Source: Oceanicaulis sp. (GTDB lineage: Bacteria > Pseudomonadota > Alphaproteobacteria > Caulobacterales > Maricaulaceae). Taken from it: a DNA stretch of 56,839 nt. This document shows, in pieces, positions 1-56,839 of the stretch. Position 1 is the stretch's first letter; each line of letters begins with the position of its first letter. Both the position numbers and the translations under genes were made by a program. The notes below the pieces were generated by a model, which did no database searches, had not been told where the DNA came from, and saw only the letters and a list, made by a program, of their open reading frames with translations. The stretch is taken from the NCBI GenBank assembly GCA_020832735.1, contig JAFIEB010000079.1, forward strand, positions 1 through 56,839, in the 5' to 3' direction.

Positions 1-40
1 CGCGCCAATCGCGGCGGAACAAGGCCCACCATACGGCCAT
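1..40 (-). CDS. Possible start of a gene running off the left edge (partial)
   Basis: An ATG at 40..38 opens a frame that stays open to the window edge and gives MAVWWALFRRDWR. The pattern of hydrophobic residues followed by an FRRD motif resembles the first residues of CcmB-type heme exporter membrane proteins, but 13 residues are too few to assign a family. No strong Shine-Dalgarno sequence is visible upstream. An alternative ATG lies in another frame at 32..30. Treat this as a candidate only; the sequence left of the window would decide. Confidence 0.25.
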   Translation of the reverse strand, partial: MAVWWALFRRDWR

Positions 41-89
41 GACTGAGCAACAGATCCAAAAACGCCCGGCGCGAACGGGCGGGGGTGGC

Positions 90-112
90 GCCCGCTCCGT
101 GCGGGAGCGGGC
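90..112 (-). terminator. Hairpin just downstream of tRNA-Leu
   Basis: A 9-bp perfect inverted repeat (GCCCGCTCC at 90-98, GGAGCGGGC at 104-112) with a 5-nt loop begins 2 nt after the encoded CCA end of the tRNA-Leu. No T-run follows on the minus strand, so it may act as a processing barrier or a U-poor terminator. Confidence 0.5.
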
Positions 113-113
113 A

Positions 114-200
114 TGGTGCGGTCGAGAAGACTCGAACTTCCACGGGTTTTACCCCACAGCGACCTCAACGCTGCGCGTCTACCAATTCCGCCACGACCGC
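114..200 (-). tRNA. tRNA-Leu (anticodon GAG), CCA encoded
   Basis: Read on the minus strand, the 5' arm GCGGTCG pairs with CGACCGC to form a 7-bp acceptor stem, followed by A73 and an encoded CCA. The anticodon stem CAGCG/CGCTG encloses the loop TTGAGGT, giving anticodon GAG, which reads CUC and CUU leucine codons. A long variable arm (GGGG..CCC type) and the T-loop TTCGAGT are present, so this is a class II tRNA, 87 nt long with CCA. It lies 70 bp downstream of the FliN-like gene on the same strand. Confidence 0.95.
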
Positions 201-270
201 AAAACCGGAGCGCGCGTGTACCAAGACCGGACCGGCTTGTGAAGTCCCCCGGTGTAGCGCGCAGCCCCGC

Positions 271-516
271 TCAGGCGGCGAAATAATCGTGCACGTCAGC
301 AGGGCCGGTGATCGACACGGCCACCCGGTCGCCCTGGATGACGATCTCGCCGCGCGCGATGGGATGGTTGTTGGCCAGGATCCACACCTCCTCATGCTCG
401 GCGGCGTCCAGCGGAATCACCGCGCCGCGCCCCATGCGCAGGAACTGGTGAATCGGCAACCGGGAGCGGCCGAGCAGAACCGAGATTTCGACCTGGACTT
501 CGCCCAGCTGACTCAT
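271..516 (-). CDS. Small FliN/SpoA-domain protein (flagellar motor switch FliN family)
   Basis: This 81-residue protein consists of little more than one SpoA (surface presentation of antigens) domain, the C-terminal fold of the C-ring protein FliN. Features that fit are the start [16 protein letters not shown], the strand with VIPLD, and [15 protein letters not shown] near the end. FliN forms the lower flagellar C-ring, binds FliM and receives CheY-P signals and export cargo. I chose the ATG at 516 because the protein then starts just before the conserved VEISV strand; the longer frame to 624 adds a non-homologous tail. No other flagellar gene is in the window, so it is either the true FliN placed outside a cluster or a stand-alone paralogue. 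It is divergent from lipB. Confidence 0.75.
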
Positions 517-622
517 GGTGGTACGGACCGGTTTGAACCCTGATGGTGCAAGGCCTTGCCTTGCGGTGTGCGACTCACGATGTTCCACGCCGGTTTCCGA
601 GGCGTTAAGGACAGCTGCACCC

Positions 623-1303
623 ATGTCGCAAAAGCCTGTCGAATGGGCCGTATCCGGCGCCCGCGTCCCCTATCCGGCGGCGCTGGCGGCCATGGAGGCG
701 CGCGTGGACGCCATTGCGCGCGGAGAGGCCGGCGAACTGGTCTGGCTGCTGGAGCATGATCCTCTCTACACGGCCGGCACCAGCGCGAACGAGGCTGACT
801 TGCGCGACCGGGACCGGTTTCCAGTCTTCAAGACCGGCCGCGGGGGCGAATACACCTATCACGGGCCGGGCCAGCGCGTGGCCTATGTCATGCTCGATCT
901 GCGCACGCGCGGGCGCGACGCCCGGCGTTTCGTGCGTGATCTGGAGGAATGGATTATCCAGACTCTGGAGACGTTTAACGTCACCGGCGAGCGGCGCTGC
1001 GACCGCATTGGCGTGTGGGTAGACCGCACCCGGCCCGGCGGGCCCGAGCGCGAGGACAAGATCGCCGCCATCGGGATAAGGCTCCGGCGCTGGGTGTCGT
1101 TTCACGGCATCGCGCTCAATGTCGAACCCGATCTGGCGCATTTCACCGGCATCACGCCGTGCGGCATTGACGATCCGCGCTACGGCGTGACCAGCCTCAT
1201 TGATCTGGGACTGCCGGTGACGATGGAGGACGCGGACCTGGCGCTCAAACAGGCGTTCGAGCGCGTATTCGGCCCCGTCATTCAGGCGGCGGCGCCGGTC
1301 TGA
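623..1303 (+). CDS. lipB: Lipoyl(octanoyl) transferase LipB
   Basis: LipB moves octanoyl from octanoyl-ACP to the lipoyl domains of 2-oxoacid dehydrogenases and glycine cleavage H protein; LipA then inserts sulfur. The 226-residue protein has the family landmarks: [11 protein letters not shown] near residue 48, the glycine-rich [13 protein letters not shown] around 75, the catalytic lysine in KIAAIGIR and the catalytic cysteine in GITPCGI. Length matches the family (210-240 residues). I start at ATG 623 because it gives the usual N-terminus; the open frame extends to 515 without similarity. Its 3' end overlaps the convergent membrane-protein gene by 26 bp. Cytoplasmic. Confidence 0.95.
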
Positions 1304-1820
1304 CGGTGCGCCCCATGCGCGCAAACCAGATCGCAAACAGCGCGATCACGATCCAGAAGGCCCAGGTGGACGGCCAGGCGCCGGCGTCGGCGATCTGGCG
1401 GGCCAGGGCTTCATCCGAGGTGATCCGGTCAGACAGGGCCTGCTGCAGCGCCGGGTCATAAGCCGCCTCGTTGACCGCAGCCGGATCGTTTATGTCCACG
1501 CCCTGCGCGCGCATCATGTCGAGATAGACCGGCAATACCGCGACGGTCATGGCCAGTATCGCCGCAACAAACTTGGCCAGCCAGGCGACGAGCAGCGGGA
1601 CAACCGCCAGATCCGCCCTGCGCCCGGCGTGACGCAGCCGGTTGATATGCGCCGCCAGAACAAAGAAGGCGATCATCGGCCAGACCACCAGCGCCTGCGA
1701 TCCCAGCAGGGACAGGCGCAGAAAATCCACCGCCGCGATCAGGCCCAGCGCGATCCAGTACTGGTCAGCGTCAGCGCGCTGGTTGGGCAGGAAAGCGGCG
1801 GCGAAATTCACGGAGGACAT
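1278..1820 (-). CDS. Membrane protein, DUF805-like
   Basis: This 180-residue protein has three to four hydrophobic segments (about residues 22-42, 43-58, 68-95 and the C-terminal 150-170). The motif NRLRHAGR after the second segment recalls the KRLHDAG signature of DUF805 inner-membrane proteins such as the neighbour upstream, so I place it as a divergent member. Between the third and last membrane segments lies a soluble stretch rich in Asp, Ala and Gln. DUF805 has no established function. Start ATG 1820 fits the N-terminus of the neighbour better than the longer frame up to 1994. It follows the other DUF805 gene by 118 bp on the same strand and overlaps the end of lipB by 26 bp. Confidence 0.7.
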
Positions 1821-1938
1821 GGGCGCTCGCTCAAACTTGAAGGAAGGCGAGGTATGGGGCCCCACTCCGGACGGTTCAAGACAAAGCGGCGCCCGGAGAC
1901 AGTCTCCGGGCGCCGGGGTTACGCTCGTGGGAACGAAA

Positions 1939-2421
1939 TCAGCCTGCGTCTTCAGGCGTCGCCGGAGGCGGCGGCGCTGCAGGGGCGGGACCAAAGCGGT
2001 TCTCGCCCGGATCGCCCTTCAGAACGCCCACCCAGATCGTGTAGCCGATCCAGACCACAAAGCTCAGAAGGAAGAAGATGCCGGCCGCGCCAGCGCCCGC
2101 GATGAGGGCGGTCATATCGACATCGTCACCGGCCATCATGGCGGTGAAGACCGTGCCGCCCACCATGATCCCGCCAATGATGCCCAGCAGGAGAGACACG
2201 CCCCACGGAATGGCGTGGAGCCAGGCGCTCTTGCCGGCGTCATGCAGGCGCTTGCCGTAAACCGCGATGCCGACCCAGATCAGGCCCAGCGAAATGAAAA
2301 AGCCGAGGATCGGGATCAGGCCCGCAATGATGTTGGCTGCGATCAGGATCAGAACTCCGATCCAGAATGACTGCTGACCGATGCGGCCATTCGGGCTGAA
2401 GAGCACGTGGGTAATGTTCAT
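1939..2421 (-). CDS. DUF805 family inner-membrane protein
   Basis: This 160-residue protein is a typical DUF805 member. It opens with LFSPNGRIGQQSFWIG, the conserved N-terminal motif (F-x-x-x-GRI-x-x-x-x-FW), and has a hydrophobic pair at about residues 20-50 followed by KRLHDAGKSAWL, the family signature. Two more membrane segments follow, and the C-terminus is a proline/alanine-rich cytoplasmic tail (APAAPPPPATPED). The start is supported by GGGAGGA placed about 8 nt upstream. Function is unknown in the family. It belongs to a tandem run of small membrane proteins on this strand. Confidence 0.88.
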   Translation of the reverse strand: MNITHVLFSPNGRIGQQSFWIGVLILIAANIIAGLIPILGFFISLGLIWVGIAVYGKRLHDAGKSAWLHAIPWGVSLLLGIIGGIMVGGTVFTAMMAGDDVDMTALIAGAGAAGIFFLLSFVVWIGYTIWVGVLKGDPGENRFGPAPAAPPPPATPEDAG

Positions 2422-2596
2422 GAAGGCGTCCTCCCGGAAATGATTCTCACCGTGAAAGCCTCTTCGCAGGCTCCCATAAAGTCAACGCGGGGTTTGAACC
2501 CGCCCCTGCCCATGAACTCACCGGCGGCGGCGCTGACGTAAGGCGCTTTACTCCGCGTTGCGGGATCGCGGCCAGCGAGTGCACCCGAAATTCAGA

Positions 2597-2890
2597 TTAC
2601 GACCCGATCTTGTCGCGGATCTCACCCAGCCGGTCATGGATAGAGAAGATAACGATGTAGACTTCCATGACGAAGCGCCAGAACAAGAGCCCTATCACGC
2701 CCACTATAGGCGCTCCGACAAAGGCGGCGAAGCCGGCCGCGAAGTCCTGGGTCATGGCGACCATGCCGCCGATCATTGAAAACAACACGCCGGCCGCAAT
2801 GCCGATCAAACCGATCCAGTAGAGTATCTTGATGAGCGTGGTTGCGATCAGCTGGTCAAAGCTGAGGAAACGTTTGATGAAGTCTGGCAT
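2597..2890 (-). CDS. Small membrane protein, DUF4282-like
   Basis: This 97-residue protein starts with MPDFIKRFLSFDQLIATTLIK and has two clear transmembrane helices (about residues 20-45 and 55-80) with a short polar loop between. It ends with a charged tail (HDRLGEIRDKIG). The layout, and the phrase LLFWRFVMEVYIVIFSIHD, match DUF4282 proteins, whose function is unknown. Start at 2890 is favoured by AAGGGGAA upstream; a longer frame to 2965 exists. It sits 89 bp downstream of the carboxylase alpha gene on the same strand. A GC-rich hairpin at about 2489-2506 downstream might end its transcript. Confidence 0.72.
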   Translation of the reverse strand: MPDFIKRFLSFDQLIATTLIKILYWIGLIGIAAGVLFSMIGGMVAMTQDFAAGFAAFVGAPIVGVIGLLFWRFVMEVYIVIFSIHDRLGEIRDKIGS

Positions 2891-2979
2891 GGCTTTTCCC
2901 CTTTTCATGCACATTGGCATGATTCCAACCAGACGGTAGAACAAACTTCCCCCGCCCGTATCCATTCAGACCCGCGGCC

Positions 2980-5010
2980 CTATTCAAACTCCACCAGCAA
3001 CTCATCGGCGGCGACGCCCGCGCCGGGCGTGCAGTGGACAGCCTTGACCACGCCATCGCGTTCAGCGCGCAGGACGTTTTCCATTTTCATCGCTTCGACC
3101 ACCAGCAGCGCCTCGCCGGCCTTGACCTCCTGGCCCGGCTCGACCGCCACGGAGACCACCAGCCCCGGCATCGGGCTGAGCACCTGCCTGGCTGTGTCCG
3201 CCGGCTCCTTTTCCGGCAGGCGCGCATAGAGCTCGGCCACGCGCGGCGCGCAGACAATCACCGTCGCCGCAAAGCCGCGATGGCGCAGGGCGTAACCTTC
3301 GCGCTGCTCGGTCAGGAACAGGGCGAAGGCCGCCCCGTCCAGCTGCGCGTCGAATACGGCCTGGCCCGGCAGCCAGGATGTTTTCAGGCTCAGGCGGTCC
3401 GCGCTGAGCGCCGGGATCCAGATATCGGCCCGGGTCTCGCCGGGCGCCAGCGCGCCCTCGCCCAGAACGATCTCCACATCAAAGCGCTGACCGTCCAGCA
3501 GCACCGACCATTCATGGGCGCGGCCCGGTTCCGGCGGCGGGGTCAGACGCCCGCTCACCCCGGCGGCGCGTTCGGTGAAGACGGTGTGCACATAGGCCGC
3601 CGCGGCCGTCATCCAGCGCAGCTGCTCCTCGCGCGGCGCGGTCCCGGCGAAGCCTTCGGGGAAATGCTGTTCGATATAGCCGGTGTGAATGCGCCCGGCC
3701 CGGAAATCAGGCTCGTCCAGCACCGCTGACAAGAAGGGCGCGTTGGACTGCAGCCCGTCCACATGCAGCCGGTCCAGCGAGACCGCGAGCGCGTCAATGG
3801 CCGCCTCGCGCGTCTTCCCGTACCCGATCACCTTGGCGATCATCGGATCGTAGAACAGCGAGATCTCGTCGCCCTCGCGCACGCCGGAATCGATGCGCAG
3901 GCGCCCCGGTCCCGCCTCGCCCTCGGCCGGCTCGGCATAGCGCTTGAGCCGTCCGATGGACGGCAGGAAACCGCGATAGGGGTCCTCGGCGTACAGACGC
4001 GCCTCCACCGCCCATCCCTTGATGCGCATGTCGGCCTGAGTGACGGACAGCGTCTCGCCGGCGGCGACGCGGATCATCTGCTCGACCAGATCGATATCGT
4101 GGGTGAGCTCGGTGACCGGATGCTCCACCTGCAAACGGGTGTTCATTTCGAGGAAATAGAAGCTCTTATCGGGGGCAACGATGAATTCCACGGTGCCCGC
4201 GCTGTCATAATCGACCGCCTTGGACAGGGCTACGGCCTGCTCGCCCATCTTGCGCCGGGTGGCGGCGTCCAGAAACGGCGAGGGCGCCTCTTCGAGGACT
4301 TTCTGATTGCGCCGCTGGATGGAGCATTCACGCTCGTTGAGGTGAATGACATTGCCGTGCTTGTCGCCCAGCACCTGGATCTCGATATGGCGCGGGCTCT
4401 CGATGAATTTCTCGATCAGGATGCGGTCATCGCCAAAGGAGGATTTGGCCTCGTTGCGCGCGCCCTTGAAGCCCTCGCGCACCTCGCCTTCGGAGCGGGC
4501 GATGCGCATGCCCTTGCCGCCGCCGCCTGCTGACGCCTTGATCATCACCGGATAGCCGATATCGGACGCCACCTCGACGGCCTGCTGGTCGTCGACGATC
4601 TCGCCCTTGAAACCGGGCACGGTGCTGACCCCGGCTTTCGCCGCCAGCTTCTTTGATTCCAGCTTGTCGCCCATGGCCGCGATGGCGTCCGGGTTCGGCC
4701 CGATCCAGGCGATGCCCTTTTCGGCAAGCGCGCGCGGGAAGCCTGCATTCTCCGACAGGAAACCGAAACCGGGATGAACCGCGTCGGCCCCGGTCTCCAC
4801 GCAGGCGGCGATGATCTTGTCCATGTCCAGATAGGACTGTCCGGGCGCGGGCGGGCCAATGAACACCGCCTCGTCGGCCATGCGCACCGCCATCGTATCG
4901 GCGTCGGCTTCCGAATAGACCGCCACCGTGGAGATGCCCATGCGTTTGCAGGTCTTGATGATCCGCACGGCGATCTCGCCGCGGTTGGCGATCAGGATTT
5001 TCTTGAACAT
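2980..5010 (-). CDS. pccA: Acyl-CoA carboxylase, biotin-carrying alpha subunit (propionyl-CoA carboxylase type)
   Basis: The 676-residue protein carries biotin carboxylase and biotin carrier functions in one chain. The N-terminus FKKILIANRGEIAVRI is the biotin carboxylase signature; the ATP-grasp glycine loop KASAGGGGKGMR lies near residue 170; FLEMNTRLQVEHPVTE near 290 is the metal- and substrate-binding segment. A PccA-type linker (about 460-600) leads to the biotinyl domain, where Lys642 in EAMKMENV is the biotin site. It carboxylates biotin with ATP and bicarbonate and needs a beta subunit to carboxylate the acyl-CoA, typically propionyl-CoA to methylmalonyl-CoA. No beta gene is adjacent; one lies 43 kb away in this window. 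An acetyl- or methylcrotonyl-CoA enzyme cannot be excluded. Confidence 0.85.
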   Translation of the reverse strand: MFKKILIANRGEIAVRIIKTCKRMGISTVAVYSEADADTMAVRMADEAVFIGPPAPGQSYLDMDKIIAACVETGADAVHPGFGFLSENAGFPRALAEKGIAWIGPNPDAIAAMGDKLESKKLAAKAGVSTVPGFKGEIVDDQQAVEVASDIGYPVMIKASAGGGGKGMRIARSEGEVREGFKGARNEAKSSFGDDRILIEKFIESPRHIEIQVLGDKHGNVIHLNERECSIQRRNQKVLEEAPSPFLDAATRRKMGEQAVALSKAVDYDSAGTVEFIVAPDKSFYFLEMNTRLQVEHPVTELTHDIDLVEQMIRVAAGETLSVTQADMRIKGWAVEARLYAEDPYRGFLPSIGRLKRYAEPAEGEAGPGRLRIDSGVREGDEISLFYDPMIAKVIGYGKTREAAIDALAVSLDRLHVDGLQSNAPFLSAVLDEPDFRAGRIHTGYIEQHFPEGFAGTAPREEQLRWMTAAAAYVHTVFTERAAGVSGRLTPPPEPGRAHEWSVLLDGQRFDVEIVLGEGALAPGETRADIWIPALSADRLSLKTSWLPGQAVFDAQLDGAAFALFLTEQREGYALRHRGFAATVIVCAPRVAELYARLPEKEPADTARQVLSPMPGLVVSVAVEPGQEVKAGEALLVVEAMKMENVLRAERDGVVKAVHCTPGAGVAADELLVEFE

Positions 5011-5187
5011 GGAACGCGCCAGCCACGCTGAACAGATTGAAGGGACAGGGCCGGTTTAGCCCGCGTGCAGGCGCGGCGGCAAGCTCAGGCGCTCAGTCAT
5101 CCGGCTGCAGACCGGGTTGACGCCATGCCCGCGCCCGTCCGAGCATCGCCCCATGCGTCAAAATCAGAGCGCATCTGGAGGCAGGCC

Positions 5188-6030
5188 ATGAGCGATATCA
5201 CCGTCACCCCGTCAGGCGCATCGCTTGGCGCGCGCGTCACCGGCGTGGACCTCACCCGTCCGCTGGCGCCTGAAACCGTCAGGGCGATCCGTGAAGCCTG
5301 GCTTGAGCATCTGGTGCTCGCCTTTCCCGATCAGCCCATGGACCACGACGATCTGGAGCGCTTCACGCTCTATTTCGTCCCGTTTGGCGAGGACCCTTTC
5401 ATCGCCCCCCTGCCCGACCGGCCGCGCATTATCGAGGTGAAGCGCGAGGCGCACGAAAAGGCGTCCGTGTTCGCCGCCGCCTGGCATTCCGACTGGAGCT
5501 TTCAGAAGACCCCGCCGGCCGCCACGATCCTGCATTCCAAGGTGATCCCGCCCGTGGGCGGCGATACGCTGTTCTGCAACGGCTATGCGGCCTATGACGC
5601 CCTGCCCGAGGCCACGAAGGCCCGGATTGAGGGCTTGCAGGCGGTCCATTCAGCCGGGCTGGCCTATGCCCCTGACGGCGTCTATGGCGCGATGGACGCG
5701 CCTGACAGGTCCATGACCATCCGCCCCGACGAGCGCGCCCGCGAGACCCGCCTGCATCCGGTGGTGCGGGTGCATCCCGAGACCGGGCGCAAGGCGCTGT
5801 TCGTCAATCCCGGCTATGTGCGCACGATCGACGGCCTTAGCGATGAGGAGGCCTTCTTGCTGCTCATCGAGCTCTATCAGGCCGCCCATGACGAGAGCGT
5901 GGTCTACCGCCATGTCTGGGAGCCGGACATGCTGTTGATGTGGGATAATCGCTGCACCCAGCACATGGCCACGGGCGGCTATGACGGCCACGCACGGCTT
6001 CTGCACCGCACGACGATCGCCGGCCCCTAG
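5188..6030 (+). CDS. TauD/TfdA family Fe(II)/2-oxoglutarate dioxygenase
   Basis: This 280-residue enzyme belongs to the TauD/TfdA group, which couple 2-oxoglutarate decarboxylation to hydroxylation of substrates such as taurine, sulfonates or aryloxyacetates. The iron site is visible: HSD in AAWHSDWSF (about residue 98) and a distal His in NRCTQHMA near 260, followed by RLLHRTTI with the 2-oxoglutarate-binding Arg. The N-terminus SGASLGARVTGVDLTRPL is typical. ATG 5188 is preceded by CTGGAGGCAGG, a good ribosome site, so I prefer it to the upstream frame at 5065. The substrate cannot be told from context: it is divergent from pccA and convergent with mscS. Confidence 0.85.
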   Translation: MSDITVTPSGASLGARVTGVDLTRPLAPETVRAIREAWLEHLVLAFPDQPMDHDDLERFTLYFVPFGEDPFIAPLPDRPRIIEVKREAHEKASVFAAAWHSDWSFQKTPPAATILHSKVIPPVGGDTLFCNGYAAYDALPEATKARIEGLQAVHSAGLAYAPDGVYGAMDAPDRSMTIRPDERARETRLHPVVRVHPETGRKALFVNPGYVRTIDGLSDEEAFLLLIELYQAAHDESVVYRHVWEPDMLLMWDNRCTQHMATGGYDGHARLLHRTTIAGP

Positions 6031-6065
6031 ATCTGGTCCCTGATCAGGCCCCTGATGCCGGGCGC

Positions 6066-7319
6066 TCAGCGCGCCCCGCCCTCTCCCGAGCTCCCCTCGC
6101 CGCCGTCAGCCTCGCCGCGCGCAACAGCGTCAGCCTGGACTTTGACGGGCTCTTCGCCCGCATGACTGCGCACCATCGGGGGCACGAAGACTTCCGCGCC
6201 GTCATCCATGTAGATGCTGGTGGAGGGGAAGGCGAAGCTGGTCCCGGCCTCTTCCACAATGCGCTTGAGCGCAAAAGCCAGCTCCTCTTTCAGGCGCAGC
6301 CATTCGCCCCAGTTGGTGGTGTGCGTGAAGCAGTAGAGCAGATAGTCGATGGAGGACGGGCCGAAACTGTCCACCCGCATGAAGGTCGCCACTTCCGGCG
6401 GCTTGGCGAATTCGGGGTGATTGTCCAGCCACTCCAGCGTCTTGTCGCGGATGTACTGAAGCTGCGCCGTGGTGGTCTTGTACTCCACGCCGATGATCCA
6501 GCGGATGCGCCGGTGGGTCATGCGGGTGAAATTGGTCACGGCGTTGTCGGCCAGCCTGGAATTGGGCACGAAGACCGGGCTGCGGTCGAAGCGCCGGATC
6601 AGGGTGGAGCGGAAATTGATCTGCTCGACCGTGCCCTCCACCACGCCATCTACATGTATCCATTCCCCGGGCACGAAGCGCTTTTCGGTCAGGATCAGGA
6701 TGCCCGCGATGAGATTGCGGAACAGGTCCTGGGCGCCCAGGCCGATGGCCACGCCCAGAAGACCGAGGCCGCCCAGCACCGGCGCCACCGGAATGCCCCA
6801 GATCTGCAATGCGGCGGCCGCGCCGACGATGATGAACAGGATGCGCAGGAATTTCGCCAGCCAGTCGACCATCACCGGCGTCAGCGCGCGGCGCAGCGGC
6901 GTCATGAGATGGCTGGCGGGCACCACCGCATTGTGCAGCGCCCAGAACAGGGCGATGACGATCAGCGTCTCGACAACCTGCGTGCCGTTGATCGCGCCGG
7001 TGGCGGTGTGCAGTTCGAGAATGGTGAAGGCGATATAGACCCCGATGATCACCGGGATCATCTTAATCGGGCCCTTCAGCGCGCCGATCAGCTTGCTGTC
7101 GAGATTGTTGTCGGTGCGGTCGGCGAACGCGATGAGCCGGCGCAGCACCACATGCGAAAACAGGCCGCGCACCATGAATGCGGCCGCCAGGACGCCCATC
7201 GCCAACAGGCCGTCGCCCACATTGTAGCCGGCGAAACTGGTGTCCCAGACCCGGACCACGATGTCCCACAGATTTTCCGCGCTTGCGATCAGGCCGTTGG
7301 CGTTCGCATCCGTAGTCAT
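6066..7319 (-). CDS. MscS-family mechanosensitive ion channel
   Basis: This 417-residue inner-membrane protein has about four to five membrane helices. The last, around residues 165-200, is the glycine/alanine-rich pore helix (VAPVLGGLGLLGVAIGLGAQ) followed by DLFRNLIAGILIL, the MscS hallmark. The beta domain follows (FVPGEWIHVDGVVEGTVEQI, FVPNSRL) and then the alpha/beta vestibule; the C-terminal tail after residue 375 is low-complexity (GEGSSGEGGAR). Such channels open on membrane tension to release solutes during hypo-osmotic shock. Its ATG overlaps the prfC stop (ATGA), so it is probably translated by coupling to prfC. Its end faces the dioxygenase gene 35 bp away. Confidence 0.9.
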   Translation of the reverse strand: MTTDANANGLIASAENLWDIVVRVWDTSFAGYNVGDGLLAMGVLAAAFMVRGLFSHVVLRRLIAFADRTDNNLDSKLIGALKGPIKMIPVIIGVYIAFTILELHTATGAINGTQVVETLIVIALFWALHNAVVPASHLMTPLRRALTPVMVDWLAKFLRILFIIVGAAAALQIWGIPVAPVLGGLGLLGVAIGLGAQDLFRNLIAGILILTEKRFVPGEWIHVDGVVEGTVEQINFRSTLIRRFDRSPVFVPNSRLADNAVTNFTRMTHRRIRWIIGVEYKTTTAQLQYIRDKTLEWLDNHPEFAKPPEVATFMRVDSFGPSSIDYLLYCFTHTTNWGEWLRLKEELAFALKRIVEEAGTSFAFPSTSIYMDDGAEVFVPPMVRSHAGEEPVKVQADAVARGEADGGEGSSGEGGAR

Positions 7320-8914
7320 GAACCGCGCTCCCGCGTCGTGTCGAAGATCACATCGGGCCATTTTTCCTGGGAGTAGCTCACCTCCCAGGCCGACTTGGCC
7401 AGAAACACCATCGCGCCGTCGATATCCTCGGCGATGGCGGTCTTGTGCCGGTCAATGAAGGCGTCAAGCTTGTCCGGCGCGCCGCGCATCCAGCGGGCGG
7501 TCTCGAAAGGACACGGCTCGAAAACCACCTCGATGCCGTACTCGTCCGCCACGCGCTGGGCCATCACATCGATCTGCAGAGCGCCCACCGCGCCGATGAC
7601 GAACTCGCCGCCCACCTGCAGGCGGAACAGCTGGGTGACCCCCTCCTCCGCCAGCGATTCCAGCGCCTTCTTGAGATGCTTGGCCTTGAGCGGGTCTTTG
7701 AGCCGGGCCCGGCGCAGCATTTCAGGTGCAAAGTTCGGAATGCCCGCCACGCGCCATTTGCCGCTCTCCGAAAGGGTGTCGCCCACGCGCAGGACGCCGT
7801 GATTGGGCACGCCCATCACATCGCCCGCGAACGCCTCATCGGCGATCTCGCGATCTGACGCGAAGAACAGGATCGGGTTGGAGACGGTGAGCTGCTTACC
7901 ATGGTCGGTTTTCAGCTTCATGCCGCGCCGGAACGCACCCGAGACCAGGCGCACGAACGCCACCCGGTCGCGGTGATTGGGGTCCATGTTCGCCTGCACC
8001 TTGAAGACAAAGCCGGCGACTTCCTTGCCGCCGGGCTCCAGCGTGTCAGACGTCCCGATGGCCGCCTGGGGCTGGGGTCCCGGCGCGATATCAGCCAGGG
8101 CGTCGAGCAGTTCGCGCACGCCGAAACGGCGCAGCGCCGAGCCGAAATAGACCGGCGTGAGATGACCTTCGCGGAAGCTCTGCTCCACGAAGGGAGGGCA
8201 CAGCTCGCGCGCCACTTCCACGCCTTCGCGCACTTCATCGAGATCGGCCCCGCTCAGCGCTTCGGCGATTGCGTTGGATGAAAGATCCAGGCGCTCGCTG
8301 GGCGCCGGCTCGTCATCATCAGCGCCGGGACGGCGGTACGCGACGAACGCGCCGTCCTTGAGATCGGCCACGCCCCGGAAGCGCTGGCCCGACCCGCACG
8401 GCCACTGCATCGGCGCGGCGTCCAGCGCGAGCTTGTCCTGGATGTCGTCGAGGAGGTCGGTCACCTCCATCGCCTCGCGGTCCATCTTGTTGATGAAGGT
8501 GATGATCGGGATGTCGCGCAGCCGGCACACCTCGACCAGCTTGAGGGTGCGCGGCTCCACGCCCTTGGCCGCATCCAGCACCATCACGGCGCAATCAGCC
8601 GCCGTCAGGGTGCGGTAGGTGTCTTCAGAGAAGTCCTCGTGGCCGGGCGTGTCGAGCAGGTTGAAGACCAGATCACGGTATTCATAGGTCATCACCGAGG
8701 CCGAGACCGAGATGCCCCGCTCGCGTTCGATCTTCATCCAGTCCGAGCGCGTGCGGCGGTTCTGTCCGCGCGCCTTGACCTGACCGGCCAGCCGGATGGC
8801 CCCGGCTTCCAGAAGCAGGGTTTCGGTCAGCGTGGTCTTGCCCGCGTCCGGGTGGGAGATGATGGCGTAGGTGCGCCGGCGCGCCCATTCAGGCCCGGCA
8901 TGAGCGGCGGTCAT
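7316..8914 (-). CDS. prfC: Peptide chain release factor 3
   Basis: RF3 is a translational GTPase that removes RF1 and RF2 from the ribosome after peptide release. The 532-residue protein has the G1 loop SHPDAGKTTLTE near residue 20, the switch I region RERGISVSASVM, G3 LLDTPGHEDFSED, and G4 NKMDR. Domain II and the C-terminal domain III follow (FRLQVGGEFVIGAVGALQ, PFETARWM). Length and order match the family. The start is preceded by AGGGATC at proper distance. The downstream mscS gene overlaps its stop by 4 nt. Confidence 0.95.
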   Translation of the reverse strand: MTAAHAGPEWARRRTYAIISHPDAGKTTLTETLLLEAGAIRLAGQVKARGQNRRTRSDWMKIERERGISVSASVMTYEYRDLVFNLLDTPGHEDFSEDTYRTLTAADCAVMVLDAAKGVEPRTLKLVEVCRLRDIPIITFINKMDREAMEVTDLLDDIQDKLALDAAPMQWPCGSGQRFRGVADLKDGAFVAYRRPGADDDEPAPSERLDLSSNAIAEALSGADLDEVREGVEVARELCPPFVEQSFREGHLTPVYFGSALRRFGVRELLDALADIAPGPQPQAAIGTSDTLEPGGKEVAGFVFKVQANMDPNHRDRVAFVRLVSGAFRRGMKLKTDHGKQLTVSNPILFFASDREIADEAFAGDVMGVPNHGVLRVGDTLSESGKWRVAGIPNFAPEMLRRARLKDPLKAKHLKKALESLAEEGVTQLFRLQVGGEFVIGAVGALQIDVMAQRVADEYGIEVVFEPCPFETARWMRGAPDKLDAFIDRHKTAIAEDIDGAMVFLAKSAWEVSYSQEKWPDVIFDTTRERGS

Positions 8915-9006
8915 GGATGATCCCTAGTGGTTACGGCTCCGCGAGGTAACCGAGCCTGCGCGCGCTTTCAAGGGCGCAGGGTCAATGGCGCCCGGCGCGG
9001 ACCGCA

Positions 9007-10092
9007 TCAGGCCGCCTCGGCGTCCTTGCGCAGCTTCATGAAGCGCAGGGCGCGCTGCGCGCTGTCGGGATCAAGATCGTCATAGGCCTTGCCCAGATCG
9101 CGCGCATCGGTGAAGGCGTTCTCGCCAGCCCCGGCGCGCAGGACTGCGATGGTGACAAACAGCGCCTTGTCCAGGCCCGCCGCCTTGCAGATCAGCGCCA
9201 GCCCGTCAGCGCTGTCATGGTCCAGCGCGCGCCGGGCGGCGGCGTAATCCACACCGGTCATCTCGGCGAAACCGGCGCAGAAATGCACCCGCTTCTTCTC
9301 GCGCAGAAGACGCACCAGCAGGGCGCCGTCCAGCTCCTTGCGCATGCGCTTGGCGGCGATGAAGCGGCGCGCCTCGGCCAGCATCTGATCTTCTTCCAGG
9401 CGCGCGGCGAGCCGCTTGTGCGAAGCGGCCAGCGCCGCCTCCAGCACGCCCGGCTCAAGCGAGTCGAAACGCGAGACGATCTGTTCGCGCAGATGGGTTT
9501 CCACCACGACCATGAGATCGTTGAGCAGATCGGCCGGGGTGTCGGTGCGCGCCACCAGGGGCGCCTGAAGTTCGGGGCTGGTCTCCGCGCGCCGGGTCAC
9601 GGCCTCGAAGGCCTGCCGGTTCAGGCGCGAGCCGGGATTGTTAACCAGCGCAGCCACAGCCTTGTCATCGCCCTGCTCCACAATGGCGCTCGACAGCCGC
9701 TCGCCAATCCGCTCGCGCCCGGCCACGGCGCGGATATGGTCCTGGCCGCGCTCGTGCACGATGGTGACGAGGTCTTCCTCCTTCAGCACGCTTGAGCGCG
9801 ACAGGATCGGACCGGCCACCTCGATGGCGTCGCGCGCCAGCTGCAGGAGCAGCCCGCGCGGGGCCAGGGCGCTGTCGGCGAAACGTTCGGCAAGCTCGGT
9901 GCGCGCGCCCTGCGCGGTCTGGCTGGCGAGCGTCTGCAGCACCGCGTCGAACTCCGCCTGGACAGGGCTGGCGGGCGCGGGCGGCGCTTCGAAGAACAGG
10001 TCCGTCACCTCGCGCAGCAGGGCCCGCCGGCGCTCGGAAGACTTTTCGCGGGCAAGGTCGGCGAGCCGGTTGAGGCGGGACGGGACGGACAT
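9007..10092 (-). CDS. DUF2336 domain-containing protein
   Basis: A 361-residue, almost entirely helical cytoplasmic protein of the alphaproteobacterial DUF2336 family. The N-terminus RLADLAREKSSERRRALLREV and the middle section IVEQGDDKAVAALVNNPGSR, a helical-repeat signature, are characteristic. HEAT-like helical pairs cover residues 20-230; the C-terminal part contains MTGVDYAAARRALDH and an Arg/Lys-rich end. Family function is not established, though HEAT-like repeats suggest a protein-binding scaffold. It is flanked by prfC (92 bp downstream) and the PAN protein (111 bp upstream), with no overlap suggesting an operon. Confidence 0.85.
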   Translation of the reverse strand: MSVPSRLNRLADLAREKSSERRRALLREVTDLFFEAPPAPASPVQAEFDAVLQTLASQTAQGARTELAERFADSALAPRGLLLQLARDAIEVAGPILSRSSVLKEEDLVTIVHERGQDHIRAVAGRERIGERLSSAIVEQGDDKAVAALVNNPGSRLNRQAFEAVTRRAETSPELQAPLVARTDTPADLLNDLMVVVETHLREQIVSRFDSLEPGVLEAALAASHKRLAARLEEDQMLAEARRFIAAKRMRKELDGALLVRLLREKKRVHFCAGFAEMTGVDYAAARRALDHDSADGLALICKAAGLDKALFVTIAVLRAGAGENAFTDARDLGKAYDDLDPDSAQRALRFMKLRKDAEAA

Positions 10093-10203
10093 GCGCGCAC
10101 GGAGCTCCGGTACATCAGCTGGGCCAGACTAAAGGGGCTGGGTAAAGAAACCGTGGCGGCGCGGCGCGGGCGAGTGGTTTTGTGAAGCACGATTGCCGGG
10201 AGA

Positions 10204-10629
10204 TTAACCGCCCGCCAGGCCGGACCCCGAAGCCCGCCTGCGCACGGGCGGACGTGACCGATCCGAGGTCTCCAGCGCCTCCAGCGCAACGCGTTCGCGG
10301 GCGCTGGGCGGACGTTCGGCCGCCGCATCAATACGCGCAGCCAGCGCCGGCGACAGGCCGGTGACGGCGCCAGGTGAAAAGCGGGCGGGCGTCACGGCGC
10401 CCAGAAGCGCGCATCCGCCGGGCCGGTCGCGCAGAACCGGCCGCCAGCTCCAGGCTGCACAGGTCTCACGAAGCGCGCATACCGACGCGCAGGCCTGGGC
10501 GCTGAGCTCCGCCAGCCCGTCAGGGCGCTCGATCACGGCGCCGCGGCGCTCATGATCGGCCATCACCGCGCCCGCAGGCAGGAATGGCGCGGCGGCAAGC
10601 AGGATCAGGGGCAGGATCAGACCGGTCAT
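10204..10629 (-). CDS. Secreted PAN/Apple-domain protein
   Basis: The 141-residue protein starts with a signal peptide (TGLILPLILLAAAPFLPAGA, cleavage near residue 21-24). A single PAN-like module follows, with the cysteine pattern SAQACASVCALRETCAAWSW and a later GGCALLG. This matches small periplasmic PAN_4 proteins of Proteobacteria, in which paired disulfides hold a ligand-binding fold. The C-terminal 50 residues are Arg/Pro-rich and probably disordered. It lies 40 bp downstream of leucine dehydrogenase on the same strand, close enough to be cotranscribed, but no functional link is evident. Confidence 0.75.
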   Translation of the reverse strand: MTGLILPLILLAAAPFLPAGAVMADHERRGAVIERPDGLAELSAQACASVCALRETCAAWSWRPVLRDRPGGCALLGAVTPARFSPGAVTGLSPALAARIDAAAERPPSARERVALEALETSDRSRPPVRRRASGSGLAGG

Positions 10630-10669
10630 GGCCTGATCCTGCCCCTCAATGCGTTGCCAATGTCTTGCT

Positions 10670-11734
10670 TCAGGCTTTGCCCGCTTTCGCGGCGGCCGCC
10701 TCGGCCAGGCGCTCGCGGGCGGTCTCGTCGGCGATCAGATTGGCCGGACGGCCCTGGCTGGCGGCCGCGTCGACAATGTCGCCCAGCGTCTGCTTGAGGG
10801 TCTGCAGCTTGCCGTCGACCCAGCGCGCGTCGAAGCGCGAATCCAGCTCGCCCATCACATTGATGATGCCGCCGGCATTGATGACATAGTCCGGCGCATA
10901 GAGGATGCCGCGATCCATCAAGGCCTGACCCATTTCGCGGGTCTCCAGCTGGTTATTGGCGGCGCCCGCGACGATTTTCACCTTCAGCCGGCCGATGGTG
11001 GACGGGTTGATGACCGAGCCCAGCGCACACGGGGCGAACACATCGGCGTCCACATCGTAAATTGCGTCCGGGTCGGAGACGATTGTGGCGCCGAGTTCAC
11101 GCGCCAGCTCCGCCAAGGGCTCCGCCTTGATGTCGGAGAGGAACAGCTCGGCGCCGGCTTCCGCCAGATGACGGCACAGATAGGCCCCAACATGGCCCGT
11201 AGCGCCCTGGACGGCGATGCGCACCCCGTTGAGGTCCGCCTTGCCCAGACCGCGCTCGACGCAGGCCTGGATGCCCAGGAACACGCCCTTGGCCGTGGTC
11301 GGCGAGGGATCGCCCGTGCCGTCGGGAAGTCCGACCACATGGCGCGTGGTGCGGCGCGCCGCGACCATGTCCGCCGGCGACACGCCGACATCTTCGGCCG
11401 AGATATACTGTCCGTTGAGCGATTCCAGCGCACGCCCGAACGCCTCGAACAGAGCCTCGCGGTCAAACTCGCCCTCGGGGCGCATGATCACGCTCTTGCC
11501 GCCGCCGATGGGCAGGTCGGCCATGATGTTCTTGTAGCTCATGCCCTGGGACAGGCGCAGCACATCGGTCAGCGCTTCGGCCGAACTGGGATAGGTCCAC
11601 ATGCGGCACCCGCCCACGGCTGGTCCGCGCGCAGTGGAGTGGACCGCCAGGATGGCTTTCAGGCCGGTCGCCGGATCATGGGCGAACAGAAGTCTCTCGT
11701 GATCGTCAAATGCGGGATGCTCGAACACGCTCAT
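10670..11734 (-). CDS. Leucine (Glu/Leu/Phe/Val) dehydrogenase
   Basis: The enzyme deaminates branched-chain amino acids to 2-oxo acids with NAD+ and can run in reverse. The 354-residue chain has GPAVGGCRMW near residue 40, Lys68 in SYKNIM and the catalytic Lys80 in LPIGGGKSVI, the same numbering as characterised leucine dehydrogenases. The Rossmann part has IAVQGATGHVGAYLCRHLAE (GxTGxVG rather than GxGxVG) and ends with NAGGIINV. The ATG at 11734 has AAAGGAC upstream and gives the expected N-terminus; the frame runs further upstream without similarity. The leader contains two overlapping inverted repeats (see separate entry), so expression may be controlled there. Confidence 0.9.
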   Translation of the reverse strand: MSVFEHPAFDDHERLLFAHDPATGLKAILAVHSTARGPAVGGCRMWTYPSSAEALTDVLRLSQGMSYKNIMADLPIGGGKSVIMRPEGEFDREALFEAFGRALESLNGQYISAEDVGVSPADMVAARRTTRHVVGLPDGTGDPSPTTAKGVFLGIQACVERGLGKADLNGVRIAVQGATGHVGAYLCRHLAEAGAELFLSDIKAEPLAELARELGATIVSDPDAIYDVDADVFAPCALGSVINPSTIGRLKVKIVAGAANNQLETREMGQALMDRGILYAPDYVINAGGIINVMGELDSRFDARWVDGKLQTLKQTLGDIVDAAASQGRPANLIADETARERLAEAAAAKAGKA

Positions 11735-11748
11735 GGGGAGTCCTTTAA

Positions 11749-11794
11749 GCGGCGGAACTGGAACAGCAAGGGAGCGACAGGCCGCCGCCAGTTC
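11749..11794 (-). promoter_or_regulatory. Structured leader of the leucine dehydrogenase mRNA
   Basis: Between 15 and 60 nt upstream of the start codon the mRNA holds GAACTGG directly followed by CGGCGGC, and later CCAGTTC directly followed by CGCCGC. The two 7-bp pairings (11755-11761 with 11788-11794, and 11749-11755 with 11782-11788) interlace, so they form either two alternative hairpins or an H-type pseudoknot ending just before the ribosome site. That it regulates translation is inference. Confidence 0.4.
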
Positions 11795-11897
11795 TGTACG
11801 GCGCCGGGTACGGACTGACGTCCCTGAATCTGCGCGGGCGGGATACAGGCCGCGCCCCCCATGCGCAAGTGCTGGAAACCGCTGGCGATTTGTCCGG

Positions 11898-12512
11898 TCA
11901 AGCCAGCGAGTCGAGAATGCTGCGCACGCGCGTTCGCAGCCAGGGCAAAAGCTCTTTCTCAAACCACGGGTTACGTGCAAGCCAGGCATTATTGCGCCAG
12001 CTGGGATGCGGCAGGGCAGCAAAGGCCGGCGTATGCATTCGCCAGTGCAGCACCGTGTCCGTAAGGGTGCGCCCGGCCGCTCCGCCCAGATGCCAGCGCT
12101 GGGCGTGGGCGCCCACCAGAAGGGTCAGGCGCACGCCGGGAAGCGCTTGCGTGAACCGGTCCTGCCAGAGCGGCGCGCATTCGCGGCGCGGCGGCTTGTC
12201 GGCGCCCTTCGCATCCAGACCGGGAAAGCACAATCCCATGGGCGTGATGGCGATGCGCGAAGCGTCGTAGAACTCGGCCTCGTCCACCCCCATCCAGGCG
12301 CGCAGACGGTCGCCGGAGGGATCGGTGAAGGGCCGCCCGCTGGCCTGAACCCGCACGCCCGGCGCCTGGCCGATAATGCGGATGCGTGCGCTCGACTGTC
12401 CCTGCACCACGGGCCGGCAGGGATGGGGCAGCGCGTCCTGACAGACACGGCAGGCGCGCGCCTCCTCCAGCACCGCCTCAAACTGCTCGTTTATGGGCTC
12501 AACCTGGCTCAT
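11898..12512 (-). CDS. Uracil-DNA glycosylase family protein
   Basis: This 204-residue protein belongs to the UDG superfamily group common in Proteobacteria. It begins with a Cys-rich segment (CRVCQDALPHPC, residues 21-32) and has the active-site motif GQAPGVRVQASGRPF at about 48, FTDPSGDRLRAWMGV next, and the second motif LPHPSWRN near the C-terminus. Members excise uracil or related lesions, or act in related nucleic-acid chemistry; activity of this subgroup is not well established. It overlaps the upstream DUF3253 gene by 14 bp, so both are probably one operon. Confidence 0.8.
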   Translation of the reverse strand: MSQVEPINEQFEAVLEEARACRVCQDALPHPCRPVVQGQSSARIRIIGQAPGVRVQASGRPFTDPSGDRLRAWMGVDEAEFYDASRIAITPMGLCFPGLDAKGADKPPRRECAPLWQDRFTQALPGVRLTLLVGAHAQRWHLGGAAGRTLTDTVLHWRMHTPAFAALPHPSWRNNAWLARNPWFEKELLPWLRTRVRSILDSLA

Positions 12513-12765
12513 CGCCTGAAACCGGCGTAATGGCGATGCGGTAGACGCCCTTGAAGTTCTCCGGATCGACCGGCTTGCCCTTGCGCAGGATCACCACCTG
12601 TCCCTTGCTGGCCAGATGCACCGCAGCGGCGCGCACATGGCGGATGCGCACCTGCCAGTCCTCGGGGAAGGCCTCGCGCGCCGCTTCGGACGGGCAAATG
12701 GATTTGCCAGGCCCGCGCTGCTCGGCAAGGGTGAGAATCGCGTTTTCAATCAGATCGTCGCTCAT
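12499..12765 (-). CDS. DUF3253 domain-containing protein
   Basis: An 88-residue protein with a winged-helix look: ILTLAEQRGPGKSICPSEAA, then REAFPEDWQ, then the helix VRAAAVHLASKGQVVILRKG and a terminal strand GVYRIAI. This matches DUF3253, a small putative DNA-binding family of unknown function. Its stop lies inside the start of the UDG gene (14-bp overlap), suggesting coupled expression and perhaps a role linked to DNA. The start is 23 bp from the divergent acyltransferase gene. Confidence 0.8.
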   Translation of the reverse strand: MSDDLIENAILTLAEQRGPGKSICPSEAAREAFPEDWQVRIRHVRAAAVHLASKGQVVILRKGKPVDPENFKGVYRIAITPVSGDEPG

Positions 12766-12788
12766 GCCTGAAACGGATAGCCCGCCCC

Positions 12789-13511
12789 ATGCGCCGTGAC
12801 CATCGCCCTTACTGGATGCACGCTTTGTGGGAAGCGGTCGAGAACGCCTGGGCGGAACAATTCCTCGCCCCGCATTTCGAGGCGCTGGGCCCCCATCCCA
12901 AGATCGTGCGCCCGTGGAATGTGGAGGTGTTCGGCCCCAATGTGCGCGCCGGGCGCGCCATCCACATCATCAGCCGGCGCGACCAGCCCGTCAGCTTCAC
13001 CGTCTGGTCACCGCAGGACGCGCCTGGCCGGATCGATATCGGCGAGTGCTGCTTCTTCGCCGGCGGGGTGCGCATCCTGGCCGCGCAGGCCATCACGATT
13101 GGCGATGGCGCGCTGATCGCGCGCAATGTGACCATCTCCGACAGCGACTGGCATGATCTCTATGACCGCATCGACCCGCGTCCGGCCAGCGCGCCGGTTG
13201 TGATCGGACGCAATGTGTGGATCGGCGACGGCGCCTATATCGCCAAGGGCGTGACCATTGGCGACAATGCAGTGATCGCGGCGCGCGCCGTCGTCACGAA
13301 GGATATTCCCGCCAACACGGTAGCCGCAGGCATTCCCGCCGCGCCGGTCAAGGATCTGGACGCGGACGGGCCGTTCAAGACCCGCATGGACATGCTGGGC
13401 GACCCCGAAGGCCTCAACGCCTTCATGGAGGACGCCTACAAGGACGCGCTGAAAGGCAATTCCACGTTCGGGTGGCTCAGAAGCAAGCTGTGGCCGAAGG
13501 TTGGCGACTAG
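12789..13511 (+). CDS. Left-handed beta-helix (hexapeptide) acyltransferase
   Basis: This 240-residue protein has hexapeptide repeats of the acetyltransferase beta-helix: IDIGECCFFAGGVRILAAQ, ITIGDGALIARNVTISDSDW, then VVIGRNVWIGDGAYIAKGV and TIGDNAVIAARAVVTKDI, ending with NTVAAGIPAAPVK, a signature of acyltransferases such as sugar O-acetyltransferases and WbbJ-like enzymes. The N-terminal 70 residues form a non-repeat cap. The HDLYDRID stretch may supply the catalytic His. The substrate is unknown and no polysaccharide genes flank it. An internal ATG (residue 10) is an alternative start. Confidence 0.82.
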   Translation: MRRDHRPYWMHALWEAVENAWAEQFLAPHFEALGPHPKIVRPWNVEVFGPNVRAGRAIHIISRRDQPVSFTVWSPQDAPGRIDIGECCFFAGGVRILAAQAITIGDGALIARNVTISDSDWHDLYDRIDPRPASAPVVIGRNVWIGDGAYIAKGVTIGDNAVIAARAVVTKDIPANTVAAGIPAAPVKDLDADGPFKTRMDMLGDPEGLNAFMEDAYKDALKGNSTFGWLRSKLWPKVGD

Positions 13512-13521
13512 GCGTGCCGCC

Positions 13522-13917
13522 TCATGATCCCGCCGCCTGCCTGCGTCTGATCAGGGCGGCGAGCCTCTCATGGCCGGGCATATACGGCCACCAGCCGGCC
13601 AGGGCGTAGATCAAAATTGTGCCGCCAATCCAGCCCGCGGCGAAAATGGCGACGATGAGCAACCAGTCGATCGGACCGCCAGCGTCTGTAAATCCGGACT
13701 TTGTGACATGAGCCATAAGCACCAGCGCGCCTGCGCCCGCCAGCAAGGCGAACGCCTGGGAACGCACCAGCCGGGCGCTGGAAACCGAGCGCTCACGCGC
13801 CACGAGCCAGCCGAACCCGGCCAGCCCGCAGACAGCCAGCAGGCCAAGGAGCCAGAACCAGACCCCCATCATTTCCAGCAGAACGGCCAGCAGCACGCCC
13901 GGATCCAGATCTTGCAT
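13522..13917 (-). CDS. Small membrane protein downstream of the SQR-like gene
   Basis: The 131-residue protein has three membrane helices (about residues 8-40, 53-72 and 82-112) with an Arg-rich C-terminus (RLAALIRRR). It may correspond to the DUF5368 family, but I am not certain. It begins 12 bp after the sulfide:quinone oxidoreductase-like gene with a good ribosome site (GGGAGCAGG), so the pair is almost surely cotranscribed. A role as a membrane partner or anchor for the flavoprotein is an inference from this arrangement only. Confidence 0.7.
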   Translation of the reverse strand: MQDLDPGVLLAVLLEMMGVWFWLLGLLAVCGLAGFGWLVARERSVSSARLVRSQAFALLAGAGALVLMAHVTKSGFTDAGGPIDWLLIVAIFAAGWIGGTILIYALAGWWPYMPGHERLAALIRRRQAAGS

Positions 13918-13929
13918 CGCCCTGCTCCC

Positions 13930-15294
13930 TCACGCGTCTCCGCGCAGCATCGCCACGTAGGTTGGCTTCAGCGCTATCGTCTTCATGACCCAGGAAATCC
14001 ACAATTCCTCCAGCGGCGCGATCACGCCGGGAAAGGACGGGGTGAGATTGTCCTGGTAGGCGAACTCGACGAGCATGGCCCGGCCCAGCCGGGTGATCAG
14101 CGGGCATGATGTATAGCCGTCATACCGGCTATCACTGGGGGCGGCGCCGGCAAGATCTGCGGCCAGATGATCAACCGCCACAGGCGCCTGCCATTTCACG
14201 CTCGCCGCCGTCTTGCCCTTGGGCACGCCGGCCGCATCGCCGACGACGAACACATTGGGATATCGTGCGTGGCGCAGCGTGTGGCGATCCACTTCCGCCC
14301 AGCCGTCCGCGGCGTAAGGCCCGCTGGTCCAGGCCAGCGGACTGTGGCGCAAGGCGTGAGCCGCACGCATGGGCGGCACGACATTGATGAAATCATACGC
14401 CTTCTCCACCGGGCCTTCAGGGGTGTCGAACACAGCCCGGCGCGCGCCCGGATCGATGGATTTGAGCACATGGCTGTAAACCGTGCGCACATCCCGGTCC
14501 TGGTAGAGCATGCGTACTTTTTCAGACACGATCGGCACGCTGAACAGCGCGTTATTATGCGCCGCATAGGTCAGTTCAGACCGGCTTCGCGTCCCGCGCC
14601 GGCGCAAAATATCATCGGCGATGAAGGTGTATTTCAGCGGAGCGCCCGCACACTTCATTTCCGTGTCAGGCCGCTGGAACAGGGCGTCCCCGCCAGACTC
14701 GGCGAACCGGTCAAGCGCGCCCCATGTCGCCTCGGCCGCCTCGGGACTGTGAAAGACGCTGCCCAGCCCGTTCTGTCCGATCAGGCTGACATCCATGCCG
14801 TCAATCGCGTCGTAATCGAGATCAATGCCCACCGCCGCGAACAGATAATCATAGCTGACGCGCTCGCCGGCCGTGGTCACGACCGCATTGGCGTCCGGAT
14901 CAAATTCGGCCACACCGGCCTCGATCCAGTTCACGTCGCGCGGCAGATAATCTGCGGTGCGGCTTACGGCGTAGCGGGCAGGCTGAAGGCCCGCGGCGAT
15001 CAGCGTGAATCCGGGTTGGTAGAGATGGCGCGCGCGCGGATCAATTATGGTGATGCGCGCGCCATCCAGACGCTGCGCCAGACGCGAGGCGGTTGTCAGT
15101 CCTGCCGCACCGGCGCCTGCAATCACGATATGGGCGCGGGTCCGGATACGATCCGGCTTCCCCGAGCAGGCAGACAGCAAGCCGGCGCTTGCCAGACTGG
15201 CCGCGCCGAGCTGCAGGAACCGCCGCCGGCCAATGCCGGAAAGCGGCGATGAGGCGCGTTCACCCCGGACAGTCGTGTTGCGCGGCGCGTCCAT
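13930..15294 (-). CDS. Tat-exported FAD-dependent oxidoreductase, sulfide:quinone oxidoreductase type
   Basis: The 454-residue flavoprotein starts with a twin-arginine signal, GRRRFLQLGAASLASAG followed by LLSAC, a lipobox, so it is likely exported folded and possibly lipidated. FAD binding is shown by HIVIAGAGAAGLTTASRL. The two redox cysteines of type II (SQRDL-like) sulfide:quinone oxidoreductases are present: Cys in MKCAGAPLKYTF and Cys in DGYTSCPLITRLGRAMLVEF. Further FAD motif: NVFVVGDAAGVPKGKTAAS. It would oxidise sulfide and reduce quinone. ATG 15294 has GGAGACC upstream; ATG 15327 is possible but less well placed. It heads a two-gene unit with a small membrane protein. Confidence 0.8.
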   Translation of the reverse strand: MDAPRNTTVRGERASSPLSGIGRRRFLQLGAASLASAGLLSACSGKPDRIRTRAHIVIAGAGAAGLTTASRLAQRLDGARITIIDPRARHLYQPGFTLIAAGLQPARYAVSRTADYLPRDVNWIEAGVAEFDPDANAVVTTAGERVSYDYLFAAVGIDLDYDAIDGMDVSLIGQNGLGSVFHSPEAAEATWGALDRFAESGGDALFQRPDTEMKCAGAPLKYTFIADDILRRRGTRSRSELTYAAHNNALFSVPIVSEKVRMLYQDRDVRTVYSHVLKSIDPGARRAVFDTPEGPVEKAYDFINVVPPMRAAHALRHSPLAWTSGPYAADGWAEVDRHTLRHARYPNVFVVGDAAGVPKGKTAASVKWQAPVAVDHLAADLAGAAPSDSRYDGYTSCPLITRLGRAMLVEFAYQDNLTPSFPGVIAPLEELWISWVMKTIALKPTYVAMLRGDA

Positions 15295-15381
15295 CCCGGT
15301 CTCCGGCCAGTTTCGGAAAACGGTCATCCTAACCGCAGGCCATTACCTGCGCTACGGACATAGGGACGCAGCCCGGTGCGG

Positions 15382-16662
15382 CTAGCCAAACAGCACCATC
15401 GGCAGCGCGCCGATCACAGCGCCCGTCATCAGGGTGGCGAGGGTGCCTGAAATCAGCGCGCGCGGCGCCAGCTTGAGAATGTCCTCGCGCCGGCTAGGCG
15501 CCACCGCGATGAGGCCGCCCATCAGAATGCCCACCGAAGAGAAGTTGGCGAAGCCGCACACCGCGTAGGTCATGATCAGGCGGGTGCGCGGGGTCATCTC
15601 GTCAGCGAAGCGCGCCAGGGCGTCATAGGCGAAAATCTCGTTGAGCGCGGTCTTGAAGCCCATGATCGACCCGGCGGTCTGGGATTCCGCCCACGGCACG
15701 CCGGCCAGCCACACCAGCGGCGCAAACAGCCAGCCCAGCGCCCGCTCCACCGTCAGAGGCGCGCCGAACACGTCGGGAAATCCGCCGAGCGTGAAATTGA
15801 TCAGCGCGATCAGCGCCGTAAACACCAGCAGCATGGCGATGATATTGACGAACAGGCGCACGCCGTCCGACACGCCCGTCGTCAGCGCGTCCATGGAGGA
15901 GTGATAGAGATTGACCGGGATCTTCTCCTGGCCAGCCACGCCTTCTTCCTCGTCCTGCGGATGCATCAGGCGCGACAGCACCACAGCCGCCGGCACCGAT
16001 ATCAGCGAGGCGGTCAGGATATGCCCCGCCGCGTCGGGCAGAATGCCGGACAGCTGGCTGACATAGATCGCCATCACCGAGCCTGCGACGGTGGAGAAGC
16101 CCACCGTCATGATCAGGAACAGGTCTGATTTGGAGATAGTGGGCAGGCGCGGCCGGATCAGCACCGGACTTTCGGTCATCCCCAGAAAGATATTCGCCGC
16201 AGCCCCCAGCGACGCCGCGCCGGACAGGTTGAGGATGCGCCGGAACAGGAGCGCAAAGCCGCGCACGGCGAATTCCAGCACCCGCCAGCGCCACAACAGG
16301 GCCGACAGCGCCGACAGCACGATCACCATGGGCAGGGCCTGGAAGGCGAAGGAGAACAGATATTGCTCACCCCCCTCGCGCACCACGAACGGAATCTCGC
16401 CCCCGCCCAGATAGCCGAACACGAAGCTGGTGCCCTGGGTGGTCGCCGCCTGCAGCACCTCCACCACGCCGGTCAGCGAGGACAGAAAGGCGCGGGTGGG
16501 CGCAAAGCTGAACAGCGCCACGGCGATTACGTACTGAACCGCCACCGCCCCGGCGATCAGCGCCCAGGGAATGGATTTGCGGGGCCCCAAAGCCCAGGCG
16601 ATGGCCAGAAAGGCGAACACGCCAAGAAAACTGCGCGCCTGCAGGCCCAGGTCTTCAATCAT
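15382..16662 (-). CDS. Concentrative nucleoside transporter (NupC/CNT family)
   Basis: This 426-residue protein has about eight to ten membrane helices and the CNT pattern: FVFGYLGGGEIPFV, then ANIFLGMTESPVLIRP (the nucleoside-binding QTExP-like motif, here MTESP), then GVSDGVRLFVNI, GSIMGFKTALNEI, and GFANFSSVGI, matching the GFANFSS signature. Such carriers import nucleosides with H+ or Na+. The ATG at 16662 gives the family-like N-terminus; the frame runs back to 16779. It stands alone between the SQR unit and the divergent DUF1289 gene. Confidence 0.9.
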   Translation of the reverse strand: MIEDLGLQARSFLGVFAFLAIAWALGPRKSIPWALIAGAVAVQYVIAVALFSFAPTRAFLSSLTGVVEVLQAATTQGTSFVFGYLGGGEIPFVVREGGEQYLFSFAFQALPMVIVLSALSALLWRWRVLEFAVRGFALLFRRILNLSGAASLGAAANIFLGMTESPVLIRPRLPTISKSDLFLIMTVGFSTVAGSVMAIYVSQLSGILPDAAGHILTASLISVPAAVVLSRLMHPQDEEEGVAGQEKIPVNLYHSSMDALTTGVSDGVRLFVNIIAMLLVFTALIALINFTLGGFPDVFGAPLTVERALGWLFAPLVWLAGVPWAESQTAGSIMGFKTALNEIFAYDALARFADEMTPRTRLIMTYAVCGFANFSSVGILMGGLIAVAPSRREDILKLAPRALISGTLATLMTGAVIGALPMVLFG

Positions 16663-16788
16663 GGCCGGATGCTTCCCCGCTAAAGGCGCGCGCCGCGCGC
16701 TCCCCGTCATGAAGCCGCAACATACCCAAACCGTCGCGCTTGGCCAGCCATGCTTGCCTGCGCAGCGCAGACGCGCCATCTAGCGCAC

Positions 16789-16980
16789 ATGACCGACACG
16801 ATCTGGACGCCTTGCATCAAGGTATGTTTCGTCGACCCCGCGCAGCAAGTGTGCGTGGGATGCTTCCGCACGCTTGAGGAACTGGGCCGGTGGACGCGCA
16901 TGAGCGAGGCGGAGCGCGAGGCGGTGAAGCCAAAGCTGGACGCAAGGCGCGCCGCCTACGAGGCCGGGCGGTCGGTCTGA
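16789..16980 (+). CDS. DUF1289 domain-containing protein
   Basis: A 63-residue protein with the DUF1289 cysteine signature: TPCIKVCFVD at residues 7-16, then CVGCFRTLEELGRW and the charged helix MSEAEREAV. Members are predicted small metal-binding proteins; some are described as Fe-S proteins, but function is unsettled. ATG 16789 leads straight into the motif. The last seven bases of the gene are part of the left 41-bp repeat of the toxin-antitoxin cassette, so its stop once probably lay about 4 bp from the convergent tauE stop. Confidence 0.88.
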   Translation: MTDTIWTPCIKVCFVDPAQQVCVGCFRTLEELGRWTRMSEAEREAVKPKLDARRAAYEAGRSV

Positions 16981-17014
16981 CCCCTAACCCCAGATCGCCG
17001 AACGGATCATGTTC
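16974..17014 (+). repeat. Left 41-bp direct repeat flanking the toxin-antitoxin pair
   Basis: Matches 17605-17645 at 39 of 41 positions, 631 bp away. It contains an in-frame duplicate of the last codons of tauE (NMIRSAIWG-stop on the minus strand), with one silent change (CGT for CGC, Arg). It also contains the last bases of the DUF1289 gene. Confidence 0.9.
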
Positions 17015-17032
17015 TCCGGGATTGAGCTTGGC

Positions 17033-17320
17033 TCAGGCTGCGCCATCCAGCGCGCGCGCCACGGCATCGGGCATGGAGGCGATTACACGCAGATAATTGC
17101 GCGTGGCCGAGTCGGGCTTGCGCCTGCCCTGCTCCCAGTCACGCAGGCTCGCAACCGGCACGCCATAACGTTTGGCGAAATCCGGCTGGCTCAAACCCGT
17201 CGCAGCCCGCGCCGTGCGGGCGAGGACCGCAGAACGTCCCCGCTGGAATTCCTCATCGGACAGCGGCGCATCGGGATCAGGGGCGGTTTTCGCCTTCATA
17301 TCTTTGGGTTTCGCGCTCAT
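17033..17320 (-). CDS. HTH-domain antitoxin partner of BrnT
   Basis: The 95-residue protein probably binds and inhibits the BrnT toxin and represses the operon. The N-terminal part PDPDAPLSDEEFQRGR resembles the toxin-binding start of BrnA antitoxins (DPDxPxLTxEDFxRAR). The C-terminal half is not the BrnA ribbon-helix-helix but an XRE/HigA-like helix-turn-helix: TGLSQPDFAKRYGVPVASL, then RDWEQGRRKPDSATRNYL. ATG 17320 has AGGAAA upstream and overlaps the toxin gene by 44 bp. Other possible starts are 17368 and 17299. Confidence 0.8.
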   Translation of the reverse strand: MSAKPKDMKAKTAPDPDAPLSDEEFQRGRSAVLARTARAATGLSQPDFAKRYGVPVASLRDWEQGRRKPDSATRNYLRVIASMPDAVARALDGAA

Positions 17321-17570
17321 TGGCTTTCCTGACTGAAATAATGCGGGCTGCGCCGCTTCGTGGTGCATGGACGCAAACCCAGACCCGGCCTTGAGCGAAC
17401 CCGTAGGTCACGAAACGCTCCTCGCCATAGTCAAACCGGGTGTCGAGAACATCGACCCGGTCGGGGTCAGCGAGCACCTCCAACGCAAAACCAAGTGACA
17501 CGCCATGCTTGTCGCGGTTCGCGTCATCCTTTTCAGGATCGTATTCCAACTGGAGCTGAGTATACGGCAA
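17277..17570 (-). CDS. BrnT family toxin (RelE-like ribonuclease)
   Basis: This 97-residue protein matches BrnT, a small RelE-fold ribonuclease toxin. Landmarks are LEYDPEKDDANRDKHGVS at the N-terminus, then DYGEERFVTYG, the strand VWVCVHAP and the C-terminal IISVRKANERETQRYE, which holds the conserved Arg-Lys-Ala of the active site. It begins with TTG at 17570, preceded by a perfect AAGGAGGT ribosome site 7 nt away. A 15-bp perfect palindrome covers this start codon (see operator entry). The start lies 35 bp from the right repeat, so its promoter must lie in that space or inside the tauE end. Confidence 0.88.
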   Translation of the reverse strand: MPYTQLQLEYDPEKDDANRDKHGVSLGFALEVLADPDRVDVLDTRFDYGEERFVTYGFAQGRVWVCVHAPRSGAARIISVRKANERETQRYEGENRP

Positions 17571-17577
17571 TGCCGTA
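17563..17577. promoter_or_regulatory. Palindrome over the brnT start codon (candidate operator)
   Basis: TACGGCA-A-TGCCGTA is a perfect 7-bp inverted repeat with a 1-bp centre that contains the TTG start codon and touches the Shine-Dalgarno site. Toxin-antitoxin operons are usually repressed by the antitoxin binding such palindromes, so this is the best candidate site for the HTH antitoxin. Confidence 0.55.
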
Positions 17578-17604
17578 CCTCCTTCAACCCTCCACCGGCC
17601 AGAA

Positions 17605-17645
17605 GGTCTGAACCCTAACCCCAGATCGCCGAGCGGATCATGTTC
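17605..17645 (+). repeat. Right 41-bp direct repeat (functional 3' end of tauE)
   Basis: The second copy of the repeat at 16974-17014, differing at two positions. Positions 17615-17645 code for the last residues of the intact tauE gene on the minus strand. Confidence 0.9.
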
Positions 17646-18430
17646 GCGGCCACCAGCGCCAGCCCGACCGCGAACGCCTGACGCAGGCGGGCCGCGTTGA
17701 GTCTGTGGGCCAAAGCCGCGCCCAGGGGCGCCACGAACACCGCCGTCGCAGCGAGAATCACAAAGCCTGGCAGGCTGACAAAACCGAGCGACAGGGGCGC
17801 GCGCCCGTCGGCCGCCCAGCCGGTTATAACAAAGCCCATCGCAGCCGGCGCCCCGATCGCCACGCCGAAGCCCGCTGCAGTGGCCACGGCGGTGTGGATG
17901 GGCCGTCCGAACACGGTCAAGAGCGTCACGCCAAACACGCCGCCGCCGATTCCCATCAGCGCCGAGAGCACGCCGATAAACCCTGCCAAACCGGCGCGCC
18001 AGGGCTGGCCGGGCAGCTCATCACCCAGACGCCAGTCCGCCCGCCCGAAGAAAAACTGCGCGCTCAACACAAAGGCGGTGACGGCAAAGACGATCACCAG
18101 CCCCCGGGTCGGGATCGCGCCCGCCAGCGCCGATCCGCCCAGCGCGCCCAGCACGATCCAGGGCGCCCACTGACGCAGCACTTTGAAATCCACCGCGCCC
18201 CGTCCCGCGTGGGCGGCGACAGAGCGCAGCGAGGTGACGACGATGACCGCCAAAGACGTGCCCACGGCCGCATGCATGGCGTAGTCGGGATAGCCCAGAA
18301 GCTTCAGCGTGTAATACATGGCCGGGACCATCACGACCCCGCCGCCAATGCCGAACAGGCCGGCGATCAGCCCGGCGAAGGCGCCCACCGCGATGAGCGC
18401 CAGAATGAACAGTCCATAGGTCTCGATCAT
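17615..18430 (-). CDS. TauE/SafE family membrane transporter
   Basis: This 271-residue protein belongs to the TauE/SafE (TSUP, DUF81) family, thought to export sulfite or other organosulfur anions. Two internal repeats show the family glycine motif: AGLIAGLFGIGGGVVMVPAM near residue 18 and GVLSALMGIGGGVFGVTLL near 155; about eight membrane helices are visible. ATG 18430 overlaps the dusA stop (ATGA), so translation is coupled to dusA. Its last nine codons are duplicated 631 bp away as the left repeat of the toxin-antitoxin cassette. Confidence 0.88.
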   Translation of the reverse strand: MIETYGLFILALIAVGAFAGLIAGLFGIGGGVVMVPAMYYTLKLLGYPDYAMHAAVGTSLAVIVVTSLRSVAAHAGRGAVDFKVLRQWAPWIVLGALGGSALAGAIPTRGLVIVFAVTAFVLSAQFFFGRADWRLGDELPGQPWRAGLAGFIGVLSALMGIGGGVFGVTLLTVFGRPIHTAVATAAGFGVAIGAPAAMGFVITGWAADGRAPLSLGFVSLPGFVILAATAVFVAPLGAALAHRLNAARLRQAFAVGLALVAANMIRSAIWG

Positions 18431-19434
18431 GCCGCCGCGCGCGCCTCCATGACGGCGTGCAGCGCCATCTCGACCACCGCCCAGTCCGCATCGGGGCGAT
18501 GGGCGTTCTCCGACAGCACCCGGCGCCAAAGGCGCGCGCCGGGCAAGCCTGCGAACAGGCCCAGCATATGGCGGGTGATAGCGTTCAGCCGCGCGCCCTC
18601 GGCCAGGCGCGCCTCCACATAGGGGCGGTAGGCCTCGACAACCTCGAATGGCGAGCGCGGCTCGCCCGCCTCGCCATAGAAGCGCGCATCCACTTCGCTC
18701 AGGATCAGGGGCGTGTGATAGGCCGCCCGGCCCAGCATCACGCCATCCAGCCCCTCCCCTTCAGCCAACGCCGCATCCAGATCGGCGAGGCCCCCGTTCA
18801 GGATGATCTCCAGATCCGGCCGCGCCGCCTTGAGCTCGCGCACCAGATCATAGTCCAGCGGCGGAACATCCCGGTTCTCTTTTGGGCTGAGCCCGTCGAG
18901 CCAGGCCTTGCGGGCATGGACGATGAAGCAGGTCACGCCGCTCTTGGCGACGGTGTCGACGAAGCCGAACAGCGTCTCACGCGGGTCCTGGTCGTCGACG
19001 CCGAGGCGATGCTTGACCGTCACCGGAACGGATACCGCCTCGCGCATCGCCTGCAGGCAGTCACGCACCAGCTGCGGCTCGCGCATCAGGCAGGCGCCAA
19101 ACCGGCCCGATTGCACACGGTCCGACGGGCAGCCCACATTCAGATTAATCTCAATATAGCCGAAGCCTTGCGCGATCCGCGCCGCGCGCGCCAGCAGGTC
19201 CGGGTCCGATCCGCCCAGCTGTATCGCGACAGGATGCTCGGCCGGATCAAACCCGATCAGGCGCGGCGCATCGCCGTGAAGCACCGCCTGATCCACCGCC
19301 ATCTCGGTATAGAGCAGCGCCCGGCGCGTCAGCACGCGGTGAAACGCCCGGCAATGCCGGTCGGTCCAGTCCATCATGGGCGCCACGCAAAAGCGCCGGT
19401 CCGGGGCGGGGGATATGTCACAGCTTTCGCTCAT
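18427..19434 (-). CDS. dusA: tRNA-dihydrouridine(20/20a) synthase DusA
   Basis: DusA reduces uridines 20 and 20a in the tRNA D-loop with FMN and NADPH. The 335-residue protein has FCVAPMMDWTDRHCR at the N-terminus, AIQLGGSDPDLLARAA, the catalytic cysteine in INLNVGCPSDRVQSGRFGAC, VKHRLGVDD, the substrate-side HARKAWLDGLSPKENRD, and LNGGL for phosphate binding. The segment KAWLDGLSPKENR is typical of DusA rather than DusB or DusC. ATG 19434 gives the usual length. It is followed without gap by tauE. Confidence 0.93.
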   Translation of the reverse strand: MSESCDISPAPDRRFCVAPMMDWTDRHCRAFHRVLTRRALLYTEMAVDQAVLHGDAPRLIGFDPAEHPVAIQLGGSDPDLLARAARIAQGFGYIEINLNVGCPSDRVQSGRFGACLMREPQLVRDCLQAMREAVSVPVTVKHRLGVDDQDPRETLFGFVDTVAKSGVTCFIVHARKAWLDGLSPKENRDVPPLDYDLVRELKAARPDLEIILNGGLADLDAALAEGEGLDGVMLGRAAYHTPLILSEVDARFYGEAGEPRSPFEVVEAYRPYVEARLAEGARLNAITRHMLGLFAGLPGARLWRRVLSENAHRPDADWAVVEMALHAVMEARAAA

Positions 19435-19599
19435 GACGCGCGATGTACGCCGGACCGGTGACCAGCGCAAATCCGCCCTTGCTGCAGGTGCGCCACACCG
19501 GTTGCAACCTGGTCTGTCTAGAATTTAATAAATTTGCGTTTGGAGCATAAGGTGAGTGGCCGGTACCCTTAAGGTGCACTAGCAAAAAGGAAGACCGCC

Positions 19600-20097
19600 A
19601 TGCGCCTTCGCTTCTCAGCCCTTGCTGCGCTCGCGACACTCGCCGTCTGCGCCGCAGGCCCGGTCCACGCGGCCCAGCCCGGCCTTCAGTCACAAGGCGA
19701 CCTCGCTGGCGATCCGCGCCTCGGCGAGCAGGTTGACCGCATCTGCACGGGCCGCCAACTGCGCGCCTTCTCCGACGCGACCGAGCACCACATTGTCGTG
19801 CGCGCCGGACGGGACCGGCATTACCTGCTGGAAACCGTCGGTTCATGTGTCGGGCTGGAGCGCGCCCATCAGGTCGCATTCCACCAGTTCTCCCTCTGCC
19901 TGGCCCCAGGCGACAGGCTCTTGGGGTCAGAGGCCACGCCGACCCGGCTGGGGGCCTCGGCCCCGCAGCGTGGCGCCAGCCGGACCGCGCCCCGCAACGT
20001 CGGCTTTGGGTGCCAGATTTCCGCGATCCATGAATGGAACCCGGACGCCCGCGCAACGGACACCCGTCCTGTCTCCGGGTCTGCGGCCCAACGCTGA
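19600..20097 (+). CDS. Secreted protein, DUF6491-like
   Basis: This 165-residue protein has a signal peptide (RLRFSALAALATLAVCAAG, cleavage after VHA near residue 24). The mature part has RICTGRQLRAFSDATEH, then HYLLETVGSCVGLERAHQVAF and FSLCLAPGDRLLG, an arrangement of Cys residues around a YxLxTxxxC strand that recalls DUF6491 periplasmic proteins of Caulobacterales, function unknown. The start has AGGAAG 7 nt upstream. An AT-rich stretch (about 19520-19560) lies before it and may hold the promoter. A 28-bp palindrome follows the stop. Confidence 0.65.
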   Translation: MRLRFSALAALATLAVCAAGPVHAAQPGLQSQGDLAGDPRLGEQVDRICTGRQLRAFSDATEHHIVVRAGRDRHYLLETVGSCVGLERAHQVAFHQFSLCLAPGDRLLGSEATPTRLGASAPQRGASRTAPRNVGFGCQISAIHEWNPDARATDTRPVSGSAAQR

Positions 20098-20103
20098 AAA
20101 GCA

Positions 20104-20131
20104 GGAGACCGGCGGCGCGCCGCCGGTCTCC
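20104..20131 (+). terminator. Perfect 28-bp palindrome after the DUF6491-like gene
   Basis: GGAGACCGGCGGCG and CGCCGCCGGTCTCC are exact inverse complements, starting 7 nt after the stop codon at 20097. A 12-bp stem with a 4-nt loop is possible. No U-run follows, so it is an atypical terminator or a transcript-stabilising hairpin. Confidence 0.55.
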
Positions 20132-20365
20132 CACACGCCTGACCTGGAAGGTCAAAATGCCCGGGCAAGCGCAACCCGGCGCGCCTTTGAGGTGTTTCTG
20201 ACACGGCGTAGGCCAGGGCGAGCCGCACGGCCCGCTTTGGCTCACGCGCCTGACCGCCATACCGCCAGTGCGCCCGCCCGCCGGGCGGCGCCTGGCGGAA
20301 CCGGCCCGCCTGAAACTCATGGAAATGCAGAGATGTCGCGCCTGTTTCCGGCGCAGTCAAACGCC

Positions 20366-20632
20366 TCAGTCACCGGGCGCGAAACCGTCCGGCCAGATGA
20401 TGTCCACCCCTTCGCGAAACTCCGGAGGGCCATGCGTGCGCAGCTTGCACTCCTGCCAGGTGATCATCGCGGCTGCGTTCAGGAAGACCGAACTGTTGCT
20501 CAGGTTGCTCTTGTGCGCGAATGCCGCCATAGAGTTGAGCATCTCGATCAGATACCCCGCCGCCGCCTCAACTGGCGCCGGCTCGGTCAGCAGAGCATAA
20601 CTGTCTGGCAAGGGTTCTCTTTTGTCGATCAT
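20366..20632 (-). CDS. Hypothetical protein, 88 residues
   Basis: I do not recognise a family. The frame from ATG 20632 gives a soluble protein rich in Ala, Asn, Met and acidic residues, with a helix around residues 18-40 (AAAGYLIEMLNSMAAFAH), then ITWQECKLR and an acidic end VDIIWPDGFAPGD. Amino-acid use looks like a real protein and the opposite strand carries no better candidate. The frame continues back to 20671. The gene is isolated: 268 bp separate it from the secreted protein and 196 bp from topA; the space upstream (20640-20715) is AT-richer than the surroundings and may hold its promoter. Confidence 0.5.
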   Translation of the reverse strand: MIDKREPLPDSYALLTEPAPVEAAAGYLIEMLNSMAAFAHKSNLSNSSVFLNAAAMITWQECKLRTHGPPEFREGVDIIWPDGFAPGD

Positions 20633-20828
20633 GGGCGAACCTGAGTTTGCGAGCGCGAGCCAAGAAAGCAACTACTAGACGTGAGCTTGTCAGATTACAC
20701 GTTTAAATTCAAGCGGCGGCCGCCAGCGCGCCCGTGTTGACTCCATGCTGACCATCACCCACTTTCCGCCGCCGCTGCGCCGGATGAACCGCGCATCGCT
20801 CCCGCGCCGCCTGTAGGTCGTCCCCAAC

Positions 20829-23477
20829 ATGAACGTCGTCGTCGTTGAATCACCCGCCAAAGCCAAGACCATCAACAAGTATCTGGGCTCTGGCTACATT
20901 GTGCTGGCCAGCTTCGGCCATGTGCGGGACCTGCCCGCCAAGGACGGTTCAGTGCGTCCGGACGAGGATTTCGCGATGGACTGGGAGGTCGATCCCAAGT
21001 CCCAGACGCGCATCAAGGCCATCGCCGACGCCCTGAAAGACGCCGACACCCTGATCCTGGCCACTGACCCGGACCGGGAAGGCGAAGCGATCTCCTGGCA
21101 CTTGCTCGAAGCGCTGACCAAGCGCCGGGCGCTCAAGGACAAGCGCATCCAGCGCGTCGCCTTCAACGCCATCACCAAAAAGGCCGTCAGCGAGGCGCTC
21201 GAACGCCCGCGCGACGTCGATATGGAGCTGGTGCAGGCCTATCTGGCCCGGCGCGCGCTCGATTATCTGGTGGGATTCACCCTCTCCCCGGTGCTCTGGC
21301 GCAAGCTGCCCGGCTCCCGCTCGGCCGGCCGGGTCCAGTCAGTGGCCCTTCGGCTGATCACCGAGCGCGAGAGCGAGATCGAACGTTTCAGGGCGCAGGA
21401 ATACTGGTCTGTGGACGCCGATGTGCGCGCCGACGGCGCTGACAGCGCCTTCAAAGCCCGCCTGTCACGCTTTGAAAACGAGAAGATCACGCGGCTGACC
21501 ATTGGCGACGAGACGCGTGCGCGGGCTGCAGAGGCAGCCATCCGCACCGCCCGGCTCACCGTCTCGGCGGTGGAAGCCAAGCCCGCCCGCCGCAATCCGC
21601 CCCCGCCCTTCACCACCTCGACCCTGCAGCAGGAGGCTGCTCGCAAGCTCGGCTACGACGCACAGCGCACCATGCGCGCCGCCCAGCGCCTCTATGAGGG
21701 CGTGGAGATTGGCGGCGAGACCGTCGGCCTGATCACTTATATGCGGACCGACGGGGTCACGATGGATTCCGGCGCCGTGGCCGAAGCGCGCGCCGTGATC
21801 CGCAATCAGCACGGCCCCGATTTCGTGCCCGAGAAGCCGCGCGCCTACAGCTCCAAAGCGCGCAACGCCCAGGAAGCGCACGAAGCGATCCGGCCAACCA
21901 GCTTCTCTCGCAGCCCGGATACGCTCAGCCTGGATTCCGATCAGGCCCGGCTCTACGCCCTGATCTGGAAGCGCGCCGTGGCCAGCCAGATGGAAAGCGC
22001 GCGCCTTGAGCGCACCACCATCGACATCGAAAACGAAGACGGCTCGCTCGCACTGAGAGCCACGGGCTCTGTCGTAGTGTTCCCCGGCTTCTTCGCGCTC
22101 TACCAGGAAGGGCGCGATGATGAGGAAGACGAGGGCGAAACCCGCCTGCCCGCCGTGCGTCAGGGCGCAGGCGCGCGCGCCGAGCAGACCTACACCGAAC
22201 AGCACTTCACCCAGCCGCCGCCGCGCAATAGCGAAGCCTCGCTGGTGAAGAAGATGGAGGAGCTGGGCATCGGCCGGCCCTCCACCTACGCCTCCATACT
22301 GACCGTGCTGCGTGATCGCGATTACGTGCGCATGGAGGACAAGCGCTTCGTGCCCGAGGACAAGGGCCGGGTGGTGATCGCTTTCCTGGAAAACTTCTTC
22401 AAGCGCTATGTGGAATATGATTTCACGGCCGGCCTGGAGGATCAGCTGGACAAGGTCTCGGCTGGCGAGCTGGACTGGAAAGAGCTGCTGCGCGCCTTCT
22501 GGCGCGACTTCTCCGCCAATATGGAAGGCATCGCCGACCTGCGCATTGGCGACGTCATCGACGCGATGAATATCGCGCTCGAACCGCTGATCTATCCGCC
22601 GCGCGAGGACGGGTCCGATCCGCGCATCTGCCCGTCTTGCAATGTCGGCACGCTGTCGCTGCGGCTGGGCAAGCACGGCGCCTTTGTGGGCTGCTCGAAC
22701 TATCCCGATTGCCGCTACACACGGCCGCTGGGCGCCAGCGAGGCGCCAGCGGGCGCCAATGGCGACGGCGCGCTGGGCGAGCACCCGGATACCGGCGCGA
22801 CCATCTATCTCAAGGACGGCCGTTTCGGCCCGTATCTGGAAATGACCATCGAGGGCGAGGAGAAGCCCCGGCGCGGCTCCCTGCCCAAGGGGTGGAGCCC
22901 ATCCAGCCTGACGCTGGAGCAGGCCGTCAAGCTGATCGACCTGCCGCGCCTGGTCGGCCTGCACCCGGAGGACGGCGAACCTATCGAGGCAGGGATCGGG
23001 CGATATGGCCCGTTCGTGCGCCATGGCGCCACCTACGCTAATCTGCCCAATGCCGAGGACGTGTTCGAGGTGGGCGTCAACCGCGCGGTCGATCTGATCG
23101 CTCAGAAGAAGGCCGGGCGCGGCCAGCGCGGCGGGGCCGCAGCTGCGCCGCTCAAGGAGCTGGGCGAGCATCCGTCCGAGGGCGGGCCGGTGAACGTGAT
23201 GAGCGGGCGCTACGGCCCTTACGTCAAGCATGGCAAGGTCAACGCCACCCTGCCCAAAGGCATGGACCCGCAGGCGATCACGCTGGAGCAGGCTGTGACG
23301 CTGATCGCAGAGAAAGCCGCCAAAGGCGGCAAGGCGCCGGCGCGCAAGTCCGCAGCCAGGAAATCGCCGGCGAAGAAGTCAGCTGCAAAGAAGCCTGCTG
23401 CTAAAAAGGCTTCTGCCGGGAAAACGCCTGCGAAAAAGAGCGCGCCCCGGAAAACCGCCAAGAAGGATGCGTCTTGA
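20829..23477 (+). CDS. topA: DNA topoisomerase I
   Basis: Type IA topoisomerase that relaxes negative supercoils. The 882-residue protein starts with NVVVVESPAKAKTINKYLG (TOPRIM) and has TDPDREGEAISWHL with the acidic metal triad. The catalytic tyrosine is Tyr304 in GLITYMRTDG. A four-cysteine zinc finger (CPSCNVG and CSNYPDC, about 600-630) and several C-terminal repeat domains with RYGPYVKHG follow. The last 45 residues are a Lys/Ala/Pro-rich tail with repeated KKSA, AAKK and APARK units, likely a DNA-binding tail. Its stop overlaps the TTG start of rnr. Confidence 0.96.
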   Translation: MNVVVVESPAKAKTINKYLGSGYIVLASFGHVRDLPAKDGSVRPDEDFAMDWEVDPKSQTRIKAIADALKDADTLILATDPDREGEAISWHLLEALTKRRALKDKRIQRVAFNAITKKAVSEALERPRDVDMELVQAYLARRALDYLVGFTLSPVLWRKLPGSRSAGRVQSVALRLITERESEIERFRAQEYWSVDADVRADGADSAFKARLSRFENEKITRLTIGDETRARAAEAAIRTARLTVSAVEAKPARRNPPPPFTTSTLQQEAARKLGYDAQRTMRAAQRLYEGVEIGGETVGLITYMRTDGVTMDSGAVAEARAVIRNQHGPDFVPEKPRAYSSKARNAQEAHEAIRPTSFSRSPDTLSLDSDQARLYALIWKRAVASQMESARLERTTIDIENEDGSLALRATGSVVVFPGFFALYQEGRDDEEDEGETRLPAVRQGAGARAEQTYTEQHFTQPPPRNSEASLVKKMEELGIGRPSTYASILTVLRDRDYVRMEDKRFVPEDKGRVVIAFLENFFKRYVEYDFTAGLEDQLDKVSAGELDWKELLRAFWRDFSANMEGIADLRIGDVIDAMNIALEPLIYPPREDGSDPRICPSCNVGTLSLRLGKHGAFVGCSNYPDCRYTRPLGASEAPAGANGDGALGEHPDTGATIYLKDGRFGPYLEMTIEGEEKPRRGSLPKGWSPSSLTLEQAVKLIDLPRLVGLHPEDGEPIEAGIGRYGPFVRHGATYANLPNAEDVFEVGVNRAVDLIAQKKAGRGQRGGAAAAPLKELGEHPSEGGPVNVMSGRYGPYVKHGKVNATLPKGMDPQAITLEQAVTLIAEKAAKGGKAPARKSAARKSPAKKSAAKKPAAKKASAGKTPAKKSAPRKTAKKDAS

Positions 23478-25738
23478 GCCGCGACCCCTATGAAGATCAC
23501 GGGTTCACCCGCAAAGGGCTGATTGAAGCGGTCCGGCTGGGCGAAGGCCGGTTCACCAAGCGCGAGCTGGCCCGGGCGCTGGGACTGAGCGGGGATCAAA
23601 AACGCGTCCTGAAGGACGCCCTGCGCGCGCTTGAAACCGAGGGCGCGATCCGAAAGACCGGCGCCAAGGCCTATGACATCGCCGGCGGGCTTCCCGCCGT
23701 CAGCGTTCTGGAGGTTTATGACCGCGATGTGGACGGGGAGTTCCTGTGCCGGCCTGTGAAGGCGGAGCTGCAGGGGCCGGTGATCCGCCTCGCCCCGGAG
23801 CGCAAATCCGGCCGGTCGCGCCCCGCAGGCGTCGGAGACAGGGTTCTCGCCCGGCTGACGCCGGACGAGGAGGGCGGCTATGACGCCGAGGTCATGCGGG
23901 TGCTGGGCCAGGTCTCAGAGCGCATATTGTGCGTCCTGCGCCAGTCCGGACCGGGCGAGGCGCGCCTGGTCCCGGTGAACCGGCGAGCACGCCATGAACT
24001 GATCCCTGCGCGCGGCGAGACGCGCAAGGCTGCAGACGGCGATCTGGTCAGCGTGCGCATCGCTTCAGAGCGCCGCCACGGGCTGAAGACCGCCGTGATC
24101 GAGGAAGTGATCGGCCGCGCCGACAGCCCGCGCGCCGGCTCGGTCATCGCCATGGCCGAGCACGACGTGCCCGACGGATTCGCCGATGCCGAGCTCAAGG
24201 AGGTCAAGGCTGTCCGCCCGGTGACCATGGGCCGGCGCACCGATCTGCGCGACATTCCGCTGATCACCATCGATCCCCATGATGCGCGCGACCATGATGA
24301 TGCGGTCTGGGCCGCGCCTGACGAGGACCCGGCCAATTCCGGCGGCTGGATCGTGATCGTGGCCATCGCCGACGTGGCCGCCTATGTCCGCCCCGGATCG
24401 GCGCTGGACAAGGGCGCGCGCAAGCGCGGCGTGTCGGTCTATCTGCCCGACCGGGTGGTGCCGATGCTGCCCGAGCGCCTGTCCAACGACCTGTGCTCGC
24501 TCAAGGAGGGCGAGGAGCGCCCCTGCCTGGCGGTGCGCATGGTGTTTGACCGCGACGGCGCCAAGCGATCCCACGCCTTTATGCGCGGCTGGATGCGCTC
24601 GGCCGCCGGACTGTCCTATGAGGACGCCCAGGCGGCCATTGACGGCAAGGGCAAAGGCAAGGCCGAAACCCTGCTTGAGGGGGTCCTCAAACCGCTCTGG
24701 GGCGCATATGGCGCGCTCAGGCGCGCCCGCGCCCGGCGCGAACCGCTGGAGATCGACGCGCCCGAGCGCAAGATCCAGATCGGCGAGGACGGATCGGTCC
24801 AGGGCGTGAATCTGCGCGAACGCTTCGACGCCCACAAGCTGATCGAGGAGATGATGATCCAGGCCAATGTGGCTGCGGCCGAGGCCCTGGAGGAAAAGCG
24901 CACGCCCCAGATCTACCGCATCCATGACGAGCCCGGCGCGCAGAAGCTGGAAAGCCTGGCCGACTTCCTGCCGCATGTGGGCCTGAAATGGACGCGCGGC
25001 GACCGGGTCACGCCTGCGCGCTTCAATGTCGTGCTCAAGGCCGCCGAAGGCTCCGAGCACTACGAGACCGTCAACGAGGTGGTGCTGCGCAGCCAGTCCC
25101 AGGCGGTCTACGACATAAACAACATCGGCCATTTCGGCCTCAATCTGGCACGCTATTCCCATTTCACCTCGCCGATCCGCCGGTATGCCGACCTGACCAT
25201 CCACCGCGCCCTGATCCGGGCCTACGGGCTGGGCGACGACGGTCAGAGCGATGAGGAGCGCAGCCAGCTCGAGGCCATCGCCGAGGAGACCAGCACCAAT
25301 GAGCGCCGCGCCATGGCCGCCGAGCGCGATGCGGTGGACCGGTTCATCGCCGGCTGGCTGTCAGCGCGCACCGGCGGCGAGTTTGACGGGCGCATCACCG
25401 CCGTGACACGCTTCGGGCTGTTCGTCAGGCTGGATGAAACAGGCGCGGACGGACTGTGCCCGATCTCCCAGCTAGGCGATGAGTATTTCGTCCATGACGA
25501 AGCCGCTCACGCCCTTGTGGGCCAGCGCACCGGCGGGCGCTTCCGGCTCGGCCTGCGCGTCAAGGTGCGTCTGGTTGAAGCAACGCCCGTGACGGGCGGG
25601 CTGATATTCGACATGCTGACCGCTCCCGAACCTGGACGCCCCGATCAGGGCCGTACGCAGGCGCGCTCGGGCCGCAAGGGCTTCGAGCGGCGCGCGGGCG
25701 GCGCTCAGAAGAAGCCCCATGGCCGACGCAAACGCTAG
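23474..25738 (+). CDS. rnr: Ribonuclease R
   Basis: RNase R is a 3'-5' hydrolytic exoribonuclease that degrades structured RNA. The 754-residue chain has an N-terminal helix-turn-helix-like part (FTKRELARALGLSGDQKRVL), cold-shock domains, the RNB domain with the metal-binding aspartates in TIDPHDARDHDDAV near residue 276, and HFTSPIRRYADLTIHR. The C-terminal S1 domain (about 635-715) has GRITAVTRFGLFVRLDETGA, and a basic tail follows. It starts with TTG at 23474 inside the topA stop (TTGA), preceded by AAGAAGGA, so translation is coupled to topA. Confidence 0.95.
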   Translation: MSRDPYEDHGFTRKGLIEAVRLGEGRFTKRELARALGLSGDQKRVLKDALRALETEGAIRKTGAKAYDIAGGLPAVSVLEVYDRDVDGEFLCRPVKAELQGPVIRLAPERKSGRSRPAGVGDRVLARLTPDEEGGYDAEVMRVLGQVSERILCVLRQSGPGEARLVPVNRRARHELIPARGETRKAADGDLVSVRIASERRHGLKTAVIEEVIGRADSPRAGSVIAMAEHDVPDGFADAELKEVKAVRPVTMGRRTDLRDIPLITIDPHDARDHDDAVWAAPDEDPANSGGWIVIVAIADVAAYVRPGSALDKGARKRGVSVYLPDRVVPMLPERLSNDLCSLKEGEERPCLAVRMVFDRDGAKRSHAFMRGWMRSAAGLSYEDAQAAIDGKGKGKAETLLEGVLKPLWGAYGALRRARARREPLEIDAPERKIQIGEDGSVQGVNLRERFDAHKLIEEMMIQANVAAAEALEEKRTPQIYRIHDEPGAQKLESLADFLPHVGLKWTRGDRVTPARFNVVLKAAEGSEHYETVNEVVLRSQSQAVYDINNIGHFGLNLARYSHFTSPIRRYADLTIHRALIRAYGLGDDGQSDEERSQLEAIAEETSTNERRAMAAERDAVDRFIAGWLSARTGGEFDGRITAVTRFGLFVRLDETGADGLCPISQLGDEYFVHDEAAHALVGQRTGGRFRLGLRVKVRLVEATPVTGGLIFDMLTAPEPGRPDQGRTQARSGRKGFERRAGGAQKKPHGRRKR

Positions 25739-26423
25739 ACCCCGCCCCGCCCCTTCCAACGCCCCTGCATCGGCGCAGCGCCCCCGCCTGGCCGCCTCGC
25801 TAATCCTCACGCGCGCGCGCCGGGACGGCTCGGTGGAGATCCTGTTCGGGCGCCGCTCGGGCGGGCATGTCTTCATGCCGCAGAAATACGTCTTCCCCGG
25901 TGGCCGGGTGGACCGTAGCGACGGCTACGCCCCGCTGGCGCGAGAGCCGCGCGAGGACGTGCGCGCCGTGCTGACCCGGGTTCTGAGCGAGCGGCGCGCC
26001 CGCGCTGCGGCGGCCGCAGCCCTGCGCGAGACGGCCGAGGAGACCGGCCTGCTGCTCGGCCAGGCTGGCCGGATCGAGCGCCCACGCCCGGAATGGAGAC
26101 CGTTCGCGGAGGCCGGGGTCAGGCCCGATGCGGGCGCCCTTGGCCTGGTGGCTCGCGCAATCACCCCGCCGGGCCGCACGCGCCGGTTTGACGCCTGGTT
26201 CTTCCACGCTGACGCCGCGCAGGTTCATGGCGATGCGCGCCTGTGCAGCAATGGCGAGCTGGAAGATCTGCGCTGGGTGGCCCTGGACGAGGCGCGCCGG
26301 CTCGACATCCCGATCATCACGCGCTTCGTCCTGTCAGAACTGGAGGCGCATCTGACCGGCGCAGGCGCGCCGGTGCGCTGTGCGCGCGTCACGCCCAAGG
26401 GCCCTAGGGTGGATACGATATGA
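25719..26423 (+). CDS. Nudix hydrolase
   Basis: The 234-residue protein has the Nudix core: a strand SLILTRARRDGSVEILFGRR, the FPGG motif in YVFPGGRVDRSDG, and the catalytic helix ALRETAEETGLLLG (R-E-x-x-E-E-x-G). An insert of about 40 residues separates FPGG from this helix, as in the NUDT8/NUDT19-like group that often acts on CoA derivatives. Later parts include RRFDAWFFHADAAQ and DLRWVALDEARR. Substrate is uncertain. It overlaps rnr by 20 bp and its stop overlaps the next gene (ATGA). Confidence 0.85.
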   Translation: MADANARPRPAPSNAPASAQRPRLAASLILTRARRDGSVEILFGRRSGGHVFMPQKYVFPGGRVDRSDGYAPLAREPREDVRAVLTRVLSERRARAAAAAALRETAEETGLLLGQAGRIERPRPEWRPFAEAGVRPDAGALGLVARAITPPGRTRRFDAWFFHADAAQVHGDARLCSNGELEDLRWVALDEARRLDIPIITRFVLSELEAHLTGAGAPVRCARVTPKGPRVDTI

Positions 26424-27016
26424 CAGCGCGTCCTGCCGATTTCGCCTGCCTGTTGCTGGCCGACGCTCCGACCGGACGACTGGCGCTGGGGCGAGACATC
26501 ACAGGGCTGACGCTGCCGCTCACCCGGCCTCAGACCGGAGACGGGATTGGCCGCGCGCCTGAACTGCCGCACGGCTGGCTGGCCGCGCCGCCGGCGCGCA
26601 CCGCCGTCTTCCAGGACGCCGCCCTTCGCGCCCTGTTTGAAACGCTGGGCCAGCTTATCGCCCGGCCGGCGGCCGGGGACGCGGAGCTGGCGCGCACAGG
26701 CGCCTGGGGCCGGATCGCACGCCATGGCCTGGCGCCGGACCGCGCAGCGCTGCGCTTCCTGGGCCGCGCCATTGATCCGTCCGGCGCACCGCAGCGGCGC
26801 CACGTGCGCGTGTTCGCCGCCCCGATCAGCGCGGTATCCAACTCGCTCAAACGCCGCGGGCGGTGCGAGCGGCTGGTCTGGCTGGACCCCGCAGCCGCCG
26901 GCAGCCTTGATGATCCAACGCTCGAACCTTTTCTGGCCCACGCCCTGACCAGTCCTGACGCCGCGCCGATCCGGGTGACATTTCGCACAGGACAACGGCG
27001 CATCCAGCCGCTATAG
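26420..27016 (+). CDS. Degenerate Nudix-like protein coupled to the Nudix hydrolase
   Basis: I do not recognise this 198-residue protein as a named family. Read beside its upstream neighbour it looks like a divergent paralogue. Landmarks occur in the same order: ALRALFETLGQLIARP against ALRETAEETGLLLGQ, then LAPDRAALRFLGRAIDP against VRPDAGALGLVARAITP, then RRHVRVFAAPISAV against RRFDAWFFHADAAQ, and RLVWLDP against DLRWVAL. The RExxEExG helix has lost most of its glutamates, so catalysis is unlikely. Its ATG overlaps the Nudix stop, which fits a pair made together, perhaps as a heterodimer. That role is inference. Confidence 0.65.
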   Translation: MTARPADFACLLLADAPTGRLALGRDITGLTLPLTRPQTGDGIGRAPELPHGWLAAPPARTAVFQDAALRALFETLGQLIARPAAGDAELARTGAWGRIARHGLAPDRAALRFLGRAIDPSGAPQRRHVRVFAAPISAVSNSLKRRGRCERLVWLDPAAAGSLDDPTLEPFLAHALTSPDAAPIRVTFRTGQRRIQPL

Positions 27017-27027
27017 GCGCCCTTGCC

Positions 27028-28194
27028 ATGGCGCTGAACTTTCTGACCAACCCGGCCTATGCCCGCACGCGCTCGCTGAGCGCGGCGATCCTGTGCGCGG
27101 CCATGGCCGGGTGCGGGTTCGGCCTGCTGATGCCGCTGGTGGCGCTCAATCTGGAAGCCATGACCGGGTCAGGCGCCGTGGTCGGGCTCAATGCCGCCGC
27201 CGCGGCGATATCCACAATCGTGGCCACGCCCCTGATCCCGCCTCTGCTGGCGCGCACGCCGCCGCGCCTGACCATCGCGGCCTGCGCAGCGTTCACAGGG
27301 GTTGGCATTATCGCTTTCACGTTCCTGCCCGACGTCATGGTGTGGTTCGTGCTGCGTTTCATCATCGGGCTGGCGGTGACGGTGATTTTCGTGGCCCGCG
27401 AGACCTGGATCAACCAGCTGGCCAAACCGGAAAGCCGGGCCAGCCTTTTGGCCGTGTACGCCACGGTTCTGTCCGGCGGTTTCGGTTCCGGGGGCGTATT
27501 GCTGGCCGTGCTCGGCGCCCAGGGCTTTGCGCCCTGGATCGCCGGCGGCGCCATTTTCCTGCTGGGCGCCGTTCCCATTCTCCTGCTGCGCGGACCGGAG
27601 CTGGCAGCGCCTGACCGGGCCGACGCCGGTCCTCTGGCGCTGTGGAGCGCCGCGCGTCTGGCGCCGGTGGCGATTCTCGCCGGCCTGGTGTTCGGCGCGC
27701 TGGAGACCGGCATATTCGCCCTGGTGCCTGTCTACGCGGAGCGGCTGGGCTTTACCGAAACCGTCGTGGGACTGCTTGTCGCCGTGGGCGCGCTGGGCGC
27801 CATCGCCATGCAGATACCGATCGGGCGCTTCGCCGACCGGGCCGGCCGGCTGACCACGCTGCGCCTTATCGCGGCGGCGGCGTTCGTGCTGGCGATCCTG
27901 ATCGCGCTCTCGGGCGCGCGCCTGTGGGCGCTGTTCCCGATGATGTTCCTGTATGTCGGGGTCGCCAGCGCCTTCTACACGATCGGACTGGCCCTGATCG
28001 GCGAGCGGGTGCGGCCAGGTCAGCTCGCCAGCGCCAACGCCGCATTCATCTTCGCCTACGGCATCGGATCGCTGGCCGGACCGGTCAGCGCGGGCGCGGC
28101 GATGGACGCCTTCAATCCCTGGGGGCTGCTCATGGCCTTCGCCTTGTTCGCCGCCTTGTATCTCGTTGTGGCCTGGCGGGCGAAAGACCGCTGA
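27028..28194 (+). CDS. MFS transporter
   Basis: A 388-residue major facilitator with about 12 helices in two six-helix halves. The second half shows ETGIFALVPVYAERLGFTET and QIPIGRFADRAGRLTTLR, the loop motif G-x-x-x-D-R-x-G-R after TM8. The first half ends with VFVARETWINQL. This layout resembles the YcaD/MFS_1 group of bacterial proteins. The substrate cannot be told. It begins 11 bp after the degenerate Nudix gene and probably closes the operon that starts at topA. Confidence 0.87.
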   Translation: MALNFLTNPAYARTRSLSAAILCAAMAGCGFGLLMPLVALNLEAMTGSGAVVGLNAAAAAISTIVATPLIPPLLARTPPRLTIAACAAFTGVGIIAFTFLPDVMVWFVLRFIIGLAVTVIFVARETWINQLAKPESRASLLAVYATVLSGGFGSGGVLLAVLGAQGFAPWIAGGAIFLLGAVPILLLRGPELAAPDRADAGPLALWSAARLAPVAILAGLVFGALETGIFALVPVYAERLGFTETVVGLLVAVGALGAIAMQIPIGRFADRAGRLTTLRLIAAAAFVLAILIALSGARLWALFPMMFLYVGVASAFYTIGLALIGERVRPGQLASANAAFIFAYGIGSLAGPVSAGAAMDAFNPWGLLMAFALFAALYLVVAWRAKDR

Positions 28195-28214
28195 CCTGTG
28201 CGCATGGCCAAGGA

Positions 28215-28242
28215 TTGACACCGGCGCGCGCGTGCGTATGTT
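28215..28242 (+). promoter_or_regulatory. Sigma70-type promoter of rpmG
   Basis: TTGACA at 28215-28220 and TATGTT at 28237-28242 are separated by 16 bp, placed about 65 bp before the rpmG start. The -35 box is a perfect match to the consensus. Confidence 0.7.
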
Positions 28243-28306
28243 CCGCCGCTCGCAACGCGCCTGAGCCGTCTCCGGCGCGCCATCTCTTTCGACCGGGTGC
28301 TCGACC

Positions 28307-28474
28307 ATGGCCAAGCCGACAACCATCAAGATCCGTCTGAACTCCACGGCGGGCACGGGCTATTTCTACGTCACGAAGAAAAACGCCCGCACCATGACCG
28401 AGAAGCTCGTGCTGAAGAAGTACGACCCGGTCGCGCGCAAGCACGTCGAATTCAAGGAAGGCAAGATCAAGTAG
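28307..28474 (+). CDS. rpmG: 50S ribosomal protein L33
   Basis: The 55-residue protein [20 protein letters not shown] then [21 protein letters not shown] and [13 protein letters not shown] is a standard L33 of the large ribosomal subunit. It has no cysteine pairs, so it is the zinc-independent (C-) form. It is read from its own consensus promoter and ends in a strong terminator, so it is a single-gene unit. It would be missed by size filters of 60 residues. Confidence 0.96.
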
Positions 28475-28517
28475 GCGAACGCCTCTTTTTCGATCCCGCC
28501 TGTATCCTGATTTGAGG

Positions 28518-28546
28518 AAGGCCGCGTGAGCTCACGCGGCCTTTTT
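28518..28546 (+). terminator. Rho-independent terminator of rpmG
   Basis: The perfect 26-bp palindrome AAGGCCGCGTGAG-CTCACGCGGCCTT (28518-28543) runs into a T-run (28542-28546). It lies 44 bp after the rpmG stop and overlaps the last codons of the convergent pleD gene, whose stop sits in the hairpin. Confidence 0.85.
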
Positions 28547-29884
28547 CTTGGCGTCCACGACCTGGTTCCGGCCCGACGCCTTGGCCTCGTACAGGGCCGC
28601 ATCAGCGCGCGCGAGCAGATCCTCGACATCGTCGCCGGGCCGGGCCTCGGCCACCCCCGCCGACATGGTGACGCCCAGCGGCTCTTCCGCTTCAGGCGCC
28701 CTGAAAGCTTCGCGCGCGATAGCGGCGCGCACGCGCTCAGCTGCTTCAAGCGCTTCAGAGGCCTGCGCGCCGGAGAAGATCAGAATGAATTCCTCGCCGC
28801 CGAAACGCGCGGCGATATCGACGGCGCGCATCTCGCGCGTCAGCCTGGCTGCGAAGTCTTTCAGGACCGAATCGCCCGCGGCATGGCCGAAAGTGTCGTT
28901 GATGCGCTTGAAATGATCGATATCGATCAGTGCGGCCGAGACCGGCTCGCCGCCCGCCGCCAGGCCGTCAAGCGCCTGGTTGAGGCGCGAGAGCGCGTAG
29001 CGCCGGTTGAACAGACCCGTGAGCGGGTCCTTGACCGCCATCTCAAGGCTCTCGTCCAGACGCTCGCGCAGCGTGTCGGCATAGGCCTTGCGGCGGATCT
29101 GGGTGCGCGCGCGCGCCGCCAGCTCTCCGGCGTCTATGGGACGGGCGATCACGTCGTTCACGCCCAGATCCAGGGCGCGCACCATGGTGCGCCGGTCATC
29201 CGCCTCGACAACAGCCAGAATCGGCAGCTGGCGCGTCGCGGCGTCAGAGCGCACGCGCGCGCACAGCCGCAACCCGTCAAACCGGGGGTTTGAGACATCC
29301 ACGATCATCAGATCATGCTTGCTGGCCAGGCGCGCTGCGTCACGCGGATCATGAACCGGGCGCGCCGTGAAAGGCTCGCCCAGCTTCGCCGCCAGGCGCT
29401 CGGCGCCGGGCGCATCAACGCCCACTACCAGCACCGAGCCGCCCTGCAAGGGCGCGTCAGGCTCCACCTCGCGCTCGCGCTCGCGGTGGCGCAGGCGCAG
29501 TTCGTCCATCACCAGCTTCAGGCGCAACAGCGACCGCACCCGTGCGAACAGCGCGACATCATCCACCGGCTTGGTCAGGAAATCATCCGCCCCGGCCTCC
29601 AGCCCGCGTATGCGGTCGGCGCGCTGGTCAAGCGCGGTGACCATCACCACCGGGATATGACGGGTCGCCTGATCGGCCTTTAGCCGCCGGCAGGTTTCGA
29701 ACCCGTCTATGCCGGGCATCATGACGTCCAGCAGGATCAGGTCCGGCTCGTGTGAGCGCGCCAGCGCCAGGCACTCATGCCCGTCGCTCGCCAGGAGGAC
29801 TTCAAAATATTCCGCACTCAGCCGCGCCTCGAGCAGGCGGCGGTTGGTCTCGATGTCGTCGACTACCAGGACACGCGCACTCAT
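28532..29884 (-). CDS. pleD: Response regulator/diguanylate cyclase PleD
   Basis: PleD makes cyclic di-GMP after phosphorylation and drives the swarmer-to-stalked transition in Caulobacter. The 450-residue protein has the expected order: receiver 1 with acceptor Asp53 (LILLDVMMPGIDGF) and Lys in TKPVDD, a second receiver-like adaptor domain (about 155-270), and a GGDEF domain with active site GGEEF near 360. RAVD five residues before GGEEF is the inhibitory I-site for c-di-GMP. It lies 11 bp after divK, the same order as in Caulobacter. Its stop lies in the rpmG terminator. Confidence 0.95.
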   Translation of the reverse strand: MSARVLVVDDIETNRRLLEARLSAEYFEVLLASDGHECLALARSHEPDLILLDVMMPGIDGFETCRRLKADQATRHIPVVMVTALDQRADRIRGLEAGADDFLTKPVDDVALFARVRSLLRLKLVMDELRLRHREREREVEPDAPLQGGSVLVVGVDAPGAERLAAKLGEPFTARPVHDPRDAARLASKHDLMIVDVSNPRFDGLRLCARVRSDAATRQLPILAVVEADDRRTMVRALDLGVNDVIARPIDAGELAARARTQIRRKAYADTLRERLDESLEMAVKDPLTGLFNRRYALSRLNQALDGLAAGGEPVSAALIDIDHFKRINDTFGHAAGDSVLKDFAARLTREMRAVDIAARFGGEEFILIFSGAQASEALEAAERVRAAIAREAFRAPEAEEPLGVTMSAGVAEARPGDDVEDLLARADAALYEAKASGRNQVVDAKKKAA

Positions 29885-29895
29885 GGGCGCCTCCT

Positions 29896-30261
29896 TCAGC
29901 CGAGAAACTTGCGGACGGTTTCGATGAAGCTCGCCACGGTGATCGGCTTGGAGAGATAGCCCTCACAGCCGCCCTGGCGGATCCGCTCCTCGTCGCCCTT
30001 CATGGCGAAAGCGGTCACGGCCACCACGGGGATTTCAGCCAGCGTCTCGTCGTTCTTGATCCACTTGGTCACGTCCAGGCCCGACACCTCGGGCAGCTGG
30101 ATGTCCATAAGGATAAGATCCGGCTTGTGCTCACGCGCCATATCCAGCGCCTTGAGCCCTTCGCGCGTCTGCACGGTTTCAAACCCGTGCGCCTCGAGCA
30201 GATCACGAAAAAGCTTCATGTTCAGCTCGTTGTCTTCAACGATCAGAACTTTTTTGGGCAT
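29896..30261 (-). CDS. divK: Single-domain response regulator DivK
   Basis: DivK is the phospho-relay output that controls the DivL-CckA-CtrA pathway and polarity. The 121-residue protein is a lone receiver domain with [20 protein letters not shown], acceptor Asp53 in [16 protein letters not shown], and [17 protein letters not shown]. The match to Caulobacter DivK is close over the full length. I start at ATG 30261, which gives the canonical [10 protein letters not shown]; ATG 30273 is also in frame. It probably heads a divK-pleD operon. Its start faces the divergent ROK gene across 167 bp, which holds AT-rich promoter-like sequence and a GANTC site. Confidence 0.96.
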
Positions 30262-30428
30262 GACCTGCAGCATGAGACCGCGTTTCCCCAAGCGCCCCGC
30301 CTATTGGCGTGAGCAGTGACCATCCACCACGCAGTAAACCCCACTTTCCTTAATCAAGGATGAGTCCGCCCGTTCACGGCGCAGGCGGAACAGGATATGA
30401 ACACGAAAAACAAGGCTGGGAAAGCATC

Positions 30429-31328
30429 ATGGCGAGGCTGGGCATTGATCTGGGCGGCACCAAGATCGAGGCCGCCATTCTGGAGAATGACGGCGAGATC
30501 CGCGTGCGCGAGCGCATCGCCACGCCGCCCGGCTATGACGCCAAGATCGCCGCTATCGTGACGCTTGTCCGCTCTGTTGAGGCGCGGCGCGGCTTGACCG
30601 GCCTGCCTGCCGGTCTTGGCCATCCAGGATCGCACAACCCGCGCACGGGCCTGATGCGCAACGCCAACTCCACCGCCCTGAACGGCCGCGCGCTGGACAG
30701 GGATGTCTCGGCGGCGCTGGATCGGGAGGTGCGGTGCGCCAATGACGCCAACTGTTTCGCACTCTCGGAAGCGCGCGACGGCGCCGGGGCCGGCGCGGCC
30801 AGCGTGTTCGGGGTGATTCTCGGCACCGGGGTCGGCGGCGGGCTGGTGATCGGGGGCGATCTGGTCACGGGCGCGGACGGCAATGCCGGCGAATGGGGCC
30901 ACACCGCCCTGCCCTGGCCCGAAGCGGACGAGCAGCCCGGCCCGCCCTGTTATTGCGGATTGCGCGGATGCGTGGAGACCTGGTGCTCAGGCCCCGGGCT
31001 CGCCGCCGACCATCACAGAACCACAGGCCAGGCTCTGACCGCCGAGGCGATCGCGGCCGCCGCCGAAGCGGGCGATGCATCCGCCCGCGCCAGCCTTGAC
31101 CGGCATGCCGGACGTCTGGCGCGCGCCCTGTCCAGCGTGGTCAATATCATCGATCCGGAGGTGATCGTCCTGGGCGGCGGGCTCTCCAACCTGCCCGGCC
31201 TGCCTGAACGGCTGGAGCACGCGTTGGCGCCGTGGGCGTTCACTGACGAGCCGGTCACCCGCATACGCCGCAATCAGCATGGCGATTCATCGGGCGTGCG
31301 CGGCGCAGCCTGGTTGTGGCCGGCATGA
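30429..31328 (+). CDS. ROK family sugar kinase (fructokinase type)
   Basis: The 299-residue protein starts with LGIDLGGTKIEAAILENDG, the phosphate-1 loop of ROK kinases. Sugar-site residues are in GHPGSHNP and NANSTALNG; catalytic Asp lies in CANDANCFALSEA. The ROK zinc motif is complete: GHTALPWP and CYCGLRGCVETWCSG (His plus three Cys). VLGGGLSNL is near the end. Fructokinase or N-acetylglucosamine kinase activity is likely; the zinc motif with WCSG favours fructokinase. ATG 30429 is chosen from the motif position. Its stop overlaps the dinB start (ATGA). Confidence 0.85.
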   Translation: MARLGIDLGGTKIEAAILENDGEIRVRERIATPPGYDAKIAAIVTLVRSVEARRGLTGLPAGLGHPGSHNPRTGLMRNANSTALNGRALDRDVSAALDREVRCANDANCFALSEARDGAGAGAASVFGVILGTGVGGGLVIGGDLVTGADGNAGEWGHTALPWPEADEQPGPPCYCGLRGCVETWCSGPGLAADHHRTTGQALTAEAIAAAAEAGDASARASLDRHAGRLARALSSVVNIIDPEVIVLGGGLSNLPGLPERLEHALAPWAFTDEPVTRIRRNQHGDSSGVRGAAWLWPA

Positions 31329-32587
31329 GCGCGTCCGGATATTGCCGCAAATGCCTTGCGCCGGTGCGCGCGGACGATCCCGCCTGCCCGGCCTGCGGCG
31401 CGGCCCAGGTGCTGCGCCATGAGGAGCTGGACGCCCTCTCCATCGCGCATATCGATTGCGACGCCTTCTACGCCGCCATCGAGAAGCGCGATGACCCCTC
31501 CCTGGCGCACAAGCCGGTGATCGTGGGCGGCGGAACGCGCGGCGTGGCGGCCACGTGCTGCTATATCGCCCGTCTGTATGGCGTGCGCTCGGCCATGCCG
31601 ATGTTCAAGGCGGTCAAAGCCTGCCCTGACGCCGTGGTGATCCGGCCGCGCATGGATGTCTACGCCGCCGAGGGCAAGCGCATCCGCGAGATGATGCAGG
31701 CCGTCACCCCTCTGGTGGAGCCGCTGTCCATCGATGAAGCCTTCATGGATCTGACGGGTACGGCCCGCCTCCATGGCGCGCCCCCGGCGCTGACCTTGCT
31801 GCGCCTGCAGCGCGCGATCCGTGATGAGGTGGGCGTAACCGTATCGGTGGGGCTCAGCTTCAACAAATTTCTCGCCAAGACCGCATCCGAACTCGACAAG
31901 CCCAACGGTTTCGCCGTGATCGGCCGCAGCGAGGCGCCCGCCTTTCTGCAGGCCCTGAAAGTGTCGGCGGTCTATGGCGTCGGGCCGGCCACGGCGCGCA
32001 AGCTGGAATCAGACGGGCTGAAAACCCTGGCCGACGTGCTCGCCCGGCCCGAACGCGAGCTCCTGGCGCGCCACGGCGAAACCGGCTGGCGGCTTCTGCG
32101 CCTGGCGCGCGGGGAGGACGCCCGGAGCGTCAATCCCGGGCGCGAGCGCAAATCGGTGTCAGCGGAAACCACGTTCGAGGATGATGTCGCCTGCAAGCAA
32201 ACGCTCAAGGACCGCCTCTGGCCGTTGTGCGTGAAAGTCGCCGACCGGATGAAGGCGCACGCCGTGGCGGGCCGGGTGGTGACGCTCAAGCTCAAGACCG
32301 AGCAGTTCCGCACCGTGACCCGCAGGCGCACACTGCATGCGCCTGCACAATTGACCGACACCCTGTTCCGCCATGCCTGTGACCTGCTTGAGAGCGAGCC
32401 TGCCGGCGTGCGCTACCGGCTGATCGGCGCGGGCTATAGCGATCTGACGCCGGCGGCAGGCGATGCGGGCGATCTGGCTGATCCAGGCGCTCTGCGCCGG
32501 GCCGCCGCAGAGCGCGCCATGGATGCAGCGCGCGCGCGCTTTGGCGATCAGGCCGTGATGAAAGGGCGCATGCTCAAACGCGATTAG
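31325..32587 (+). CDS. dinB: DNA polymerase IV (Y-family) with N-terminal zinc ribbon
   Basis: This 420-residue polymerase performs error-prone translesion synthesis. The catalytic carboxylates lie in AHIDCDAFYAAIEKRDDP and LSIDEAFMDLTG. The thumb and little-finger parts follow (VYGVGPATARKLESDG, and KSVSAETTFEDD). The first 30 residues form a small zinc ribbon, CRKC and CPAC, known from alphaproteobacterial DinB proteins. Its ATG at 31325 overlaps the ROK kinase stop, so it appears translated by coupling to that sugar kinase. The end overlaps the convergent unknown gene by 4 bp. No LexA-type site is visible just upstream. Confidence 0.92.
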   Translation: MSASGYCRKCLAPVRADDPACPACGAAQVLRHEELDALSIAHIDCDAFYAAIEKRDDPSLAHKPVIVGGGTRGVAATCCYIARLYGVRSAMPMFKAVKACPDAVVIRPRMDVYAAEGKRIREMMQAVTPLVEPLSIDEAFMDLTGTARLHGAPPALTLLRLQRAIRDEVGVTVSVGLSFNKFLAKTASELDKPNGFAVIGRSEAPAFLQALKVSAVYGVGPATARKLESDGLKTLADVLARPERELLARHGETGWRLLRLARGEDARSVNPGRERKSVSAETTFEDDVACKQTLKDRLWPLCVKVADRMKAHAVAGRVVTLKLKTEQFRTVTRRRTLHAPAQLTDTLFRHACDLLESEPAGVRYRLIGAGYSDLTPAAGDAGDLADPGALRRAAAERAMDAARARFGDQAVMKGRMLKRD

Positions 32588-33225
32588 GTCGCCGCCAGGC
32601 TGAGAGCGGGCGCTGCGGCGCCATCCCCGTCCAGCACTGCGCGGCAATCGGCCAGGAAGCGCTCGCCCGCCGCACCGCCGTCATCGGTCCATGAACGCGC
32701 CAGCGTACGGGTGTAGAACCGCGTCACGGCCGCGCGCCAGGCGCTCTCGGGATCCTGCCCGTCGCGCTGGACGCGCGTGCACGCCTCGATGGCCTGCTCG
32801 TACACGCCCGCCAGCCAGGCAAGGGTGTCGTGAGCCTCTTCCAGGCGGGAGCCGGCCCCCGCGCCCGAGCCGGCGCGCCGCTCGCCCTCGCGCAAGGCGG
32901 CCAGATGGCCCCGGCTGAGCGTGGCGCTGGCCTGATCGCCCCCGCACTGTCCGGCCCGCGGGGCCAGCCCCGCCAGTTGGCTGGTCAGACGCAAGCCCAG
33001 CTGCAGGTCCTGTTTGATGCGGGCAAGCTGGACCGGCGTGGTCTGAAGGCGGCGCTGATCGAGCAGCGCGCGGCCAGCTGTCTCCAGAGTGCGCCAGAGC
33101 GTTCCGCGATGTGCGTCGGGCACGCCGTGACGTGCGCAGATCCGGTCGATTTCACTGGCGTCGTAGAGCTGATCGCCGTCCAGAATGACGAAACGCGCCG
33201 CCCCGTCCTCACTCAACCGCGCCAT
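32584..33225 (-). CDS. Hypothetical protein, 213 residues
   Basis: I do not recognise a family. The protein begins MARLSEDGAARFVILDGDQL, continues with SEIDRICARHGVP and is then mainly alpha-helical: VQLARIKQDLQLGLRLTSQL is a strong amphipathic helix, and ETARTL-like helices precede a glycine/alanine linker near residue 120. The C-terminal half has HDTLAWLAGVYEQAIEACTR and SAWRAAVTRFYTRTLARSW. No signal or membrane segment is visible. GGGAGAC sits 8 nt before ATG 33225. It overlaps dinB by 4 bp tail to tail and lies between dinB and tRNA-His. Confidence 0.65.
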   Translation of the reverse strand: MARLSEDGAARFVILDGDQLYDASEIDRICARHGVPDAHRGTLWRTLETAGRALLDQRRLQTTPVQLARIKQDLQLGLRLTSQLAGLAPRAGQCGGDQASATLSRGHLAALREGERRAGSGAGAGSRLEEAHDTLAWLAGVYEQAIEACTRVQRDGQDPESAWRAAVTRFYTRTLARSWTDDGGAAGERFLADCRAVLDGDGAAAPALSLAAT

Positions 33226-33359
33226 GTCTTGTCTCCCGCCCCTGCCAGCGCGACTCGGCGCGCTGAAGCTCTCCAGCCGGCGGAGTGTGACCGAAAGGTT
33301 AACGCGGGCGAAGCCACGGGATGCGAATAGACGCATATCTGATGTGGAAAACCCGGGGC

Positions 33360-33373
33360 GTGAGAGCTCTCAC
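33360..33373 (-). terminator. Short hairpin after tRNA-His
   Basis: GTGAGAGCTCTCAC is a perfect 14-bp palindrome, 7 nt after the tRNA 3' end, followed on the minus strand by GCCCCGGGTTTT. It is a weak candidate terminator. Confidence 0.4.
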
Positions 33374-33380
33374 ACACGCA

Positions 33381-33457
33381 TGGTACCGCCTCCCCGGCTC
33401 GAACGGGGGACCTCTAGATCCACAATCTAGCGCTCTAACCAACTGAGCTAAGGCGGC
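33381..33457 (-). tRNA. tRNA-His (anticodon GTG), CCA encoded, no G-1
   Basis: On the minus strand GCCGCCT pairs with AGGCGGT (G1-U72), followed by A73 and an encoded CCA. The anticodon stem CTAGA/TCTAG encloses TTGTGGA, giving GTG. The T-arm CCCCG-TTCGAGC-CGGGG is perfect. The base before G1 is C in the RNA, so no G-1 is encoded, and the discriminator is A rather than C. This is the alphaproteobacterial variant of tRNA-His. Confidence 0.95.
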
Positions 33458-33508
33458 GCGCCATGCGGGCGCGCGGAGCGCGGACAAGCCGCTCTCCGCA
33501 GGGCGCGG

Positions 33509-33537
33509 AAACTAGCTCCGCCGTGCGACTGGCGCAA
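33509..33537 (-). promoter_or_regulatory. Possible promoter of tRNA-His
   Basis: On the minus strand TTGCGC (33537-33532) and TAGTTT (33514-33509) are spaced by 17 bp, about 50 bp upstream of the tRNA. Both boxes deviate from consensus, so confidence is low. Confidence 0.35.
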
Positions 33538-33569
33538 GACCCGCACGCGGCCCGCATGCACTGCCTGAC

Positions 33570-34385
33570 TCAGGCGTATCCCTGGCTGCGCATGTGAGCG
33601 TTAAGGGCGTTCATCCGGTCCTGATCAGACGGGTGGGTGGACAGGAAGGCCGGGGGCGCGCCGCGGCCCGATTGCGCCATCATGGATTCCCAGAACACCA
33701 CCGACTCGCTAGGCCGGTAATTGGCGCGGGCCATGTAATCCACGCCCAGCCGGTCCGCCTCCATCTCGTGGCGGCGCGAATAGGGCAGCAGCACGCCGAA
33801 AGTCAGCCCCGCGCCAAGCACGCCCGCCCAGGCGCCGGCGTTCTGGGTGTCCGTCTGCTCAAGCGCCACGGCGGCCAGGCCAGTGGCCAGGCCTGCGGCC
33901 ATCTGCTGGGACGCTCGCTCCTGTGCGTGGCGCCCGGCCACGTGTCCGGCTTCGTGGCCGATCACGGTCGCCAGCTGGTCATCATTGCGCGTGGTCTCCA
34001 GCAGCCCGCGATACAGGCCGACCTTGCCGTTGGGCAGCACCCAGGCGTTCACCTCGTCGGAATCGAACACCACGAATTCCCAGTCGTGCTGGCTCATGCC
34101 CGACGCGTTGGCGATGCGCGAGCCGACCCGGTTTGCCTGACGGCGCATGGCCGGATCATTGCTGACCCGCTCGCGCTGGCGCGCCGCTTGCCAGGTCTGG
34201 TCCGACAGCTGGGCGATCTGGTCGTCAGAGACCAGCATCAGCTGGCGCCGTCCCAGGGCCGGATTCTCCGCCGTGCAGCCTGAAGCGGCGAAAGGAAAGA
34301 CCGTTCCCGCCGCCAGACCTGCAAGCAGTTCGCGCCGGCCCATGCGCACTTTCGGCAGGGCGTCGAATTCTGATTGGCTAAGCAT
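33570..34385 (-). CDS. M48 family zinc metalloprotease (lipoprotein)
   Basis: The 271-residue protein has a lipoprotein-like signal with Arg pair (GRRELLAGLAAGTVFPFAAS then GC), so it is exported to the periplasm. The M48 active site is clear: the zinc motif HEAGH in ATVIGHEAGHVAGRHAQ, with the third ligand in RHEMEADRLGVDYM. NAWVLPNGKVGLYRGLLE precedes the site as in BepA/LoiP-like proteases that survey outer-membrane proteins. STHPSDQDRMNAL at the end is also typical. ATG 34385 is chosen for AAAGGAA upstream; ATGs at 34412 and 34481 would delay the signal peptide. Confidence 0.9.
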   Translation of the reverse strand: MLSQSEFDALPKVRMGRRELLAGLAAGTVFPFAASGCTAENPALGRRQLMLVSDDQIAQLSDQTWQAARQRERVSNDPAMRRQANRVGSRIANASGMSQHDWEFVVFDSDEVNAWVLPNGKVGLYRGLLETTRNDDQLATVIGHEAGHVAGRHAQERASQQMAAGLATGLAAVALEQTDTQNAGAWAGVLGAGLTFGVLLPYSRRHEMEADRLGVDYMARANYRPSESVVFWESMMAQSGRGAPPAFLSTHPSDQDRMNALNAHMRSQGYA

Positions 34386-34547
34386 AGCTGTTCCTTTCTG
34401 AATCAGCGCCATCACGTCGCGCGGCTGGCGATTTTCACAAAATTCGCCATGGAAACGCCGCGCGCTTTCGTTAATCATCATCTCACACCCGGGCGCTGGC
34501 GCAAACCAGAGTCGGCGTTAGAAGCCCCCTGACGGAGACGCCTTGTC

Positions 34548-36650
34548 ATGCGCACTTTGCTTATCATTCTTCTGCTCCTCGCCGGGCTGATCGCGGGCGC
34601 CGCTCTGGCGCTGCCCGCCCTCATCTCTTCAGAATGGCTGCGCGACCGTGTCAGCGCCGAGGCGAGCGCGGCCATCAACCGGGAGGTGCGCCTGGCCGGC
34701 GAAGTGGAGCTGAGGGTGTTTCCACAGCTTCAGGTGCGTGCGCGGGACGCCTCGATCGCCAATGCGCCCGGCTTCGGCGACGAGCCTCTGGCGCAAATGA
34801 GCGAGTTGCGCGCCACACTGGCGTGGGGGCCTCTCATCTCCCGGCGCATCGAGATCGGGGAATTCGTGCTTGTCGAGCCGGTGATACGGCTGGAATCGCG
34901 CCGTGACGGCAATAACTGGACGCTGGGCGCGCCGCGCGAGACCGCGCCCGCCCGCAGCGCCGGGGAAGGCTTCGTGCGGCGGCCTGGCGCCCTGCCGTTC
35001 GAGGCGGCGTTCGGCGATGTGCGCATCGAGAACGGATCGGTGTTTTACCGCGATCCCGGCCAGACCCGGCGGATCGAGGGACTGGACCTGACCGTTGATC
35101 TGCCATCGGTGGATGCGCCTGTGCGCTTGAGCGGGGCGCTCAGCGCCGATGGCCGGCCCATGCGCTTCAACGCCGAACTGGGCTCGCTGCGCGGGTTTTT
35201 CGAAGGGGCCGAGACCGCCCTCCGGCTGGAGATGACCGGCGCGCTCGCCGATCTCAGCTTTGACGGGCGGTTCCTGGAAGGCGAGGCGTTGAGCTTTGAC
35301 GGGCGCACGTCGGTGGACCTGCCCCTGCCCGCTTTGGCGCGCTTTCTGGGCACCGAGCTGCCGGAGGGTCCTGTGTTCCGCCGCTTCGCCGCCGAGGCCG
35401 ATGTGGCTGGCACGCCGGGACGCCTGGCGCTCACCGACGCCGCCATCGTGTTTGACGCCATCCGCGCCAATGGCGCCCTGACGCTCGACTATGAGCGCGC
35501 GCGGCCCCTCATCACCGGCAGCCTGCGCGCCGCTGATCTGGACATCACCCCCTACATCCCGGCCGAAGAGCCGGCGCCTTCCGGCCAGGCGGGCGGAGGA
35601 GGGCTCGGCCCCTGGAGCGATGACCGCATCGATCTGACGGCGCTGAGCACGGTGGATGCGCGTCTCGACGTGCGCGCCGACCGGTTCAAGGCGCGCGACA
35701 TCGAGGCGGAGAATGTCAATCTGGCCGTCACTCTGGACAACGCCCTTCTCACCGCCCGTCTGACCGATTTCCGGCTCTATGGCGGACAGGGCGTGGTGAC
35801 TGTCGCGGTCAATGCGCGCCAGCGCACCCCGCGCTACTCCATCGCAGCGGACATCGCGGCGCTGGAGGCCCTGCCCTTCCTGAACGCGGCGGCCGGATTC
35901 GACCGGCTGCAAGGGCTTGGCCGGCTGCAACTCGACCTGAACGGAACCGGCGCCAGCCCGGCTGCGCTGATGCGCTCGCTGGACGGAACCGGCAGCTTCA
36001 ACTTCGCCGACGGCGCCATTGTCGGGGTCAATCTCGCCCAGGTGATCCGTACGGTGCAGCAGGCGATTCAGACCGGCTCGCTGCCCTCGGGCTTCGCCGA
36101 AACCCAGCAGACCGATTTCTCGGCGTTGACCGGCTCGTTCAACGTGCGCCAGGGCGTGGCCCAGAACCTTGATCTGACCATGCTGAGCCCGCTTTTGCGG
36201 GTGGAAGGCGCCGGCACGCTCAATCTGGCCGAACAGAGGATCGATTACCGCCTTACCCCGCGCGCCGTGCAAACACTCGCTGGTCAGGGCGGGGAAACCG
36301 ATCTGCAGGGCCTCGCAGTGCCGGTGCGTATCCGCGGCGGGTTCAATGACGTGGCGGTGTCTGTGGACCTGGAGGCCGTCGCACGCGATCTGGTGCGCCT
36401 GCGCGCCGGGTCGCTGATCGGCGGCCAAGCCGGTCAGGCCCTGACCGATGGCCGGCGCCTTGAGGACGTGGCCCGTGACGCCGCCGCCGGCGCCTTGCGC
36501 GATGCTCTCACCGGGCGTCAGCGCGAGGGTGAGAACGGCGAAGAAGAGACCCGCGACGACCCCGCCCGGCGCTTGCTGGAAGGCGTGCTGGGACGCCGGC
36601 CCCAACCACGGCCCGAGCCGGAACCGGAGCCCGAAGACGACGGGCGCTGA
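34548..36650 (+). CDS. AsmA family protein
   Basis: AsmA-like proteins are inner-membrane anchored and extend into the periplasm, with roles in outer-membrane assembly and lipid transport. The 700-residue protein has an N-terminal membrane anchor (TLLIILLLLAGLIAGAALAL) followed by the AsmA N-domain (NREVRLAGEVELRVFPQL, FGDEPLAQMSEL). The C-terminal AsmA_2 part contains SLDGTGSFNFADGAIVGVNL and RVEGAGTLNLAEQRIDYRL, family hallmarks. The last 60 residues are Arg/Glu/Pro-rich (RPQPRPEPEPEPEDD). It has a strong start (GGAGACG) and stands as its own unit. Confidence 0.9.
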   Translation: MRTLLIILLLLAGLIAGAALALPALISSEWLRDRVSAEASAAINREVRLAGEVELRVFPQLQVRARDASIANAPGFGDEPLAQMSELRATLAWGPLISRRIEIGEFVLVEPVIRLESRRDGNNWTLGAPRETAPARSAGEGFVRRPGALPFEAAFGDVRIENGSVFYRDPGQTRRIEGLDLTVDLPSVDAPVRLSGALSADGRPMRFNAELGSLRGFFEGAETALRLEMTGALADLSFDGRFLEGEALSFDGRTSVDLPLPALARFLGTELPEGPVFRRFAAEADVAGTPGRLALTDAAIVFDAIRANGALTLDYERARPLITGSLRAADLDITPYIPAEEPAPSGQAGGGGLGPWSDDRIDLTALSTVDARLDVRADRFKARDIEAENVNLAVTLDNALLTARLTDFRLYGGQGVVTVAVNARQRTPRYSIAADIAALEALPFLNAAAGFDRLQGLGRLQLDLNGTGASPAALMRSLDGTGSFNFADGAIVGVNLAQVIRTVQQAIQTGSLPSGFAETQQTDFSALTGSFNVRQGVAQNLDLTMLSPLLRVEGAGTLNLAEQRIDYRLTPRAVQTLAGQGGETDLQGLAVPVRIRGGFNDVAVSVDLEAVARDLVRLRAGSLIGGQAGQALTDGRRLEDVARDAAAGALRDALTGRQREGENGEEETRDDPARRLLEGVLGRRPQPRPEPEPEPEDDGR

Positions 36651-36746
36651 GCGGGCGCGGCCTTGATCGCAGCGGCCCAGGGCTATCTACTGCCTCGCAA
36701 ATCCGCGCCAGCCTGAACCGGCGCGGCCAGGGGAGGAGCATTCGCC

Positions 36747-38513
36747 ATGATCCGCATGATCGCTGCAGGGGCCGCCGCCATGAGCTTTTCAATCTTCGGC
36801 GACATGGCCGGCGCCCAGACCTTCCATCCCGGTGAGCGCGTCACCGGCGATCACTTCTCGGGGCGCTCGCCCGTCATCGCGCGCAACGGCATGGCCGCCA
36901 CTTCACAGCCGCTGGCGACCCAGGCCGCGCTGGAGATCCTTAAAGCCGGCGGCAGCGCGGTGGACGCCGCCATCGCGGCGAACGCCGCCCTGGGCCTGAT
37001 GGAGCCGGTGGGCAACGGTATTGGCGGCGATCTGTTCGCCATTGTCTGGGATCCCGAAACCGGTGAAGTCCACGGACTGAACGCCGCCGGGCGCTCGCCC
37101 ATGTCGCTGAGTTTCGAGACGGTGGTGGAGCGCTCTGGCGAAGCCGGCGCCATTCCGCCGCTGGGCGCCATGGCCGTCTCGGTGCCGGGCGCCGTGGGCG
37201 GCTGGTTTGCGCTGCACGAACGCTTCGGGCGCCTGCCCATGAGCGACGTGCTCGCCCCGGCCATCCGTTACGCCGAGGAGGGCTTCCCGGTCTCCAAAAC
37301 CATCGCGTTTTACTGGGCGCGCAATATGCGCATCCTGGAACAGCGCCACGCCGATGGTCAGATTGAAGAGCTGGAGAACGCACGGGCCACCTATTACACG
37401 CCCGAAGGCGCCGCCCCGGTGGAAGGCGAGATGTTCCGTAACCGCGATCTCGCGCGCACCTACCGCCTGCTCGCCGAAGGCGGACGCGACGCGTATTACG
37501 AGGGTGAGATCGCTGAGACCATCGACGCCTATATGCGCAGGATTGGCGGTTGGCTGAATGCCGAAGATCTGGCTGCGCACAGGTCTGACTGGATCGAGCC
37601 GCTGAGCGTGAATTACCGGGGCTATGACGTGTGGGAATTGCCGCCCCAGGGACAGGGGATCGCCGCGCTTCAGATGCTGAACATCCTTGAGGACTATGAC
37701 CTCGCGGGCATGGGTTTCATGAGCGCCGACGCCCTGCATGTGATGATCGAGGCCAAGCGCCTGGCGTTCGAGGACCGGGCGCGCTTCTACGCCGACCCCG
37801 CCTTCATGGACATTGATGCGCGCGCGCTGCTGACCGATGACTACGCCGATGCGCGCCGCGCCCTGATCTCCATGGACCGCGCGATGGACACCGTCGCCCA
37901 CGGCGATCCGGCGATCCTGGAAACCGCTGACACGACCTATCTGACGGTGGCCGATTCCAGCGGCATGATGGTGTCGCTGATCCAGTCGAACTTCCGCGGC
38001 ATGGGCTCGGGCCTGGTGCCCGACGGGCTGGGCTTCATGCTGCAGAACCGCGGCGAGCTGTTCAGCCTCGATCCCGACCACCCCAACGCCTATGCGCCGG
38101 GCAAGCTGCCCTTCCACACCATCATCCCGGCCATGGTGACCCGCGACGGGCAAGGCGTGATGAGCTTTGGCGTGATGGGCGGCTCCATGCAGCCCCAGGG
38201 CCATGTGCAGATCCTGGTCAACATGCTCGATTTCGGCCTGAATATTCAGGAGGCCGGCGACGCGGCGCGTTGGCGCCATGACGGCTCCAGCCCCGAAACC
38301 GGCCGGATCGGTGATGTCGCCGGTCTGGGCGAGGTGTTCGTGGAGCGCGGCGTGCCGGACGATGTGCGCGCCGAGCTGGCCGCGCGCGGTCATGTGATCC
38401 GGCCCGGAGACCGGTCGTTTGGCGGCTATCAGGCGATCTGGCGCGACCCGCGCACCGGCGTCCTGCACGGCGCCAGCGAAATGCGCACGGACGGCGCCGC
38501 GCAGGGCTATTGA
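36747..38513 (+). CDS. ggt: Gamma-glutamyltransferase
   Basis: The enzyme cleaves and transfers gamma-glutamyl groups, for example from glutathione, in the periplasm. The 588-residue precursor has a signal peptide (about 1-23), the large-subunit start ATSQPLATQAALEILKAGG and GNGIGGDLFAIVWD. Autoprocessing would occur before Thr396 in ADTTYLTVADSSG, which becomes the nucleophile. The small subunit has SNFRGMGSGLVPDGLGF, matching the substrate-binding GSG loop, and LPFHTIIPAMV. Start site AGGGGAGGAG lies upstream. It converges with map across 10 bp. Confidence 0.93.
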   Translation: MIRMIAAGAAAMSFSIFGDMAGAQTFHPGERVTGDHFSGRSPVIARNGMAATSQPLATQAALEILKAGGSAVDAAIAANAALGLMEPVGNGIGGDLFAIVWDPETGEVHGLNAAGRSPMSLSFETVVERSGEAGAIPPLGAMAVSVPGAVGGWFALHERFGRLPMSDVLAPAIRYAEEGFPVSKTIAFYWARNMRILEQRHADGQIEELENARATYYTPEGAAPVEGEMFRNRDLARTYRLLAEGGRDAYYEGEIAETIDAYMRRIGGWLNAEDLAAHRSDWIEPLSVNYRGYDVWELPPQGQGIAALQMLNILEDYDLAGMGFMSADALHVMIEAKRLAFEDRARFYADPAFMDIDARALLTDDYADARRALISMDRAMDTVAHGDPAILETADTTYLTVADSSGMMVSLIQSNFRGMGSGLVPDGLGFMLQNRGELFSLDPDHPNAYAPGKLPFHTIIPAMVTRDGQGVMSFGVMGGSMQPQGHVQILVNMLDFGLNIQEAGDAARWRHDGSSPETGRIGDVAGLGEVFVERGVPDDVRAELAARGHVIRPGDRSFGGYQAIWRDPRTGVLHGASEMRTDGAAQGY

Positions 38514-38523
38514 GGCGGGCGCC

Positions 38524-39366
38524 TCAGCCCCAGGGCGGACAGTCCAGCCCCTTGGGCGAGCGGGTGAAAATCTCCACGCCATCGGCCGTCACGCCGACCG
38601 TGTGCTCGAACTGGGCCGAGAGGGATTTGTCGCGGGTCACTGCTGTCCAGCCGTCGCCGAGCACTTTCACGCCCGGCTTGCCGGCGTTGAGCATGGGCTC
38701 CACGGTGAAGAACATGCCCTCTTCCAGCACCGGGCCATAACCGGGCTCTCCGAAATGCAGCACGTTGGGCGCGTCGTGGAACAGCCGCCCGATGCCGTGA
38801 CCGCAGAAATCACGCACCACTGAACAACGCTGGCTCTCGGCATAGGACTGGATCGCCCAGCCAATATCCCCGAACGTGGCGCCGGGACGGATTTCACCGA
38901 TGCCGCGCATCATGGCTTCATAGGTCACCTCGACCAGGCGCTCGGCCTTGCGGCGCACCTCGCCCACCGGGAACATGCGGCTGGTGTCGCCATGCCAGCC
39001 GTCGAGCACGCAGGTCACGTCGATGTTGACGATATCCCCGTCCTTCAAAGGCTTTTCATTGGGTATGCCGTGGCAGACCACATGATTGATCGAGGTGCAG
39101 CTGGACTTGGTGTAGCCCTTGTAGAACAGGGTGGCCGGGCGCGCGCCATGGTTCAGGAAATACTCGCGCACCAGATCATCGAGCGCCTGGGTGGTCACGC
39201 CCGGACGCACATGGTCCACCAGCATGTCCAGCGCCGACGCCGCCAGGCGTCCCGCCTGGCGCATCCCCTCGAAATCGGCGGGCGCATGGAGCTTGATCTG
39301 GCCGTCGCGGCGCGGGCCGGCATCCATGTCCAGGTCCAGATCGATATCCAGTCCGCCGTCGTTCAC
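38524..39366 (-). CDS. map: Methionine aminopeptidase, type I
   Basis: MetAP removes the initiator Met from new proteins. All metal ligands and the catalytic His are visible: VCHGIPN, NIDVT, WHGDTSRMF, CGHGIGRLFHDAP, VEPML and QFEHTV. The chain is 280 residues. I start at GTG 39366 because GGAGG stands 7 nt upstream and the result is MNDGGLDIDLDLDMDAG; a TTG at 39405 would give 13 more residues without a ribosome site. The N-terminal extension before the catalytic domain is acidic and unlike the short E. coli enzyme. It converges with ggt. Confidence 0.93.
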   Translation of the reverse strand: MNDGGLDIDLDLDMDAGPRRDGQIKLHAPADFEGMRQAGRLAASALDMLVDHVRPGVTTQALDDLVREYFLNHGARPATLFYKGYTKSSCTSINHVVCHGIPNEKPLKDGDIVNIDVTCVLDGWHGDTSRMFPVGEVRRKAERLVEVTYEAMMRGIGEIRPGATFGDIGWAIQSYAESQRCSVVRDFCGHGIGRLFHDAPNVLHFGEPGYGPVLEEGMFFTVEPMLNAGKPGVKVLGDGWTAVTRDKSLSAQFEHTVGVTADGVEIFTRSPKGLDCPPWG

Positions 39367-39440
39367 GCGCCTCGCCTCCGATTGATGCAGCGCTGATATA
39401 CTCAAATGCGCCGCGGAGGGAAACCGGGAGAAGAGCGGAT

Positions 39441-41033
39441 TTACCGGCCGCCGGCGAAGAAACTGTCCTCATGCCAGCGCGGCGCCTCGGGCGCATTGGC
39501 GATGGCCTGTATGATCGCCAGATTGATATTGGCGAACTTGGCGCCCTGATCAAAGCGCAGCGGCTGGCTGAGATCGTCGCCCGGCTGGTGGTAATTGCCG
39601 CTCAGAAAACCCAGGAAGCCGCGTCCCTCGTCATGCTCGGGATCAGGGCTGGAAAAACCCGTCATCAGGAAGAGCGAGGGCACGCCAGCGCGGACAAAGT
39701 GATAATGATCCGAGCGCACAAACAGGGATTGCTCCGGGATAGGGTCGGGCGACAGGCGCACGCCGCGCGATGCGGCGGCGGCCTCGGCCAGCCCGCCCAG
39801 AGTGGAGTGTTCCGCTCCAAAGGCGATCATGTCATTGAACTCATAGAGAATGACTGGCATGTCCAGATTGACGTTGGCGGCCATGCGCCCCATCGCCGGG
39901 GTCGGATTGGCGGCGATATGCGCTGCGCCCAGAAGTCCCTTCTCCTCGGCCGCCAGCGCGATGAACACCACCGGACGCGCCAGGCCCGGCCCCGCGGCCA
40001 GGGCGCGGGCGGTCTCGATCATGATCGAGACGCCTGATGCGTTATCCAGCGCGCCATTGCAGATCGGGTCATCCTCCATCGGACGGCAGATGCCGATATG
40101 GTCAAGGTGAGCCGTGACGATCACCGCTTCCCCGGCCAGCGCCGGATCGGCGCCGGGCAACAGCCCTGCGACATTGTCGTCATGGACGGTTTCGCGTTCC
40201 GTGCCCTGGGACAGGGCGACCGCGATATTGAGAGGGAAGCGCTCCAGCGGCTCGCCGCGGCGCGCCGTTTCCACCATGTCTGCGAAATCCTGCGGGGCAT
40301 GGGCGAACAGGTGCGCCGCCGTCTCATCCGAGACCGAAGCGACCACCCGGATCGAGTCCGGCGCAGCCGCCGCCGCCGTTGTCATGGACGCGCGTCCCGC
40401 CATGTGCGCCAGGCGCCGGAAGGACCAGCGGGTCAGCCCCTCGGCCGGAATGATGATCACGCCCGCCGCACCGGCGCGGGCAGCGAATTCGATCTTGGTA
40501 AGCGGATTGTTCAGGTGCGCCGCCACATCCGAAGGCAGGCCCGACGGCGTCCCGGCCAGCACCACGGCGATCTGTCCATCAAGATCGAGCCCGGCATAAT
40601 CGTCCAGCCCCAACCCCGGCGCCGTCAGGCCGTATCCGGCGAACACCGCTCCAGCCTCGACCGAGCTGTGGTCATGAACCGGATGGGCCGAGACAACGAA
40701 ATCGCGGCCGAGCGCCTTCTCCGTCCCGTCAATGACCAATACGGCATGCTCGGGCAGCGGCGTCAGCGTCTGCAGGGGCACGCGCGCGCGATACCCATCC
40801 TCGCCCGCAGGCTCCAGACCGATCAGGCGGAACTGGGCCTCGACATAATTGGCGGCCAGCCCATAGCCGCGCGTGCCGGCCTCGCGCCCCTCCATCAGAT
40901 CATCAGCCAGGAAGCGGATATGGGCCTCCACCGCGCCAGGCGTCACCTCAAGCGCGCGCGGCTCCGGCGCCGCTGTCAGCGAACAGGCCGATGCTGCGAG
41001 AACAGCAATGGAAAGCAGGGCGTTGCGCAGCAT
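39441..41033 (-). CDS. M28 family zinc peptidase (lipoprotein)
   Basis: This 530-residue aminopeptidase-like protein begins with a lipoprotein signal (NALLSIAVLAASAC). Zinc ligands of the M28 fold are visible in order: VTAHLDHIGI (His), CNGALDNASGVSI (Asp), ALAAEEKGLLGA (Glu-Glu), NLDMP (Asp) and LSGNYHQPGDDLS (His). A PA-domain insertion occupies about residues 140-240. Such enzymes remove N-terminal residues from peptides outside the cytoplasm. The start has GCAGGAGGGG upstream, and a good promoter lies 30-60 bp upstream (see entry). Confidence 0.9.
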   Translation of the reverse strand: MLRNALLSIAVLAASACSLTAAPEPRALEVTPGAVEAHIRFLADDLMEGREAGTRGYGLAANYVEAQFRLIGLEPAGEDGYRARVPLQTLTPLPEHAVLVIDGTEKALGRDFVVSAHPVHDHSSVEAGAVFAGYGLTAPGLGLDDYAGLDLDGQIAVVLAGTPSGLPSDVAAHLNNPLTKIEFAARAGAAGVIIIPAEGLTRWSFRRLAHMAGRASMTTAAAAAPDSIRVVASVSDETAAHLFAHAPQDFADMVETARRGEPLERFPLNIAVALSQGTERETVHDDNVAGLLPGADPALAGEAVIVTAHLDHIGICRPMEDDPICNGALDNASGVSIMIETARALAAGPGLARPVVFIALAAEEKGLLGAAHIAANPTPAMGRMAANVNLDMPVILYEFNDMIAFGAEHSTLGGLAEAAAASRGVRLSPDPIPEQSLFVRSDHYHFVRAGVPSLFLMTGFSSPDPEHDEGRGFLGFLSGNYHQPGDDLSQPLRFDQGAKFANINLAIIQAIANAPEAPRWHEDSFFAGGR

Positions 41034-41065
41034 GGTTCCCCTCCTGCAGCAGATTGTCGGCGCGC

Positions 41066-41093
41066 ACTATAGAAACGCGAACGCGCGCCTCAA
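41066..41093 (-). promoter_or_regulatory. Promoter of the M28 peptidase gene
   Basis: On the minus strand TTGAGG (41093-41088) and TATAGT (41071-41066) are 16 bp apart, 32 bp before the start codon. The -35 box overlaps the stop of the thioesterase gene. Confidence 0.6.
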
Positions 41094-41572
41094 CGTTTCA
41101 ATTTGGTCATGAGCGCGTCAGCGGCTGCGGCGAGCACGGGCCGGGGCGGCGCGTAATGTGTTGCGAACGGGCCGGTCATGCGCGCCGGGCGCCCGGTAGA
41201 CAGCTGGAAACACACCAGCCGGGTCACGGCGCGAAACACTGTTTCACTACTGCCCGCGCGCCGGAACTGATACCAGCGCTCGGCGCGCAGGCGCCCGTCG
41301 GAGCGTGCGATCCAGACGGCGCAGTCGAGCGCCTCGCCGTCCCGGCAATGGCCGAGATAATCGGCTTCGGTGCGCATAATCGCCATGCCGCGGTCCTCAT
41401 CCAGACAGTCCTGGCGCGTGAAGCCGCAGCTTTCCCAGTGCGCCCAGGCGGTCTCGTCAGCCCAGCGCAGATAGGCTGCATTGTTGGCGTGGCCGAAAAT
41501 ATCGATGTCATCGGTCGAAGCGGCGACCCGATGCACGAATGGGCCTGGCAGATCCCATTCCCGGCCGCTCAC
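41090..41572 (-). CDS. Acyl-CoA thioesterase, hotdog fold (4HBT type)
   Basis: The 160-residue protein has the hotdog thioesterase motif DIDIFGHANNAAYLRWAD, in which the Asp and the GHxNN segment form the active site, followed by RTEADYLGHCRDGEALDC and RLVCFQLSTGRPARM. The family hydrolyses acyl-CoA thioesters; the exact acyl chain is not evident. The start codon is GTG at 41572 within the sfsA stop (GTGA), with GGAGG 8 nt upstream, so the two genes are translated as a coupled pair. Confidence 0.88.
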   Translation of the reverse strand: MSGREWDLPGPFVHRVAASTDDIDIFGHANNAAYLRWADETAWAHWESCGFTRQDCLDEDRGMAIMRTEADYLGHCRDGEALDCAVWIARSDGRLRAERWYQFRRAGSSETVFRAVTRLVCFQLSTGRPARMTGPFATHYAPPRPVLAAAADALMTKLKR

Positions 41573-42267
41573 AGCACGACCTCCACCGGACGGACGATGG
41601 TGATCGCCTCAACGCTCACCTCACAGGCATAGGCCGCCACTTCAACGCCGTCGTTGACAGCCGCTTTCAGTGCGGTCGCGTAAGCCGGATCGATATCGCC
41701 GGCGATGGAGAATCGCTCGCAATCGGCGCGCTGGATCACGAACAGCTGCACGGCCCGCTCGCCGGAACGGGCGTGCGCGGCCAGCTCGCCCAGATGCTTC
41801 GCGCCGCGCGCCGTGACGCTGTCAGGAAACTCCGCCAGGCCCGGACGTCGGCTCAGATGCACGTTCTTCACCTCCACCCAGGTGCGCGGCCAGCCTGCGC
41901 CCTCCAGCAGGAAATCGATCCGCGAAGCTTCGCCGGACTGCGCCTCCCGGCGCACGCTTTCATATCCGGTCAGCTCGGCGATCGCGCCGGAATGGATGGC
42001 TTCTTCGGCCAGAGCGTTGGGGGTGTTGGTATTTATGCCAATCAGCGTGTTATCGGCTTCAACGATTTCCAGCGTCCAGGCGAGCTTGCGCGCCGGGCTG
42101 TCATGGCGCGACAGCCAGCAGCGCGCGCCGCGCGGCGCAACACCGGTCATGGCGCCAGGATTGGGGCAATGGGCCACAGCCAAGCCGACGCCGGGAATCT
42201 CCACGTCGGCGAGAAAGCGCTTGTAGCGCCGCAAGAGGCGCGCTTCAGTCAGGGGCGGTAATTGCAT
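41569..42267 (-). CDS. sfsA: DNA/RNA nuclease SfsA
   Basis: The 232-residue protein matches SfsA, first described as a maltose-metabolism regulator and later as a nuclease-like protein. It has RRYKRFLADVEI, the conserved AHCPNPGAMTGVAPRGA, then EIVEADNTLIGINTNTPN, and the nuclease-like core RIDFLLEG and TWVEVKNVHLSR. PDSVTARGAKHLGEL and FVIQRADC complete the domain. ATG 42267 starts directly before the conserved region. It shares a GTGA overlap with the thioesterase downstream. Confidence 0.93.
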   Translation of the reverse strand: MQLPPLTEARLLRRYKRFLADVEIPGVGLAVAHCPNPGAMTGVAPRGARCWLSRHDSPARKLAWTLEIVEADNTLIGINTNTPNALAEEAIHSGAIAELTGYESVRREAQSGEASRIDFLLEGAGWPRTWVEVKNVHLSRRPGLAEFPDSVTARGAKHLGELAAHARSGERAVQLFVIQRADCERFSIAGDIDPAYATALKAAVNDGVEVAAYACEVSVEAITIVRPVEVVL

Positions 42268-42338
42268 CGGCGGCTCTGGCGCAACGGGATGAGCGGACCA
42301 TAATCGCCTTCCCGCCCCCCGCAAGTGAGGATGGTGTC

Positions 42339-43076
42339 ATGAAGCCAGACGTCAGCGCCGGCGTTCTGCTGATCGGCGACGAGATACTCTCCGGGCGCAC
42401 CCGGGACGCCAATCTGCAGCAGATCGCCGAATTCCTGCAGCCCATAGGCATACCCGTGCGCGAGGCGCGCGTCGTCTCTGACGATTCATCTGCGATCGTG
42501 GAGGCGGTGCGCGCGATGTCGGCGGCCCATGACTATGTCTTCACCACCGGCGGGATAGGCCCCACGCACGACGACATCACCGCCGATTGCATGGCCGAGG
42601 CTTTCGGCCGCGCCATTGACGTGCGCGCGGACGCGCTGGCGATTCTGGAAACCTGGTACGCGCGCTCGGAAACTGAAATCACGCCCGCGCGCCTGCGCAT
42701 GGCGCGCATTCCCGAAGGCGCCAGCCTGATCGCCAATCCGGTGACCGGCGCGCCCGGTTTCCAGATCGAAAATGTGTTCGTGCTGGCCGGCGTTCCCAAG
42801 ATCGCGCGCGGCATGCTGGAGGATGTGGTCCATCGCCTGGAGGGCGGGCCGGTCACCCATGCCGTCACCGTGCGCCTGGAGGGCGTGCGCGAGGGCGATA
42901 TCGCCGAGGCGCTGGGCGTGCTGGCCGGGGATCATCACTCCGTCTCGTTTGGCTCTTATCCCTGGTTCGAGGAAGCGCCGGACGGCGGGCTCAGGCGCGG
43001 GGTGGCGCTGGTCGCGCGCGGACATGATGCAGCCCTGCTGGAACAGCTGCGCCCACAGCTCGAAGCGCTGGGCTGA
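42339..43076 (+). CDS. Molybdopterin-binding CinA N-terminal domain protein
   Basis: The 245-residue protein is a stand-alone CinA N-domain (MoaB/MogA fold). It has SAGVLLIGDEILSGRTRDAN and TTGGIGPTHDDITADCMAEA, the family's binding loop, then NPVTGAPGFQIENVFVLAGV and a short C-terminal part with VSFGSYPW. It lacks the C-terminal CinA amidohydrolase domain (PncC), as expected for this shorter type. CinA-like proteins hydrolyse ADP-ribose or bind pterins; function here is not certain. It is divergent from sfsA across 71 bp. Confidence 0.85.
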   Translation: MKPDVSAGVLLIGDEILSGRTRDANLQQIAEFLQPIGIPVREARVVSDDSSAIVEAVRAMSAAHDYVFTTGGIGPTHDDITADCMAEAFGRAIDVRADALAILETWYARSETEITPARLRMARIPEGASLIANPVTGAPGFQIENVFVLAGVPKIARGMLEDVVHRLEGGPVTHAVTVRLEGVREGDIAEALGVLAGDHHSVSFGSYPWFEEAPDGGLRRGVALVARGHDAALLEQLRPQLEALG

Positions 43077-43171
43077 CGCCTTGCCGCGCCGGGGCGTGCG
43101 CCCTAGGCTTCACCGGCAATTCTGGCGCGTCCGGTTCGGGGCGCGCGTCCCTGATATGACGAGGACCGGCG

Positions 43172-43798
43172 ATGGCCCATGCGTTCGATGACCGCCTGAT
43201 TCGCAATGACGACGACGAGGATGAAGGCGAGGACAAGAACACGCCCCAGACCGTGGATTATATCGGCAAGGCGCTGTTCGAGGCGCGCACCATCCTGATC
43301 ACCGGGAGCATCAACGACAAGGTGGCGCGCAGCGTCTGCGCCCAGCTGTTCGCGCTGGCGGCCAAGTCCGACGACCCGATCCTGATGGTGATCTCCTCGC
43401 CCGGCGGACATGTGGAATCGGGCGACATGATCCACGACACGATGAAGTTCATCAAACCGCGCGTGATCGCGCTGGGATCGGGCTGGGTGGCCAGCGCAGG
43501 CGCGCTGATCTTCGTGGCCGCCGACAAGAACGACCGCTACTGCCTGCCCAACACCCGCTTCCTGTTGCACCAACCCTCAGGCGGCGCAGGCGGACCGGCC
43601 AGCGATATCGAGATCCAGGTGCGCGAGATGCGCATGATGCGCGACCGGCTGAACCAGATTTTCGCCGACGCCACCGGACAGCCCATTGCGCGCATCGAGA
43701 AGGACACCGATCGTGATTTCTGGCTGACCGCGAAAGAGGCTGTCGAGTACGGCCTGTGCAGCAAGATCATCTCCCGCCAGGACGAGATCAAGCGCTGA
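43172..43798 (+). CDS. ATP-dependent Clp protease proteolytic subunit (ClpP-like)
   Basis: The 208-residue serine protease has the ClpP triad: Ser in SGWVASAGALIF, His in RFLLHQPSGGAG and Asp in KDTDRDFWLTAKEAVEYGL. It forms a barrel that degrades substrates fed by ClpX or ClpA. It differs from the main ClpP by an acidic N-terminal extension (NDDDEDEGEDKN), and no clpX lies next to it, so it is probably the second ClpP of such genomes. ATG 43172 has GAGGACC upstream. It converges with purD; their stops are 10 bp apart. Confidence 0.87.
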   Translation: MAHAFDDRLIRNDDDEDEGEDKNTPQTVDYIGKALFEARTILITGSINDKVARSVCAQLFALAAKSDDPILMVISSPGGHVESGDMIHDTMKFIKPRVIALGSGWVASAGALIFVAADKNDRYCLPNTRFLLHQPSGGAGGPASDIEIQVREMRMMRDRLNQIFADATGQPIARIEKDTDRDFWLTAKEAVEYGLCSKIISRQDEIKR

Positions 43799-43808
43799 CG
43801 TCAATGAC

Positions 43809-45101
43809 TTAGCCTGGCGCCAGCGCGCGCCAGGCGATGTCGCGCCGATGCACGCCTTGCGGCCAGTCGATGAGATCGACGGCCTCGTAGGCGCGGGACA
43901 CCGCCTGCTCCAGCGTGTCTGCCGTGGCCGTGACGGTCAGCACGCGACCGCCCGCTGCGATCCACTCGCCCTCGGCGTTCAGGCCGGTTCCGGCATGGAA
44001 GACCGTCACGCCCTCCACCGCGCTTGCGGCGTTAAGCCCTTTGATCACCGAGCCTTTTTCATATGTGCCGGGATAGCCCTTGCTGGCCAGCACCACGCAG
44101 GCCGCCGGGCGCGCCGCCTCAAGCTGGGGCAAGAGCCGGGCGAAATCGCGCGCAGGCATGCCCCCCGTGGCGCAAGCCAGCAGGGCCGGCACGATGTCAT
44201 CGGCCAGAGACGCCATCAGCACCTGGCATTCCGGATCGCCGAAACGCACATTGAATTCAACGACTTTCGGGCCCTCCGGCGTGATCATCAGCCCGATATA
44301 GAGCACGCCCTGATAGGGATGGCCGGCCTGCGCCAGCGCGTCAATGACCGGCGCGGCGATGGTCTCGTCCACCACCTTCAAAAGTTCCGGCGTCATCACC
44401 GGGGCCGGCGCATAGGCGCCCATGCCGCCGGTATTGGGCCCCTCATCGCCGTCCAGAAGGCGCTTGTGATCCTGGCAGGCCGGCAGGGTCAGCCGGTTCA
44501 CACCATCGGTCAGGACGAAGACGCTCGCCTCCTCGCCGGGCATGAATTCCTCCAGCACCAGTTCGGCCCCCGCCCCGCCGAACTTGCCGGACAACATCGC
44601 TTCGGCTTCGTTGATAGCGGTGTGGATATCAGGCGCAATGACCACGCCCTTGCCCCCGGCCAAACCGTCGGCTTTGAGCACGTAAGGCGCGCTATTTCCG
44701 GTAAAAAAGTCCCGGCACACGGTCAAATCGCGGGTTTTTCTGTACGCGGCCGTGGGTACGCCGAGGCGCGCCATCAAATCCTTGGCGAAACCCTTGGAGG
44801 CTTCGAGCCTGGCGCCCTCAGCGCCCGGCCCGAACACGTCAAACCCGCGCGCGCGCAGCCCGTCGGCGAGCCCGCCGGCCAGCGGCGCCTCGGGCCCGAT
44901 CACGATCAGGTCCGGCTCCAGCTGCAGCGCCAGATCGTGCAGACCCTTCACATCGTCGGCGGCCACATCAAAGCACGGCCCGATCTGGTCCATGGCCGGA
45001 CTGCCCGGCGCGCACCAGATCACCTCGGCCAGAGGGCTCTGGGCGATCTTCCAGGCCAGCGCATGCTCGCGCCCGCCAGACCCGATGATGAGGATGTTCA
45101 T
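43809..45101 (-). CDS. purD: Phosphoribosylamine-glycine ligase
   Basis: PurD (GAR synthetase) joins glycine to phosphoribosylamine in the second step of purine synthesis using ATP. The 430-residue protein begins MNILIIGSGGREHALAWKI and has GPEAPLAGGLADGL, the ATP-grasp loop VLKADGLAGGKGVVIA, EEFMPGEEASVFVLTDG, DEGPNTGGMGAYAP, and FNVRFGDPECQVLM. Cytoplasmic, full length. ATG 45101 is chosen from the motif; the frame extends to 45149. It is divergent from xseA. Confidence 0.96.
   Translation of the reverse strand: MNILIIGSGGREHALAWKIAQSPLAEVIWCAPGSPAMDQIGPCFDVAADDVKGLHDLALQLEPDLIVIGPEAPLAGGLADGLRARGFDVFGPGAEGARLEASKGFAKDLMARLGVPTAAYRKTRDLTVCRDFFTGNSAPYVLKADGLAGGKGVVIAPDIHTAINEAEAMLSGKFGGAGAELVLEEFMPGEEASVFVLTDGVNRLTLPACQDHKRLLDGDEGPNTGGMGAYAPAPVMTPELLKVVDETIAAPVIDALAQAGHPYQGVLYIGLMITPEGPKVVEFNVRFGDPECQVLMASLADDIVPALLACATGGMPARDFARLLPQLEAARPAACVVLASKGYPGTYEKGSVIKGLNAASAVEGVTVFHAGTGLNAEGEWIAAGGRVLTVTATADTLEQAVSRAYEAVDLIDWPQGVHRRDIAWRALAPG
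43812..43835 (+). terminator. Inverted repeat between clpP and purD
   Basis: GCCTGGCGC (43812-43820) and GCGCCAGGC (43827-43835) form a 9-bp stem with a 6-nt loop. It starts 14 nt after the clpP stop but lies in the last codons of purD. No T-run follows on the plus strand. Confidence 0.35.
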
Positions 45102-45223
45102 GAGGCATGCTCCGAAGGCGATTGACGGGCGTCCTGATAGGGTGTGCAAGCGCTGATGTCGACTGGCGGTGCGCGCCCGGTTTCCGCCGGGGCGGCGCCA
45201 GGGCTAGGCTGGCCGGGCCGCTG

Positions 45224-46666
45224 ATGAGTCGCACCATGACCGAACCCGCCTCCAACGTGCACGAATATTCCGTCTCCGAGCTCGCCCGGTCGCTCAAGCG
45301 CACGGTGGAGGAGACCTATGGGCATGTGCGGGTGCGCGGGGAGCTGGGGCGGGTGATCATCGCCAAGTCCGGCCATGTCTATCTCGACATGAAGGATGAG
45401 AGCGCGGTCATCGATGCGGTGATGTGGAAGGGCCTCGCCTCGAACCTGAGCTTCCGCCCCGAGGAGGGGCTGGAGGTGATTGTCGAGGGGCGCCTGTCGA
45501 CCTATCCGGGCCGGTCGAAATACCAGCTGATCATCGAGAAGATGGAGCCGGCCGGCGCCGGGGCGCTGATGGCGCTCCTGGAAGCGCGCAAGAAGGCGCT
45601 GGCGGCCGAAGGGCTGTTCGCGCCCGAGCGCAAACGCCCCATCCCCTTTCTGCCGCGCGTCATTGGCGTGGTCACATCGCCCACCGGCGCGGTGATCCGC
45701 GATATCCTGCACCGGCTGGAGGACCGCTTCCCGGTCCATGTCCTGCTGTGGCCGGTGCTGGTGCAGGGCGAACAGGCCGCCGGCCAGATCGCGGCGGCGA
45801 TTGAAGGCTTCAACGCGCTGGAGCCTGGCGGGCGCGTGCCCGTCCCGGACGTGCTGATCGTGGCGCGCGGCGGCGGGTCGGTGGAGGATTTGTGGGCCTT
45901 CAACGAGGAGATCGTGGTGCGCGCGGCGGCCGCCTCGCGCATTCCGCTGATCTCGGCGGTGGGCCATGAGACCGACACCACCCTCATTTATTTCGCCTCC
46001 GACCGGCGCGCGCCCACGCCCACGGGCGCCGCAGAGATCGCCGTGCCGGTGCGCCGGGAGCTGGCCGAGCGCGCCAGCGCGCTGGGCGCGCGCCTGACCC
46101 GGTCGCTGACCCGTCTGGTGGACCGCAAGGGCGCCGATCTGCGCTCGGCCGCGCGCGCTTTGCCGCGCCCGGACGCTCTGCTGGGCGAGGCGCGCCAGCG
46201 CCTCGATTACGCGGCCGGACAGCTGGACAGCGCCCTGCGCCTGCGTCTGGAGCGGGGCCGGGGCCGGCTCGACGCGCTGGGCGGGCGCCTGCGGCCCGCA
46301 GCCCTGACGCGCGACATCGCCGACAGGAACCGGCGCCTTGCCAGCCTGGCGGCCCGGCTCGCCCCTGCTGAAAAGCGGGCGCGCACCGCCAGAGAACGCA
46401 CGCTCCAAGCCCTCGCCGCGCGGCTGAACTCGGTGTCGCATGAAGGCGTGCTGGCGCGCGGGTTTGCGCTTGTCACCAATGCCGAAGGCAAGCTGGTGCG
46501 GGCCGCCGCCGCCCTGAAGGACGGCGACGCGGTGACCCTTGAATTCAAGGACGCCAAGCGCGGCGCGGTCATTGGAGGCGGCGCGCCGCCCCCGCCAAAA
46601 TCCGCTCCGCGCAAGGCCAAACCCAAGCCCAAACCGCCCGCAGCCGGTCAGGGCAGCCTGTTCTAG
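45224..46666 (+). CDS. xseA: Exodeoxyribonuclease VII large subunit
   Basis: XseA with XseB degrades single-stranded DNA in both directions. The 480-residue protein has an N-terminal OB fold (EYSVSELARSLKRTVE, GHVYLDMKDESAVIDAVMW) and the catalytic domain with GVVTSPTGAVIRDILHRL, DVLIVARGGGSVEDLWAFN and ISAVGHETDTTLIYFASDRR. The C-terminal part is a long Arg/Leu-rich coiled coil. A basic Pro/Lys tail ends in GQGSLF. ATG 45224 or ATG 45236 may be the start. The xseB gene is not here. It converges with the chemoreceptor gene, 1 bp apart. Confidence 0.94.
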   Translation: MSRTMTEPASNVHEYSVSELARSLKRTVEETYGHVRVRGELGRVIIAKSGHVYLDMKDESAVIDAVMWKGLASNLSFRPEEGLEVIVEGRLSTYPGRSKYQLIIEKMEPAGAGALMALLEARKKALAAEGLFAPERKRPIPFLPRVIGVVTSPTGAVIRDILHRLEDRFPVHVLLWPVLVQGEQAAGQIAAAIEGFNALEPGGRVPVPDVLIVARGGGSVEDLWAFNEEIVVRAAAASRIPLISAVGHETDTTLIYFASDRRAPTPTGAAEIAVPVRRELAERASALGARLTRSLTRLVDRKGADLRSAARALPRPDALLGEARQRLDYAAGQLDSALRLRLERGRGRLDALGGRLRPAALTRDIADRNRRLASLAARLAPAEKRARTARERTLQALAARLNSVSHEGVLARGFALVTNAEGKLVRAAAALKDGDAVTLEFKDAKRGAVIGGGAPPPPKSAPRKAKPKPKPPAAGQGSLF

Positions 46667-46667
46667 C

Positions 46668-48023
46668 TCACGCCGCCCGGATATGGGCCAGGAAGCGGTC
46701 CACGTTCTGGCGCATGTCCGCCGCCTGGCGGCCCAGCTCTTCGGACGCCTCGACGAGGACGCCGGCGGTCTCGCTGGTCTGGCGCGCGCCGGCCAGAACA
46801 TCGCTGATGGTTTCCGACACGCTGCCGGTGCTCTCGGCGGTCTGGGTGGTGTTGCGGCTGATCTCCGCCGTGGCGGCGTTCTGCTCTTCGACCGCCGCCG
46901 AAATCGACGCAGAGACGCCATTGACCTGCTCGATGGCGCCGGAAACCTCGCCGATGGCCGTCACGGCCTCACGCACGGCGCCCTGAACATGGGCGATCTG
47001 GGAGGAGATGTCCTCGGTGGCCTTTGCGGTCTGGGCTGCCAGTGATTTCACCTCGCTGGCGACCACGGCGAAGCCCTTGCCCGCCTCGCCCGCGCGGGCG
47101 GCTTCGATGGTGGCGTTCAGGGCCAGAAGGTTGGTCTGCTCAGCCACCGACTCGATCAGATTGACGATCTCGCCGATCTTTTCAGCCGCTTGCTCCAGCT
47201 GCGACATGGTGTGACCGGTTTCCTGCGCCCTGGATTGCGCCGTAGCGGCGCCGCTCGCCGCCTCTGTGGCGCGGCTGGCGATTTCAGTGATGGCGCCGGT
47301 CAGCTGATGCGCGGCCGAGGCGACCGTCTGGGCTGTCACCGTCGCCTGCTCGGCCGCTGCGGCGACCGTGGCGGATTTCTCCGAGGTCGCATCTGCGGTT
47401 CCAGACAGAGCGCGGGCGGTGTCAGCGAGCTTTCCGGATGCCGACGCGACCTCCTCCACAATGGCCGAAACCGTTTGCTGGAATTCATCGGCCAGGCGTT
47501 CGCGCTCGGCCTGCTTGTCCTGTTCAGCGCAGGCCTCGATCGTGGAAATGCACAAATCCATGTCCAGCATGGCCGCCTTGATCACCGTATCAAGGTCGCC
47601 CGCCAGTGATTGCCTGACCTTTCCGGTTCCGAACATCACCGTGCGTGACAGATGAGCATCAGTGATGGCCTTGATCAGGCCGGACACGAGTTTGGCGTAG
47701 CCCCCGAAATACCATTCCGGCGCCAGCCCCAGGCGCGCATGCGCTTCGCCGATGCGCTTGACCGATGCGAGATAGTCAGCATCGAAACGCGCCCCGCAAA
47801 TCAGCGACCAGTGCTCAATCTGTTTCTGGCGCGCATGTACGCGCATCGCCTCATCTTTAAACAACACGCTGACCGTTTCATGGCGCGCAATGTCTGCATA
47901 GAACGAGTCCAGGATGTCCGGCAGCGCCGCATCGACAACGGGTTTGACCGCCTTCAGGCACGCCCGGTCTTCAGAGGTGAAATCCAAGAATTCGAAACGG
48001 GTGACGAGATCGTCCTTATTCAT
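46668..48023 (-). CDS. Soluble globin-coupled chemoreceptor (HemAT-like)
   Basis: This 451-residue protein is a cytoplasmic oxygen-type chemoreceptor. The N-terminal 170 residues form a sensor globin: the proximal His is His95 in [19 protein letters not shown], the family motif. No membrane helix is present. A coiled-coil leads to the methyl-accepting signalling domain whose hairpin tip reads [20 protein letters not shown], followed by [13 protein letters not shown]. It should bind heme and O2 and signal to CheA. ATG 48023 has GGAGC 7 nt upstream. A TTAA-N7-TTAC element lies 58 bp upstream. It converges with xseA. Confidence 0.9.
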
Positions 48024-48080
48024 ACCATGCTCCACTGAACCGCCGGATCGCAGCTGAAACAATTCATGCGGAGCGCGCGG

Positions 48081-48095
48081 TTAACGACTTGTTAC
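48081..48095. promoter_or_regulatory. Putative CtrA-binding site before the chemoreceptor gene
   Basis: TTAACGACTTGTTAC fits the CtrA consensus TTAA-N7-TTAA except for one base. CtrA controls motility and chemotaxis genes in Caulobacterales; that it binds here is inference. Confidence 0.4.
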
Positions 48096-48126
48096 ATAAG
48101 GGAGAAATTGAATTTTTCCATGCAGG

Positions 48127-49674
48127 TTACGGCCTGTAGCGCGATTGTGGCGCAATCTTCGTCCTCAAGGGCGCGCTCAGGCGTGCGAACTCGGTGAGCA
48201 CAGCGCGCGATTCGGCCGGGTCGATAATCTCCTCGATCCAGAAACGCTCGGCGGTGCGGAAGGGTGAAGCCAGATCGCGCATGCGCGCGGAGAGATCGGC
48301 CTTCATGGCGGCGGGGTCGTCAGATTGCTCCAGCGCCGCCTTGAACGCGGCCTCCACCCCGCCCTCCAGCGGCAATGATCCCCAGTCGCCCGACGGCCAG
48401 GCATAGCGGTAGCGGAAGCGGGTGTGGTCCATCATCGCCGCGCCGGCCACGCCGAACGCCTTGCGGATCAGGATGGTGCACCAGGGCACGCTGGCCTGAT
48501 AGATGGCGCTGAGCGCCCGCGCGCCGTGGCGTATCGTGCCGGCGCGTTCCGCGCGCGCGCCGATCACGAAGCCCGGAATGTCCACAAAGTGCACCACCGG
48601 CAGGCGGAAGGTTTCGGCCAAGTCGACAAAGCGCGTGACCTTCTGGGCGGCCTCGGCCGTCCAGCCGCCGCCATAGACATTGGGATTGCTGGCCAGCACC
48701 GCCACCGGCCAGCCATCCAGGCGCGCCAGCGCGGTGATCACGCTGGAGCCGAAATGGCGGCCCATCTCGAACACGCTTGAGCCATCGCACACGCTGGCGA
48801 GGATGGCGCGCATGTCATAGCCATAGCGCCGGTCGCGCGGGATGATGGCGCGCAGGGACGGATCGGCGCGCGCGGGATCGTCCGTGACGGCGCCGCGCGG
48901 CGCGGCCTCGCCGGCCCGGTCGGGCAGGTAGGACAGGAACCAGCGCGCGGCCTCCATGGCGTCGGCCTCGCTGGCGTAGGCGTCATCGGCGGCGCCGGCG
49001 GCAAGCTGGATGTCGGCGCCGCCCAGCTCTTCCTTGGTGACCGTTTCGCCAATGCCCGCCACCACGGGCGGGCCGGCGATGAACATCTGGGACTGGCCCT
49101 TTACCATGACGCAGTAATGGCTGGACACCGCCCGCGCCGCGCCGAGGCCCGCCACCGGGCCCAGCGCCAGAGACACCACCGGCACGCGCTCCAGATTGGC
49201 CGCGACCTGGTCCCAGCCGGGATTGAACGGCACATAGCTGGCGCCCATGTCCAGGATCGACTTCACCGACCCGCCCCCGCCCGTGCCCTCGATCAGACGG
49301 ATCAGCGGCAGGCCGAGCTCACCGGCCATGGTTTCAGCCTGGATCTGCTTTTCAATGATCGCCGCATCCGCCGCGCCGCCGCGCACCGTGAAATCGTCAG
49401 CCACCACCGCGATGGTGCGCCCGCCAATCTGGCCGCGCCCGAACACGCAATTGGCCGGGGTGAAGCCGGAGAGGCTGCCGTCCTCTGCCGTCTGCGCCGT
49501 GCCGGTGATGGATCCGATCTCGCGGAAGCTGCCCGGATCGAGCAATAAATCGAGGCGTTCGCGCACATTCAGCCGGCCCGCCGCCTTCTGGCGCGCCAGT
49601 TTCTCCGGCCCGCCCATGCCGCGCGCCAGCGCCTGACGCTTGCGCAATTCGCTGATTTCGTCTTCCCAGCTCAT
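48127..49674 (-). CDS. Acyl-CoA carboxylase, carboxyltransferase (beta) subunit
   Basis: This 515-residue protein carries the N- and C-carboxyltransferase domains. It opens with DEISELRKRQALARGMGG and RLNVRERLDLLLDPGSF, then LPLIRLIEGTGGGGSV, the oxyanion loop region around GPVAGLGAARAVSSHY, and later PVVHFVDIPGFVIGARAER and TILIRKAFGVAGAAM. It transfers CO2 from biotin to an acyl-CoA. It is a stand-alone gene; the biotin subunit in this window lies 43 kb away. The substrate (propionyl-, acetyl- or other acyl-CoA) is uncertain. ATG 49674 has GGAGAG upstream. It is divergent from tgt. Confidence 0.87.
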   Translation of the reverse strand: MSWEDEISELRKRQALARGMGGPEKLARQKAAGRLNVRERLDLLLDPGSFREIGSITGTAQTAEDGSLSGFTPANCVFGRGQIGGRTIAVVADDFTVRGGAADAAIIEKQIQAETMAGELGLPLIRLIEGTGGGGSVKSILDMGASYVPFNPGWDQVAANLERVPVVSLALGPVAGLGAARAVSSHYCVMVKGQSQMFIAGPPVVAGIGETVTKEELGGADIQLAAGAADDAYASEADAMEAARWFLSYLPDRAGEAAPRGAVTDDPARADPSLRAIIPRDRRYGYDMRAILASVCDGSSVFEMGRHFGSSVITALARLDGWPVAVLASNPNVYGGGWTAEAAQKVTRFVDLAETFRLPVVHFVDIPGFVIGARAERAGTIRHGARALSAIYQASVPWCTILIRKAFGVAGAAMMDHTRFRYRYAWPSGDWGSLPLEGGVEAAFKAALEQSDDPAAMKADLSARMRDLASPFRTAERFWIEEIIDPAESRAVLTEFARLSAPLRTKIAPQSRYRP

Positions 49675-49710
49675 TAGCCAATCTCTCCGCCACCTGATAA
49701 CCGGACGCCC

Positions 49711-50832
49711 ATGACCAGTTTCCCCTTCAAACTCCTCGCCGTCGATGGCGGCGCCCGCACCGGGGTGTTGAAAACGCCGCGCGGCGACATCCCCACGCCC
49801 GCCTTCATGCCCGTGGGCACCGCCGCCACGGTGAAGGCGCTGTATCCTGAACAGGTGCGCGATGCCGGCGCCGGCATCATTCTGGGCAATACCTATCATC
49901 TGATGCTGCGCCCCGGCGCGGAGCGGGTCAAAAGGCTGGGCGGCCTTCACGCCTTCATGCGCTGGGACGGGCCGATCCTGACCGACTCCGGCGGCTTCCA
50001 GGTCTGGTCATTGTCGGGCCTGCGCAAGCTGGTGGAGGAAGGCGTCACCTTCAAAAGCCATATCGACGGGTCGTCGCACCATCTCACCCCGGAACGCTCC
50101 ATCGAAATCCAGGCCGATCTTCTGGGCGCCGACATCTCCATGCAGCTTGATGAATGCACGCCCTACCCGTGCGAGCGCGACGGGGCGGCGCGGGCAATGG
50201 AGGGGTCGCTGCGCTGGGCCCAGCGCTCGCGCGACGCCTTTGGCGAGCGCAAGGACCAGGCGATTTTCGGCATTGTGCAGGGGTCGGTCTATGACGATCT
50301 GCGCCGCGACAGCGCCGAGGGACTCAAGCGCATCGGGTTTGACGGCTACGCCGTGGGCGGGCTGGCCGTCGGCGAGGGCTTTGAGATGATGTGCAAGGTA
50401 CTCGACGCCACCACGCTGTTTCTGCCCTCCGACCGGCCGCGCTACCTCATGGGCGTGGGCAAGCCGGTGGATCTGGTGGAGGCGGTGGCGCGCGGGATCG
50501 ACATGTTCGACTGCGTTCTGCCCACCCGCTCAGGGCGCCACGGACAGGCCTGGAGCGATAACGGCCCGGTTAATCTGAAAAACGCCCGCTTCGCCGAAGA
50601 CCCCCGCCCGCTGGACGAAACCTCGGACTGTCCGGCGAGCCGGGATTATTCGCGCGCCTATCTGCACCATCTGGTGAAGGCGAACGAGTATCTGGGGTCC
50701 ATGCTGCTGTCCTGGCACAACACCGCGTATTTCCAGTCGCTGACTGCGCGCATGCGCGACGCCATCGAGGAGCACCGCTTCGATGCGTTCCGGCGCGAGT
50801 TTCACGAAAAGCTGGCGCAGGATTTCGACTAA
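49711..50832 (+). CDS. tgt: tRNA-guanine transglycosylase
   Basis: Tgt swaps G34 for preQ1 in tRNAs with GUN anticodons, a step to queuosine. The 373-residue protein has the base-binding Asp in [16 protein letters not shown] and the nucleophilic Asp in [17 protein letters not shown]. The zinc site is unusual: the standard C-x-C-x-x-C is S-D-C-P-A-S here (Ser305, Cys307, Ser310), with only His336 in WHNTAYF still present. Two of four ligands are thus gone although spacing is kept. [11 protein letters not shown] and length otherwise match. It converges with lysR. Confidence 0.92.
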
Positions 50833-50838
50833 AGCCCC

Positions 50839-51747
50839 TCAGGCCGCCTCGCGCGGGCACAGGCCGGTCTTGAACCAGTCGGCCAGGTGATCGACGAACA
50901 GGCGCACGCGCTGGGCGAGATAGCGGTTGGAGGGGAACACCGCCCACAGATCGCGGCCTTCCGGCGTCCAGTCCTTCAAAATCTCGGTGACGGCGCCTGA
51001 ATCGATCGCCTCGCGCGCGGCCCATTCGGGCGTACAGGCGATCCCCGCCCCGGCGGCGGCGGCGCACACCGCCGCCTTGGCGCCGTTGAGCGAGAGGCGC
51101 CCGGCCACCTTCGCCTCGGCCACATCCGCGCCGCGCTGGAAGCGCCAGAGCATGGGCGCGGGCCGGTTGCGGTCGATGATGCAGTCATGGCGCGACAGAT
51201 CAGACGGGTGCGCAGGCGCGCCGGCCGCTTCCAGATAGGACGGCCCGGCCACCAGCGACATGGGCGCAGCCGCCAGGCGGCGCGCGATCAGGCTGGAATC
51301 GTTGAGATGGCCCAGCCGCACGCCGAGGTCATAACCCTCGTCAACCAGATCGACCATCCGGTCGGTCATCTCCAGACGCACCTCCACCGCCGGCCAGCGG
51401 GTCATGAAGGCGGTGACCGGCTCGATCAGCTTGTGGGCGCCGAAATCCACCGGCGCGGAGATGCGCAGAACGCCCGCGGCCGCGGCCTGCTCAGCGGCCA
51501 GGCCCGTCTCGATGGCGTCATATTCCATCAGCCAGGGACGCACCCGCTCCAGCAGGGCGCGCCCGGCGTCGGTCAGGCGCACAGACCGGGTGGTCCGCTC
51601 CAGGAGCCGTGCCTGCATGCGCTCTTCCAACGCCGCGATCTGCTTGGACGCCGCGCCCGGCGTCAGGCCCAGCCGTTCAGCCGCACGGGTGAAACTCTCC
51701 AGCTCGGCCACAGCCGAGAACAGGCGAAGGGCGTCGATCCGGTCCAT
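50839..51747 (-). CDS. LysR family transcriptional regulator
   Basis: The 302-residue protein has a LysR N-terminal winged helix: MDRIDALRLFSAVAELESFT, ERLGLTPGAASKQIAALEER and RLLERTTRSVRLTDAG. The C-terminal effector domain follows (LRISAPVDFGAHKL, EVRLEMTDRMVDLV), ending in VRLFVDHLADWF. This layout matches the numerous CrgA-like LysR proteins. No target gene is divergent from it: tgt ends toward it and the serine hydrolase lies 85 bp upstream on the same strand, so the regulon cannot be guessed. Confidence 0.9.
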   Translation of the reverse strand: MDRIDALRLFSAVAELESFTRAAERLGLTPGAASKQIAALEERMQARLLERTTRSVRLTDAGRALLERVRPWLMEYDAIETGLAAEQAAAAGVLRISAPVDFGAHKLIEPVTAFMTRWPAVEVRLEMTDRMVDLVDEGYDLGVRLGHLNDSSLIARRLAAAPMSLVAGPSYLEAAGAPAHPSDLSRHDCIIDRNRPAPMLWRFQRGADVAEAKVAGRLSLNGAKAAVCAAAAGAGIACTPEWAAREAIDSGAVTEILKDWTPEGRDLWAVFPSNRYLAQRVRLFVDHLADWFKTGLCPREAA

Positions 51748-51832
51748 ATGTTTCCGTCCAGGAACAAAAGCGCGAGAAAGCCGGTCTTATATCCCGGTCA
51801 TCAGCCTGTCACGCGAATTGGCCGGGCCAGGA

Positions 51833-53092
51833 TCAGCCCGGCGCGCCGCCGTGCGCGTCCAGCCAGTCCAGCGCCAGTTTCACAAGCGCGGTTTCACCCT
51901 GCGTCAGACCGCTGACGGGATCATAGGGTTTGGGCTCTTCCGGGTCCTCGCCGGTCACGAAATAGGCGATGGATGCGTTAAGCTCAGGCATATACCAGGC
52001 GCCGCCGAAAAAGCCCCAGGCATCTCCCGGAAGGCCCACTGCGCTCAGCCCGGGCCGGCCGGGAATCTGGCCCGGCTCCAGAATTTGCGGCCCCGAACCC
52101 CAGGCGCGGATGCCCGGACCGCCCTGGCCGCGCCAGACCGGCTCGGCCAGCGCCGCCCCGGGCCCGCGCGGCGCGAAGGCTTCGGCCAGCAGGGCCAGCT
52201 CGATCACATTGGCCCGCAACCCGCCCTGGGGAGAGAACAGCGAGCCGTTGGCGCCCGGTTCGTAGTCCTCCAGCGCATGGCCGGGCAGCACCAGCACCAC
52301 CGGACCGTCGCCCGACAGCATGGCCGCGCTGTCGATCTGCACCCGCCAGGCGCCGTCGATCCAGCGGTGCAGCGCGCCGCCCTCAAGGCGGGCCGGACGC
52401 TCCACGCCTGACCAGTTGAAACCCGCGCCTGAAAGACCGGCCGGGTCGAGCGCATAGCGCCTGGTCAGCGAGTCGAAACGCTCGCCGCTCACCGCTTCCA
52501 GGACCGTGGCGATGAGCCCGTAACCCAGATTGGAGTAGGTGAAGGCCTCGCCCGGCGCATGGGCGCACCAGGCGTCTTCGAACATGGCGCCGAAATCCTC
52601 GCCCAGCTCGGCCCAGTAGCGCGAAGGATCGCAGACGCCTGCGGTATGCGACAGGAGCTGCCGCAAGCTGACCGGCGCTTGGGGCGCCTGTGGATGGCGC
52701 AGCACGAACTCCAGCGATGGCGCGACCGGCGCATCCAGATCAACCAGCCCCTCCCGCGCCATGGCGCCGGCTGTCAGCGCCACCGCCAGCTTGGATATCG
52801 ACGCGGCGCGCACACGCGTCCGGGGCGTGAGCGCGCGCTCGGGATTGCGCCCGGACACATCAAACGCCGCCGCCCCCGCCGCTTCAGCCCACAACACCTC
52901 GCCTTCGCGCACGATGGCGATGGCTGCGCCGGGGGCGCGCGCGCCGTCCATTTCCAGAATCGATTCGAGCCTCACCTGCCAGGCGTCTCCTTCCTCAACG
53001 GACGGCGCGGCGCACCCCGGAAGCGCCCATCCGGCGGCCATGACGCCCGCGACAGCCAGAGCCCAGCGCGGCCAGCAAACAGGAGGAAACAA
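51833..53092 (-). CDS. Serine hydrolase, beta-lactamase class C family (lipoprotein)
   Basis: The 419-residue protein has a signal with lipobox (ALAVAGVMAAGWALPGC), so it is exported. Active-site motifs of the penicillin-binding/class C fold are SISK in RAASISKLAVAL (SxxK) and YSN in FTYSNLGYGL. The LLSHTAGVCDPS segment is typical. Such proteins include esterases, peptidases and beta-lactamases; a specific substrate is not visible. The start is uncertain: TTG at 53092 has GAGGG 8 nt upstream and gives a compact signal; TTG at 53128 is also possible; no ATG is in a good place. Confidence 0.82.
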   Translation of the reverse strand: MFPPVCWPRWALAVAGVMAAGWALPGCAAPSVEEGDAWQVRLESILEMDGARAPGAAIAIVREGEVLWAEAAGAAAFDVSGRNPERALTPRTRVRAASISKLAVALTAGAMAREGLVDLDAPVAPSLEFVLRHPQAPQAPVSLRQLLSHTAGVCDPSRYWAELGEDFGAMFEDAWCAHAPGEAFTYSNLGYGLIATVLEAVSGERFDSLTRRYALDPAGLSGAGFNWSGVERPARLEGGALHRWIDGAWRVQIDSAAMLSGDGPVVLVLPGHALEDYEPGANGSLFSPQGGLRANVIELALLAEAFAPRGPGAALAEPVWRGQGGPGIRAWGSGPQILEPGQIPGRPGLSAVGLPGDAWGFFGGAWYMPELNASIAYFVTGEDPEEPKPYDPVSGLTQGETALVKLALDWLDAHGGAPG

Positions 53093-53184
53093 CTTAAAGC
53101 CCTCATTCAATTGATGCTTCCCGCCCAACCGGGGACATGGCGGCGAATTAGATTCATGACCGGAACGCTGCGAACAAGTGTAGC

Positions 53185-53313
53185 AAAATTGTTACGCCCA
53201 TATCGCAATTTTACAAATCCGGGCGGAAATCGCCACACGAGGGGGCGTCAAACTCATAATCTTTTGTAATGTTCGCTATGGTGCGGCGCAGCAATCGCAA
53301 TGCGGCGCACCAT
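53185..53313. promoter_or_regulatory. Control region before the TonB-dependent receptor
   Basis: This AT-richer spacer holds an inverted repeat AAAATTG/CAATTTT (53185-53191, 53206-53212) and a second one, ATGGTGCG/CGCACCAT (53278-53285, 53306-53313), the latter containing TGCGGCGCA twice (53282-53290, 53301-53309). The rest of the 287 bp between the genes shows no other structure. They may be operator sites for a metal or substrate regulator, which is inference. Confidence 0.35.
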
Positions 53314-53379
53314 GACGGACAGGGTTCTGACGGCTGGTCAGCACGCCCGGAAATGAATGCAACATAGGGGATCGGCATT

Positions 53380-56300
53380 ATGTTCACTCGCTTCAAACAC
53401 GTTTCCCGGCTGCTCGCCGGTGGTTCAAGCCTCGCACTGGCCGTAGCGGCCGCGCCCGGTCTGGCGCTGGCGCAGGAAGAAGACGCGCCCGCCGCTCAGC
53501 GCGCCGACGACGTGGTTCTGGTCACCGGCTCGCGCATTGCCCGCGATCCCAACCTCGCCTCGCCCGTCCCGGTTCAATCCCTTGATGCCGAAGCGCTGCA
53601 GTTGTCCGGCGAGATCAGCCTGGCCGACGTGGTCAACCGCATCCCGGCCCTGCTGGCCTCCACCACAGCCGAGCAATCGCTGACGGGCGCCAACGCCCTG
53701 AACCTGCGCGGCCTGGGCAGCGTGCGCACCCTGACCCTGGTCAATGGCCGCCGTCATGTGGCCAGTTTCGAGGGCGAACAGGCGGTGGATATCGGCTCCA
53801 TCCCGCGCGGTCTGGTCGAGCGGGTCGAAGTGCTCACCGGCGGCGCCTCGGCCATCTACGGCTCGGACGCTGTGACAGGTGTGGTGAACTTCATTCTGCG
53901 TGATGACTTCGAGGGCCAGCAGTATGACGTGCGCTTTGGCATCTCCAGCCGCGGCGACGCCGAGAACGCCTCCTTCCAGGGCCTGTGGGGCAAGAACTTC
54001 CACGAGGGCCGCGGCAATGTGACCTTCGCGCTCGACTACACCTATGATTCCGTCCTGCGTTTCGGCGACCGCCCGTGGTCGGCCAATAACGGCCTGTCGC
54101 GCGGGATGGCGAACCCGGCCCTGCGCTTCCAGCATGGCGACATCACCGGCTCCACGCCGCTGTTCGGCAATTTCTACAATTTCCAGCAGACGGGCCGCTA
54201 TCCGATCGGTTTCCTGATCCCGGCCTCGGCCCAGGCCTTCATCAACCAGTACAACGCCACCTTCGGCACCAATCTGACGGTCAATGATCTCAGTGCAGCC
54301 GAACTGGCGCTGATCGAGCGGCGCGCCACCTCGCCTTCGCGCGCCATTCTGCCCCAGCCGAACTTCTCCATCTCGTCGCGGCGCGGCGTGATCTCTCCGG
54401 GCAACTTTGGTTTGGCGCCGGGTATCGACACCAATAGCAGCGGCATTGACGACTGCCTTGAGTCCTTCGTGGGCTGGAACAACTCGCTGGCAGGCACCGG
54501 TTCGTTCGGCTTCGCGGGCGGGTGCTGGGTCGTCAATGAAGACGGCAGCGTGCGCCCCTATCGCGACGGCCTGATCGCGGGCAGTTTCAACCAGTTCGGC
54601 GGAGACGGGATCGAGGACGTTTTCGACCTCACCCACCTCATCCCCCAGACCGAGCGGGTCACGGCCAACCTGAATGCGCGCTATGACATCACAGCCAACA
54701 CGCGCGCCTTCTTCGAGTTCAAGGCGTCCCAGTCGGTGACCCAGCGCGGCACGCCGCTGAATACCTTCTACGACCTGCTCTACGGGGCGCCGGACAACCC
54801 GTTCCTGCCCCAGGAACTGCAGGGCCTGGCCCAGCAGACCGGCGGCCTGTTCATCACCCGCGACCCCACGGACCTGGGTCCCAATGTGAACCAGTACACC
54901 CGCGACACCTATCGCGTGGTGGCCGGCCTTCAAGGCGACCTCGACAATGGCTGGAGCTGGGAAGTGGCGGCCAATTTCGGCCAGTTCACCAACACCTCCA
55001 AATTCCGCAACACGGTTCTGCTGGACCGCTTCTTCGCCGCCATTGACGTGGTGGCCGACGCGAACGGCAACCCGGTCTGCCGGTCTGATCTGGACCCCAC
55101 TGCGGTGCCGCCGACCACGATCTTCGGCATCCCTGATTTCGACCCGGGCTTCTTCACCTTCACACCCGGCGACGGTCAGTGCCGTCCGGCCAATATCTGG
55201 GGCGGTCCCAACGCGATCAGCCAGGACGCGGTTGACTTCATCACCACGACCACGATCGATGAGCTGCGCCTTGAGCAGACCGTGCTGAGCGGCTTCCTGA
55301 CGGGTGATTTCGGCAACTGGTTCACCCTGCCGGCCGGCCCGGTCAGCTTCGCGACCGGTATTGAATACCGCCGCGAGAGCAGCCGCCTGCACCGGGACGA
55401 TGTCAGTCTGGGCATCCTGCCGGCCGGTTCGCCGTTCGGCGAGGGCACGATGATCTCCGACGTGTCGGATAACGGCTCGCTGGGCTTCAACGCATCCAGC
55501 CAGTTCTTCAACTCTTCGGGCAATTTTGACGTCACCGACGTGTTCGTGGAGCTGTCGGTTCCGATCCTGGCCGGCCTGCCGCTGGCCGAAGAGCTGACCA
55601 TCGACGGCGCCTACCGCTATGCGGACTACTCCACCGTCGGCGGGGCCGAGACCTGGAAGCTGGGCATGATCTGGACCCCGGTGGAGGACATCTCCTTCCG
55701 CGGCACGGTCTCCCAGGCGATCCGCGCGCCCAACATTGACGAGCTGTTCCGTCCGGACAACCCGGCCTTCTTCCGGCCGATTGATCCGTGTGACGCCGCC
55801 GAGCTGGCCAATGCGCCCGATCCGGCGCTGCGCACGGCGAACTGCCAGGCGGGCGGCGCCGGCCTGCCGGGCCTGCCGGCTGGCTTCACCGATCCGCTCT
55901 CGGCCCGTTTCCCGGGCGTGGCGGGCGGCAACCCCAACCTGTCGGAGGAGAAAGCCGACACCATCACGCTGGGCCTGGTGTTCACCCCGCGCGTGCTGCC
56001 GGGCTTCAACTTCACGCTCGACTACTGGAATGTGGAGATCGAGGACGGCATCGGCTTCGTGACGTCCCAGCAGATCGTCGATGGCTGCTATGACTCCACC
56101 GACTTCCCGAACAGCGCCTTCTGCGGCCTGTTCGAGCGCGAAACCGATGCGGGCTCACCGCAGTTCGGCGGTTTCCGCTTCCTGCGCCAGTCCTTCGTGA
56201 ACTTCGCCTCCATCCAGGCGCGCGGCTACGACTTCGCCGCCAATTACAGCTTCTCCTGGCGCGACATGGACTTCCGCATGGGTGTCAGCGGCACCCGGCA

Positions 56301-56688
56301 GGAGCGCCTGAACTTCTTCAACAACCCGCTTGATCCCACCGACGTGACGCATCGCCTGGAAGAGCTGCGCCGCCCGGTCTGGGCCGGCAACGCCAATTTC
56401 GGCGTGACCCGCAACGATCTATCGCTCGGCTGGAACACCCAGTATGTGGGCCGCCAGGCGCTGGGCGGCGTGGAAGTCGACACCATCGACACCCTGTTCG
56501 GCGACGCCGGCTGGGCGCCGGAGATGTTCATCCACAACTTCAACGCCGCGTACCGGTTGAACGACTCGGTCCGCTTCTATGGCGGCGTCAACAACGTGTT
56601 TGACGAGTTCCCGTACGTGACCGAGCGGGCCTGGCCGGCCGGTCCGCGCGGACGGTTCTTCTTCTTCGGCGTGGAAGCAAGCTTCTAA
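53380..56688 (+). CDS. TonB-dependent outer-membrane receptor
   Basis: The 1102-residue protein is a large TonB-dependent receptor. A signal peptide spans about 1-31 (LALAVAAAPGLALAQ). The plug follows: VVLVTGSRIARDPNLASPVP, NALNLRGLGSVRTLTLVNGR and VERVEVLTGGASAIYGSDA, then VTGVVNFILRDDFEG. The beta-barrel has alternating aromatic strands and ends with the C-terminal Phe in FFFFGVEASF. It imports a bound ligand across the outer membrane using TonB. The plug sequence is of the type common in Caulobacterales and sphingomonads; the ligand cannot be inferred. ATG 53380 has AGGGGA upstream. Confidence 0.93.
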   Translation: MFTRFKHVSRLLAGGSSLALAVAAAPGLALAQEEDAPAAQRADDVVLVTGSRIARDPNLASPVPVQSLDAEALQLSGEISLADVVNRIPALLASTTAEQSLTGANALNLRGLGSVRTLTLVNGRRHVASFEGEQAVDIGSIPRGLVERVEVLTGGASAIYGSDAVTGVVNFILRDDFEGQQYDVRFGISSRGDAENASFQGLWGKNFHEGRGNVTFALDYTYDSVLRFGDRPWSANNGLSRGMANPALRFQHGDITGSTPLFGNFYNFQQTGRYPIGFLIPASAQAFINQYNATFGTNLTVNDLSAAELALIERRATSPSRAILPQPNFSISSRRGVISPGNFGLAPGIDTNSSGIDDCLESFVGWNNSLAGTGSFGFAGGCWVVNEDGSVRPYRDGLIAGSFNQFGGDGIEDVFDLTHLIPQTERVTANLNARYDITANTRAFFEFKASQSVTQRGTPLNTFYDLLYGAPDNPFLPQELQGLAQQTGGLFITRDPTDLGPNVNQYTRDTYRVVAGLQGDLDNGWSWEVAANFGQFTNTSKFRNTVLLDRFFAAIDVVADANGNPVCRSDLDPTAVPPTTIFGIPDFDPGFFTFTPGDGQCRPANIWGGPNAISQDAVDFITTTTIDELRLEQTVLSGFLTGDFGNWFTLPAGPVSFATGIEYRRESSRLHRDDVSLGILPAGSPFGEGTMISDVSDNGSLGFNASSQFFNSSGNFDVTDVFVELSVPILAGLPLAEELTIDGAYRYADYSTVGGAETWKLGMIWTPVEDISFRGTVSQAIRAPNIDELFRPDNPAFFRPIDPCDAAELANAPDPALRTANCQAGGAGLPGLPAGFTDPLSARFPGVAGGNPNLSEEKADTITLGLVFTPRVLPGFNFTLDYWNVEIEDGIGFVTSQQIVDGCYDSTDFPNSAFCGLFERETDAGSPQFGGFRFLRQSFVNFASIQARGYDFAANYSFSWRDMDFRMGVSGTRQERLNFFNNPLDPTDVTHRLEELRRPVWAGNANFGVTRNDLSLGWNTQYVGRQALGGVEVDTIDTLFGDAGWAPEMFIHNFNAAYRLNDSVRFYGGVNNVFDEFPYVTERAWPAGPRGRFFFFGVEASF

Positions 56689-56689
56689 T

Positions 56690-56839
56690 CTACGCTGGAC
56701 GCCTGAACCGGGGGGCGGGGGGGGGCCCGGCGCGCGCCGTGTTTTTGGGCCCCCGCGGCCCCGCGGGGGGGGGGGGGGGCCAAAAAACATGGGCCGGGCG
56801 GGGCGCCGCGCCGCCCCCCGGTTCAGGCGTCCAGCGTAG
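56690..56839. repeat. Terminal fold-back inverted repeat with long G runs (probable contig-end artefact)
   Basis: The first 29 bp of this stretch (56690-56718) are the exact reverse complement of the last 29 bp of the window (56811-56839). Between them lie degenerate, partly mirrored G and C runs, including 15 consecutive G at 56765-56779. It looks like a receptor terminator region read back on itself at the end of a contig, rather than real genomic sequence. Confidence 0.75.

Follow-up and report, generated by a model that had tools for sequence, protein, structure and literature searches.

The GG turn and the glutamates of Nudix hydrolases matter for hydrolysis, and in the NrtR regulators the Nudix domain serves regulation or binding and not hydrolysis. 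NrtR regulators are described as Nudix-related (PMC6800001), and NUDT19 and NUDT7 are given as CoA diphosphatases (PMC7829553). Non-catalytic Nudix domains are typically part of multidomain proteins, DBC1 (PF14443) being one such non-catalytic domain, and the same source lists the solved chain 3QSJ as having an undetermined function (PMC5389931). The window considered here, the whole 56,839-nucleotide stretch of Oceanicaulis DNA that was analysed, carries two adjacent genes of this kind, a Nudix hydrolase gene (A) and a second gene (B) whose product is related to A and is without the Nudix signature. The nearest solved chain to the A profile is 3QSJ from Alicyclobacillus acidocaldarius (E 1.5e-21), which has FPGG, RETAEE, and TPPxxPxRFDxRFF blocks like those of A, and a weak match of the A profile to NUDT7 was also obtained (E 0.024). 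The Nudix box of NUDT19 contains a long insert, as in A. B differs from the Nudix hydrolases of PF00293 in the absence of the Nudix signature, and would resemble DBC1 and NrtR if, as we infer, its Nudix domain serves binding or regulation rather than hydrolysis; unlike the DBC1-type domain, it makes up a protein of its own, of 198 aa, whose gene is coupled to that of a relative with the signature.

The order at the locus is topA-rnr-A-B-MFS, with all genes on the forward strand and each neighbour either overlapping the next or separated from it by 11 nt (Table 1); the names of the three flanking genes were assigned by eye and are presumed. A homologue of rnr lies 5' of A in relatives as well, and a homologue of the MFS gene lies beyond A or B. 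An earlier note on this DNA had placed the pair in an operon with topA and rnr, had B starting inside the stop codon of A (ATGA), and set a helix RALFETLG in B against the pattern RExxEExG; the pair does lie behind topA and rnr, both open reading frames are present, and the helix reads RALFETLG in B, as it wrote, and RETAEETG in A. The 4-nt overlap of A and B recurs in all 20 loci that bear B, as ATGA in 18 and as GTGA in 2. By itself, the overlap does not imply the equal amounts of A and B that were also proposed.

Table 1. Positions of the Nudix gene pair, its sequence motifs, and the flanking genes in the window.
Feature	Position	Strand	Remarks
topA (context)	20829-23477	+	named by eye
rnr (context)	23474-25738	+	named by eye; start codon uncertain; 20-nt overlap with A
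A, Nudix hydrolase, first gene of the pair	25719-26423	+	234 aa; complete Nudix signature with long insert
FPGG turn of A, aa 59-62	25893-25904	+	from alignment
Nudix helix RETAEETG of A, aa 103-110	26025-26048	+	from alignment
ATGA, start codon of B within stop codon of A	26420-26423	+	overlap in 20/20 B-bearing loci
B, Nudix homologue without catalytic signature, in the slot of A2 elsewhere	26420-27016	+	198 aa
Degenerate Nudix helix RALFETLG of B, aa 70-77	26627-26650	+	from alignment
R-x-H-x-R-x-F of B, aa 126-132	26795-26815	+	fixed in 20/20 B
MFS-type transporter (context)	27028-28194	+	named by eye; separated from B by 11 nt

The assignment of A as a Nudix hydrolase from its signature holds, with a match to Pfam PF00293 at E 4.9e-12 and the signature present in all 57 A proteins. 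B alone has no Pfam or NCBIfam family match up to E 10, and a weak NUDIX match appeared in 5 of 15 B proteins that were scanned singly (best E 0.015). A and B share 33% identity over 114 aa in BLASTP (E 2e-7) and can be aligned over most of their length. The description of B as a Nudix look-alike was upheld by profile-profile comparison, in which hhalign aligned 15 B with 30 A proteins over 182 columns (probability 98.8%, E 7.8e-17); the corresponding E-value was 2.4e-17 for B against A2, as we name the second of the two Nudix genes in the A-A2 pairs of Alphaproteobacteria. These alignments indicate that B is a true Nudix homologue despite the lost signature. Among solved structures, B gave three matches only, to other kinds of proteins (E 0.31-0.44), and the B profile had no match among solved chains at E-values up to 10. 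AlphaFold2 models of B, which drew on 2 of the 20 B proteins in all, had a pLDDT of 35.5 with a two-row alignment (B of the window and of L031) and of 42.0 with a four-row alignment (the same and two A); such low values speak neither for nor against the Nudix fold, by which the earlier note had proposed to judge B. Viral contigs searched with an A alignment and with a B alignment yielded zero relatives, and a scan of genome contigs yielded one, an Oceanicaulis assembly (Maricaulaceae, Alphaproteobacteria) with 67% identity to B.

Residue counts from 57 A and 20 B proteins, aligned together, locate what B has lost. G61, G62, R103, E104, E107, E108, and E180 are present in 57/57 A, whereas no B has a glycine at either position of the GG turn, the position of E104 holds alanine in 19 B and serine in 1, and the position of E180 holds glutamate in 0/20; glutamate is found in 16 B at the position of E107 (alanine in the other 4) and in 6 of 20 at that of E108. 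The Nudix signature (GG turn, RExxEExG) is thus not found in B, with the glutamate of RE in 0/20, and B is as described earlier in being without the catalytic signature: the GG turn, the first helix glutamate, and the late glutamate are absent in every B and present in every A. Because the GG turn and two glutamates are gone in all B, Nudix-type hydrolysis by B is unlikely, as judged from these alignments. In addition, H50, F52, M53, and P54 of A stand opposite a gap in 20/20 B, which is seven columns wide in the rows printed. The B of four genomes of genus g14 (L015, L044, L045, and L046) is without even a counterpart of E107.

Other positions are retained or have become fixed in B. R146, R156, W126, and W186 of A are kept in 20/20 B (as R116, R126, W96, and W154), and D15, D66, H102, L104, R108, L114, G115, H128, R130, and R151 are fixed in all 20, at places where those residues are not the rule in A. 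P106 and D107 are likewise fixed in B and are also common in A (52/57 and 34/57, respectively). The place of H128, within R-x-H-x-R-x-F, is occupied by aspartate in 57/57 A and by histidine in 21/24 A2, and arginine at the place of R130 is also found in A of other families.

Intact second genes occur in other Alphaproteobacteria. A search of the class with the B profile (289 genomes) returned, after B itself, the second genes of Nudix pairs of other families (L108-L110, 71 bits), and an A2 query matched, with an E-value of 1e-25 or lower, in 98 of the 289 genomes, a count that includes single A-type genes. The 24 adjacent A-A2 pairs that were examined have 12 family codes, 20 of the pairs being from the class scan and 4 from family f3 of the window's order; both genes of a pair were required to fit the signature pattern, so that dead second genes elsewhere would escape, and the complete signature of A2 in 24/24 pairs was a condition of the search. 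The first gene of the pairs has RAxTPxxRxxR[FY][DN]xRF in 24/24, and the D/N place is filled in the second gene by histidine in 21 and by asparagine in 3; histidine at this place is also seen in the single Nudix genes of L124, L127, L137, and L138. A 4-nt overlap joins the two genes in 18 of the 24 pairs, and, in loci that are short, a homologue of the MFS gene of the window follows A2 in 14 and a homologue of rnr is seen in 7. The four f3 loci (L017, L079, L080, and L081) have a second Nudix gene of intact signature that is GTGA-coupled to A in each, and this A2 is without the W..P block of other A2. A literature search of open-licence papers returned no paper on this Nudix pair. A2 and B are alike in their slot, in the overlap, and in R-x-H-x-R-x-F, and unlike in the signature, which is complete in A2 and lost in B.

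B fills the slot of A2, as the second gene after A, with the 4-nt overlap and before the MFS gene. A tree was built from 38 A, 21 A2, and 11 B sequences, which comprised 21 of the 57 A of the window's order, 11 of the 20 B, 17 of the 20 pairs of other orders (L114, L144, and L149 being left out), and the 4 f3 A2. In it, A formed one side (100/100) and B stood with A2, on a long branch; with the motif block removed, the split of A from A2 plus B was retained at 100/99. An earlier tree, which omitted 9 of the 57 A rows and added 9 others, had joined B with the f3 A2, but under a long-branch warning from the program, and is given no weight here. Against members of other orders, B had an hhalign score of 114.5 for A2 and 90.5 for A, compared with 69.7 for the A of the window's clade, and the best scores of the B profile were 71 bits for A2 and 53.6 bits for A. 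Since B sits in the A2 slot and groups on the A2 side in the tree of 38 A, it is probably the old second enzyme, dead in one lineage, and we consider it rather likely, from these comparisons, that B descends from A2, an old second Nudix gene that is intact elsewhere.

The other origin to be weighed is a tandem duplication of A, at an early stage of the window's order or family, after which the copy died as B and came by its A2-like histidine through convergence. This origin is consistent with the BLASTP match of B to A itself (E 2e-7), with an approximately unbiased (AU) test in which a grouping of B with every A of the window's order was not rejected (p 0.158), with an AU p-value of 0.237 when rows of other orders were absent, with a single A HMM (built from 21 A of the window's order, 11 of these from the window's clade) that outscores the A2 HMM on 20/20 B, and with the histidine that some single Nudix genes also have at the aspartate place. 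A2 as one side without B was likewise not rejected (AU p 0.0991). Against a copy of A stand the rejection of A of the window's clade as the source (AU p 0.0123), the motif-free split of A from A2 plus B, the hhalign preference for A2, and the position of B in the same slot before the MFS gene. Descent from A2 carries a cost of its own, because only 4 of 200 genomes of the window's order, that of the query among them, gave an A2 match that was strong (E of 1.5e-58 or lower), the next match being at 2.8e-23, and an A2 origin of B therefore requires many losses. On these comparisons, descent from A2 is probably the more likely origin, and a copy of the partner A appears unlikely. Two narrower arguments were tried and dropped: a recent tandem copy of A within the window's clade, which was tenable on family data and was abandoned once other orders were added, and the W..P block as a sign of copying from A, shared by B and A and absent in the f3 A2, as four A2 of other orders have such a block.

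A first search had found a near full-length B in 15 of 61 genomes. Within the family, B is present in 20 of 137 genomes (match E 5.8e-51 or better; next match 4.0e-14), and the matches from 4.0e-14 down are A genes where the locus was examined. By genus code, B was found among the listed genomes in 12 of 15 of g1, 5 of 6 of g14, 2 of 2 of g15, and 1 of 1 of g10; G002 and G003 are the g1 genomes without B, and G004 is unscorable for B, as its contig ends inside A. The pair is conserved across these genomes, a check that the earlier note had proposed: B lies directly after A in 20/20, always coupled to it, and was never seen without an adjoining A. The MFS gene follows B in all 20 loci, with a gap of 7-11 nt in 19 and a computed gap of 97 nt in L002, and among 11 listed loci without B it follows A in 10 (gaps 7-354 nt), with none shown in one. 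B ends in CTATAG, CTATAA, or TTATAA just before the MFS start in 19 of the 20 loci (27008-27030 in the window), and TATAG or TATAA stands at the same place in several relatives without B; the CTATAG-type end could be a -10 element, overlapping the stop of B, from which the MFS gene is transcribed without a leader.

In a tree of A, the 20 B-bearing genomes and four without B (G002, G003, G026, and G066) form one clade of 24 (99/96), and if B was gained only once, three losses of it took place within this clade (G002/G003, G026, and G066). Between A and the MFS gene of G026 (L152), the ATGA junction is retained together with an open frame of 14 codons, stop included, that ends in R-L-stop like many B, which is compatible with an internal deletion of B. 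No clear relic of B was found by eye in G002, G003, or G066. The place of B in G002 (L154) holds a spacer of ~350 nt before the MFS gene, with CCCTCTCCCC- and GGGGGAGAGG-like stretches. Another observation concerns the g14 genomes L015, L044, L045, and L046, whose common B branch is very fast (1.89 changes per column), with no such branch in A.

The three lineages that have lost B, the faster evolution of B than of A, and the strong divergence of B in the four g14 genomes would all be expected if B were a decaying, functionless gene on its way out. B is nevertheless under purifying selection. Among the 13 of 30 printed pairs with an A dN below 0.1, B has a dN/dS of 0.13-0.24 and A one of 0.05-0.16, and over all 190 pairs the median pN/pS is 0.66 for B (maximum 0.91) and 0.44 for A. 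The low dN/dS in close pairs, the open frame in 20/20 B, and the many residues fixed in 20/20 across deep branches speak strongly against decay, which we regard as very improbable.

Because the catalytic signature has been lost and selection still keeps the gene, B probably binds a ligand or a partner, and the fixed set of arginine, histidine, and aspartate residues, which includes the partners of the invariant R146 and R156 of A, is the ground on which B is read as a binding protein made with A. B would be described as a Nudix-type pseudoenzyme that shares a transcript with A, a Nudix hydrolase that looks active, and is translationally coupled to it. Its source would be an old alphaproteobacterial module, rnr-A-A2-MFS, of which B would represent the A2, and in one clade of the Maricaulaceae the second gene would have lost the loop, the GG turn, and the metal-holding glutamates, with the arginine set and the histidine being kept or newly fixed. 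The protein would most likely still bind a ligand of the nucleotide-diphosphate type, or A itself, without cutting, and serve A as a sensor or a regulatory subunit. The placement of the conserved residues in the fold, ligand binding by B, and regulation of A are what we infer as most likely from sequence, and the whole account, of an A2-derived, coupled pseudoenzyme that binds a ligand or A and regulates A, is given roughly even chances.

How B would act on A can be put more specifically, in line with the heterodimer that the earlier note suggested, as an obligate or preferred heterodimer in which the dead protomer completes or tunes the active one and coupling matches the amounts of the two; this overlaps with the account just given, for which it is one possible mechanism. 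Dimers are common among Nudix enzymes, and the invariable 4-nt overlap and the occurrence of B only beside A (20/20 each) would fit such a complex. In a comparison of the distance matrices of A and B, for which the MFS and rnr genes supplied the background, however, no co-evolution beyond that background was detected (partial r 0.012, with 880 of 2000 permutations as high). Furthermore, A is retained after the loss of B in the four genomes nested in the clade, and the long B branch of the four g14 genomes is unmatched in A, which leaves the heterodimer plausible at somewhat below even chances. A further and rather doubtful extension is that, after the loss of the metal site, B fixed a polar set (D66, H102, D107, R108, R116, R126, H128, R130, and R151, each in 20/20 B) and became a ligand-gated regulatory subunit or a different enzyme, in complex with A; A-A2 pairs would then be heteromeric Nudix enzymes, and this clade would hold a half-dead form.

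For the family, the preferred reading of B as a coupled, A2-derived pseudoenzyme would add, to the multidomain proteins in which non-catalytic Nudix domains typically occur (PMC5389931), a small Nudix protein that is dead and whose gene is coupled to that of a relative with the signature. A coupled Nudix pair is found in at least 12 alphaproteobacterial families, and with descent from A2 being probable, B and the intact A2 elsewhere would offer a before-and-after comparison of an enzyme pair that became an enzyme and a non-enzyme.
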